A stretch of DNA of 47,303 nt. Source: Prochlorococcus sp. AG-676-M04. GTDB lineage: Bacteria; Cyanobacteriota; Cyanobacteriia; PCC-6307; Cyanobiaceae. Location: the NCBI GenBank assembly GCA_003210895.1, contig QCUB01000006.1, positions 1 through 47,303 of the forward strand, read 5' to 3'. This document shows, one piece after another, positions 1 to 47,303 of this stretch. Every line of letters begins with the position of its first letter. Positions within the stretch are counted from its first letter, which is position 1. Under the pieces are notes generated by a model. That model was given only the letters and a program-made list of their open reading frames with translations. It made no database searches and was not told where the DNA came from. A program made the translations under genes and the position numbers.

Positions 1-2
1 TA

Positions 3-296
3 CTTAAGGAAAATAATTTTGTAGTTATTGGAATTAGTAAGGATAGCGCTGCTTCACATCAGAAATTCATCGAAAAATTTGACTTACCTTTTGTTCTATT
101 GACTGACCCTGAACCTTTTAAAGTTTCTTCTGATTATGACAGTTATGGCCTTAAAAAATTTATGGGAAAGGAATATATGGGTATGATGAGAAATACTTTT
201 TTAATTGATGCTGAGGGTAAAGTTGAAAAAATTTATTTAAAGGTTAAAGCAGCTGTAATGGCTGACCACATTATTTCAGATTTAGGATTAAGGTAA
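3..296 (+). CDS. Peroxiredoxin, Bcp/AhpC-TSA family (5' end lies outside the window)
   Basis: Open frame from the window start: LKENNFVVIGISKDSAASHQKFIEKFDLPFVLLTDPE...GMMRNTFLIDAEGKVEKIY, typical Bcp C-terminal portion. Confidence 0.9.
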   Translation, partial: LKENNFVVIGISKDSAASHQKFIEKFDLPFVLLTDPEPFKVSSDYDSYGLKKFMGKEYMGMMRNTFLIDAEGKVEKIYLKVKAAVMADHIISDLGLR

Positions 297-301
297 ATAC
301 T

Positions 302-982
302 TTAATTATTGAAGTGTGAAATCATCCCTTGCATAACTAAATTTGGGGCTATAATAATTTCTTTATTTTTTTGCTTTAATATACTACCAATTATTTCAGA
401 ATCTCCTCCGCACATAATTAAAATATCTTTTGCAGGGTCAAATGATGAATTAATTACACCTATAAGAGAATTAGATACTCCTTTTAAAATTGAATCTTCT
501 GTCTTAATTAAAAAATCTTGAATAGGGATATAGTACTTTGTAGGAGCTTTGAGATTCTTAGTATATTGCTCCAAAGATTTAAACTGTGTAAGAAGACCAG
601 GTGCGATTTGCCCCCCGATAACAGAACCATTTGCAGTTAACTTGGTAAGTGATAAAGATGTTCCTAAATCTGCTATTAATAGATCCTTTTGAAGAGGGTT
701 TTCTATTATTTTTAATGCTTCCAAACAACCAAGAGCTCTATCAACCCCAAAATAATTAGGAAGGTTTTTTAATTTAATATCTTGAGTTTTGATTTCATTG
801 TCTTGCTTAAGAGAGAAATCAGGTAATACCCCTACAGATGCCCAAATTAAATTATTTAAATTGATATTTTTGGGTACTTTATTAGTCCTTTTTGTATGGG
901 AGAATCTATACTGATTTTGAAAATTTATTGCCCAATGAAACCTACTATTGCCAACTAATAGAAAATTAATATCTTCGACCAT
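302..982 (-). CDS. coaX: Type III pantothenate kinase
   Basis: DLGTSLSLTKLTANGSVIGGQIAPGL and LIMCGGDSEII motifs. Confidence 0.85.
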   Translation of the reverse strand: MVEDINFLLVGNSRFHWAINFQNQYRFSHTKRTNKVPKNINLNNLIWASVGVLPDFSLKQDNEIKTQDIKLKNLPNYFGVDRALGCLEALKIIENPLQKDLLIADLGTSLSLTKLTANGSVIGGQIAPGLLTQFKSLEQYTKNLKAPTKYYIPIQDFLIKTEDSILKGVSNSLIGVINSSFDPAKDILIMCGGDSEIIGSILKQKNKEIIIAPNLVMQGMISHFNN

Positions 983-999
983 AGTCCTGAAATAAAATT

Positions 1000-1728
1000 T
1001 TAATTTTCAGTATGAATACCACATTCTTGTTTTATTCCGTTAAATCTTGTTGACCTGCCTTCATTATTAGTACTATCAGGAGAGCTAGAATGCCAATCTC
1101 CTACAGTTGAATAACCTTTTAAAAAAAGTGGGTGAGTAGGTAATTGATTTTCTTTCATATAATAAAAAATATCTTTATTTTTCCAGTTTAATAAAGGTCT
1201 TAAAGAAAGTCGTTCGCGTATCATTTCAATAAATTTCATTTTATTTCTATTATCTGTTTGTTCCGATCTCACACCACTCGCCCAGCAATATATATTTTTT
1301 TTATTTAAAGCATTTTCCAAAGGTTTAATTTTTCTTATTTCATGGTATTTATCTAAATCACTAGATTTATTAGTTTCCCAAAGTTTTCCGTATAAGGATT
1401 CCATTCTTGCTGGCGATAGTTCACTTTGTAAAACCTCAATCTCTAAAGATAAATCATTAATTAGTCTCTCTGCATACTTATATGTCTCTGATGGTAAGTA
1501 ACCAGTATCTATCCAAAAAATCTTAATTTTTTTTTGTAGTGAGCATTGATTCACCAAATGTAAAATAACTGATGATTGTATCCCAAAGCTTGTTGTAATA
1601 GCAAAGTGATTATTAAAGTTTTTATAACCCCATAGTAGTATTTCTTTAGGAGTCATATCTTTAAATTTTTTATTATGTCCGTCTAAATTAAGTTGAATAC
1701 TTTCTAGCGTTTTCTCAATCATTATCAA
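1000..1728 (-). CDS. cysH: Phosphoadenylyl-sulfate (PAPS/APS) reductase
   Basis: TTSFGIQSSVILHLV, IFWIDTGYLPSETY, RPLLNW and C-terminal KQECGIHTEN. Confidence 0.93.
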   Translation of the reverse strand: MIMIEKTLESIQLNLDGHNKKFKDMTPKEILLWGYKNFNNHFAITTSFGIQSSVILHLVNQCSLQKKIKIFWIDTGYLPSETYKYAERLINDLSLEIEVLQSELSPARMESLYGKLWETNKSSDLDKYHEIRKIKPLENALNKKNIYCWASGVRSEQTDNRNKMKFIEMIRERLSLRPLLNWKNKDIFYYMKENQLPTHPLFLKGYSTVGDWHSSSPDSTNNEGRSTRFNGIKQECGIHTEN

Positions 1729-1817
1729 AGGTAATTAGGAATTAGAGGTTATTTCGCTCAGTTTGGATATAATTCGTTTAATTTAATAATACATTCAAGT
1801 TTAATAATATATCCTTC

Positions 1818-3002
1818 ATGAAATCAATAAAAAAACCAATAGTAATAGTTGGTGCAGGCTTTGGTGGTATGACAGTTGCTTCACATTTAAAGAGACTAAA
1901 TCCTTCTTTACCAATTCTAGTAGTTGATTCTGAAGAAAAGTTTGTATTTAAACCTTTGATGTATGAAGTTTTAAGTGAAGAATTACAAATGTGGGAAGCT
2001 GCTCCTGAATTTGCAAATATATTTTCTAATTTAGGTATAACTTTTCTAAGAAATTGTTTAACTAAAATTAGATTTGACGAAAATATTCTTGAATTTAATG
2101 ACGATTTAAATTTAGGTTATGAATTTTTGATTCTTTGTACAGGATCTTTATCTAGTACTTTCTCAATTAAAGGTGTGGATGAAAATTGTTATTTTTTTAA
2201 TAATATAAATGACCTTAAGAAATTAAAAACTTCTTTACAAAAAATCGAGAATAATAAAATTAAGAAAAACTTATTTATAGTTGGAGCCGGTCCTTCTGGT
2301 GTAGAAATTGCCTGTAAAGTTGACGATATATATAAAAATAAATTTGATATTACTATTATTGAAAGGTCTAATGAGATTTTAAGTAATAATAAGATTTTTA
2401 ATCGAGAAGAAGCTGAGAAAGCCTTAGAAAGGAGAAAAATTAATCTTCTTTTAAACTCATCTGTAAAGGAAATTTCAGATCAAAAAATTATTATTCTCAA
2501 TGATTCAGAGATAAAAGACTTAGATCAGGATGTTGTTATTTGGACTGCCGGTGTGAAACCTAACTTACTTTATATTGACGAGAAAGTAAAACAAATAAAC
2601 GGAAGAATTTTAGTGAATGAAAAATTTCAGATAGATAATTTTATAAATTCTTTTGCTATTGGTGATATTTCAATTATTAAAGGCATGGAAGATTTACCTT
2701 TGACGGCACAAGTTGCTATGCAACAAGGAAATCATCTCGCTAAAAATATGGAACTACTTTTTCAAGAAAAAGAACTTTTGCCTTTTGAATTCCAAGATAA
2801 TGGTGAAATGATTAGTTTAGGAATTGGGGAAGCATCAATTTCTGCTCTAGGTGTGACTTTATCAGGGAAATTAGCATTTGAGGCAAGAAGATTAATATAT
2901 GCTTCAAAATTGCCTGCTATTAGTAAAAGCTTACAATCTACAGCTTCTTGGTTATTTCAAAAAAAATCTATTTTGAATAAAGTTATTAATAAAACACCAT
3001 AA
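1818..3002 (+). CDS. Type II NAD(P)H dehydrogenase (NDH-2)
   Basis: GAGFGGMTVASHL and VGAGPSGVEIACKV dinucleotide-binding motifs; VIWTAGVKPN; FAIGDIS. Confidence 0.88.
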   Translation: MKSIKKPIVIVGAGFGGMTVASHLKRLNPSLPILVVDSEEKFVFKPLMYEVLSEELQMWEAAPEFANIFSNLGITFLRNCLTKIRFDENILEFNDDLNLGYEFLILCTGSLSSTFSIKGVDENCYFFNNINDLKKLKTSLQKIENNKIKKNLFIVGAGPSGVEIACKVDDIYKNKFDITIIERSNEILSNNKIFNREEAEKALERRKINLLLNSSVKEISDQKIIILNDSEIKDLDQDVVIWTAGVKPNLLYIDEKVKQINGRILVNEKFQIDNFINSFAIGDISIIKGMEDLPLTAQVAMQQGNHLAKNMELLFQEKELLPFEFQDNGEMISLGIGEASISALGVTLSGKLAFEARRLIYASKLPAISKSLQSTASWLFQKKSILNKVINKTP

Positions 3003-3061
3003 ATAAGTTTAAACTTTTTTGGAATATTGTTTATAGGTATATTGAGTTAAATAAGTTTAAT

Positions 3062-4870
3062 ATGAATCTAATTTCTTTTTTTAGTAATAATTTCGATGCT
3101 TTAATAACAGTATTAGTTTTGTTTCTATCATTAATCTTATTTATAAGAAATACCATTGCGCCTGAATTAACTGGATTATTATGCGTTGGAATATTTATTG
3201 TAACTGGAGTACTAACCCCTGAAAAAGCTCTGAGTGGTTTTGGAAGCCCATCTTTAATAACTTTAATGGGTTTATTTGCAGTTTCATCTGCATTATTCAA
3301 AAGTGGCGCTTTAGACAGAGTAAGAGAGCTTATATCTTCTGAAAATATTAAAACACCTAGAAAATTAATCTCACTTATAACTTTTTTAATAGCTCCAATA
3401 TCTGGAATTGTTCCTAATACCCCTGTTGTAGCATCTCTTTTACCCTTGATTGAAGGTTGGTGTGAACGGCGCAATATTTCACCTTCTAAAGTACTTTTAC
3501 CATTATCTTTCGCAACTTTATTAGGAGGTACACTTACACTATTAGGTAGCTCGGTAAATCTTTTAGTTAGTGATATTAGTCAGCAATTAGGCTATGGTCC
3601 TCTTGAATTATTTAGCTTAACTTCAATAGGGATTCCAGTTTGGTTAATAGGCACAATGTATATGATCTTAGTCTCTGATTTACTTTTACCTGATAGAGGA
3701 AGAAATAAAGATTTTATTAAAAATGGTAATATGAATATTTATTTTACAGAAGTTACTATTCCTTTTTCCTCAGAATTAGTGGGACAATCTGTCAGAAATA
3801 GTAGATTACAAAGACGATTTGATGTTGATGTTCTTGAGTTGCAAAGGAATGGAAAAGTTATACTACCTCCTCTGGCAGATCGAAAATTTGAACCTGAAGA
3901 TAGGTTAATAGTACGTGTTACGCGGGCAGACTTATTGCGATTACAACAAGAACATACAATTTTATTAGCTGAAAATAAGGAACCTTTAGGAGGTACTAGT
4001 GTTCTTTCTAATGAAGAAGGTACAAAAACGTTTGAAGCATTGTTACCTGCAGGATCAACATTAGCAGGAGCAAGCTTGAGAGAACTCAGATTTAGGCAAC
4101 GCCATAATGCAACCGTTTTAGCCCTTCGCAGAGGTCAACAAACTGTTCAGGAAAGATTAGGTGAAGCTGTCTTGAGAGCAGGCGATGTATTATTACTTCA
4201 GGCACCTCTGGATTCAATAAGAGGTTTACAAGCAAGTAATGACTTATTAATTTTGGATCAATTTGAAGATGATTTACCAGTTTTAATTAGAAAACCAATT
4301 GCCATTGCAATCGCAATTGGTATGGTTCTGTTGCCCTCTTTATCTAATATTCCCTTAGTAGGTTCAGTACTTCTAGCAGTTATAGCGATGGTTGCTTGTG
4401 GATGTTTGCGTCCCGCAGAAATTCAAAGATCAATTAGGCTTGATATTATTTTATTATTGGGATCATTATCTAGTTTCAGTGTAGCTATGCAAGTTACTGG
4501 CTTAGCCGATTTAATAGCGATAAATTTGAATTTTGTTTTAAATGGGTTGCCTCTCTATTTTGCTTTAATGGTAATTTTTGTAGCTACTGTATTGCTTACT
4601 CAATTTATAAGCAATGCTGCTTCTGTTGCGTTGATATTGCCTGTAGCTATACAGTTTTCCAGTGTTCTGGGGATCTCACCAAATGCCTTGATTATGCTTG
4701 TATTGTTCGGTGCAAGTCAATCTTTCTTAACTCCAATGGGTTATCAAACAAATTTAATGGTGTATGGGCCTGGACGATACAAATTTTTTGATATTGCGAA
4801 ATACGGCGCTGGTTTAACACTTATAATGTCTTTAACAGTACCGGCTTTGATAATTTTAAATTTTAATTAA
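3062..4870 (+). CDS. SLC13/DASS-type anion:sodium symporter with central TrkA-C (RCK-C) domains
   Basis: Multiple TM segments, FGSPSLITLMGLFAVSSAL, PNTPVVASLLP, two RCK-C-like segments in the middle, TQFISNAASVALILPVA. Confidence 0.88.
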   Translation: MNLISFFSNNFDALITVLVLFLSLILFIRNTIAPELTGLLCVGIFIVTGVLTPEKALSGFGSPSLITLMGLFAVSSALFKSGALDRVRELISSENIKTPRKLISLITFLIAPISGIVPNTPVVASLLPLIEGWCERRNISPSKVLLPLSFATLLGGTLTLLGSSVNLLVSDISQQLGYGPLELFSLTSIGIPVWLIGTMYMILVSDLLLPDRGRNKDFIKNGNMNIYFTEVTIPFSSELVGQSVRNSRLQRRFDVDVLELQRNGKVILPPLADRKFEPEDRLIVRVTRADLLRLQQEHTILLAENKEPLGGTSVLSNEEGTKTFEALLPAGSTLAGASLRELRFRQRHNATVLALRRGQQTVQERLGEAVLRAGDVLLLQAPLDSIRGLQASNDLLILDQFEDDLPVLIRKPIAIAIAIGMVLLPSLSNIPLVGSVLLAVIAMVACGCLRPAEIQRSIRLDIILLLGSLSSFSVAMQVTGLADLIAINLNFVLNGLPLYFALMVIFVATVLLTQFISNAASVALILPVAIQFSSVLGISPNALIMLVLFGASQSFLTPMGYQTNLMVYGPGRYKFFDIAKYGAGLTLIMSLTVPALIILNFN

Positions 4871-4879
4871 ATAAATAAA

Positions 4880-6283
4880 GTGAAAATAAAGAACGTAGTT
4901 TATAAATTAAAAGAAATATACAGAAAGTTATCTGTACCTCAATTCACAATTGTCACAGGATTACTTATTATTTTTTTTGGGACCCTAATTTTAAGTTCCC
5001 CATTATGTTCTTCATCAGATGTGGGATTGTGGGAGGCATTCTTTACATCAACTTCTGCAATAACTGTAACGGGGTTAACTATTATTGATGTAGGGGTTGA
5101 TTTAAATATTTGTGGACAAATTTTATTAGCCTTTATGCTTTTATCAGGTGGTTTAGGCTTGATGGCTATTACTACTTTTTTACAAGGTTTTGTAGTCAAA
5201 GGGACTCAGCTTAGAACTAGATTGGATAAAGGTAAGACTCTCGATGAATTTGGGGTTGGAGGAATAGGTAGAACTTTTCAAAGTATTGCTATTACTGCAA
5301 TATCTATTATTACTTTTGGAGCAATAGTATTATACTTTTTTGGTTTTTTTGACATTCAAAATAATTGGGAAAGACTTTGGTCCTCAATTTTTCATAGCAT
5401 TTCTGCATATAACAATGCAGGTTTTTCTTTATGGTCTAACAGCTTAGAAGACTATCGATCTAATTTTGTGGTTAATATTGTATTTATCTTTTTAATAGTT
5501 ATGGGTGGACTTGGTTGGAGAGTGATTGACGATATATGGAGTAATAGAAAAAATCTTTCATATAAAAAATTGAGTCTTCATTCTCGTCTAGTTATTAGGA
5601 CAACTTTTTCCTTAATAATTTTTGGATCAATAGGTTTTTTCGTAACAGAGACATTATTAAATAGTCAAATTTTTAGTGATCTAAATTTCTTTGAGAAAAT
5701 ATTATCATCTATTTTTGAAACTGTTAGTGCGAGAACAGCAGGATTTACAAATTTTCCAATATCTTTAAATTCAATCTCAGATACTGGTCTTTTGTTATTG
5801 ATGACATTAATGTTTATTGGGGCAAGCACAGGTGGTACAGGTGGAGGAATAAAAACTACAACTTTTATTGCTTTAATGGCTGCAACGAGATCAACGTTAA
5901 GGGGACAGAAAGATGTAATTATTAGTAATAGATTGATTTCAGATAAAGTTATTTTAAAAGCAGTCGGGATAACTGTTGGTTCTTTACTTTTTGTGCTTTT
6001 AATGGCTATGTTACTTAGTACTACTAATACTTTTATTAAAAAGGAATCATTTACATTTCTAGAAATCCTTTTTACTTGTATTTCTGCATTCGCAACAGTA
6101 GGATTTGATATCGGTTTAACAGCAAAATTAAATCATTTTGGTCAATTTATTTTAATTATTGGTATGTTCGTAGGAAGACTTGGTATCCTTTTGCTTTTAA
6201 GTGCTCTTTGGCAGGCTCTGTATAAGAGTAGAATAGATAGGCAAAAAAGAATTGGCTATCCAAAAGCCGATCTTTATGTTTAG
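4880..6283 (+). CDS. ktrB: K+ uptake channel subunit, TrkH/KtrB family
   Basis: Repeated pore motifs (SAITVTGL, SAYNNAGF, SARTAGFTN, SAFATVGF); GTOG start (gtgaaaataaag) followed immediately by ktrA. Confidence 0.88.
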   Translation: MKIKNVVYKLKEIYRKLSVPQFTIVTGLLIIFFGTLILSSPLCSSSDVGLWEAFFTSTSAITVTGLTIIDVGVDLNICGQILLAFMLLSGGLGLMAITTFLQGFVVKGTQLRTRLDKGKTLDEFGVGGIGRTFQSIAITAISIITFGAIVLYFFGFFDIQNNWERLWSSIFHSISAYNNAGFSLWSNSLEDYRSNFVVNIVFIFLIVMGGLGWRVIDDIWSNRKNLSYKKLSLHSRLVIRTTFSLIIFGSIGFFVTETLLNSQIFSDLNFFEKILSSIFETVSARTAGFTNFPISLNSISDTGLLLLMTLMFIGASTGGTGGGIKTTTFIALMAATRSTLRGQKDVIISNRLISDKVILKAVGITVGSLLFVLLMAMLLSTTNTFIKKESFTFLEILFTCISAFATVGFDIGLTAKLNHFGQFILIIGMFVGRLGILLLLSALWQALYKSRIDRQKRIGYPKADLYV

Positions 6284-6302
6284 CCTTTACTAAAAATTTA
6301 TT

Positions 6303-7007
6303 ATGGCTGATTGGTGGCAATGGTCTGCAAAAAAACAAGAGGAAGCTCTAACTTTTGCAGTTGTAGGAGTTGGTAGATTTGGAACGGCTGTTTGTAGAGA
6401 ACTTATACATAATGGAGTAGAAGTTTTAGCTGCAGACTCTTCAGAAAAGGCGATTGATGATTTAAGACAATTAGAACCTTCCATAGAGGCGAGGGTAATA
6501 GACTGTACAGATGAAGAATCTATGAAAGAATCAGGTATTTTGGAAATGAATACAGTTGTAGTGGGTATTAGCGAGCCAATTGAAGCAAGTATTACTACTA
6601 CTCTTATTACTAAGGATAGTGAGGGATCAAAAGTAAAAAGAGTAATCGCAAGAGCAACGAGTGATTTACATGAAAAGATGTTAAAAAGAGTAGGAGCTGA
6701 TAAAGTTGTCTTCCCTTCTAGAATGCAAGGTGAAAGATTAGGTTTAGAACTTGTTAGACCCAACCTTATTGAAAGATTAGAATTGGATAATCAAACTGGA
6801 ATAGATGAAATAACTGTTCCAGAGGAATTTATTGGTAGATCTTTAAGAGATTTAAATTTAAGAAAGAATTATTTAGTTAATGTTCTTGCTGCTGGCCCTC
6901 CAGAACAATTAACAGTAAATCCTCCTGCAAAATATATACTCGAGAGAGGAAATATTTTGGTAGTTATGGGAAAAACTGTAGATTTACAAAAACTACCTCA
7001 AAATTAA
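6303..7007 (+). CDS. ktrA: K+ uptake regulatory RCK subunit, TrkA/KtrA family
   Basis: AVVGVGRFGTAVCREL NAD-binding motif; C-terminal RCK-C; directly downstream of ktrB. Confidence 0.9.
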   Translation: MADWWQWSAKKQEEALTFAVVGVGRFGTAVCRELIHNGVEVLAADSSEKAIDDLRQLEPSIEARVIDCTDEESMKESGILEMNTVVVGISEPIEASITTTLITKDSEGSKVKRVIARATSDLHEKMLKRVGADKVVFPSRMQGERLGLELVRPNLIERLELDNQTGIDEITVPEEFIGRSLRDLNLRKNYLVNVLAAGPPEQLTVNPPAKYILERGNILVVMGKTVDLQKLPQN

Positions 7008-7312
7008 TTATTATCCGATTTTTTAATATATCTAATCCTTTGAGGAGCCCCTTTTAATCTTTTAATACTTTGTCTTTCTAATGTATCTCTAAAATTATCG
7101 GTATTAATATTTGAATCTGAGGTCAGAGATTTGGACTCTCTTTCAAAACGATTTTTAATTCCTTCTTGAATCAAAACCTTTGCCATATTACTTATAGTTC
7201 TTGATTCATTCTCAGCTAAAATGGTTAGTTTTTCACAAACTAATTCTGGAATAACTACTTGTATTCTCGGGGATTTGGGCTTCCCGTTAGTTGAGTTTTG
7301 GCGGGTTGCCAT
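7004..7312 (-). CDS. Ribbon-helix-helix (CopG-like) domain protein
   Basis: PRIQVVIPELVCEKLTILAENESRTISNMAKVLIQEGIK resembles an RHH fold; ends convergently overlapping ktrA by 4 bp. Confidence 0.6.
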   Translation of the reverse strand: MATRQNSTNGKPKSPRIQVVIPELVCEKLTILAENESRTISNMAKVLIQEGIKNRFERESKSLTSDSNINTDNFRDTLERQSIKRLKGAPQRIRYIKKSDNN

Positions 7313-7428
7313 TAGTCAAACTTCATAACTGTTACTTATAAGTATACACAGTTAGTCAAGGGTAGTATCTTTGTGTATATTAATAGTAAGGATATAAGCC
7401 ATTGATTAATTAGTTCCTTGCTTACATT

Positions 7429-7767
7429 ATGAAAAATTCAAGAAAACTTGAGTCATCTCAAAGATCAACAATTGACAAAAAGAACAAAAAACTAAGCCAA
7501 TCTGATTCTTTAAATAATGAAAATAATGATGTATTAGTATCCGCAGTGATTAGTCCATATTTATTGACACATCTGCATCAAATTCTTCAGCGTTCTGAAT
7601 ATTATGCTAAGAAAGATGGAAGAATATCTCATGCAGCTAATTTTGCAAAGCTCAGAAAAGTTTTATGTTCAGATGCAAGAAGTATGGCAGATGCCTCAGC
7701 TAAAGAAATAAATGATGCTGATCATGATTTATCTATAAATAAATATAATGAACAAAATGTAGCGTGA
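7429..7767 (+). CDS. Hypothetical protein
   Basis: 112-aa ORF with plausible start; no recognised motif. Confidence 0.7.
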   Translation: MKNSRKLESSQRSTIDKKNKKLSQSDSLNNENNDVLVSAVISPYLLTHLHQILQRSEYYAKKDGRISHAANFAKLRKVLCSDARSMADASAKEINDADHDLSINKYNEQNVA

Positions 7768-7799
7768 GGTAATAGTCTATTGATATGAATACATGAAAG

Positions 7800-8033
7800 A
7801 TGATGACTAGTAATGTTGAAAAACTCTATAATTTAATTGCAGAGGATTCAAGAAAAAAACAAAGTTTATTTTTGATGGCCCTAAATAATCCAAAATCAGC
7901 TTTGGAAAAAATTTGTGAGATTGGTAGAGAACAAGATATTCAGGTTACTAAAGAAGAGGTTGTAGAATATTTGTCTACTATTGATGATGATGCAACTAAA
8001 TTATGGCTGATTAAGGCTCGAGGTGGTCTTTAG
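7800..8033 (+). CDS. Hypothetical small protein, possibly Nif11-like leader-type fold
   Basis: 77-aa ORF; helical N-terminal pattern NPKSALEKICEIGREQDIQVTKEEVVEYL. Confidence 0.6.
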   Translation: MMTSNVEKLYNLIAEDSRKKQSLFLMALNNPKSALEKICEIGREQDIQVTKEEVVEYLSTIDDDATKLWLIKARGGL

Positions 8034-8171
8034 TAAAGTTTCTTGATTATTTATTGGTGTTATTCTTCTGTTATATCCTCCACCGCCAGCTAATGTCCAA
8101 AAAAACCAATAACTTGGTATTGCTAATGCCGCAGCTATGAAAATTACTACGATTTGTTCTATTCTTTTCAT
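8001..8171 (-). CDS. Small membrane protein (56 aa), hypothetical
   Basis: Below ORF-track cutoff. Translation MKRIEQIVVIFIAAALAIPSYWFFWTLAGGGGYNRRITPINNQETLLKTTSSLNQP; single TM; converges with 7800..8033. Confidence 0.6.
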   Translation of the reverse strand: MKRIEQIVVIFIAAALAIPSYWFFWTLAGGGGYNRRITPINNQETLLKTTSSLNQP

Positions 8172-8241
8172 ATCATAATTTTATTCCACAATAATTTTTT
8201 TTGGTCAAAAGTCTTTTATTTTGTAAATTCAATTTTTTAAA

Positions 8242-9864
8242 GTGATTAGATTTGATAACGTAAGCAAAATTTATTCTACTGATGTTGTTCTAAAAAACAT
8301 TACTTGGGAGATTAGGAAGGGAGAAAAGATAGGCTTAGTTGGTTCTAATGGAGCAGGGAAATCGACTCAATTTAAAATATTAATTGGTGAGGAAGATCAA
8401 ACGAGTGGATTAGTTCTTAAGGAAGGAAGTCCCAAAATTTCCCACTTAAAACAGGAATTAGATTGTAATTTAAGTCTTACAGTCAGAGAGGAACTAGAAA
8501 GCTCTTTTAGAGATATTCAATTAGTTTCAAATAAACTTTTAGAGATTGAAAATAAAATGAAACTTTTAGAGGCTACCAAGGATTCTGAAAAACTTGACCA
8601 CCTTGTAAATCAACTAGCAATATATCAAGAAAAATTTGAAGCTTTAGGTGGCTATCAGATGCAGGCAGAAGTAGAAAAGATATTGCCAAAACTAGGGTTT
8701 ACACAAGAAGATGCTGACAAATTAGTTGGAAATTTCTCAGGGGGTTGGCAGATGAAGGTAGCTCTTGGAAAAATTATTTTGCAAAAACCTGATTTGCTTT
8801 TACTTGATGAGCCTACAAATCATTTAGATTTGGACACAATTTTTTGGCTAGAGGAATATTTAATCTCTTTAAAAATAGCAATTATATTAATTAGTCATGA
8901 TAGATATTTTTTAGATAAATTATGTAAAAAGACTATTTTTATAGAAAGAGGAATTTCAGAAACATATAATGGTAATTATTCTTTTTTTGTAGAGCAGAAA
9001 TCTTTAAATGAAGAATCTCAAACTAAAGCTTTTGAGTTGCAGCAAAAAGAGATTGAAATACAAAAAAAGTATATTGAAAGATTTCGCGCTAGTGCAACAA
9101 GAAGTACTCAGGCTAAAAGTAGAGAGAAGCAATTAAAAAAGATTATAAAAATTGACTCACCTATTTCAAGACTAAAAAGTCCATCTTTTAATTTTCCAGA
9201 ATGTCCTCGCTCTGGTAAATCAGTTCTTCAAATTAAGAATTTATCTCATAGCTTTGAAAAGAAAATACTATTATTAGATGTTAATTTGAAGGTTTCTGCT
9301 GGAGAAAAAATCGCAATATTAGGACCTAATGGATGTGGTAAATCTACTTTGCTTAAGTTAATTATGAAAAAAATAGAACCTGAGATTGGAGAAGTTAATA
9401 TAGGCAAACACAACATAATTACAAGTTATTATGAGCAAAATCAAGCTGAAGCCCTTTCTGTCGAAAAACAGGTTATTGAATTAATTTATTCAAAAGCAAC
9501 AGACTGGTCTCAACAAAAAGTAAGGACATATTTAGGAAGTTTTGGCTTTCATAATAATGCTGTCTTTAAATATGTTAAACAACTTAGTGGGGGAGAGAAA
9601 GCAAGATTAGCATTGGCTTTGATGATTATGACCCCAAGCAATTTTTTACTACTTGATGAACCTACAAATCATTTAGATCTTCAATCAAAAGAAAATCTCG
9701 AAGTAGCAATTAATAATTATGACGGCACAGTATTTCTTATTTCTCACGATAGATATTTTATTTCTAAAGTTGCAAATAGAATTATTGAAATTAAAGACTC
9801 TCAATTATTCTCTTTTAATGGCAATTATGAATATTATTTGGAGAAAAAAAAGATTAAAAAATAG
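8242..9864 (+). CDS. ABC-F family duplicated ATPase
   Basis: Two Walker A (GSNGAGKST, GPNGCGKST), two LSGGE/FSGGW signatures, two LLLDEPTNHLD; GTG start. Confidence 0.92.
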   Translation: MIRFDNVSKIYSTDVVLKNITWEIRKGEKIGLVGSNGAGKSTQFKILIGEEDQTSGLVLKEGSPKISHLKQELDCNLSLTVREELESSFRDIQLVSNKLLEIENKMKLLEATKDSEKLDHLVNQLAIYQEKFEALGGYQMQAEVEKILPKLGFTQEDADKLVGNFSGGWQMKVALGKIILQKPDLLLLDEPTNHLDLDTIFWLEEYLISLKIAIILISHDRYFLDKLCKKTIFIERGISETYNGNYSFFVEQKSLNEESQTKAFELQQKEIEIQKKYIERFRASATRSTQAKSREKQLKKIIKIDSPISRLKSPSFNFPECPRSGKSVLQIKNLSHSFEKKILLLDVNLKVSAGEKIAILGPNGCGKSTLLKLIMKKIEPEIGEVNIGKHNIITSYYEQNQAEALSVEKQVIELIYSKATDWSQQKVRTYLGSFGFHNNAVFKYVKQLSGGEKARLALALMIMTPSNFLLLDEPTNHLDLQSKENLEVAINNYDGTVFLISHDRYFISKVANRIIEIKDSQLFSFNGNYEYYLEKKKIKK

Positions 9865-10032
9865 CTATATAAAATGATCTATTTAAGTATTTTTTCTTAT
9901 TTTTTTTAAGTTAATAAGCATTGTTTTTAGAAAACTTTACAAACCTCTAGGCAAGATCACTTATTTATCTTTACATACTTCAGGGCTTTGCTTAATGTAA
10001 TAACTACGAATTTATTTTTATATACAATACTT

Positions 10033-10176
10033 ATGAAAAAGTATGAATTAAAAGAAGGTAATTATTTTACTTCTGATCCAGTAGAAAGTTATTTTGAGTG
10101 TATTTCTAGTTGTGATATTACTGATGGTGTTTGTATCTCTAAATGTGTAGAAATACTTAGAGATGATGAAAGTTAA
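10033..10176 (+). CDS. Small Cys-containing hypothetical protein (47 aa)
   Basis: MKKYELKEGNYFTSDPVESYFECISSCDITDGVCISKCVEILRDDES; ATG at 10033 preferred over track start 9988. Confidence 0.6.
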   Translation: MKKYELKEGNYFTSDPVESYFECISSCDITDGVCISKCVEILRDDES

Positions 10177-10180
10177 AAAA

Positions 10181-11326
10181 TTACTTTTTTGACAAATTTT
10201 TAATATCAGTCGGTTTAACTTTTAATTTAATAATTTTCGTTTTTCTTTTTAAGGTTATATTTATAGATTTATTAATTCCATTATTATTAATTTCATTGAT
10301 AACATCTGAAGATTTATTAATATCTTTATTACCTACTTTAATAATTATGTCGTTGATCAAAATCCCGCTTTTTTCGGCAGGGCTATTTGGGACAACATAT
10401 CCTACTTTTACAAAACTTTTATTAGTTTCAAAGTAAGTTTCATCCATTAAGTTAATTCCAATCATGGGGTGTATGACTTTTCCATTTTTGATTAGTTGGG
10501 AAGCGATATCTTTAGCTCTATTTATTGGAATGGCAAAACTTAAGCCTGCCCCAGGGCCTGATCTAATCAAAGTATTAATTCCAATTACATCTCCTTTACT
10601 ATTTAATAATGGCCCACCAGAATTCCCAGGGTTTATTGCAGCATCTGTCTGAATTAACTCAAATCTTTTATCATATATACCTAGTTGAGAGACATTTCTA
10701 TTTAAATTACTAATTATTCCTAGCGTGACTGTATTTTCTAGTCCAAATGGATTACCCACAGCGATTGCCCAATCCCCCACTTCTATTTTTGTTGAATCAC
10801 CTAATATTGCTTTTGGCCAAGGACCTTCACCTTCAAGTTTAATAACGGCTAAATCTGTCAGTAAATCTTGTCCTATTAACTTACCTTTATATTTTGAACC
10901 ATTTGATAAGCCAACAACTAATTTTTGCGATCCATTTACAACATGCGCATTAGTCATTACTAGACCATCTCCGAAGATAAAACCGCTTCCTTGACTTTGT
11001 TCTACTCGTGGTTTGTTTTCGCGAGGTAATTGTAAGCCAAAAAATCTTTCAAAAATGGGGTCTATTAAAATTCTAGAATCTCCAGAAAATTCGTTATTTT
11101 GAACAAATCTTTGAGTGTCAATTGTTACTACAGAAGCCCCTGTTTTCTTTATTGCTTTTGTTATGAAAGATATATTTGAAATTTTAGATTCATCATCAAA
11201 CTTTTGATTTGCAATCGGCTGAGATATAACGTTTGGTTCATTGACTAAACCAAATGTTAAATACGATAGAACAAATAATTTCTTAAAAGAGAATTTACTT
11301 GTTTTTGTTTGAGTTAATGTCTTCAA
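10181..11326 (-). CDS. HtrA/Deg family trypsin-like serine protease with PDZ domain
   Basis: SGFIFGDGLVMTNAHVV, TDLAVIKL, NPGNSGGPLLNSKGDVIGINT, C-terminal PDZ. Confidence 0.93.
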   Translation of the reverse strand: MKTLTQTKTSKFSFKKLFVLSYLTFGLVNEPNVISQPIANQKFDDESKISNISFITKAIKKTGASVVTIDTQRFVQNNEFSGDSRILIDPIFERFFGLQLPRENKPRVEQSQGSGFIFGDGLVMTNAHVVNGSQKLVVGLSNGSKYKGKLIGQDLLTDLAVIKLEGEGPWPKAILGDSTKIEVGDWAIAVGNPFGLENTVTLGIISNLNRNVSQLGIYDKRFELIQTDAAINPGNSGGPLLNSKGDVIGINTLIRSGPGAGLSFAIPINRAKDIASQLIKNGKVIHPMIGINLMDETYFETNKSFVKVGYVVPNSPAEKSGILINDIIIKVGNKDINKSSDVINEINNNGINKSINITLKRKTKIIKLKVKPTDIKNLSKK

Positions 11327-11479
11327 AATATTATTCTATTTAAATATTAGTTATATTACTGATTATTATAAGAATCGCTGAAATTATTTGATAGATATAA
11401 GAAGTTGTTTGATGAAAATATCTAAATTAATTTTTTTCGAGCTATTATAGGATCAAGATAAAATAGAATCAATAAGTTA

Positions 11480-11743
11480 ATGTCTTTCTTATTTCCAATA
11501 ATTTATTCAGCTGCTCTTACTTATTTAGTTTGGAAAGCATTCAAAGTAATGTCCAATGGTTGGGGAGCACTTGATAAAACTTCAAATAGATCTTTCAAAA
11601 CCAATATTAGACAAAAGAAGTATACAATTCATCCTGAACTTCTCGATAAATCTGGAAATATAACTCAAGAAGAGCTACTTACTGTAAGGTTTTCTAATGA
11701 TACAGATTCTACGCTGGAAGAAAAAGGAACCACGACTGATTAA
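11480..11743 (+). CDS. Cyanobacterial conserved protein, DUF2973-like
   Basis: N-terminal TM, YTIHPELLDKSGNITQEELLTVRF. Confidence 0.7.
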   Translation: MSFLFPIIYSAALTYLVWKAFKVMSNGWGALDKTSNRSFKTNIRQKKYTIHPELLDKSGNITQEELLTVRFSNDTDSTLEEKGTTTD

Positions 11744-11774
11744 ATTCATTTAGTAAATTTATAAGGTAAAACAA

Positions 11775-12158
11775 TTGGAATTAAGAACAAAAATTGTCTC
11801 AGGAGTAATAAGAACACTAAAGTTACCTCCTAGATTTCGTCTTAAAATGGTCAAAGAAGACCCCGTTAGACTTGAACTAAGTCTAACCCCTTCTTATGGA
11901 AAAAATCCAATAATAGTTGGATTAGTAGAGTCTTTGGATTTAGTTGCAAGAAGAGATAGAGAAGGCAGAATGCCAAGAGATCTGCAGGGTACTTGGGATT
12001 GGACTGTAAGACATGGGAAAGTAAGTACTGGCGGTTGGAATCCAATGCTTAAAGAAGCACTTCAAACTATGTTTGAAACAGGCTTGCCTGCGATAATATA
12101 TGAAGAATTAACTGGAGATGAATACAAGCCTGTTGATGGAATGAGACATATTAGATAA
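11775..12158 (+). CDS. Conserved cyanobacterial hypothetical protein
   Basis: 127-aa ORF, TTG start, well-formed; adjacent to 11480 gene. Confidence 0.75.
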   Translation: MELRTKIVSGVIRTLKLPPRFRLKMVKEDPVRLELSLTPSYGKNPIIVGLVESLDLVARRDREGRMPRDLQGTWDWTVRHGKVSTGGWNPMLKEALQTMFETGLPAIIYEELTGDEYKPVDGMRHIR

Positions 12159-12227
12159 ATCATTAATTTTTTTCCATAAATCGAGTCTTCAAACGCTAAA
12201 ATAATTAGATTACTTTAAAAATTTATT

Positions 12228-12374
12228 ATGAATGAGGATAATCAACCGAGATTTGGTTTTGTCAACTTTGCAGAAACATGGAATGGAAGAATGGCTATGA
12301 TGGGGATATTAATAGGTTTAGGAACAGAATTGATTACAGGACAAAGTATTTTAAGACAAATTGGAATAGGTTAA
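12228..12374 (+). CDS. hli: High-light-inducible protein (single-helix chlorophyll a/b-binding-like)
   Basis: Below ORF-track cutoff. MNEDNQPRFGFVNFAETWNGRMAMMGILIGLGTELITGQSILRQIGIG contains the ExxNGRxAMxG Hlip motif. Confidence 0.93.
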   Translation: MNEDNQPRFGFVNFAETWNGRMAMMGILIGLGTELITGQSILRQIGIG

Positions 12375-12402
12375 ATCTTTTATGAAATATATTCAAGATT
12401 AA

Positions 12403-12726
12403 TTAATTAACTTCTTCTGCTTTTACTTCAATTATAGTTTCGCTAGGTTTTTTAAGATTTTCAATTTTTTCTGCACTTATATCTCCTAGATCTGCTCCAC
12501 AATTCGTGCAAGTATCTGTTCCGAATGATATATTCCCACATTGATCACATGTCTTTACCTTTGATTTCAATGAATTGAAACCTAACAATGCTACCAAAAA
12601 TATTAAAAGAGTTATTAAAAATATAAGTAAAAAAATATTACCGATTAAACTTATTAAAAAATTAAATCCAAAAATGGGACCCACTAATAGAATGATTAAA
12701 GAATACGTAATTAAACTTTTGTTCAT
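12403..12726 (-). CDS. Membrane protein with C-terminal zinc ribbon
   Basis: Two hydrophobic stretches then CDQCGNISFGTDTCTNCGADLG. Confidence 0.75.
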   Translation of the reverse strand: MNKSLITYSLIILLVGPIFGFNFLISLIGNIFLLIFLITLLIFLVALLGFNSLKSKVKTCDQCGNISFGTDTCTNCGADLGDISAEKIENLKKPSETIIEVKAEEVN

Positions 12727-12757
12727 TTGATGAAAGTAATCATATTATTTTTAAAAA

Positions 12758-13684
12758 TTAATTTTTCCTTCTTCTATTTATTAAAGACATACTAGCAATA
12801 ACAACACTCCAACATTGTCCGAAATATAAAATAACCCCTAATAACCATACCCACAAAGTTAGTACTAAAAAACCTCCGATAAAACCATAAGCTTGAAATC
12901 TTACTCCAAGAGAAAGAATACTTTTACTTACGGCTAGATTCAGAGTTGTTAGTCCTACTCCAATCAGAATGGAACCTGGAATTAGTGGTTTTAAAGGAAC
13001 TTTTCTACTTGGTAGGAGTGCTTGTAATAATAAGGCCATTAATGAAAATCCCACTAGTGGGAAGGCAAACTTACCAACTTGTAATAGCGGTAATTTTGTA
13101 AAGAAATCAGAAAAAAAATTACTAGAATTTGATAGAGTTTCTAAAACCGTTTTTGGAATCATTCTGAGATTTGCACTAATTTGATCTAGCACCATCAAAA
13201 AACCTATAAAAAATACTATTAAGAAAGCTTCAATTCTGTTTCTAAGAAATCTTGAGGCTTGTTCTTGCCATGCAGAATTGACTCTCCTTGAAGGTAGTTC
13301 GTCTTCCCAGAGCCTATCTGAACCCCTTTGAAGTGATAAGTAAGCGTTGCCAGCAGTAAATAGTAAAAACATTGCACCTAAAATCCCTGCTCCAAACCCT
13401 TGATCTATTAAGTTGAATAATGTTGTTTTAACTAATTCAACAACCGATGGAGGTAAAACTTGTGCGGCAATAGATATTATTTGTTGATCTAAACCTTCTT
13501 GCTTGCCCAGAAACCAAGAAGCTATTGAGAGCGAAATAAGTAATATAGGAAAGAATGACTGAAGTGTGTAATATGCAAAAGCAGCGCTTAAATCAATACA
13601 ATCTGATTTGCTCCATCTTTCACAAGCTCCCCATAAACTTTTAATAATCCATGTTGAACTGCGTTGCATATTAATTCTCTTCAA
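12758..13684 (-). CDS. YihY/BrkB-family membrane protein
   Basis: DLSAAFAYYTLQSFFPILLI...; WVWLLGVILYFG. Confidence 0.88.
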   Translation of the reverse strand: MKRINMQRSSTWIIKSLWGACERWSKSDCIDLSAAFAYYTLQSFFPILLISLSIASWFLGKQEGLDQQIISIAAQVLPPSVVELVKTTLFNLIDQGFGAGILGAMFLLFTAGNAYLSLQRGSDRLWEDELPSRRVNSAWQEQASRFLRNRIEAFLIVFFIGFLMVLDQISANLRMIPKTVLETLSNSSNFFSDFFTKLPLLQVGKFAFPLVGFSLMALLLQALLPSRKVPLKPLIPGSILIGVGLTTLNLAVSKSILSLGVRFQAYGFIGGFLVLTLWVWLLGVILYFGQCWSVVIASMSLINRRRKN

Positions 13685-13757
13685 ATACTTCTCCTAAATC
13701 TTATTTATTGTATCTAATAGGAGTATTTTTCAAGTCTTTTATATATTTATGATTCAA

Positions 13758-14573
13758 CTATTTTTCCAATAATAAATTACCCCAAGGTTTTAAGACTTTA
13801 ATTTTTTCTTTTGTCCTAGCAGCAATTAAGGGAAAATTAGTATCTTGCAAATCTTGTTCTGGATTCAAATTCTTAGGGTTTATTTCTAACCATTCAATTG
13901 AACAATTTAGCTCCTCAAGTAATAGCCATGCTGCTGCAATATCCCATATTTTTGGAGTTGATTCTATGGCTCCGAAGGTTTGTCCCATAGCAACGCTTGT
14001 TAAATTCAAACTAGATACGCCAAGAAGTCTTATTTTTCCAGGAAATATAGAACTAGGGTTTTTTTGTAAAATCTTAATAGATCTACTACATAGGGATACG
14101 CATTCACTTCTTTGATTTTTGTTGTTAGCTTCTATTTTTTTGTTATTAAGCCAAACTCCCTCTCCTTTTATTGCTACAAATTTTTTCTTTAATGTAGGAA
14201 TGATTAGAAAGGAAGATTGAGGGGTGCCATCTACGAATCTTGCTACTGATATAGACCAATATGGAATTCCTGCAGCAAAATTTGTGGTTCCATCAAGAGG
14301 ATCTACTATCCAATAAGCATTTGTTTTAGGTACTAACTTTCCTCCCTCTTCACTAAGTACTCCCTCATTTGGCGCAATTATAGATAGAGCCTCTACAATC
14401 GTTTGATCGCTCCATAAATCACAACTTGTAATTAATGAACCGTCTGATTTGTTACTCGCACTGATGTTTCCAAAGTCTTTTAATTGGCGATCGCTCACCA
14501 ATTCGAATAAAGTATCTAAATCTTTTAACTGTTGATTAGTTAAATTATGTTTATTCATAGTCAGAGATTGCAA
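13758..14573 (-). CDS. Inositol monophosphatase family phosphatase
   Basis: SEEGG, WIVDPLDGTTNFAAGIP, WDIAAAWLLLEE. Confidence 0.92.
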   Translation of the reverse strand: MQSLTMNKHNLTNQQLKDLDTLFELVSDRQLKDFGNISASNKSDGSLITSCDLWSDQTIVEALSIIAPNEGVLSEEGGKLVPKTNAYWIVDPLDGTTNFAAGIPYWSISVARFVDGTPQSSFLIIPTLKKKFVAIKGEGVWLNNKKIEANNKNQRSECVSLCSRSIKILQKNPSSIFPGKIRLLGVSSLNLTSVAMGQTFGAIESTPKIWDIAAAWLLLEELNCSIEWLEINPKNLNPEQDLQDTNFPLIAARTKEKIKVLKPWGNLLLEK

Positions 14574-15991
14574 ATAGATTGATTGTCATTATTTATTAAA
14601 CTATCGTTTTTATTACAAATATTACTTATTTCAAGAAAAGTCAATCTCTCTAATTCATTTAAATTTAAATTGTAATTATAAATTGCATCAATATTTTTTT
14701 TATTAGCATTACTTAAATCTTTCTGTCTTATCAGAACATCTTTAAGTGTAGAAATTCCTACATCATATCTTAATCTTGCAAGTCTTAGAGACTCCTTGGT
14801 AGAAGATATTTCTTGAATAGATGATAGGATTTTTTCTTCATTTAATTTTAAATTCAAATAAGCTTTGCTGATATTAGTTTTTAAAATATTTTCAAGATTT
14901 TTGTAATAGTAATCTTCTGAATTTGCATCGGCTTTGTTTGATTTATATAAATTCTTATTTTGCCCACCATCAAAAATATTCCAACCAAAGTTTAAGCTGA
15001 CAGTATTTGTATATGAAGATCCAGATCTCTCAGGATCTATTTCAGCTGCCAAAGAATCACCCTTAGAAAAAGAACTTGTTAATGCGTTACTAATATAAAT
15101 TTTTGGCTTATAAGCATTCAGATAATTATTAGCTTGATTTTTTTTGATTGATTTTTTTAGATTAATATTTTTGAGGGAAAGACTTTTATCTAAACCTTCA
15201 TTTATATTCTTGTTTAATTTATGGTTCCAGAAACCTAATAATTTTTCGTTTTGATTAATTGCGAAATCTCCTTCAATATTTAAGATTTCTTTTAATGCAA
15301 TTTTATTAATTTGATGCTGAATTTTTTTTTCATTCAGTGATTGTTTATCTCTAGATAATTGTGCATCAGCTTCAAGAACTTCAAATTTTGTGCCTATTCC
15401 TGCATCAAATTTTGACTGAGCATCCTTCAAACTAGTAATCGATAATTCAAGAGATAAATTTTTATTTTTAATATCCTGATATGATTTTTGGAGTTTGAGG
15501 TATCTAGATTTTGCTTCTTGAATTAAATCTTTCTTTTTAATATCATAGTTATTTTTTGCTATTGCATAATTATCTTTAGCTATTTTAATTTCAGAGCCCC
15601 TTAGAGGGTCTATTAAGTCTAATTTAAAATTAAGCGAGGGATTCGCTGAAAATTTGGAAGTTTTTAGAGTATTTGAAGTACTATTATAACTTTTGCCAAT
15701 ATCATATTTTGGTAATCCACTAGCTTGTAAATCTAATGAAGGATATCTTTTGGCAATTTTGCTCGAAAGATTAAAAGTTGATGAATTGACTAAATTTTCT
15801 AATGCTTTAAGTTCTTGATTATTTTTTATAATCATATTATTTACGTCTAAATAATTAAGGAATATTTGAGTTTCTTTTTCTTTTAGGATTTTATCAATAT
15901 TATCTATGGTCTCACTTAAAATTGCTTTTTGAGAATTAATGAATAAACACAGAGGAAAAACTAAAATTGGATTTATAAGTCTTCTAAGCAT
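14561..15991 (-). CDS. TolC-like outer membrane efflux protein
   Basis: OEP repeat architecture (YPSLDLQASGLP..., LRLARLRYDVGISTLKDVLIRQKDL, SLNFGWNIFDGGQNK); start moved to internal Met to reduce overlap with the upstream gene. Confidence 0.87.
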   Translation of the reverse strand: MLRRLINPILVFPLCLFINSQKAILSETIDNIDKILKEKETQIFLNYLDVNNMIIKNNQELKALENLVNSSTFNLSSKIAKRYPSLDLQASGLPKYDIGKSYNSTSNTLKTSKFSANPSLNFKLDLIDPLRGSEIKIAKDNYAIAKNNYDIKKKDLIQEAKSRYLKLQKSYQDIKNKNLSLELSITSLKDAQSKFDAGIGTKFEVLEADAQLSRDKQSLNEKKIQHQINKIALKEILNIEGDFAINQNEKLLGFWNHKLNKNINEGLDKSLSLKNINLKKSIKKNQANNYLNAYKPKIYISNALTSSFSKGDSLAAEIDPERSGSSYTNTVSLNFGWNIFDGGQNKNLYKSNKADANSEDYYYKNLENILKTNISKAYLNLKLNEEKILSSIQEISSTKESLRLARLRYDVGISTLKDVLIRQKDLSNANKKNIDAIYNYNLNLNELERLTFLEISNICNKNDSLINNDNQSICNL

Positions 15992-17396
15992 AATTAAGTA
16001 TTTTTTTAGTATTAGATATACCAATTAGACTATTAATAATATCATTTGTATCATATAGAACGTGAATATTTGTTTTCAATTTATTTGAAACTTCAGTTAT
16101 ATCTTTATCATCCAAAAACAAATCACTATTAAGTTTTAGCATTATTGATGGTATGTAAATACTCTCTCCCAGATCTTTATTTTGTAGTCCAGCAATTAAA
16201 TCTTCACCAGTTAAAAGTCCTGTAACAACTTGCTCTTGGCCCCAATAAACACTTGGCAGGCCAAATAGATTAACTGTAAGTGCTTCAATATTATTTAGTT
16301 TTTCTACTGTAGGAATAAGTGCTTCATAAACTAATTTTCCAACAATCCAACTAACTTTTCTTGGTTTGTTTATTTTCTCAGGAAGAGATTTTGTTTTAGT
16401 TTCTAATGTTTCAAGAAAACTTCTAATTGACCCTACTCCATTAGATTCTTGGGGCATATTTTCATATGTTTTATAACTTGGTAATTTGATACCAGCGATT
16501 AAGTACCATTCGTCTGCGAGCCAACAAAAGCGAGTTCCAAGACTTTTTTGCAGAGAAGTTTGGATTCTCTCTACTTGTTTAATAGTTTTTCTTGCATATT
16601 CTTTGCTAATTGATATTAAGCCATCATTTTCAGGTCTAAACTTTGTAAGACCTACTGGAACTATTGCTGTAGAAAGAACAGTTTTTATATTTTTTTTATG
16701 AAATTTTGCAAGTTCATAAATAGATTTTTCTAAGACCTTACCATCATTTATGTTGGGGCATACAACTATTTGAGCATGTATTTGGATCGAATTATGCTCA
16801 AACCATTCAATTTGATCGAGAATTTGCCTTGCTTTTTTATTTTTTAATAATTGTTCTCGGGTCTTTGGATCAGTAGCATGTACTGAAATAAAAAGAGGTG
16901 ATAGTTTTTGCGTAGATATTCGATGCCAATCCTCTTTGTTTAAATTCGTTAGTGTTAGATAGGAACCATAAAGAAAACTTAATCTATAGTCGTCATCTTT
17001 TATGTACAGACTTTTTCTTTTGCCATTTGGTTGTTGATCTATGAAGCAAAAAGGACACTTGTTATTACATTGCTTTAAATTGTCAAATAAAGCATCTTTA
17101 AATTTAATACCTAAATTGTCATCCTGATCTTTTTCAAGACTAATATTGTGAATCTTTTTGTTCTTATCTAAAACTGATATGTCTAACATTTCTTCACTAA
17201 TAAGAATCTGATAATCAATCAAGTCTCTTGGTTTCTTACCATTGATACTAATAATTGAGTCTCCTGATTCAAAGCCAATTTCTGCTGCAATAGAATTGTT
17301 TTCAACACTTTCAATTTCTGCTGGATTAATTGGGTAATTGATATTTGGAATCAAAAGATCGTTATAATCCTCTTTGAAATTAATTTCCTGCCACAC
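15984..17396 (-). CDS. DUF512-type radical SAM protein with N-terminal PDZ-like domain
   Basis: PDZ-like SVENNSIAAEIGFESGDSIISINGKKP; CNNKCPFCFIDQQPNGKRKSLYIKDDDYRLSFLYGSYLTLTN. Confidence 0.9.
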   Translation of the reverse strand: MWQEINFKEDYNDLLIPNINYPINPAEIESVENNSIAAEIGFESGDSIISINGKKPRDLIDYQILISEEMLDISVLDKNKKIHNISLEKDQDDNLGIKFKDALFDNLKQCNNKCPFCFIDQQPNGKRKSLYIKDDDYRLSFLYGSYLTLTNLNKEDWHRISTQKLSPLFISVHATDPKTREQLLKNKKARQILDQIEWFEHNSIQIHAQIVVCPNINDGKVLEKSIYELAKFHKKNIKTVLSTAIVPVGLTKFRPENDGLISISKEYARKTIKQVERIQTSLQKSLGTRFCWLADEWYLIAGIKLPSYKTYENMPQESNGVGSIRSFLETLETKTKSLPEKINKPRKVSWIVGKLVYEALIPTVEKLNNIEALTVNLFGLPSVYWGQEQVVTGLLTGEDLIAGLQNKDLGESIYIPSIMLKLNSDLFLDDKDITEVSNKLKTNIHVLYDTNDIINSLIGISNTKKILNYA

Positions 17397-17571
17397 AATT
17401 AAATGCCAAACTTTTTAACTTTATATTTATTGTAAGCTTATATAAGACTCAAAGTATATTAAATACTCTTAAAATATCAAATATGGTTAATTTATTTCAA
17501 CTAGTCAATTAATAAAATATGTTATTTGCAGTTAAATCTAAATTAATTTAAATATTTAAAGCCTTAATGCA

Positions 17572-18339
17572 TTGGAAGAATTAATTACTAAAAAATTTGA
17601 AGTCAAAGATAATTTGAAACCTGGATTTCATAGTGAATCTGATATTTCTAAAAGTATTTTTTTATCTAGGCCAATTGCTTTGAGACTATGGTCTTCTTTT
17701 TTTGTAATTTTGCCAATTTTTGTTCAGGCACCATGGGTCAGATTTGAACCTATAAGTGCTCTTTGTTTTACTTTTATTATTCTTTTTATTGCATTTTTAT
17801 TATCTAGAAAAGAGGAAGATAAATGGTTTATTGTAGGCTCCTTATTATTAGGAGTCACAGGAAGTTGGCTAGGTGGTTGCTTATTTTGGGGCTGGTTAAG
17901 TGCTTATCCTATTCTCCATATTCCTGTTGAAGCGGTAGCATTGCCTCTTGCAATCGTAGGTATTGGAACAAAATGGAAAATTGGCTCAAGTTTTTATATC
18001 TCGTCTTTATTCGGTACAGCGATTACTGACATAACAATATTTTTGACAGGAATAATGGATCAATGGAAGGAGGTTATTACCGCAGACTCCGATAATGCTC
18101 CATTAATACTTCAGAAAACATCAGAAAATCTTATTCAGTTTAAATCATTGTCTATTATTATTTTATCGGCATTGATACTTTGGTTTATATCAAAAGAAAT
18201 TTTTAATTCTGCTATTTCTAATTCTACAAATGGGAAGGCTCTTTTAGTATCAAGTTATGTAATTCAAACAACGTTAATTGTTGATGGTATTTTTATTTTC
18301 TTAGCAATTATCCAACCAACTCTTAGTGGATTGGTTTAA
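17572..18339 (+). CDS. DUF3120-like membrane protein
   Basis: Multi-TM; TTG start; stop overlaps nadB start by 1 nt. Confidence 0.75.
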   Translation: MEELITKKFEVKDNLKPGFHSESDISKSIFLSRPIALRLWSSFFVILPIFVQAPWVRFEPISALCFTFIILFIAFLLSRKEEDKWFIVGSLLLGVTGSWLGGCLFWGWLSAYPILHIPVEAVALPLAIVGIGTKWKIGSSFYISSLFGTAITDITIFLTGIMDQWKEVITADSDNAPLILQKTSENLIQFKSLSIIILSALILWFISKEIFNSAISNSTNGKALLVSSYVIQTTLIVDGIFIFLAIIQPTLSGLV

Positions 18340-20006
18340 TGTTAAGACCCCCATTTTCGCAAGACCCAATATCTCTTGATAAGTGGGATGTGATTGTTAT
18401 TGGTGCAGGAGCAGCTGGCTTAATGACTTGTTTGGAATTGCCGCAAAATTTAAATGTACTTCTTTTAAATAGGAATACAAGTAAAAGATCTTCTAGTAGA
18501 TGGGCCCAAGGAGGTTTAGCGTCAGTAGTTAGACCTGAAGATTCTTTTGCTCTTCATATAAAAGATACCTTAAATGCAGGAGATGATCTGTGTGATAAAG
18601 CTGCTGTTGAAATGCTTGTGACAGAAGCTCCTAGTTGTATTGATAGGTTGCAAAATTTAGGTATGGTTTTTGATCAGAGTTATGATCAATTAGCAACAAC
18701 TTTAGAAGCTGCTCATTCTTGTAGAAGAGTTTTACATGTTAAAGATAGAACTGGTAGAGCACTTGTAGAGGTTTTAGAAGACCATATCGAATATAAGAAG
18801 AATATTTTGCATTGTAGAGGTGTACGAGTAACTGAATTGCTTATTGAAAACCAAGAATGTAGAGGAGTCCAGGTACTTGATGGATCTAATTTATATTGGA
18901 TTACATCTAAAGCTGTTGTTTTAGCAACAGGAGGAGGAGGGCATTTATTTACTAATACGACAAATCCTGCTCAATCTTCTGGAGAAGGAATTGCTCTTTC
19001 CTGGAAAGCTGGAGCTGCAATTGAGGATCTTGAATTTATACAATTTCATCCTACAGCTTTAAAATTTTATGGATCTCCTTGTTTTTTAATCTCTGAAGCC
19101 CTTCGAGGAGAAGGAGCAGTTCTTGTAGATAAGAATGGCGAAAGCCCTGTAAAGCATTTACAGAATGGGGATTTAGCTACAAGAGATCAAGTTAGTAGAG
19201 CAATTATGAAAAATATGTATATCAACGATGTTGATCATGTTGGTCTGGATTTAAGATTTATTGATCCAGAAAAAATTGTAGAAAGATTCCCAACCATTTT
19301 AAGTAGATGTCAAGATTATGGAGTCAATCCTCTTAACGAGGTGATTCCTGTTGCTCCAGCAGCTCACTATTGGATGGGAGGTGTACATACCGACTTGAAT
19401 GCATCTTCTACAATTAAGGGATTATATGCCGTAGGAGAAGTAGCTTCTACAGGAGTTCATGGCGCGAATAGACTAGCGAGTAATTCACTAATGGAATGCC
19501 TCGTATTTGCAAGAAAATTGTCTTCTATTGAGTTGAATAAACCTTTTAATTTTCAGAGAATAGATAGACATAATAAAGAATTTTATATGAATAATCCTGA
19601 AGAAGTTTATATCTCAAGTATTTCAGAAAAGATTGAGAGTTTAAGAAAATTATGCTGGTCTAGTTTAGGAGTCTCACGTAACAAAAAAAGTATGATTAAA
19701 CTCTTAGAAAAACTTCAAGATGAGCTAGATCAAACACAAAAAGACCTTTTGCTTAAGAGCCTTAAGAAAATAGAAATTGATCAAAAATTGAAACTCAGTG
19801 AACCAAATAGAAGAGGTCTTAATCTATTGCTTGATTTGCATAATAGACAAGTCACAACATTACTATTATTAAAATCTTGTCTATTTCGTGAGGAGAGTAG
19901 AGGAGGTCATTATAGAGATGATTACCCTACTAAAGATATAAATTGGCAATGTCATACTAGGCAGCAATTAAATCACAAAATATGCAAAAGATTTATTAAA
20001 AATTAG
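18339..20006 (+). CDS. nadB: L-aspartate oxidase
   Basis: VIGAGAAGLMTCLEL, SSRWAQGGLASV, EFIQFHPTALKF, GVHGANRLASNSLMECLVF. Confidence 0.95.
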   Translation: MLRPPFSQDPISLDKWDVIVIGAGAAGLMTCLELPQNLNVLLLNRNTSKRSSSRWAQGGLASVVRPEDSFALHIKDTLNAGDDLCDKAAVEMLVTEAPSCIDRLQNLGMVFDQSYDQLATTLEAAHSCRRVLHVKDRTGRALVEVLEDHIEYKKNILHCRGVRVTELLIENQECRGVQVLDGSNLYWITSKAVVLATGGGGHLFTNTTNPAQSSGEGIALSWKAGAAIEDLEFIQFHPTALKFYGSPCFLISEALRGEGAVLVDKNGESPVKHLQNGDLATRDQVSRAIMKNMYINDVDHVGLDLRFIDPEKIVERFPTILSRCQDYGVNPLNEVIPVAPAAHYWMGGVHTDLNASSTIKGLYAVGEVASTGVHGANRLASNSLMECLVFARKLSSIELNKPFNFQRIDRHNKEFYMNNPEEVYISSISEKIESLRKLCWSSLGVSRNKKSMIKLLEKLQDELDQTQKDLLLKSLKKIEIDQKLKLSEPNRRGLNLLLDLHNRQVTTLLLLKSCLFREESRGGHYRDDYPTKDINWQCHTRQQLNHKICKRFIKN

Positions 20007-20931
20007 AATCCCCCGCATATCCTGTGATGATTGCTAGGTCATTTAAGTCTTTAACACCACTATATATTTTTCCTTTTATTTCCCATGATGGAAATCCTTC
20101 AATCTGTTTTTCTCTACAAAGTTCATATTGGCTATTTTTACCATCTTGAGCACACTCTATAACTACCAATTCTTTTACTGCTTTTTTGCCAAATAATTGT
20201 TTTTGATCATGGCAATGAGGACACCAATACGCACTATACATTTTAATATCATTATCACTTAAAAATTTGGCAAATTTAACTTTTTGAGGCGAGCTTGAGG
20301 TTGTAATTGCAGGTGATACTTTTTCTAAAGTATTTACAATTTCATTTGTTTTAGAAGGGTCAACATAATTAGACCATATCAAACCTCCTATGAGAACTGT
20401 TAAAGCAACTATTAATCCTCTATAAAGCATAGGTTCTCGACTTTCGAAATTTGCACCAATCATAGAGATAATAAAGATGGAAATAGATAATATTGCCGAA
20501 AGGATACAAAAAAAACAATAAGCTTCAATTTTAAAAAACATTATATTTATCAAAAGCAAGCTAAATATAGAAGAAGCAAAAGAGATTAAAAATATTAGCC
20601 ACCATATAAATTTGTTTAATTTTTCTTTAGGTGAAATTATATTTAATGATAGAAATATGGAAAGAACTAGTATTGAAGAATAAGTAATAACTCCGGCTAA
20701 TGAGAGGGGAATATTGAATTGACTATTCTCGAATAAAGTACCCCAAGGGCTATTTAAAACGGTCTCGCAGCTATTTTTGATTCCTGGACATGAGAGTGAG
20801 TTAAATAATCCCCAATTTTTTAAAGTAATTGAACCTGTATCAACTAATCCTATAGTGCTCAGAACAGCAATTATAATTTTTGGCCATTTTAAATCATTTT
20901 TATTTCTTCTTTTTAAAGTCTCAAGCGCCAT
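19996..20931 (-). CDS. Vitamin K epoxide reductase fused to thioredoxin-like domain
   Basis: VKOR TM domain with CxxC pair (YCFFCILSA) and C-terminal MYSAYWCPHCHDQKQLFGKKA. Confidence 0.93.
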   Translation of the reverse strand: MALETLKRRNKNDLKWPKIIIAVLSTIGLVDTGSITLKNWGLFNSLSCPGIKNSCETVLNSPWGTLFENSQFNIPLSLAGVITYSSILVLSIFLSLNIISPKEKLNKFIWWLIFLISFASSIFSLLLINIMFFKIEAYCFFCILSAILSISIFIISMIGANFESREPMLYRGLIVALTVLIGGLIWSNYVDPSKTNEIVNTLEKVSPAITTSSSPQKVKFAKFLSDNDIKMYSAYWCPHCHDQKQLFGKKAVKELVVIECAQDGKNSQYELCREKQIEGFPSWEIKGKIYSGVKDLNDLAIITGYAGDSNF

Positions 20932-21039
20932 AGAGCTTTAATATTTGTAATTTGCAGAATCTATCTTAAGATTATATTTTAACGAGACTTTTAAATAAGA
21001 TTCTTTGTTACTTATTATATTACACGATATCTAAACTCA

Positions 21040-22404
21040 GTGATGCAAAATAATCAAAATATTAAAGATAAAAAACCTTCAAAGGTTGCCTTTAGCCATG
21101 TTGGGTGTGAGAAAAATCTTGTTGATACTGAACATATGCAAGGGTTGTTAGATAAGGAGGGATATGAAGTCGGTAATAATATAGATGATGCGAATGTAAT
21201 TGTTGTCAATACTTGTAGTTTTATAGAAACAGCTAGACAAGAATCTATTAGGAGAATTCTTGAATTTACCGATCAAGGCAAAGAGGTAATTGTTGCTGGT
21301 TGTATGGCGCAACATTTTAAAGAAGAACTGTTAAAAGAAATGCCTGAAATAAAAGGTTTAGTAGGAACTGGAGATTATCAGAAAATAGCCAAGGTTATAA
21401 ATCGAATAGAGCAAGGTGAAATTGTTAATGAAGTTTCAAAAATTCCTGAATTTATTGCAGATGAAACAATTCCGCGTTTGGTAGATAAAAATAAATTTGT
21501 TGCTTATCTTCGTATCGCTGAAGGTTGTAATTATAATTGCGCATTTTGTATTATTCCGAAGTTAAGAGGTCCTCAACGAAGCAGGACTATAGAATCTATA
21601 GTTTCAGAAGCAAAAAGTCTCGCGGCTCAAGGGATTCAAGAAATAATATTAATTAGTCAAATTACAACAAATTATGGTCAAGATATTTATGGTAAACCTT
21701 CTTTATCAAAACTCTTGAAAGAACTGTCTAAAGTTTCTGTTCCTTGGATACGAATCCATTATGCCTATCCAACTGGTTTAACTGATGAAGTTATCAAAGC
21801 TTTTAAAGATTCAAATAATATAGTCCCCTATTTTGATCTGCCTTTGCAACATAGCCATCCAGATGTTCTTAAAAGTATGAATAGACCTTGGCAGGCTTCT
21901 TTAAATGAATCAATTTTGAGTAAAATTAGAGAGCAAATACCATCTTCTGTATTAAGAACAAGCTTAATTGTTGGTTTCCCAGGAGAAAATCAAAAACATT
22001 TTCAACATCTTTTAGATTTTTTGTATAGGCATGAATTTGATCATGTTGGGGTTTTTATTTTTTCTCCTGAGGAAGGAACAAGTGCTTTTGATTTACCCAA
22101 TAGGGTACCTTCAGAAGTCGCTGATGCAAGAAAAGATAATATAATGTCTATTCAACAAACTATTTCTAAAAATAAGAATCAATCATATATAGGTAATACA
22201 GTTAGGGTATTAGTTGAAAAAATATCTGCAAATAATGAACTTATAGGACGCTCTTATCACTTTGCTCCTGAAATAGATGGAAATGTAATTTTATCTATAA
22301 AAGATAATAAAAATGAGAATAAATATGTTGGTAAATTTGTTGATGCAAATATTTGTTTTGCAGATGAATATGATTTATATGGAGAAGTTATAAACATCTT
22401 ATAA
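21040..22404 (+). CDS. rimO: Ribosomal protein S12 methylthiotransferase
   Basis: [42 protein letters not shown]. Confidence 0.95.
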
Positions 22405-22412
22405 ATTTTTCT

Positions 22413-22505
22413 CTAAATTAATTTAACTGCTCTCAAGAGTTTATCCAATAAGAAAGCCGCTCCAAAACCGAAACCTAGAAATGCAAAATAGAAAATGATG
22501 TTCAT
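22413..22505 (-). CDS. petL: Probable cytochrome b6-f subunit PetL (30 aa)
   Basis: Below ORF-track cutoff. MNIIFYFAFLGFGFGAAFLLDKLLRAVKLI; single TM with a cyanobacterial PetL-like LRxxKLI end. Confidence 0.6.
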   Translation of the reverse strand: MNIIFYFAFLGFGFGAAFLLDKLLRAVKLI

Positions 22506-22569
22506 TTATCTTTTATATTTTATTTAATTTAGCATCTCAATACTATTAGAATTTTTTTCGTTTAATTTC

Positions 22570-22956
22570 TTAATCTTGTGTGTAGGGTAAATTTTTGTAT
22601 AAACATTCTTCTGCTTTTTGTAATTCTCGACCTAAATATAATGCATGATCAATTCTAGTTATCAGATCGGTCCTTTTTTCTGTGATTGCTATTCCAACCT
22701 CTTTAGCACTTATTCCGGTGAAAATCTCATTACAAGCTTTGATTTCTTTTGAATCACATTTTATAGGCTTATTCGTTTTAGGATCTAGAGCATATCCCTC
22801 TTCGTTAATTTTGTTTAAATAATGCTCTAAGATTAATTGTTTTGCCTTTAAATCGATTTTTATAATAAAATATCCATTTGGATCTAGCTCAATATATCTA
22901 TTAGATAAATCACTATCCAATTCTACTTTTTTCTCAAAGATTTTACTAAAATCCAT
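22570..22956 (-). CDS. DUF4346-like conserved cyanobacterial protein
   Basis: ELDPNGYFIIKIDLKAKQLILEHY...; DHALYLGRELQKAEECL. Confidence 0.75.
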   Translation of the reverse strand: MDFSKIFEKKVELDSDLSNRYIELDPNGYFIIKIDLKAKQLILEHYLNKINEEGYALDPKTNKPIKCDSKEIKACNEIFTGISAKEVGIAITEKRTDLITRIDHALYLGRELQKAEECLYKNLPYTQD

Positions 22957-23022
22957 GTTTAATATATTTCAATAAAATTATATTATTAATATTATCAATG
23001 ATCTAGCCAATTAATTTTTAGT

Positions 23023-24177
23023 TTATTTAAAAGGGATAGAATTATTTTCTAACTCAATTTCTTGCATGGTTTGAAAATTAACTTTATTTAACCAAGGAGT
23101 AATTATATCTTCCATATTGTTGTTAAACCATTTGTGAAAACTTTTAGTACCTTTCGCATAAAATCCTCTTCTTCTTTTGTGTTTGCCTCCTGCCCCTGGA
23201 TCAAAACTTTTAATTTTATTTTTTATTGCCCACTCAATAGGCTGGTAGTAGCATAATTCAAAATGTAAGTTAAGTATTTCTTCTTGACTACCCCAATATC
23301 TTCCCCATATATTTTTTTCATTTTTTATACACATTGACATTGCAATAATACTTGCAGAATCATTTCTTGAGGCACTAAAAAGTAATAGATTTTTTTTATT
23401 CTCAAGAATTTTTTCGAAAAACTCAGAGGTAAGATATTTGCTACCCCATACTCCCCATCTCAAACAATGCTGTTCATAAAAATTATGCATTTTTTGAACT
23501 ATTTCTAGATTTATATTCTCTTCTGTATGAATTTTTATCTCTAAATTTTGTTTTAGAATTGATTTTCTTTCTTTTTTAATATTTTTTCTTTGATTAGAGT
23601 TGAACCTGGATAAAAAATCATCAAATGTATTTTCTCCATTATTCTTCCATTCACTACTTGTATTTATCCATTCCTGATATCCCAAAGATTGGAGATGTTT
23701 CCCCCAATCTTCGTTTACATACAAGAAATTACAACTCAAGATATTATTTTTTAAAGCAAATTCATCAATGTGCTTTATTAATGAATTTGTAATCGGTGTT
23801 TTATTTTTATTCTCTTTGTATAAGAATTCATATCCATTAATAGGGCTGTAAGGGCTCATCCCAATCAGCTTGGGATAATAATTCAATTTTAAATCTTGAG
23901 CTAATCTTGCAAAGGATTGATCAAAAATAAATTCTCCATAACTATGATTTTTAAGAAAAAGTGGAGCTATTCCGCATATCTCTTCATTTTCATAAGCAAT
24001 AAAATATAAAGGTTGCCAGCCAGTTTCTCTCGATACACTTTTCGATAACTCAAGGTTATTGAGCCATTCCCATTCATAAAATGGATTGTTGATTCCTTTT
24101 CTTAATTCATTCCAAGTTTTTTTGTTTATTTCCTGAATAGATAATTTAATTTCAATTTTGTGCTCAATATGATTCAT
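23023..24177 (-). CDS. FemAB/GNAT-like (peptidogalycan-type, DUF482) acyltransferase
   Basis: PLFLKNHSYGEFIFDQSFA, FNSNQRKNIKKERK, SFDPGAGGKHKRRRGF. Confidence 0.88.
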   Translation of the reverse strand: MNHIEHKIEIKLSIQEINKKTWNELRKGINNPFYEWEWLNNLELSKSVSRETGWQPLYFIAYENEEICGIAPLFLKNHSYGEFIFDQSFARLAQDLKLNYYPKLIGMSPYSPINGYEFLYKENKNKTPITNSLIKHIDEFALKNNILSCNFLYVNEDWGKHLQSLGYQEWINTSSEWKNNGENTFDDFLSRFNSNQRKNIKKERKSILKQNLEIKIHTEENINLEIVQKMHNFYEQHCLRWGVWGSKYLTSEFFEKILENKKNLLLFSASRNDSASIIAMSMCIKNEKNIWGRYWGSQEEILNLHFELCYYQPIEWAIKNKIKSFDPGAGGKHKRRRGFYAKGTKSFHKWFNNNMEDIITPWLNKVNFQTMQEIELENNSIPFK

Positions 24178-24189
24178 AAATTTTTTACT

Positions 24190-24852
24190 TTAATCATTTT
24201 TAATTTTTCTTGTGTAATGAATATATATTTCATTTTTATCTAATTCTTGAATAGATTTTATATTCCAAAATTGCTTTAAATTAAAAATCTTATTTGTTTG
24301 TTCAGCAGGTATCCATGTATATTTTCCTCCAATAATTCTTGGGGCTATTGTAATTTTGATTTCATCAATCAAATCTTCTTTCACAAAAGAATTTATAAGC
24401 TTTGCTCCACCAAGAAGAGCTAGACGATTAATTCCAGCTTTTTTAATACTTAGCAAGGTTTTCCTCCAAGAATTTTTGTATGAAATTTCTTTCTCAAAAT
24501 CTATATTTTCTATTGTGTCAATTTTATTAGAGCTGATTAACCATCTTTTAATTGGTTGTTTGAAATAATTCCAATCTTTTTCAAACTTTTTGCTATTGGA
24601 TGCGACTATAGAAATAGGCTGATTTTTTGAAAATTTTATTTCGCCATTTTTACAATAATTTTTCACTAAATATGTACTTTGATGAGCTTTTAGAGTTCCT
24701 AATCCAAAAATTGTAGCGTCAACTATTGATAAGTTTTCATTTAATATTTTCCTATCTTCCTTACTACCAAGATGGGATTCTCTTCCACTTGGGAAAGCAA
24801 TCCTTCCATCTAGACTAGAAGCGATAATGATCGCTATGCGGGGAGTATTCAA
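24190..24852 (-). CDS. RibD C-terminal (DHFR-like) reductase
   Basis: IIIASSLDGRIAFPSGRESHLGSKEDRK; LALLGGAKLINSFVKEDLIDEIKITIAPRIIGG. Confidence 0.87.
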   Translation of the reverse strand: MNTPRIAIIIASSLDGRIAFPSGRESHLGSKEDRKILNENLSIVDATIFGLGTLKAHQSTYLVKNYCKNGEIKFSKNQPISIVASNSKKFEKDWNYFKQPIKRWLISSNKIDTIENIDFEKEISYKNSWRKTLLSIKKAGINRLALLGGAKLINSFVKEDLIDEIKITIAPRIIGGKYTWIPAEQTNKIFNLKQFWNIKSIQELDKNEIYIHYTRKIKND

Positions 24853-25775
24853 GCTTGAGCAACTAAAGAGTTCTCAAGATTTCTTTGCAAAGAATTTGGT
24901 ATGGTTTGCTCGACATAAATTTCAGCAGCATTATTTGGACTCTCTTGAAGTTTTATCTTGTGTAGATTTGCTCCGATTTTTTTAATCGGAGATGAGAGGA
25001 TATCAGAAATGTGTAGTGCAATATTTTCACATGTTGGGACGCAAGTTTTAAAATATTCGATATCTTTGTTTAAGAATGTATGATCAAACTGTTCAACTAT
25101 AAGATCATTAATAATTGTTTGTAATGAAGGTAAATCACATATCATCCCAGTTCTTGGATCAATTTTTCCTCGGACAGTTACATCGAGAAAATAATTATGT
25201 CCATGTCCATTAACTCTGGCACATTTACCATAAATTTTCTTGTTTTCATCAAGAGAAATATCATCTTTAGCTAATCTGTGAGCAGCATTAAAATGACTTT
25301 GAATTGTTAATAGAGCTTCCATGTTTTTTCCATAATAATCTGCCCATAAAGTAGGGCTTTCATAAAGTCTTAAACTTGTAAGAGGTAGATCATCTTTTAA
25401 GCGATTCCAGATAACTTTAACCAATGCCTCAGTCGTTGGAAGAATGCCATCCTGACTATGAATATTAAATTCAGGCCAAACATCATTTAAAAAACGAAAA
25501 TCTAATTGTCCAGTAACCTTATTCTTAATAGAATGTTTTACATCAGAGAGATTAAGAACCATTCCATCCGAGTCAAGTTTTCCACCCATTGATACAATGA
25601 GCTCATAATTATGACCATGTCCTGGAGCTATACTACATTTCCCAAAAAGAGAGAAATTATCTTCTAAGCTTTTTTCAGGAAGCCAATAACGATGACTCGA
25701 ACTAAAACAGGCACGTCGAGTTATGACGCATTCACGTCCCTGGCCATGTAATGGTTTGGTATGTGTAAAAGTCAT
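24849..25775 (-). CDS. Tandem 6-pyruvoyl-tetrahydropterin synthase (QueD/PTPS-like) protein
   Basis: Two PTPS repeats: FSSSHRYW...CSIAPGHGHNYELIV and FNAAHRL...CARVNGHGHNYFLDV. Confidence 0.9.
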   Translation of the reverse strand: MTFTHTKPLHGQGRECVITRRACFSSSHRYWLPEKSLEDNFSLFGKCSIAPGHGHNYELIVSMGGKLDSDGMVLNLSDVKHSIKNKVTGQLDFRFLNDVWPEFNIHSQDGILPTTEALVKVIWNRLKDDLPLTSLRLYESPTLWADYYGKNMEALLTIQSHFNAAHRLAKDDISLDENKKIYGKCARVNGHGHNYFLDVTVRGKIDPRTGMICDLPSLQTIINDLIVEQFDHTFLNKDIEYFKTCVPTCENIALHISDILSSPIKKIGANLHKIKLQESPNNAAEIYVEQTIPNSLQRNLENSLVAQA

Positions 25776-25825
25776 AAATGTCTGTAATAATACTATCTTA
25801 AGGTTTTATATACGTTTTTGTCTGT

Positions 25826-26383
25826 ATGGAAAAATCTATTATTGAAAAAACAAACAAAATAATTAAAGGAAGAAGTATATTTTTGATAGGTATGATGGCT
25901 AGTGGTAAATCTCAAACTGGTCCAGTATTAGCTGAATTATTGAGATATAAGTATATTGATATAGATAAATTAATAGAGAAAATATCAAAAAAAACAATTA
26001 ATGAAATATTTCAGCAAGATGGAGAAGGATTATTTCGAGAACTAGAAACAAATTGCTTAAAAGAAACAATCAAAATTCCCTCCTTAGTAATATCTACTGG
26101 TGGAGGTATTATTACTAAACCAGAAAACTGGGGTGTATTACGGCAAGGAATAATTATTTGGATTGATACAAACCAAGAGATTGCACTTGAGAGGTTAAGA
26201 AATGATATTGAAAATAGACCTTTACTTCAGGGACAAGATTTAAGTGATTTATATAGCCATATTTTTCAATCTAGAAAAAATTTATATTCTCAAGCTGACT
26301 TGAGAGTTAAGGTTGATAAAGAAAATGTTGAAGAAGTTGCTAAAAAAATAATTTATGAAATTCATAAAAAAATTATCAATTAA
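25826..26383 (+). CDS. aroK: Shikimate kinase
   Basis: LIGMMASGKSQTGPVLA P-loop, DIDKLIE, STGGGIITKPENW. Confidence 0.93.
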   Translation: MEKSIIEKTNKIIKGRSIFLIGMMASGKSQTGPVLAELLRYKYIDIDKLIEKISKKTINEIFQQDGEGLFRELETNCLKETIKIPSLVISTGGGIITKPENWGVLRQGIIIWIDTNQEIALERLRNDIENRPLLQGQDLSDLYSHIFQSRKNLYSQADLRVKVDKENVEEVAKKIIYEIHKKIIN

Positions 26384-26637
26384 TCTGGCTCCACTCGTAC
26401 AGCAAACCATTTAATAACGAATCCAAATTTTATTTCTAATTCATAAGTACTTTCTAATAATTCTTCGAGAAATTTCTCATTGGAATAATCTTTCTTTTGA
26501 TATATTGTTGATGAATCAATCTTAGGAAGCCAATTTTTTAACCATAATATTGCTTCTTTTTTAGTTACTATTTTTTCTTTTGAATCTGGCTCTAATAAAA
26601 CAAAATGGTCTTCAGATCTTATTAATGGATTTGACAT
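26380..26637 (-). CDS. CRR7-like protein (chlororespiratory reduction 7)
   Basis: 85 aa; N-terminal VLLEPDSKEKIVTKKEAILWLK and C-terminal IKWFAVRVEPD resemble cyanobacterial Crr7. Confidence 0.6.
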   Translation of the reverse strand: MSNPLIRSEDHFVLLEPDSKEKIVTKKEAILWLKNWLPKIDSSTIYQKKDYSNEKFLEELLESTYELEIKFGFVIKWFAVRVEPD

Positions 26638-27346
26638 GATTAAAAATTTTTTAGGATTAATTATTGTTCTAATTATTCAAGTATCTTATTTAAATAATTC
26701 ATTTGCTTTAAATGATTATAATGTAGAAGAATTTTTGGATGAAAGAGAAAATTTATGGCCAGAACTATACCTGCCAAATTTAAAATTTTCAAATACTTCA
26801 AGAGATTTGATTTATCCTAATTGGTTTGAGGGTAATTGGCTTGTTACTTCTCAAGATTTAAAAGATGAATCTCAATCTCCGGTTATATATAAAGTAAATT
26901 TTTTTAAAAATTCTGCTAATGAAGTTATTGGCAATCGTTCAAATAATTCTGCGTCTATTGGAAAGGCAATATTTGGTGATAATTTGATCAAAGTTGTCAA
27001 TGATCCTACATCAATCAATAAACAAATAACATATTTGAAAGATGATTTATACATTGATTCAAGGATTACAGGAAGAAATCAAATTAAAAATGATGAGATG
27101 TTTTTCGCTGACGAATTAGTTATTCAAACTGTTCATAAACCTGGTGCCTCTAGGGTCAATCAGGTAGAAACAATTAGCAAATTTCAAAAATGTAAACAAG
27201 ATAATTACAATTTGGAAGATATTCTAAAACCTTATATCTGTGGTTTTCAATACATAGCAACATATGGTTCTAAAGTTGGGGATCCCTCAGTTCATGCAAT
27301 TAAAACTAGTAAATATAAATTATCGTTTAAATTTATTGAGAATTAG
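26636..27346 (+). CDS. Exported conserved protein (DUF6816-like)
   Basis: Signal peptide; PNWFEGNWLVTSQ; YKLSFKF end. Confidence 0.7.
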   Translation: MIKNFLGLIIVLIIQVSYLNNSFALNDYNVEEFLDERENLWPELYLPNLKFSNTSRDLIYPNWFEGNWLVTSQDLKDESQSPVIYKVNFFKNSANEVIGNRSNNSASIGKAIFGDNLIKVVNDPTSINKQITYLKDDLYIDSRITGRNQIKNDEMFFADELVIQTVHKPGASRVNQVETISKFQKCKQDNYNLEDILKPYICGFQYIATYGSKVGDPSVHAIKTSKYKLSFKFIEN

Positions 27347-28058
27347 CACTAAAAAGATATTCTTCTAAATTGTTTCTCCAGATAAATATATTTTCTAAAT
27401 AAGGATTATTTATATATTCTTGACAACCTTCCCCAGAAAGAATTGGTCCTGATGATTTTGGAAATTTAAGAAGAGATAGTTGTGCAGCAATTGCAATATC
27501 AGCTATTGATAAATTATCACCTATTAAATATTTTTTATTAATTAGGGATTTTGATAAAGCCTCTAATATTTTTTGCAGTTCTAAATTATCTTTAGAAGAT
27601 AAAACCACATTAGAAATTTTACTAAGATTTTTAAAAGGTAATTTATCAACTAAACCTTTCACTGAAGATGGTATTTCGTCTGGAAGTAAAGCAGTGCGCA
27701 GTTGTGGATTCTCTATTGCTGATTTAATAAGAGCTTTTCTACAAGTTGAGGCCATTGTAGTGTCAGCCCAATCTTCTATTAGTTTGCATTGTGCAAACAA
27801 CAAAGGATCTTCCGGAAAAAGTGGATTATTATCATTTTTTTTATTTATATATTCGCAAATAATTGAAGAGTCACTAATAATTTGATCATTATCATCAACA
27901 ATTATTGGGACTTTTTTTTGACCTGATATCTTAAAAATTTCAAATTGGCCTATGCCTGGTGTAACTTCTTCAGCTCTATATTGTAATTTCTTAGCGTGAA
28001 GAGCCATTCTTGTCTTTAAGCAAAAAGCGCTATGTCTAAATTGATATAATGTAATCAT
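27333..28058 (-). CDS. Glutathione S-transferase family protein
   Basis: FRHSAFCLKTRMALHAKKL, KVPIIVDDNDQIISDSSIICEYI. Confidence 0.9.
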   Translation of the reverse strand: MITLYQFRHSAFCLKTRMALHAKKLQYRAEEVTPGIGQFEIFKISGQKKVPIIVDDNDQIISDSSIICEYINKKNDNNPLFPEDPLLFAQCKLIEDWADTTMASTCRKALIKSAIENPQLRTALLPDEIPSSVKGLVDKLPFKNLSKISNVVLSSKDNLELQKILEALSKSLINKKYLIGDNLSIADIAIAAQLSLLKFPKSSGPILSGEGCQEYINNPYLENIFIWRNNLEEYLFSANSQ

Positions 28059-28103
28059 GCTGTTTAATGTTTGTTAAAACTTAGCTAAAAAAGTAATCAA
28101 ATT

Positions 28104-28316
28104 GTGGAGCTAATGGGCCAATTCTTCTCTAATGTTGCAAGATATCCTAAGTATTTAATCTCTATTATTGCTGGAGGATTAGTTGCATTACTGGAACCTT
28201 TATTTAAAAATAGATCAAATCCATTAACTTTGGTCGGTTTAATATCATCATTAATAAGTGCTTTCATAACCGTTTATTTCGTACTACAAGCAATGACTAA
28301 TCCAAATAACTTATAA
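28104..28316 (+). CDS. DUF751-like small membrane protein
   Basis: 70 aa, QFFSNVARYPKYLISIIAGGLVALLEPL. Confidence 0.8.
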   Translation: MELMGQFFSNVARYPKYLISIIAGGLVALLEPLFKNRSNPLTLVGLISSLISAFITVYFVLQAMTNPNNL

Positions 28317-28323
28317 AACTATA

Positions 28324-28722
28324 ATGCCTAATAATTATCGGATTGCAAAAGTTTCTTCTCTATTGAAAAAGGAGATAACTCTTATTTTGCAGAATGATTT
28401 GGAAAATGATCTATTAAGAAGAAATTTCATTAATATTTCAAAAATAGAATTAACAGGAGATTTGCAATTTTGCAAGATTTATATAACTTCAACTGCTGAA
28501 GAGGCAATAAGAAAAGAAATTGTTGAAAAATTAAATCTTGCTAAGAACTATATCAGGCATACTTTAGTGCAAAGAATAGAGATGAGAAGAGTACCTGAAA
28601 TCACTTTTAAAGACGATACAGTATTGGAAAAAGGATTGTCAGTACTAAAGCTCCTCGAGGAATTAAAAAATAAAACTCAAAATCAAGATTCAAAATTTGA
28701 GGGAAATAATAATAATGGCTGA
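28324..28722 (+). CDS. rbfA: Ribosome-binding factor A
   Basis: RIAKVSSLLKKEITLILQ; LAKNYIRHTLVQRIEMRRVPEITFKDD. Confidence 0.93.
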   Translation: MPNNYRIAKVSSLLKKEITLILQNDLENDLLRRNFINISKIELTGDLQFCKIYITSTAEEAIRKEIVEKLNLAKNYIRHTLVQRIEMRRVPEITFKDDTVLEKGLSVLKLLEELKNKTQNQDSKFEGNNNNG

Positions 28723-29506
28723 GCTCTCTTTGAATCAAAAAAATATAATTATTACACGATCAAAAGATAAGATATCTGATATAAAAAAATTATTCACTAA
28801 TAAAGGTGCTCAAATATTTGATTTTCCAGCAATTGATGTTGGATATCCCGATGATTTAAATCCTCTTGATGATGCCTTAAGCGAAATTAATGATTTTCAC
28901 TGGATTATTTTTTCTAGTAGTAATGGAATAAAATTTGTAGATGAGAGATTAAGAAGTTTAAATACTTCATTAAAAGAATGTTCGAAGAAAATAAAAATTG
29001 CCGTAGTAGGGGAGAAAACTTCTTTAACTCTAAGTGATTTAGGTATTGAGGCTGATTTCGTACCCCCAGAATTTGTGGCAGAAAGTTTAATTGAAAATTT
29101 TCCGATATCAGGATATGGACTCAGAGTTTTTTTACCAAGAGTTCAAACAGGAGGAAGGAATTTAATTGCTGATGAATTCAGGAATTCTGGTTCACGTGTT
29201 GTAGAGGTTCCTGCCTATGAAACAAGATGTCCAGATTCAATTCCGATAGAAACAATAAATGCTATTGCTAAAAGAAAAATTGATGCAATTGTTTTTTCAA
29301 GTGGTAAAACAGTATCAAATTCTTCTTTCTTGCTTGAAAAAGAATTTGGTGAAGAATGGTTAACATTTATAGATAATGCAAAATTATTAACCATTGGACC
29401 TCAAACTTCAAAAGTATGTGAAAAAATTTTTGGCAGAGTAGATAGAGAGGCGGTTAAGTATACCTTTGAAGGATTATTAGATGCTGCAATTGATATTTTT
29501 AATTAG
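28715..29506 (+). CDS. hemD: Uroporphyrinogen-III synthase
   Basis: ITRSKDKISDIKKLFTNKGA; IIFSSSNGIKFV; IVFSSGKTVSN; LLTIGPQTSK. Confidence 0.88.
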   Translation: MAELSLNQKNIIITRSKDKISDIKKLFTNKGAQIFDFPAIDVGYPDDLNPLDDALSEINDFHWIIFSSSNGIKFVDERLRSLNTSLKECSKKIKIAVVGEKTSLTLSDLGIEADFVPPEFVAESLIENFPISGYGLRVFLPRVQTGGRNLIADEFRNSGSRVVEVPAYETRCPDSIPIETINAIAKRKIDAIVFSSGKTVSNSSFLLEKEFGEEWLTFIDNAKLLTIGPQTSKVCEKIFGRVDREAVKYTFEGLLDAAIDIFN

Positions 29507-29969
29507 TTAATTGATTTTTATAATTTTTTTCTACCAAATCTCGAAATCTATCAATATTTGCTTGTAATTCATTAGTTACCATTTTGCCCAAAATTTTTTC
29601 TTCCATAAATCGAGCAATCATTTTAGGTAATTCATAGGTAACAGCTAAGTTTACTGATGTTAATTGCTCTCCTTTTGATTCAAAAATAACAGAACCTTGA
29701 GTTGGTAATCCTCCTATAGATTTCCATTTTAGTTTATTTCTCTCAATCCTTTCTGTTATTTGTGCCTTCCACTTAAATTTGAATCCATTAGCAGCTAACG
29801 TCCATTCAGTCAGATCAGGTAAAGTGGATGTTTCTTGATCAACTGTTTTTACGGATTCAATCCAGCTCATCCATAGAGACATGGAATCCAAATCACTCCA
29901 GGTATTCCAAACGTTATCTAATGGCGCATTTACAATTGTAATTACGTCATGTTTAAGCCAAGTACCCAT
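29499..29969 (-). CDS. SRPBCC (START-like) family protein
   Basis: ITIVNAPLDNVWNTWSDLDSMSLWMSWIESV; adjacent to zds. Confidence 0.87.
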   Translation of the reverse strand: MGTWLKHDVITIVNAPLDNVWNTWSDLDSMSLWMSWIESVKTVDQETSTLPDLTEWTLAANGFKFKWKAQITERIERNKLKWKSIGGLPTQGSVIFESKGEQLTSVNLAVTYELPKMIARFMEEKILGKMVTNELQANIDRFRDLVEKNYKNQLTN

Positions 29970-29971
29970 AG

Positions 29972-31426
29972 TTAGCTAACCGCAAGATTCTTGGCTAATA
30001 AGGCTTTCTTATCTAGAATTGCTGCTGCTGCTAGGTGACCGCTCATAGTAGCCCCCTCCATTGAATCGATATAATCTTGTTTTGTATAACTACCTGCCAT
30101 AAAGAAATTTGATATTGAAGTTTTTTGATCAGGTCTATATGGGTCCATACCAGGAGACTCTCTATAAAGTGATTGTGGAACTTGTACTACATTACTCCAA
30201 AGTAATTTTAGATTTTTTGAAGAAGGAAACAGACGACGAACCTCTGCATCAATCTCCTTAGTGACTCTTTCTGTTGATCTACCCATCCAACGATCTCCAG
30301 GAGTCAAAACACATTGGAGTAAAGATCCCATTCCTTCTTTTCTATAATCTACGGGACTTGCTAAAGCTAAATCTGCAAAACAACTGAAAGATGCATCTGC
30401 TGAATATAAAAGATTATCTAAACCTGTAGGGTTCTGACTTTTGTTGTCAGTATTTAGTTCAGTAACCCATCCATCATATCTTAATTGTATTGTCGCTACT
30501 GAAACGGCTCTGAGTTTTTTTAAACCCTCAAACTCCTTAAATTGATACCATTCTTTAGGGACTATTTTTTTAATTCCAGGAACATCACAAGCAGCTAGAA
30601 ATGTATCAGCAAATATAGCCTTAGCGCCTTCAGGAGTTGATATTTTAAGTTTAGTGACCGAGTAGGAGGAAGATTCTTTTTCAAAAATAATTTCTTCGAC
30701 CTTATGATTTAGATGGATTTTGCATCCTTTTTTTGTGATGTAATCAACAATAGGTTTTGTTAGCCATTTATGAGGGGATCCTTTTAAAAGATTAAGTTTA
30801 GAGGCTTCAGTCTTAGATGCAAACATCATAAAAATAGTTAACATACATCTTGCCGATATATCTTGACAATTTATAAAACCTAAAGCATATGCAATTGGAT
30901 CCCACATCCTTTCAAGACTCCTTAAGCTTCCGCCATGATTTAAAAACCATTCTTTAAAGCTTATTTTATCTAAGTCTCTAATGATAGTCATTGCACCCTC
31001 GTAATCTACTAATCCTCTAACTATTGGACTGGTTCCCAAAGCTAATGCATTCCTTAACTTGTCTACCCAAGTCAATTGTTCTGTCGTGAAAAAAGCCTTC
31101 AGTCCGTTAAAAGGAGCTCCTAAGGCAAATCTAAAATCTAAAGATTTTAAATTGCCACCATTATTTACAAATAAATGAGTATGTTCTTTGGGAAGCAAAT
31201 TATCTAATGCCCCAACTTTTTTCATGAGCTTGAATAGATTTGCATAGTTATAAAAAAATACATGTAATCCCATTTCTATGTGGTTACCATCTTTATCTTC
31301 CCAACTTCCAACTTTCCCCCCCCAGAATGATCTGCTTTCGTAAATCTCTACTTCATGACCTTCATCAACTAAATTAACTGCAGCTGTTAAACCCGCTAAC
31401 CCAGAACCTACTATTGCAATTTTCAC
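29972..31426 (-). CDS. zds: Zeta-carotene desaturase
   Basis: [43 protein letters not shown]-terminal [23 protein letters not shown]. Confidence 0.95.
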
Positions 31427-31525
31427 TTTTTCTATAAATTATAACAAATCAACTTGGTATATCGTTTGAAATATGCATGATGTGTCTCAATTTTTTATAG
31501 TATAAGTAGACTAATATATCAACCT

Positions 31526-31918
31526 ATGGAAAATGTAAAAATAGAAGAAAAAATAAAGACCTCAGATGATGGTAAGGGCATTTTAATTACGAATGATGCA
31601 ATAGAACAAGTATCTTTTTTATTAAATAATCAGACTGATAAAAAAGCTCTTAGAGTAGGTGTAAGATCTGGAGGATGTAGTGGTATGAGTTATACAATGG
31701 ATTTCATTAATGAAGATGAAATAAATTCAGATGATAAAGTATATGACTACTCATTAAGTTCCGAGCAAAACTTTAAAGTCGTATGTGATCCAAAAAGTCT
31801 TTTATATATTTACGGAATGCAATTAGATTTTAGTAAGGATTTAATTGGAGGGGGATTTAATTTTGTTAATCCTAATGCCTCACAAACTTGTGGCTGCGGA
31901 AGCTCATTTGCAGTTTAG
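31526..31918 (+). CDS. Fe-S cluster assembly A-type carrier (HesB/IscA/SufA family)
   Basis: LRVGVRSGGCSGMSYTMDF and CGCGSSF. Confidence 0.93.
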   Translation: MENVKIEEKIKTSDDGKGILITNDAIEQVSFLLNNQTDKKALRVGVRSGGCSGMSYTMDFINEDEINSDDKVYDYSLSSEQNFKVVCDPKSLLYIYGMQLDFSKDLIGGGFNFVNPNASQTCGCGSSFAV

Positions 31919-31930
31919 AAGAAAAAATAA

Positions 31931-32359
31931 ATGACAAATGATATTAATTCAATTGAAACCGATTTCAATGCAGCATTATCAAGATATCAAGATGGTCAAG
32001 AGTTAATTCCAATTGCTCATGATTTCCAAAAAATCATTCAACAGATACCAAATCACTTTGCCGCTTGGACATGTCTATCTTGGTTGCAGCTTTTATTAAA
32101 GAATAATGAAGAAGCATTAGCTGCAGCTAGACAGGCTGTTCGTTTAAATCAACAAGATCCGCAAGCAAGAATGAATTTGTCGTTAGCTCTTTTGGCTACA
32201 AATAATAAAGGTGTTAGAGAGCATGTTGAATTAATTAAAAAAATGACAATGATGATGCCTGATGTAAAGACAGAGTTAAAAGAGTCTGTTGAAGATGGCT
32301 TTAATAGATATCCAAACTGGCCAGAATTAACCAAAATCTATAAATGGTTGGAATTTTAA
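31931..32359 (+). CDS. TPR-like repeat protein
   Basis: HFAAWTCLSWLQLLLKNNEEALAAARQAVRLNQQDPQARMNLSLALL. Confidence 0.82.
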   Translation: MTNDINSIETDFNAALSRYQDGQELIPIAHDFQKIIQQIPNHFAAWTCLSWLQLLLKNNEEALAAARQAVRLNQQDPQARMNLSLALLATNNKGVREHVELIKKMTMMMPDVKTELKESVEDGFNRYPNWPELTKIYKWLEF

Positions 32360-32360
32360 A

Positions 32361-33551
32361 TTGCTCAGAATTTTATTATTAAGTAATGGACATGGAGAAG
32401 ACCTATCTGGTAGTTTGCTAGCTAAATATTTTGTAAAGAGAGGTGATCTTGTAGATGCCCTTCCGATAGTGGGAAATGGCGAAAATTATAAAAAAGCAAA
32501 TATAAGAATTGTTGGGAAAACTAAGGAGTTTAGGACTGGTGGTATTGGTTATAATTCTTTGAAAGGAAGGATGATTGAAATATTTGGAGGACAAATAATC
32601 TATTTTTTAAAAAAATTATATTTGTCTTTTAAAATAAGAAAAAAATATGATTTTTATTTAGTTGTTGGAGATATAGTTCCTATTTTTTTTGCATGGTTTT
32701 CAAAAAAAGATTTTTTTACATATCTAGTAGCCTATTCGAGTCATTATGAAGGCAAATTAAATTTACCTTGGCCCTGTAAATTTTTTTTACTTTCAAAAAA
32801 TGCGAAAAAAATATATGCTCGAGATTTTTTAACTGCGAATGATTTAACTCAACAGTTAAGTAAAAAAGTATCTTTTTTGGGCAACCCATTTATGGATAAA
32901 TTCTCTTTTATCAAAAAAAAATCAGGGAGTGTTCCTTTTTATATTGCAATTTTTCCTGGAAGCAGATCTCCTGAAATATTATATAATTTGAAATTGATTT
33001 TAGAAGTTTTAGAGACAATGTCTAATTTGAAATATTTTGAGAATATTGAATTCAAGTTTGCCATTGTAAATGCCATCTCTTTAGAAAAAATAAAGCAGAT
33101 ATTAAATCAAAGAAAATGGATTTTTATAGAAAAAACATTAAACAACCACTTTTTAGAATTCAAATATGGATTTATTACAATTAATTTTAAATGGAATTTG
33201 TTTGAAGAAATATTATTTAAAAGTAAGTTTGTAATAAGTATGGCTGGAACAGCAGCAGAGCAAGCAATAGGTTTGGCAAAGCCAGTTATTCAACTCGAGG
33301 GTAAAGGTCCGCAATTTACTCCATCTTTTGCAGAAGCGCAAAGACGATTACTTGGTAGATATGTTTTTTGTGCAACTAATTATAAAAATCAAAAAGATCG
33401 AATAAATCAGACAATTAATCTAATCATTAAAGTTATTTATCTCATAAAGCTAGACAAAAGATTTTTGAGTTCTTGTCTTAATAACTCAAATCTAAGAATC
33501 GGTAGGAGTAATGCATGCATTAAGATAATAAATGATATAAAAATGTCATGA
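32361..33551 (+). CDS. Lipid-A-disaccharide synthase-related glycosyltransferase
   Basis: LLLSNGHGEDLSGSLLAKYF; FPGSRSPEI; AGTAAEQAIGLAKPVIQLEGKGPQFTPSFAEAQRRLLG; TTG start. Confidence 0.85.
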   Translation: MLRILLLSNGHGEDLSGSLLAKYFVKRGDLVDALPIVGNGENYKKANIRIVGKTKEFRTGGIGYNSLKGRMIEIFGGQIIYFLKKLYLSFKIRKKYDFYLVVGDIVPIFFAWFSKKDFFTYLVAYSSHYEGKLNLPWPCKFFLLSKNAKKIYARDFLTANDLTQQLSKKVSFLGNPFMDKFSFIKKKSGSVPFYIAIFPGSRSPEILYNLKLILEVLETMSNLKYFENIEFKFAIVNAISLEKIKQILNQRKWIFIEKTLNNHFLEFKYGFITINFKWNLFEEILFKSKFVISMAGTAAEQAIGLAKPVIQLEGKGPQFTPSFAEAQRRLLGRYVFCATNYKNQKDRINQTINLIIKVIYLIKLDKRFLSSCLNNSNLRIGRSNACIKIINDIKMS

Positions 33552-33554
33552 AAG

Positions 33555-33824
33555 ATGACTAAAGAAAAATCCCAAATAAGGATCAAAGAGATTATTGATA
33601 ATTTCTTATTAGTAAATTTATTTGTTGTTATTTTTTTTGCAGTATTTTTTATTTTTGCAGTAATTATGCAGATAAATGGTGTACTTATTTTCCTGAATTT
33701 AATTCAGAATCTGTGGAATCCTCTTATCTTGCCACTAATCACAATCTTAATTATTAGTTCTCTAGTTAATGGAATTAATTCTTGGTGGATGCGTAAATCG
33801 CTTTCTCAAGAAGAGGATATTTGA
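33555..33824 (+). CDS. Small two-TM hypothetical protein
   Basis: 89-aa ORF immediately downstream; hydrophobic segments; non-ATG start possible. Confidence 0.55.
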   Translation: MTKEKSQIRIKEIIDNFLLVNLFVVIFFAVFFIFAVIMQINGVLIFLNLIQNLWNPLILPLITILIISSLVNGINSWWMRKSLSQEEDI

Positions 33825-34707
33825 ATTTATATATTTTTTCAAGTAATTTAATACTAATTACTTTTTGCCCCTCTAGTACCAATTTGGCCCCATCTCCTAA
33901 TAGTAATTTAAGTATCCTTCCTGGTACTGGAAGTAAATTTGGTCTATTAAGGCAACGCCCTAAAGTTTTAGAGAAATCTTTCATTAATACTGGCTCTGGG
34001 GCAACAGCATTGAATATCCCAGAAAATTGTTTATCTACTAATGCATTAATAATTAGTCCGCATAAATCACTTCTATGAATCCAGCTCATCCATTGCTTAC
34101 CATCACCTATTGGACCTCCCAATCCAATTTTAAATACAGGAAGCATTTTGCCCAGTGCTCCTCCTTCTGCCTCTAAGACTATTCCAATTCTGAAAATGAC
34201 TAATCTTGAGAAAAATGGTTTTTCCTGAGCAACCTCTTCCCATTTCTTACATAAGTTAGCTAAGAAATCACTTCCACTGTTACTGTTTTCATTAAATTCT
34301 TTTGTTAAGCTTGTTCCATAAAAGCCTATCGCTGAGCCATTTATTATTACTTTTGGGTTAATTCTAGATTTTTTAAGTGTCGCCATTAAAAATTTAGTTG
34401 TATTTATCCTGCTATTTTCAATTTCTTTTTTTTGAGTTTCGGTCCATTTTTTATCTGCTATCGGTTCACCTATTAAATTAATTATTCCATCTGAATCTTT
34501 TAGTTTATTTAATAGATTTTCATTGCTCCAATTGTGTTTTTTTGATAGGTCTATTTTGAGGAATTTAAATTTATCTAGAGGAACATTTATCTTCAAATTA
34601 TTAATATTCTTCCTACTGATAATACAAAGTTCATGACCTTCTTTAAGTAAATCTGGTACTAACTCATTCCCCACAAATCCTGTACATCCAAGAAGTAAAA
34701 GACGCAT
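33775..34707 (-). CDS. TIGR01777-type NAD-dependent epimerase/dehydratase
   Basis: LLLGCTGFVGNELVPDLLKEGHEL; IINLIGEPIADKKW; GSAIGFYGTS; C-terminus overlaps 33555 gene by 50 bp. Confidence 0.9.
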   Translation of the reverse strand: MRLLLLGCTGFVGNELVPDLLKEGHELCIISRKNINNLKINVPLDKFKFLKIDLSKKHNWSNENLLNKLKDSDGIINLIGEPIADKKWTETQKKEIENSRINTTKFLMATLKKSRINPKVIINGSAIGFYGTSLTKEFNENSNSGSDFLANLCKKWEEVAQEKPFFSRLVIFRIGIVLEAEGGALGKMLPVFKIGLGGPIGDGKQWMSWIHRSDLCGLIINALVDKQFSGIFNAVAPEPVLMKDFSKTLGRCLNRPNLLPVPGRILKLLLGDGAKLVLEGQKVISIKLLEKIYKFKYPLLEKAIYASTKN

Positions 34708-34845
34708 ATTTTTAATAAACTAATTATTCCAGAATATTAAATTTTTAAGGGGATTGTTATTATTATTATGTAATCAATTCAAAAGAAATTTGAAGAAAAA
34801 GTTTTTGTATAATAGATTTGGAAATTTAATTAAATAAATCTCATT

Positions 34846-35088
34846 ATGACTGAGTCAATACCAAATAAGCCTCTAAAGAAAGGTAGCTTAGTCTTTGTAG
34901 ATAAAGATATCTATAGAAAAAGTGTCGAAGCATTAGCTAGTGATGCAGATTTACCAAATTATTTATTCGAAGGGCCAGGAGAGATTTTGAGTATTAAAGA
35001 AGAATACGCTCAAGTAAGATGGCGTCGACCTGTCCCAGATGTTTGGTTTAAATTAGATCAACTGAAAGAATATTTAGTTTCAGAATAG
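34846..35088 (+). CDS. ndhO: NAD(P)H-quinone oxidoreductase subunit O
   Basis: LKKGSLVFVDKDIYRKSVEALASD; YLFEGPGEILSIKEEYAQVRWRRPVPDVWFKLDQL. Confidence 0.93.
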   Translation: MTESIPNKPLKKGSLVFVDKDIYRKSVEALASDADLPNYLFEGPGEILSIKEEYAQVRWRRPVPDVWFKLDQLKEYLVSE

Positions 35089-35089
35089 T

Positions 35090-35767
35090 TCAGGAAATTA
35101 TAGCTTTTTTGTCATAAGCCATTTTTGATTGTATTCTTTTTGCCTCTTTCATCATTTCTTTACCATCAAATAAATAATCATCAACATATCCTTGTGTGTA
35201 CTTATCCAGTTCTGTTAGAGCATCTTTAACTTGTGAAAAACAATGATAAAGATCTAAACCTAAAGAAGATATTGAATTTGGGATAGATATTGACTTATAG
35301 ATTTTATCAACCTTTTCAATTTTTTTTTGGGAAAGATTAATGTAACTGCAAAAATTATCCATTAATTCTTCATCATATGGATCAGCAGATAGTTTTTTTA
35401 TTTCTTGACTCAAAGGTTTTATTATCTGACTAATAAATCTATTTGAGGGATTATAAATATTTTTTATCCAATTTTTAACTTCATTATCCTTTATTGTTGA
35501 ACTATATTTTTTTGTATTAACTTTTTTTTCCCAGTTATCATTTCTGGAATTAGATGATTGTTTAAAACAAAAGAGTATTTTATCGTATTGTTCTTTTTTA
35601 AGAGGATCATTCAGAGTCTCCCATGCACCTTGTATTGCAAGAAACCTATCTTTTTCACCTCCTGCGTCAGGATGATGTTGTTTTACTAAACGACGATAAG
35701 AAGATTTAATTTCACTTTGATTGGCATTGTCTTTTAAGCCTAATTCTTCATAAAGATTTTTGTTCAT
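35090..35767 (-). CDS. DnaJ-domain protein
   Basis: YEELGLKDNANQSEIKSSYRRLVKQHHPDAGGEKDRFLAIQGAWETLNDP. Confidence 0.92.
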   Translation of the reverse strand: MNKNLYEELGLKDNANQSEIKSSYRRLVKQHHPDAGGEKDRFLAIQGAWETLNDPLKKEQYDKILFCFKQSSNSRNDNWEKKVNTKKYSSTIKDNEVKNWIKNIYNPSNRFISQIIKPLSQEIKKLSADPYDEELMDNFCSYINLSQKKIEKVDKIYKSISIPNSISSLGLDLYHCFSQVKDALTELDKYTQGYVDDYLFDGKEMMKEAKRIQSKMAYDKKAIIS

Positions 35768-35783
35768 TTCTAAATACCTCTTT

Positions 35784-36752
35784 CTACAAATAACCGTCTT
35801 GCCTTGCCTTAATTACACTATTTGATTCAAACATTGCTGTGGATAAATATCTCTCACCAAAACTTGGTAGTATCACAATTAATCTTTGATTAATAAGCTC
35901 TTCTCTTTGCCCAATTTTGATTGTTGCGGCCAAAGCAGCCCCGCTACTAATGCCCGATAAAAGACCCTCTAATCGAGCTAGTAATCTTCCATAATAAAAT
36001 GCTTCATCATCATCTATCTTGATAATTTCATCTATTAATTGGGTATTAAGTACTTTGGGCACGAAGCCTGCACCAATCCCCTGTATAGAGTGAGATCCTG
36101 CCTTGTCTCCAGAAATAACGGCACTTTTTTTTGGCTCAACGGCAAATATTTTACAATTTGGATTAACTTTTTTTAGAAATCGAGCACATCCAGTTACTGT
36201 TCCTCCAGTACCAACTCCAGTGACTAATCCATCAATATTTTTATTTGATTGCTCCCAAATTTCTTTGGCTGTTGTCCTTTCATGAATATCTGGATTCGCA
36301 AGATTCTCAAACTGGTTAAACTGAAAACTATTTGGAATACTTGAAGATAATTCATTCGCTAAATCTAAGGCTCCTTTCATTCCTTCTTTCCCTGGGGTAA
36401 GCTGTAATTCTGCACCATAAGCTCGAAGCATTGCCCTTCTCTCAATACTCATGGTATCGGGCATAGTTAATATCAATTTATAACCTTTAGCTGCTGCAAC
36501 CATTGCTAAAGCTATTCCAGTATTCCCACTTGTTGCTTCAATTAAGGTTGTTTCCCCTGGATATATTAAACCATCTTTTTCGGCTGTATTTAACATGGAA
36601 TAAGCTATACGATCTTTTACAGATGCTGATGGATTAAAACTTTCAAGTTTAGCTATTATTTCTGGATAACACTTACAGTATTTTTTTATACGATCTAATT
36701 TAACTAAAGGTGTATTGCCAACTAAAGAAGTAATATCACTTGCTATTTCCAT
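35784..36752 (-). CDS. cysK: Cysteine synthase A
   Basis: VGNTPLVKLDRI, PSASVKDRIA, EATSGNTGIALAM, GTGGTVTG, GISSGAA. Confidence 0.95.
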   Translation of the reverse strand: MEIASDITSLVGNTPLVKLDRIKKYCKCYPEIIAKLESFNPSASVKDRIAYSMLNTAEKDGLIYPGETTLIEATSGNTGIALAMVAAAKGYKLILTMPDTMSIERRAMLRAYGAELQLTPGKEGMKGALDLANELSSSIPNSFQFNQFENLANPDIHERTTAKEIWEQSNKNIDGLVTGVGTGGTVTGCARFLKKVNPNCKIFAVEPKKSAVISGDKAGSHSIQGIGAGFVPKVLNTQLIDEIIKIDDDEAFYYGRLLARLEGLLSGISSGAALAATIKIGQREELINQRLIVILPSFGERYLSTAMFESNSVIKARQDGYL

Positions 36753-36907
36753 GAAAAATTTCTACAAAATTAAATTTGTTCATGCTTATCATAAATGCAT
36801 TTGTATATCTTTTATGAAATATATTTTAATTGAACTTAATTTCAAAACAACTTCTTAGAAAAGATTGTTCTATAGTTTGTTTATAATTAAATATTTACAA
36901 TTATTTT

Positions 36908-37177
36908 ATGTATTCTCTTGAAATAAGTCTCAGATATTCCCCCTTTCCACTTTCAATTCAGAGGAAAGATTATGAGGATGCTAAAAGGATTTATGATGAA
37001 ATCAAAAATTTCATGAATGGCAATAACGAAAATTCTGCTCTAATTGAATTAAGTTGTGAAAAAGTTCAAGATAAATTGATAACTGTTCTTGCTAAAGAAG
37101 TTATTTCTGTTCAGATATACGAAAAGTCTGCATTAGCTGGTGGCTCAAAAAGACCTGGATTTTCTTTAGATATTTAA
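36908..37177 (+). CDS. UPF0367-like conserved cyanobacterial protein
   Basis: PLSIQRKDYEDAKRIYDEI; LIELSCEKVQDKLITVL; SALAGGSKRPGFSLDI. Confidence 0.8.
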   Translation: MYSLEISLRYSPFPLSIQRKDYEDAKRIYDEIKNFMNGNNENSALIELSCEKVQDKLITVLAKEVISVQIYEKSALAGGSKRPGFSLDI

Positions 37178-37178
37178 T

Positions 37179-37862
37179 ATGATTGAGTTCCAGGATGCTT
37201 TTCAAAATAAAGTACCCAATATTACTTTTAATGATGTAAGTTTCTCATGGCCAGGGAAAAACAAACTTATATTAAATAATTGTAGTTTTTCTATAAATAA
37301 GTCAGGATTATGGATGATTGTTGGGAAAAATGGAAGCGGAAAGAGTACTATGCTGAAGTTAATTAATGGACTTCTCAATCCAAGTAATGGAGTTATTAAT
37401 AATAGAGCTAATGTTGGAATGGTTTTTCAAAATCCTGATCATCAAATATTAATGCCAAACTGCAGGAGTGAACTTCTTTTAAATATAAATCAAAAAATAA
37501 GTAGAAAAGAAATTTCTAAAAGAATTGACATTGCTCTCAATAAAGTTGGATTAGCGGGATTTGATAAAAGGCCCATCCATACATTAAGTGGCGGCCAAAA
37601 ACAACGATTAACAATTGCATGTTCCTTGATTAGTAATAAGAATTTTGTTCTTATGGATGAGCCAACAGCTTTATTAGATCGTTCATGTCAATTAAAAGTT
37701 TTAGAAATAATTAAAGATCTTACAAATAATAAAAAAAAACCATTTACTGCTATGTGGATAACTCATCGTTTAGAGGAATTAAGTTATGCAGATGGAGTTG
37801 CAGAGATGAAGAATGGATATTTATCAGATTGGAAGAATCCATTAAACTTTCAATATAATTAA
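37179..37862 (+). CDS. ABC transporter ATP-binding protein (ECF/CbiO-like)
   Basis: VGKNGSGKSTMLKLINGL, MVFQNPDHQILMPN, TLSGGQKQRLTIACSL, LMDEPTALLD. Confidence 0.92.
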   Translation: MIEFQDAFQNKVPNITFNDVSFSWPGKNKLILNNCSFSINKSGLWMIVGKNGSGKSTMLKLINGLLNPSNGVINNRANVGMVFQNPDHQILMPNCRSELLLNINQKISRKEISKRIDIALNKVGLAGFDKRPIHTLSGGQKQRLTIACSLISNKNFVLMDEPTALLDRSCQLKVLEIIKDLTNNKKKPFTAMWITHRLEELSYADGVAEMKNGYLSDWKNPLNFQYN

Positions 37863-37911
37863 GATTAACCACTTGTCATATGGTACATGTAAGAGTTAAA
37901 TTTTAATATAT

Positions 37912-37983
<72 letters not shown>

Positions 37984-38002
37984 TTCAATTTCAAATTCAT
38001 CA

Positions 38003-38034
38003 GACTTCAGGTTATTCCACTTGAGGTCTTTTTT
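38003..38034 (+). terminator. Intrinsic terminator downstream of tRNA-Asn
   Basis: GACTTCAGGT - TATTCC - ACTTGAGGTC (10 pairs including 2 G-U) followed by TTTTTT. Confidence 0.85.
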
Positions 38035-38106
38035 ATTGCCCTGAATACTGTTTTGGAGAAATCAGAAGATCAGATACTTTCAGGATAACTCACATCCACC
38101 ATTTAT

Positions 38107-38149
38107 ATGGTCGTGATATGGTCGTGAAATAACTTCTTCATGGTCGTGA
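38107..38149 (+). repeat. Three copies of ATGGTCGTGA at 11-bp-multiple spacing
   Basis: Copies start at 38107, 38118 and 38140 (+11, +22); the third runs into the tRNA-Ser remnant. Confidence 0.85.
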
Positions 38150-38211
38150 AGCGAACGACTTGAAATCTTTTAACAGGAGTCTGTTCCTGTGTTTGAATCA
38201 CGCCCTCTCCG
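38141..38211 (+). pseudogene. Degenerate 3' portion of tRNA-Ser(TGA)
   Basis: GGTCGTGAAGCGAACGACTTGAAATC (D-arm to anticodon loop CTTGAAA), long variable arm AACAGGAGTCTGTTCCTG, T-loop TTTGAAT, 3' end CCTCTCCG; matching 5' acceptor strand not present upstream; stems mismatched. Confidence 0.75.
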
Positions 38212-38584
38212 TATTTCTATTCTTTATTCCCCACATCCCAAAGTAATTCTGACCCCTCTCCTTCGGAGAATCCTTTACTTCTGCATGGACTCCTTCCTCC
38301 CACCTCTGGAAGAGGTCTGAACCTCCATGATTCTTAATTAGGTTATGTAGAGTCATAGAGTCACTAGAACCTTTCTGAGTGGGGAATTGACACCCTCCAT
38401 GACATTTAAAAATATATGTATCTCGTTTAGGTGACTGGAATATTGAAGATCTTTTGTTACAAACTGGACATTTTAGTAAGTAATACTTATTATCTCCAAA
38501 TCCATATTGTTTGATTAACCTATCTCTGCAATTAAGAAACTGATTTAGATAATTAGTTTGATTATATATTGGTTTAAGTAACAT
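38198..38584 (-). CDS. Primase-like zinc-ribbon protein, probably a truncated replication protein
   Basis: KCPVCNKRSSIF...TYIFKCHGGCQFPTQKGSSDSMTLHNLIKNHGG resembles a CHC2/primase zinc finger; only 128 aa; 3' end overlaps the tRNA-Ser remnant. Confidence 0.6.
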   Translation of the reverse strand: MLLKPIYNQTNYLNQFLNCRDRLIKQYGFGDNKYYLLKCPVCNKRSSIFQSPKRDTYIFKCHGGCQFPTQKGSSDSMTLHNLIKNHGGSDLFQRWEEGVHAEVKDSPKERGQNYFGMWGIKNRNTERA

Positions 38585-38855
38585 TTATTCCTTATACTTT
38601 GTGGTTAATTATAACAATTTGTTAACGTATTGTCAAGATTAAGGTGTAACTCTTATAGATAGTCCTGAGAGTGATATAACTCTTAGAGAATAAGTCTCTA
38701 AGTAGTCTAAATACCATGTATTAGTGAGTTTTGAGTTTACAAACTGTTAACTTATATATAAAAGAACGTATTACTGAATGTTATTTAAGACTGATAACTA
38801 TCGAGCATAAATAGTTCCAACTAAAGTATTTGTCCACATTAAGTATTTACAAGAC

Positions 38856-39014
38856 ATGTCAACTCAAAGAATATCTAAACACATAAGTTATGCAGGTCAT
38901 GAGATGAGAATTCTCAAGATGGAAGATCATCTGATGGACACATTTATGTGTAACAGATCAGATTTGCATAAAAAACTCATAAAAGAGAAATACCAAGAAG
39001 TCACATTAGTATGA
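38856..39014 (+). CDS. Small hypothetical protein (52 aa)
   Basis: Below ORF-track cutoff. MSTQRISKHISYAGHEMRILKMEDHLMDTFMCNRSDLHKKLIKEKYQEVTLV; stop overlaps next start (ATGA). Confidence 0.5.
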   Translation: MSTQRISKHISYAGHEMRILKMEDHLMDTFMCNRSDLHKKLIKEKYQEVTLV

Positions 39015-39151
39015 ACATCACACTCAGACTGTCCACAGTACAGAGAGAACAACTCAGAGAGGTCATGAAAAAGGATAAGAAGACATTCTCCCATAAAGGA
39101 GGAGAGGACTGGTTCTTAGACCAACTGAGTCGCAGATATATTAACGGATAA
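39011..39151 (+). CDS. Small basic hypothetical protein (46 aa)
   Basis: Below ORF-track cutoff. MNITLRLSTVQREQLREVMKKDKKTFSHKGGEDWFLDQLSRRYING; coupled through ATGA to the upstream ORF. Confidence 0.5.
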   Translation: MNITLRLSTVQREQLREVMKKDKKTFSHKGGEDWFLDQLSRRYING

Positions 39152-39633
39152 CCCAAAATACAGGTTTTAATATGGTACCTAAATCTTGACCTCCATTGTA
39201 TGTCTTTTTCGATCTTTATATTAAGTCCATTTCAAAAAATTTCGGATAGGTAAAACTGTCCCAGAGGTTTTCATCTTTATTCTAATTAACAATTAATCTT
39301 AATTAGTTTGTATTATTAATTAATAGTAATAATAATGTAATTGTTATTACTAATTAAAGAGATATAACTCCAACTACTACTGATACAACTAATAAAACTC
39401 TTGTTTATATATTAGCATTTGCTCACAAATATAGACAGGGAGTATTTGTATGAATTATAATAGTTATATGACAAAGGAAGTTTAATAACTTCGTCGGAAG
39501 ACCTTCCTAGTTGAACTAATATCGAACTCAGACCGACTTAAAACCCAACGTGAAAACGTACTGAGAACTAAGTAGTCACCAATACATTCTTTACAAATAA
39601 CAAACCTTAATTAAAACAAGTCAAATTAAAACT

Positions 39634-39840
39634 ATGACTCAAAACACAGATAATCCTTTTTGGATTCTTTGGAACAGGTGTGACCAATTACAGGACTCTT
39701 TACACCTCCTCCAGATGCAACTTAACAACTTAAACGTTGATCATGATTTATACATTGATGAAACAGTTCAAGAACTGAGTCGAATTAATGGGGAGATTGA
39801 ACCACTGTTTTTATCAACTCAAGTACAGGAGGTTAACTAA
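39634..39840 (+). CDS. Hypothetical protein (68 aa)
   Basis: ORF with coiled-coil-like content; stop overlaps next start (TAATG). Confidence 0.65.
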   Translation: MTQNTDNPFWILWNRCDQLQDSLHLLQMQLNNLNVDHDLYIDETVQELSRINGEIEPLFLSTQVQEVN

Positions 39841-40271
39841 TGAATTCTTTTTATGATGTTGCATCTGATGGAAGACAAATTGTACCTTTCTCGAAATTTC
39901 GGGGTTATAAAAGTAAATTTGGAATTAAAAGAGATAATACAATTCCCCCTCATCTTGAAACTCTTTTAAAGAGAATTACCGATACGGAAAAGAGGAATGA
40001 GTTTAGAAAGGAACTTAAAAAGAACTATGGTTTACTCACTCAACATCGAGGTCTAAAAGTAGAGTTCGAGAAGAAAGATAGTAGTTATACAACTCATACT
40101 TGGGTAGAACACCTTTCTGAGTGCAATTACGTTATCGAAGATTCCAAGGAAAACATAGACAGAATCCATAAAGAAATTCTTGATTATTTAAGAATTGATA
40201 TAGAGGAATTACAAAAGATTCTTCTTGAATGCGGTTCCATAAAGAAATTCTTGGGTACTGAAACCAAATGA
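39840..40271 (+). CDS. Hypothetical protein (143 aa)
   Basis: ORF coupled to upstream gene; charged, helical, no recognised domain. Confidence 0.7.
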   Translation: MNSFYDVASDGRQIVPFSKFRGYKSKFGIKRDNTIPPHLETLLKRITDTEKRNEFRKELKKNYGLLTQHRGLKVEFEKKDSSYTTHTWVEHLSECNYVIEDSKENIDRIHKEILDYLRIDIEELQKILLECGSIKKFLGTETK

Positions 40272-40448
40272 TTACCTCAGACTTTATTGGTATATGTCTT
40301 CTTGAGAACTGAAAGATAATTGATTAGAAATTGAGTTCTATCGAGTGGAACTCTCTGTGATTTAATGAATTGTTAACAAGGGTTTTTCATACTCTCCTTT
40401 GTTGAATTCTTTAATAAATCAATATTGAATCTATTTAAATAAAGAACA

Positions 40449-40778
40449 TCATTCTTCCTTTTCAAGAACATATTTGGTCATTAAGTTCAATGTGTTCATG
40501 CATTTATCTGCATACGTGATGAGATTAGACATTACTAATCCTTCTCCCTTGGTAAGTGCAATATTCTCTGACCAGTAACTGCAATAGTCCATGTTCTTAT
40601 CCCATCCTTCATCTCTCCCATACTTAATCTCTCTAGTTTCTTTTACTTGTTTCCAAAAGGATTCAACATCTACTTTTGTAGTGATATTTTTATCAAATTT
40701 TTCTGAATAAACAGGGGTTACAAAAGAACTCAAAATTAGAGCATAAAAGAATATATTGGATAATCTTTTTATCTTCAC
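40449..40778 (-). CDS. Exported hypothetical protein
   Basis: Signal peptide MKIKRLSNIFFYALILSSFVTPVYSEK; start overlaps the recombinase stop (ATGA-type coupling). Confidence 0.7.
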   Translation of the reverse strand: MKIKRLSNIFFYALILSSFVTPVYSEKFDKNITTKVDVESFWKQVKETREIKYGRDEGWDKNMDYCSYWSENIALTKGEGLVMSNLITYADKCMNTLNLMTKYVLEKEE

Positions 40779-41371
40779 TTAATTCCCACCTCTACTTTTT
40801 CATTATCAGCAATAATTCTTCTAATGGTTGCCAATCCTAAACCAGTTTGCTCTCTAATACTTCTATAACTTTCGCCTTCATCTCTTAATCTAAGAACTAA
40901 TTTTTCTTTTTTCTCACTTGTTTTTGGTCTACCACCAAGAGAAAGATTGTTTTCACGTCTGTAATCAACACTCATCTGCACACGTTCGCTGATCTGCTCA
41001 CGCTCCACCTGATTTAGTCCCGTTAATAAACCAATAAGAACAGGTGCGAACTTACCAAGTGCCTCAAGGTTTACCAATCCATCAAGAGTAATAACATTGA
41101 TGCCTTCTGCTTGTAAGTCATTTAATCTAGTAATTACTTCAGTTTGGGTTCTTCCTAGTCTTGAGAGAGAGCAAAGTTTAAGGGTATCGCCTTTCCTTAG
41201 TGATGCTAAACACTTCATTAGTTCAGGTCTTTCTTTTTCTGTCTTTCTTGTGCTTATTGTTTCAGAAAATATTTGATCACAACCACTTTCTTGTAACTTA
41301 GAAATCTGAGGATCTAAAACCTGAGTTCCATTGCTACTGCTGATCCTAGCGTATCCAATCACTTTGTTCAT
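40775..41371 (-). CDS. Small serine recombinase (resolvase/invertase family) with C-terminal HTH
   Basis: VIGYARISSSN, LKLCSLSRLGRTQTEVITRLNDLQAEGINVITL, ISERV, HTH GESYRSIREQTGLGLATIRRII. Confidence 0.93.
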   Translation of the reverse strand: MNKVIGYARISSSNGTQVLDPQISKLQESGCDQIFSETISTRKTEKERPELMKCLASLRKGDTLKLCSLSRLGRTQTEVITRLNDLQAEGINVITLDGLVNLEALGKFAPVLIGLLTGLNQVEREQISERVQMSVDYRRENNLSLGGRPKTSEKKEKLVLRLRDEGESYRSIREQTGLGLATIRRIIADNEKVEVGIK

Positions 41372-41374
41372 TTG

Positions 41375-41401
41375 TTTCAGTTACTTATACTGTTACTGAA
41401 A
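41375..41401. promoter_or_regulatory. 27-bp palindrome next to the serine recombinase start: candidate crossover or operator site
   Basis: TTTCAGTTACTTATACTGTTACTGAAA; outer TTTCAGT/ACTGAAA perfect, begins 3 bp upstream of the recombinase start codon. Confidence 0.5.
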
Positions 41402-41613
41402 TTATACCATAGGAACAACCGAACGCCCTTATTGAAACACTAAATTAAGCAAAAAGTTCAATATTAGCAATTTTTATTAATAGTAAATTGTGTTTTCATT
41501 ACCTTAAGGTTGTTGAAACATAAATTTTAGTCTTTTTCTAAAAATTTCTAATTTGTTTAATAAAATAGTAGGAATATTATTCTACGAATGAGGTACAGAA
41601 TTTTAGAGAAGAT

Positions 41614-41638
41614 AAGTATAAAATAAAAACAATTATTT
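41614..41638 (+). promoter_or_regulatory. Conserved leader motif, copy 1
   Basis: AAGTATAAAATAAAAACAATTATTT upstream of paralog A1; contains TATAAAAT (-10-like). Confidence 0.6.
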
Positions 41639-41646
41639 TTTGAGTA

Positions 41647-42171
41647 ATGGCAAAAGAAACTACTCAAATAACTCGCTATTACGACGCTGTACTTCCTTAT
41701 GGCAGCGCATTTAAATTTTCAGAGAGGAAATATGAAAGTGATACTGACAAGGATCATGATGTTTCATATTCAAAAGAACATTTTGAATTAGAAAGTTCTA
41801 ACCCTGCCGATACTGTTAAAGTGGCAACTTTTTTGAGAAATAAGCAATACAAACCAAATGAAATTTTAAAAAAAGATCATTATTATGTTTGTGAATTTAC
41901 ATGGCAACCATATAGAAAGATTAAAGAATACAAGAATAGTGAAGATATTACATATGAAGGTACCGAAATTACAGAAACCAGTCATTTACTTTTTTGGATT
42001 TATTGGGATGATGATTTTAGTTGTTGGCAAAGAGCACCTGCATTTGCTTGTAGGAATGCATATTCACATACTGAGGCAGGAGATTGGATGATGAAAGAAA
42101 TTACTTCCAAAGGAAGTGAAGCGCATGATTCCGATTACTTCAAAAATGGAACACTAGAGGTTATTAAGTGA
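41647..42171 (+). CDS. Tandem paralog A1, uncharacterised family
   Basis: Core FELESSNPADTVKVATFLRN...YYVCEF...LLFWIYWDD...EAGDWMMKEITSKG...DYFKNGTLEVIK. Confidence 0.85.
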   Translation: MAKETTQITRYYDAVLPYGSAFKFSERKYESDTDKDHDVSYSKEHFELESSNPADTVKVATFLRNKQYKPNEILKKDHYYVCEFTWQPYRKIKEYKNSEDITYEGTEITETSHLLFWIYWDDDFSCWQRAPAFACRNAYSHTEAGDWMMKEITSKGSEAHDSDYFKNGTLEVIK

Positions 42172-42199
42172 AATGCTTTATGGTCTTATTTTTTAACTA

Positions 42200-42673
42200 A
42201 TGGGGAAAGAGACTTATCTTATAGAAGAATATTGGCATGATGAGGTGACTGCTTATTGTACGGCGTTCGGTATTTTGGGTGAGAGAGAAGAACCAAAAGA
42301 AGGTTTTGATCAATCAACTGACTTTAATCATCTAGAGAGTTCTTTGCCACCAGATACTATTCAAGTCGCAACTTTTTTGAACAAAGAATACTCCACAAAA
42401 AAAATATATTTTTATGTTTGCTTATTTACTGAAAAAAATTCGAAAACGCATCAAGAAAAATATTCATATTCACTCTTCTCTATAAGGTGGGAAGATAGTA
42501 TTAGTCTCTGGGAATTAATTCCTTGGTATTCTTGTTCTGTAAAATCTGAACAACCTCAACCATCTTTACATAAAGAAGCAGCAAATTGGATGATAAAAAC
42601 AATGACTACTGATGGTTGTCTAATTGCTACAGTAGAAGACTTCAAAAAAGGAAAACTAGAGATATTAATTTGA
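42200..42673 (+). CDS. Tandem paralog A2, uncharacterised family
   Basis: Core LESSLPPDTIQVATF...FYVCLF...LFSIRWED...KEAANWMIKTMTTDG...EDFKKGKLEILI. Confidence 0.85.
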   Translation: MGKETYLIEEYWHDEVTAYCTAFGILGEREEPKEGFDQSTDFNHLESSLPPDTIQVATFLNKEYSTKKIYFYVCLFTEKNSKTHQEKYSYSLFSIRWEDSISLWELIPWYSCSVKSEQPQPSLHKEAANWMIKTMTTDGCLIATVEDFKKGKLEILI

Positions 42674-42777
42674 ATATTTCTCACCTAATCAACTTTACTT
42701 TTTCGTCAGTTTTTATTTGACATCAGAACTAAACTTAGAGACATGAAACATTCTTTTATAGTTTTATTTGTTGAGTA

Positions 42778-43242
42778 ATGGTAAATGAACCTTATCAAAT
42801 AACAGAATATGTTCACGATCAGGTTATTGCTCATTGCACTGCTTTCGGACTTATAGGTAATGAACCTAAAGAAGATATAGATAATTTAATTGATTTTTAT
42901 GAATTAGAGAGTTCCAATCCACCGGATACTATTCAAGTCGCAACATTTTTTTTGGAAAAAACCTCCACAAAAAAAATATATTATTATGTCTGCTCTTTTC
43001 CGGAAGAACCTTTTAAAGCAAATCATCAAGAAGGATATTTACTTTTCTCTATTATGTGGTTGGATTCCGACAACTACTGGTCAAGAGTCCCATGGCATAG
43101 TTGTTCTGTATCATCTGAACTACCTCTCCCACCTTTACATAAAGAAGCAGCAAATTGGATGCTAAAAAGAATAACTACAAAAGGTTGTTGGAATGCTGAA
43201 GCGGATTTCTTCAAAATGGGCAAACTAGAGATATTAATTTGA
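42778..43242 (+). CDS. Tandem paralog A3, uncharacterised family
   Basis: Core ELESSNPPDTIQVATF...YYVCSF...LLFSIMWLD...KEAANWMLKRITTKG...DFFKMGKLEILI. Confidence 0.85.
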   Translation: MVNEPYQITEYVHDQVIAHCTAFGLIGNEPKEDIDNLIDFYELESSNPPDTIQVATFFLEKTSTKKIYYYVCSFPEEPFKANHQEGYLLFSIMWLDSDNYWSRVPWHSCSVSSELPLPPLHKEAANWMLKRITTKGCWNAEADFFKMGKLEILI

Positions 43243-43298
43243 AGGTAATAAAATGAAACTGATTTTAAATTTCGATTTATAAAATAAAGAATCCTCAA

Positions 43299-43724
43299 AT
43301 GTCTTATCTAAAATCTTGGATTACTTTTGGAGAAAAAATGGAAATTGGCGAGTGCGAAGAAGTTTACTATTGGGAACATGCTATTTACCCAGGTTACACC
43401 GAAGATATTTGTTTTTTGCTCCGTAAACTTGATAAGGAAAATTTTTCTCTTTCTTTAGCAACACCTCGCCGCCTATCTCTCATAGAGGATATTGAAGTAG
43501 AAGATGAAGACGATCCTTTCGTTGATACGATAGATGGAGAAGATGTTAGAAAGCAATTAGGAGAATACTATATTGGTTACGACTATGACTCGTACCCAGA
43601 TCCAGATGTTGAAAATCAAGTTACTTTTAATAAATTTGATGAAGCAAAAATAAATTTATGGTTTAAAAAAAATAAGACGCCTTTTTTATTAGAACATATA
43701 GAACCAGGGGTAAATACTATATAA
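43299..43724 (+). CDS. Hypothetical acidic protein interrupting the paralog array
   Basis: 141-aa ORF; LIEDIEVEDEDDPFVDTIDGEDV acidic tract; lacks the family core. Confidence 0.7.
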   Translation: MSYLKSWITFGEKMEIGECEEVYYWEHAIYPGYTEDICFLLRKLDKENFSLSLATPRRLSLIEDIEVEDEDDPFVDTIDGEDVRKQLGEYYIGYDYDSYPDPDVENQVTFNKFDEAKINLWFKKNKTPFLLEHIEPGVNTI

Positions 43725-43727
43725 ATT

Positions 43728-43752
43728 AGGTATAAAATAAAAACAATTATTT
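43728..43752 (+). promoter_or_regulatory. Conserved leader motif, copy 2
   Basis: AGGTATAAAATAAAAACAATTATTT upstream of paralog A4. Confidence 0.6.
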
Positions 43753-43759
43753 ATTGCAG

Positions 43760-44323
43760 TTGGGAAAAGTAAATTCTCAAATACATCGGTTTCACGCTCC
43801 TATAGATGCTTTAGTATCTGCTTTCCACAGTGGTTTATTGGAGAAACTCAATAAAGAATTCTTTATGCATGAGTCAAATTCAAATGACCATTTTGAGTTA
43901 GAAAGTTACAACACTGCTGACACGATTCCAGTTGCAACTTTTTTGAGAAATGAGCAATTACCAGATGAAATTATCAAAAAACAATATTTATATGTGTGTT
44001 CTTTTGAAAGGAAAGCAACATTAGGAGGTAGAGAAAAATTTAAGGATTACTTAGACAATGGGATGGACATTTTGGAAGCATTAGAGAAGAGTAATGAAGG
44101 TCCCGAGATTATAAAAACATGTCATTTGCTTTTTGAGATTCGGGGTGATCGGTGGAAGAATAATGATGACATTAAGTGGATGAGACTTGCTCTGTACGCT
44201 TGTGAAGATGCATCTTCACATCAAGAAGCAGCAGAGTGGATGATGAAAGAACTCACGACCAAAGGGAATGAAATGTACGACGCTGATTACTTCAAAAAAG
44301 GAACACTAGAAATATTGATTTGA
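43760..44323 (+). CDS. Tandem paralog A4, uncharacterised family (TTG start proposed)
   Basis: Core HFELESYNTADTIPVATFLRN...LYVCSF...LLFEIRGD...EAAEWMMKELTTKGNEMYDADYFKKGTLEILI; TTG at 43760 aligns with the ATG of A1. Confidence 0.83.
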   Translation: MGKVNSQIHRFHAPIDALVSAFHSGLLEKLNKEFFMHESNSNDHFELESYNTADTIPVATFLRNEQLPDEIIKKQYLYVCSFERKATLGGREKFKDYLDNGMDILEALEKSNEGPEIIKTCHLLFEIRGDRWKNNDDIKWMRLALYACEDASSHQEAAEWMMKELTTKGNEMYDADYFKKGTLEILI

Positions 44324-44491
44324 AGAAATCAAAGATATTAAAACCACCAATAGAATATTAGAAAAATAAATTTCTCTAAACTTGTGTGTCTTTAATCATT
44401 CAATTTTGTTTCTGTGAATTTCTAAGAATTTCTTGTTGCTATAGTGGATATACCAGAATCACATAAATAATCTAAATTCCAGGATTTTGAT

Positions 44492-44644
44492 ATGAGTTAT
44501 CAGTACAGACCTAAAAGCAATCAGGAAGAACACAACGAAATGATGGAGGACGAGGAAAGGTATGAGAGAATGATGCTTTCCAATAAGAACACAGAGGAGA
44601 CTCAAGTATTGAAGAAATTACAGGACTCTTCTGAAGACGAATAG
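44492..44644 (+). CDS. Small acidic hypothetical protein (50 aa)
   Basis: Below ORF-track cutoff. MSYQYRPKSNQEEHNEMMEDEERYERMMLSNKNTEETQVLKKLQDSSEDE. Confidence 0.45.
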   Translation: MSYQYRPKSNQEEHNEMMEDEERYERMMLSNKNTEETQVLKKLQDSSEDE

Positions 44645-44658
44645 AATTTAAAAAAATT

Positions 44659-44683
44659 AAGTATAAAATAAGAACAATAATTT
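44659..44683 (+). promoter_or_regulatory. Conserved leader motif, copy 3
   Basis: AAGTATAAAATAAGAACAATAATTT upstream of paralog B1. Confidence 0.6.
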
Positions 44684-44699
44684 CAGTTAGATATTTAAT

Positions 44700-45179
44700 A
44701 TGGACTCGCAAGAATTTAATTTTGAAGAAGAATTAACGAAACTTGTATTTGGGGATGATTTAGAATTTATACATGGAGAGGAATTGGAATTCGATTTTGA
44801 ACAACAGGATGCCTTTGAGTACAACAACCCAGTCGATACTGTGTGTGTTGGAAGTTATTCCGAAATAATACAAGGAACTGCTCATGGTGACTGGAAGTGT
44901 GAAAGTGATTATTATGTTTGTAAAGTTTCCAAAGAAAATGTAAAAGAATTGCAAAAAATGAAATTTCTGCAAGATCTAAAAGGTGGAGATATATATGTGC
45001 TTTTTTCTATAAGGTGGGATGATAATTGGTCGAAATATTTTAGGCAAATTTATTTAGTGAAAGAATGTGATTCTATGGAGATAGCAGAAAAATTATTACC
45101 CAGAGAATTTGCACAGGACCGTATTAAGGGTGAAGATCCTGGAGTTTATTATGATTTTCTAAAAAAATTTTTAGTTTAA
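44700..45179 (+). CDS. Tandem paralog B1, uncharacterised family (diverged clade)
   Basis: YNNPVDTVCVGSYSEIIQGTAHGDWKCESDYYVCKV...YVLFSIRWDDNWSKYFRQI...YDFLKKFLV. Confidence 0.83.
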   Translation: MDSQEFNFEEELTKLVFGDDLEFIHGEELEFDFEQQDAFEYNNPVDTVCVGSYSEIIQGTAHGDWKCESDYYVCKVSKENVKELQKMKFLQDLKGGDIYVLFSIRWDDNWSKYFRQIYLVKECDSMEIAEKLLPREFAQDRIKGEDPGVYYDFLKKFLV

Positions 45180-45203
45180 GAATATTAATTTGAAGGTAAA
45201 ATT

Positions 45204-45680
45204 TTGAAACTAATTGAATGTAACTCACAGTTTGAAGAAGAATTAACGAAGATCGTATTTGGCGATGATTTGGAATTTATTCATTCTCAACATGTTTTTG
45301 AGCAAAGTTGTTTATTTGAGGATTACAACCCAGTCGATACAAAATTTGTAGGGAAATATTCCGAAATAATACAAGGAACTGCTCATGGTGACTGGAAGTG
45401 TGAAAGTGAGTATTTCGTTTGTAGTGTTTCAAAAGAAGATATTCAAAAATTGCAAAAAATGAAATTTCTGCAAGATCTAAAAGGCGGAGATATATATGTG
45501 CTTTTTGAAATAGGTTGGGATGATAATTGGTCAAAATATTTCCGATATATTCATCTATTAGCACAATGTGATTCTATGGACTTAGCACAAAAATTTTTAC
45601 TTAGAAAATATGCACAAGATGAAATCAAAAATCAACCTTCTAAAGGTTTCTATGATTTCCTCAAAAAATTTTTAGTTTAA
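45204..45680 (+). CDS. Tandem paralog B2, uncharacterised family (diverged clade; TTG start)
   Basis: YNPVDTKFVGKYSEIIQGTAHGDWKCESEYFVCSV...YVLFEIGWDDNWSKYFRYI...YDFLKKFLV. Confidence 0.83.
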   Translation: MKLIECNSQFEEELTKIVFGDDLEFIHSQHVFEQSCLFEDYNPVDTKFVGKYSEIIQGTAHGDWKCESEYFVCSVSKEDIQKLQKMKFLQDLKGGDIYVLFEIGWDDNWSKYFRYIHLLAQCDSMDLAQKFLLRKYAQDEIKNQPSKGFYDFLKKFLV

Positions 45681-45821
45681 ATAATATTAATCTTGGAGAG
45701 GTATAGTTATAAGTTTTTTAGCAATAAATTTTTAAATGTCTTTTTTTTATGAATGTTAGATCATATCTCTACAAAAATGTATTAAACTGCCAATATCCTC
45801 CAGATTGCCCGCTATGACTGG

Positions 45822-45843
45822 GTTACACGTGAGTTACACGTGA
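45822..45843 (+). repeat. Tandem 11-bp repeat GTTACACGTGA x2
   Basis: GTTACACGTGAGTTACACGTGA, exact. Confidence 0.9.
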
Positions 45844-45967
45844 AGAAATCTGTCTAACTCTTCCCTCAAATCAACTGATATGAATATGTTTCTGGCAGTA
45901 CAAATCCCATTGACTATCGAATAGGAATAGTCAATAGGGTAAAAGTCCAGTTATAGAAACAAAAAGT

Positions 45968-46041
45968 AGGTTTCCCTCAGGTTTCCCTCAGAAATAGTGT
46001 ATTCTGATTGCAATGGTTTTCAGCATGGAGGTTTCCCTTAG
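45968..46041 (+). repeat. 11-bp repeat AGGTTTCCCTC x2 in tandem plus a third copy
   Basis: AGGTTTCCCTCAGGTTTCCCTCAG at 45968-45991 and AGGTTTCCCTTAG at 46029-46041. Confidence 0.88.
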
Positions 46042-46099
46042 ACTAAAAATCTTGTTTCTATAGAGAAATCATATTGCAAGCATTTTAAGAAGGTTTGTT

Positions 46100-46597
46100 A
46101 TGAAAAATGAAATTAATGAATTAGGTGAAAACATTGATCCTAAATTGCGTCAATTACAAAAACAATATGATGAACGAATGCAAGAATGTGGAGGCGATCC
46201 TAGAGAGTATATGCGGAGATATAATCGTCATACATTAAATATATCTGTAACTGACGAACAAATTGGAAGAGAACTATGGGAGGGTAAATCAATTACTTTT
46301 CTAAATGAAGATAATGCTTTAGCGCATATGAGTTTATTAGCAGATTTATTGGAGTTGCTTGTAAAAGAAGAAAATAACTCTTGGGGTACTGGGATTATTG
46401 ATGATGCATCAGTACAAAGAATATTAGGTTTCGTTAAGGAAAGAATTGCCCCTGAAGCAAGAAAAGGTGATCAACAGACGCCAGATTCATTAATGCCTAT
46501 TGTTGAATTAAATAATGCTATTGATAGAGAACCTTTATCTAAAGAGGAGAAATTAAAAAATTTTATTGATAGGGTTAATAATCAACCAGACGATTAA
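46100..46597 (+). CDS. Hypothetical protein (165 aa)
   Basis: Well-formed charged ORF; no recognised domain. Confidence 0.72.
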   Translation: MKNEINELGENIDPKLRQLQKQYDERMQECGGDPREYMRRYNRHTLNISVTDEQIGRELWEGKSITFLNEDNALAHMSLLADLLELLVKEENNSWGTGIIDDASVQRILGFVKERIAPEARKGDQQTPDSLMPIVELNNAIDREPLSKEEKLKNFIDRVNNQPDD

Positions 46598-46621
46598 CGG
46601 TTTCAATAATTTATTTATTAA

Positions 46622-47227
46622 ATGTTTGATCTTTTTAAAAAAAAGAAAATTATTGATTATAAGAGAGAAGGAATTGAAGGATGGAAATTCGTAGCACATT
46701 TAGACTTTTTTGAAGAGGAGAAAGGACCTTTATATAGAGATACATATCAACATATTGATGGGAGAATAACATATGTCTATGATGATCAATTTTCAGATGA
46801 TGAAACATTAGAGAAATTCATATCTAAACAAAATCTTTTAAAACAATATGAAGATAAAAGGAAAAAACAAGTTAGGAATTTTTCAAAATTTATTTTTTAT
46901 CCACATTGGTTTGTAATTTTATTTTTTTTCTTGTTTAGTTCTTTTGATTATGGAATTTACAGTTTAATAACTCTGATGGGTTATTTAATTACTTTTATTT
47001 CAAGTTTTGCATTAGGGGTAAGGTTAAATTTGTCTTACATAAATGACTTCGATTTTGAGGAAGTAAAAACTATATTTATATTAATGATTTCTTTTTTCAT
47101 AGGTTTTATTCTTGTTCAAAAAAGTGAATTAAATAATTTGGAAATTTTAAGTTTTAGGATTCCCTTTATCTTAATACCTTTTGTTTTTGGCGTATTGCGT
47201 GGAAAATTGAGTTTTTATGAAGAATAA
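46622..47227 (+). CDS. Hypothetical membrane protein (201 aa)
   Basis: Soluble N-terminal ~95 aa followed by several TM segments. Confidence 0.72.
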   Translation: MFDLFKKKKIIDYKREGIEGWKFVAHLDFFEEEKGPLYRDTYQHIDGRITYVYDDQFSDDETLEKFISKQNLLKQYEDKRKKQVRNFSKFIFYPHWFVILFFFLFSSFDYGIYSLITLMGYLITFISSFALGVRLNLSYINDFDFEEVKTIFILMISFFIGFILVQKSELNNLEILSFRIPFILIPFVFGVLRGKLSFYEE

Positions 47228-47303
47228 TTTTTTAGTGATTTTTTGAATCCTTAATTTATATTTTTTAAATTATCAACACATTTATCACTAACAACTCAGA
47301 CCA

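Follow-up and report, generated by a model that had tools for sequence, protein, structure and literature searches.

A family of small Prochlorococcus proteins, probable cargo of short units inserted at the 3' end of guaA and neighbour of restriction genes

The 3' end of guaA, with its sequence GAGTGGGA, is a known insertion site of genomic islands in other bacteria (PMC9376610, PMC7775301). In the streamlined genus Prochlorococcus, which is without the usual conjugation machinery, the route by which defence genes are gained and lost is an open question. Tycheposons, a subject of Hackl et al. 2023, are reportedly mobile cargo elements that remodel Prochlorococcus islands. PMC10872708 and PMC10654061 describe these elements second-hand. 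A literature search that had most subscription journals outside its reach returned no description of guaA insertions in Prochlorococcus.

Here we analyse a window, by which we mean a whole contig of 47,303 nucleotides from Prochlorococcus sp. AG-676-M04 (contig 6 of a 1.27-Mb, 70-contig assembly), in which an earlier note made from the letters alone had described a tandem array of six diverged paralogs of an unrecognised protein family. All six ORFs are present, and the array and its surroundings contain the following features.

37911..37984: tRNA-Asn, the sole tRNA in the window (ARAGORN), 3.7 kb from the array
40775..41371, minus strand: serine recombinase (Resolvase, E 4e-26)
41617..41638, plus strand: promoter-like leader TATAAAATAAAAACAATTATTT before copy 1
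41647..42171, plus strand: copy 1 (W1), 174 aa
42200..42673, plus strand: copy 2 (W2), 157 aa, the protein used for the AlphaFold2 model
42778..43242, plus strand: copy 3 (W3), 154 aa
43299..43724, plus strand: unrelated 141-aa ORF of no family, between copies 3 and 4
43731..43752, plus strand: leader TATAAAATAAAAACAATTATTT before copy 4
43760..44323, plus strand: copy 4 (W4), TTG start
44662..44683, plus strand: leader TATAAAATAAAAACAATTATTT with 2 mismatches, before copy 5
44700..45179, plus strand: copy 5 (W5), clade B, 159 aa
45204..45680, plus strand: copy 6 (W6), clade B, TTG start, 158 aa, 71% identical to copy 5

The motifs that had been proposed as common to the six proteins align across all of them, and the copies are homologous. 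Within clade A (copies 1–4), copies 2–4 are 38–48% identical to copy 1. Clade B (copies 5 and 6) aligns with clade A in the centre only, over ~75 residues, with an hhalign probability of 94% and E-values of 1.7e-7 (four-row profile) and 8.5e-8 (22 rows), and copy 5 was recovered at E 8e-6 by a profile built without clade B. The proposed difference at the C-termini (LEIL in clade A, YDFLKKFLV in clade B) is real. The array is not a pure series of paralogs, however, because the unrelated 141-aa ORF sits between copies 3 and 4; relatives of this ORF adjoin the family in two other genomes, at L037 (a type III restriction unit) and at L045.

As the earlier note had held, the family has no name. The six ORFs gave no match beyond chance in Pfam, NCBIfam, PHROGs or PADLOC, and no profile match to SUKH or another named immunity family in Pfam, NCBIfam or PADLOC. 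Nor did the family show an effector motif, be it nuclease, nucleotidase, membrane or otherwise. Kinship with DUF1651 (PF07864), suggested by a likeness in the C-terminal helix, was rejected at an hhalign probability of 0.1, and an Rfam match to sroH was discarded because it lies far under the gathering score and mostly over the conserved coding end of copy 4. The AlphaFold2 model of copy 2 (alignment of 32 sequences; pLDDT 88.9, pTM 0.86) has the element order E-H-H-E-E-E-E-H-H-E, and Foldseek found no match to it at E <= 0.001 in PDB or BFVD, the query-normalised TM-scores being about 0.33 or lower among the matches listed. The family proteins are small and soluble, with a net charge of -4 to -18 and a pI of 4.4–6.0; these values are not extreme, and DNA mimicry was rejected on that ground. 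Free-standing copies, with dN/dS of 0.16–0.60 in their subfamilies, are under purifying selection and show no sign of diversifying selection, to which the fused copies (dN/dS mostly 0.4–1.2) are perhaps an exception.

Profile searches of cyanobacterial and phage sequences revealed that the family is almost confined to Prochlorococcus, where it occurs in 34 of 266 genomes (and in 19 of the 87 good ones) with one to six copies each, the window's genome having the most. The search of 399 genomes of the order yielded just one full copy (G484) and one remnant (G413) outside the genus, and all named matches are to Prochlorococcus bar one labelled Synechococcaceae. Clade B is present in the window's genome and G230 only. 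No relatives were found in the viral contigs of IMG/VR, in phage records or in plasmid records, and a viral origin was rejected on this ground. The copies occupy many unrelated loci, mostly in general genomic islands.

The six copies had been thought to arise by tandem amplification, an explanation that the tree mostly contradicts. Copy 1 groups with copies of four other genomes (G082, G230, G043 and G028); copy 2 falls in a group drawn from several genomes, and copy 3 has its sister in G023. The partners of copy 4 are G002 and G027, and those of copy 5 are copy 6 and G230b. Because copies 1–5 each group with copies of other genomes, the array is a gathering of subfamilies that already existed; a local duplication, and an old one, is apparent only for copies 5 and 6. 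Further, DNA matches to the window are mostly confined to single genes: they begin ~14 bp upstream of the start codon and end a few bases past the stop, and these limits hold in nearly every genome compared across the family neighbourhoods, so that the unit of transfer is the size of a gene. The leader TATAAAATAAAAACAATTATTT has three matches where 0.12 are expected. Copy-1 relatives elsewhere have a different leader in its place, joined at the same AT-rich stretch, and this exchange at a common point suggests recombination just upstream of the start codons. A 165-aa N-terminal domain is fused to several relatives, and a C-terminal region of ~430 aa further to two; the borders of the fused domains often bear the start peptide M(G/A)KET, which would again place the junction at a start codon. 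The model of the fused N-terminal domain is too poor to rely on (pLDDT below 50); its helix-helix-helix-four-strand order is NTF2-like only by eye.

Seven family loci lie downstream of guaA. A sample of 46 guaA loci, non-random in that near-complete genomes on long contigs were preferred, reveals a hotspot of insertion. Thirteen of these sites are empty, with 58–94 bp to the next conserved gene; at the remaining ones the inserted DNA ranges from a few hundred bases to >13 kb. Inserts start with the guaA 3' end, and intact ones finish with a copy of it, ACTATTGAGTGGGA(A/G)TAG or similar. This duplicated core, the last ~18 bp of guaA, stands at both unit ends and contains GAGTGGGA, as in the guaA-associated islands of other bacteria, and in G004 and G030 the flank of the empty site resumes directly after the last core. 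Tandem 9-mers lie at +57, and often also at +118, from the core at the left end, and one pair of the unit's 9-mer lies at -91 from the core at the right end. The 9-mer (GTTACACGT, GTTTCCCGT, GTTTCCCTC, GTTTCACAC and others) varies between units and agrees within a unit, with at most 1 mismatch between ends. There are 79 such pairs of 9-mers in the guaA regions (723 kb, one strand) and 11 in other family regions (523 kb, strands counted separately). We take the arrangement of the unit ends to be that of a lambda-type attP (arm-core-arm) split by integration.

Complete units of 1–8 kb were found in G012, G018, G021, G023, G027, G043 (two), G189 and G230, and G090 retains a 148-bp remnant in which both ends are joined end to end without cargo. 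Stacked units share one orientation. L033, for example, has a GTTTCCCTC unit that carries an Eco57I-type methylase and, after it, a GTTACACGT unit in which two family genes accompany an Mrr-ResIII protein. No Phage_integrase match was obtained in guaA units among the ORFs scanned, namely the larger ones of complete units plus selected others, and integrase matches (PF00589, below cut-off) in a few family neighbourhoods are all away from guaA. The family loci L036, L038–L042 and L044–L050, which are likewise away from guaA, have no such unit ends. Two 9-mer matches on viral contigs were dismissed as unrelated, since these contigs are of high GC and without a core.

Unit ends of the same kind are present in the window immediately after the array.

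45821..45843, plus strand: right-end arm pair (GGTTACACGTGAGTTACACGTGA) of the array-carrying unit, 91 bp before the core, as at the right ends of G043, G230 and G090
45913..45930, plus strand: core ACTATCGAATAGGAATAG, a diverged copy of the guaA 3' end (guaA: ACTATTGAGTGGGAATAG)
45969..45991, plus strand: arm pair at the left end of the following GTTTCCCTC-type unit, at +57 from the core
46100..47227, plus strand: two ORFs (165 and 201 aa), function unknown, in the unit that follows, which continues towards the end of the contig

The array is directly followed by the right end of a GTTACACGT unit (45821-45930), and all copy-1 relatives in the tree outside the window are in GTTACACGT units at guaA. 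The core in the window is diverged (GAATAGGA) and not beside guaA, which in this genome is on contig 12. Because, in addition, no left unit end was found upstream of copy 1 in the window, either the array occupies a second site, next to tRNA-Asn, or the single-cell assembly joined unrelated pieces into a chimera. The tRNA neighbourhood pointed out in the earlier note amounts to this one tRNA gene. The serine recombinase beside the array is genuine, but it has no relatives in the other family neighbourhoods fetched and was rejected as mover of the array; no tyrosine recombinase was recognised near the array.

Many units carry restriction genes: a type I system in G018, Mrr-ResIII with a 202-aa ORF in G023, a family gene and a 43299-like ORF together with type III mod and res in G027, an Eco57I-like methylase in G043 unit 1, and relatives of copies 1 and 2 with an Mrr-ResIII protein in G043 unit 2. 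An incomplete unit in G089 begins with a McrB-like/HNH protein. Other units carry a helicase-PLD protein (G021), a MUG113-domain protein (G189) or a 105-aa ORF (G012), and the 1,518-bp unit of G230 contains nothing but a relative of copy 1 and one gene of clade B. The family gene stands first in four units, about 225 bp after the core.

Across all its loci, the family is within 5 kb of a C5-methyltransferase or restriction-type ResIII at 12 of 37, compared with 0 of 106 non-core DUF1651 loci among the matches listed (Fisher 2e-8), DUF1651 being a single control family and thus a thin one. ResIII matches were kept only above 60 bits, a cut set after the list had been inspected, because weaker matches were mostly housekeeping helicases. 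A C5-methyltransferase is present in 23 of 34 genomes with the family and in 46 of 232 without it; this figure, like the preceding one, is affected by genome relatedness (the genomes are not independent), assembly fragmentation and shared hotspots. No recognised restriction gene was among the neighbours examined at L036, L039 and L046.

On balance we favour the explanation that the family consists of accessory genes, carried as cargo by defence-carrying mobile units and accreted from circulating subfamilies, which probably makes it a new component of the defence islands of Prochlorococcus. Under this explanation, the members of a single uncharacterised Prochlorococcus set of small soluble proteins would be moved, at guaA, by a short unit that enters the 3' end of the gene by site-specific recombination and duplicates the core. 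Because no integrase was seen inside the units, they are probably mobilised in trans, by a tyrosine integrase encoded elsewhere. The array would have grown by accretion of subfamilies already in circulation among the population, its breakpoints lying in the AT-rich leader immediately upstream of start codons, and the proteins might either serve defence or shield the incoming unit from restriction. We lean towards a role tied to restriction systems, whether accessory or anti-restriction; such a role, or a direct one in defence, would fit the first-gene position, the restriction neighbours and the stacks of different subfamilies, and the proteins may have anti-phage or anti-restriction activity. 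In its boldest form, which we offer tentatively and consider rather doubtful, this reading would have integrase-less, stackable guaA units, typed by their 9-mers and moved in trans, deal restriction systems among strains, with the family as a dedicated leading-gene accessory of undescribed fold whose anti-restriction or defence activity aids entry of the unit or its persistence beside competing units.

The same stacks and neighbours could be read differently. If the proteins were independent anti-phage effectors, different subfamilies would block different phages, stacks would widen the range and the restriction genes would be fellow cargo. A common core with different ends suits such a series, as does the company of type I, II, III, Eco57I-like and Mrr-ResIII systems and of an Nhi/AbiO-like helicase at the family or the site; we nevertheless think it unlikely, since the proteins lack effector motifs and PADLOC matches and the free-standing copies lack a diversifying-selection signature. 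That signature is also missing as support for the arms-race or polyimmunity role suggested in the earlier note, of which the mobility, the hypervariability and the proximity to defence genes beyond the control stand, but for which nothing specific to polyimmunity was seen. Immunity (antitoxin-like) proteins of a polyimmunity or toxin-immunity locus would likewise be small, soluble, mildly acidic and stacked as diverged copies, and the fusions to the 165-aa and 430-aa regions would be in keeping with this. We regard it as very improbable, however, because no cognate or secreted polymorphic toxin gene with matching modules was recognised in the listed neighbourhoods (where many neighbours are unannotated), Pfam holds no matching immunity family, and the copies are scattered over many unrelated loci. 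Finally, the genes might be neutral hitch-hikers of islands, with a stress or nutrient role, and their link to restriction a product of shared insertion hotspots. Most family loci are indeed in general genomic islands, the TTGACAGTCGATCTA leader at several of them is common to many other island genes, and restriction systems and family genes both pile up downstream of guaA. This possibility seems to us unlikely, as the restriction association is found also away from guaA (G008, G073, G086, G100, G111 and G016), and family and restriction genes share a single unit in G043 unit 2 and G027.

If cargo of defence-carrying units is the correct reading, the family would be a new component of guaA units with a predicted fold matched by no solved or viral structure, and units with defined ends, empty sites and scars make the exchange of defence genes directly testable. 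The closest described systems are GIsul2 with its CR2-sul2 unit (PMC9376610) and ICERspD18B (PMC7775301), which resemble the Prochlorococcus units in insertion at the guaA 3' end, in the duplicated GAGTGGGA core and in tandem att sites (attL/attLR/attR), and in which a unit is mobilised by the integrase of the host island (PMC9376610, PMC7775301). Those islands encode a P4-like integrase, often with alpA, whereas none was seen in the Prochlorococcus units, which differ also in their type-specific tandem 9-mer arms, their restriction and family cargo and their length of 1–8 kb. Tycheposons use tRNA genes and a tyrosine recombinase, unlike the present units, which end at guaA cores and in which no recombinase was seen. 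Polyimmunity loci (SUKH and related) are similar in their stacked, diverged small-protein paralogs, but the family has no sequence match to theirs and no toxin partner in its neighbourhoods. Defence islands with restriction-modification systems are similar in that varied defence genes cluster at a recurrent site and turn over between strains; the guaA units depart from the usual pattern in that one uncharacterised family recurs in several of them, and in four as the first gene.

A leader containing GACAGTCGATCTA, which often takes the form TTGACAGTCGATCTAAA, precedes many unrelated island genes, several family members among them, and is promoter-like. Its 25 instances, mostly 40–100 bp upstream of the start codon, come from loci L036, L038–L042, L044, L046, L047, L049, L050, L106, and L108, and there are none within the window. 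At the other end of family genes, the stop codon is in many cases overlapped or shortly followed by TGAAACGCTTACTACT, with which small proteins that have an MKRLLL signal peptide in common begin (loci L039, L041, L042, L046, L049, and L105); this arrangement is another modular junction in family-bearing islands.

Further coding features of the window and of these and other loci are as follows:

Window, 43299–43724: 141-aa acidic ORF of unknown function, a companion of the family in three genomes.
Locus L048, 205–2508, and locus L047, 7225–9519: three-part fusion proteins of 765–768 aa.
Locus L033, 6661–7562, also loci L037 and L134: pair of small proteins of about 183 and 118 aa (protein clusters C11 and C50; K15 and K16).

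The ∼430-aa C-terminal region of the three-part fusions is without a family match, and dN/dS between fused family copies is mostly 0.4–1.2. The small-protein pair recurs together at the right side of defense-carrying units, and at least some of its members have a signal peptide, as judged by eye.

Downstream of guaA in four genomes (loci L117, L118, L132, and L134), mreB-like genes, in some cases accompanied by EPSP synthase, come before the gene that usually forms the right flank, which suggests rearrangement at the guaA hotspot.
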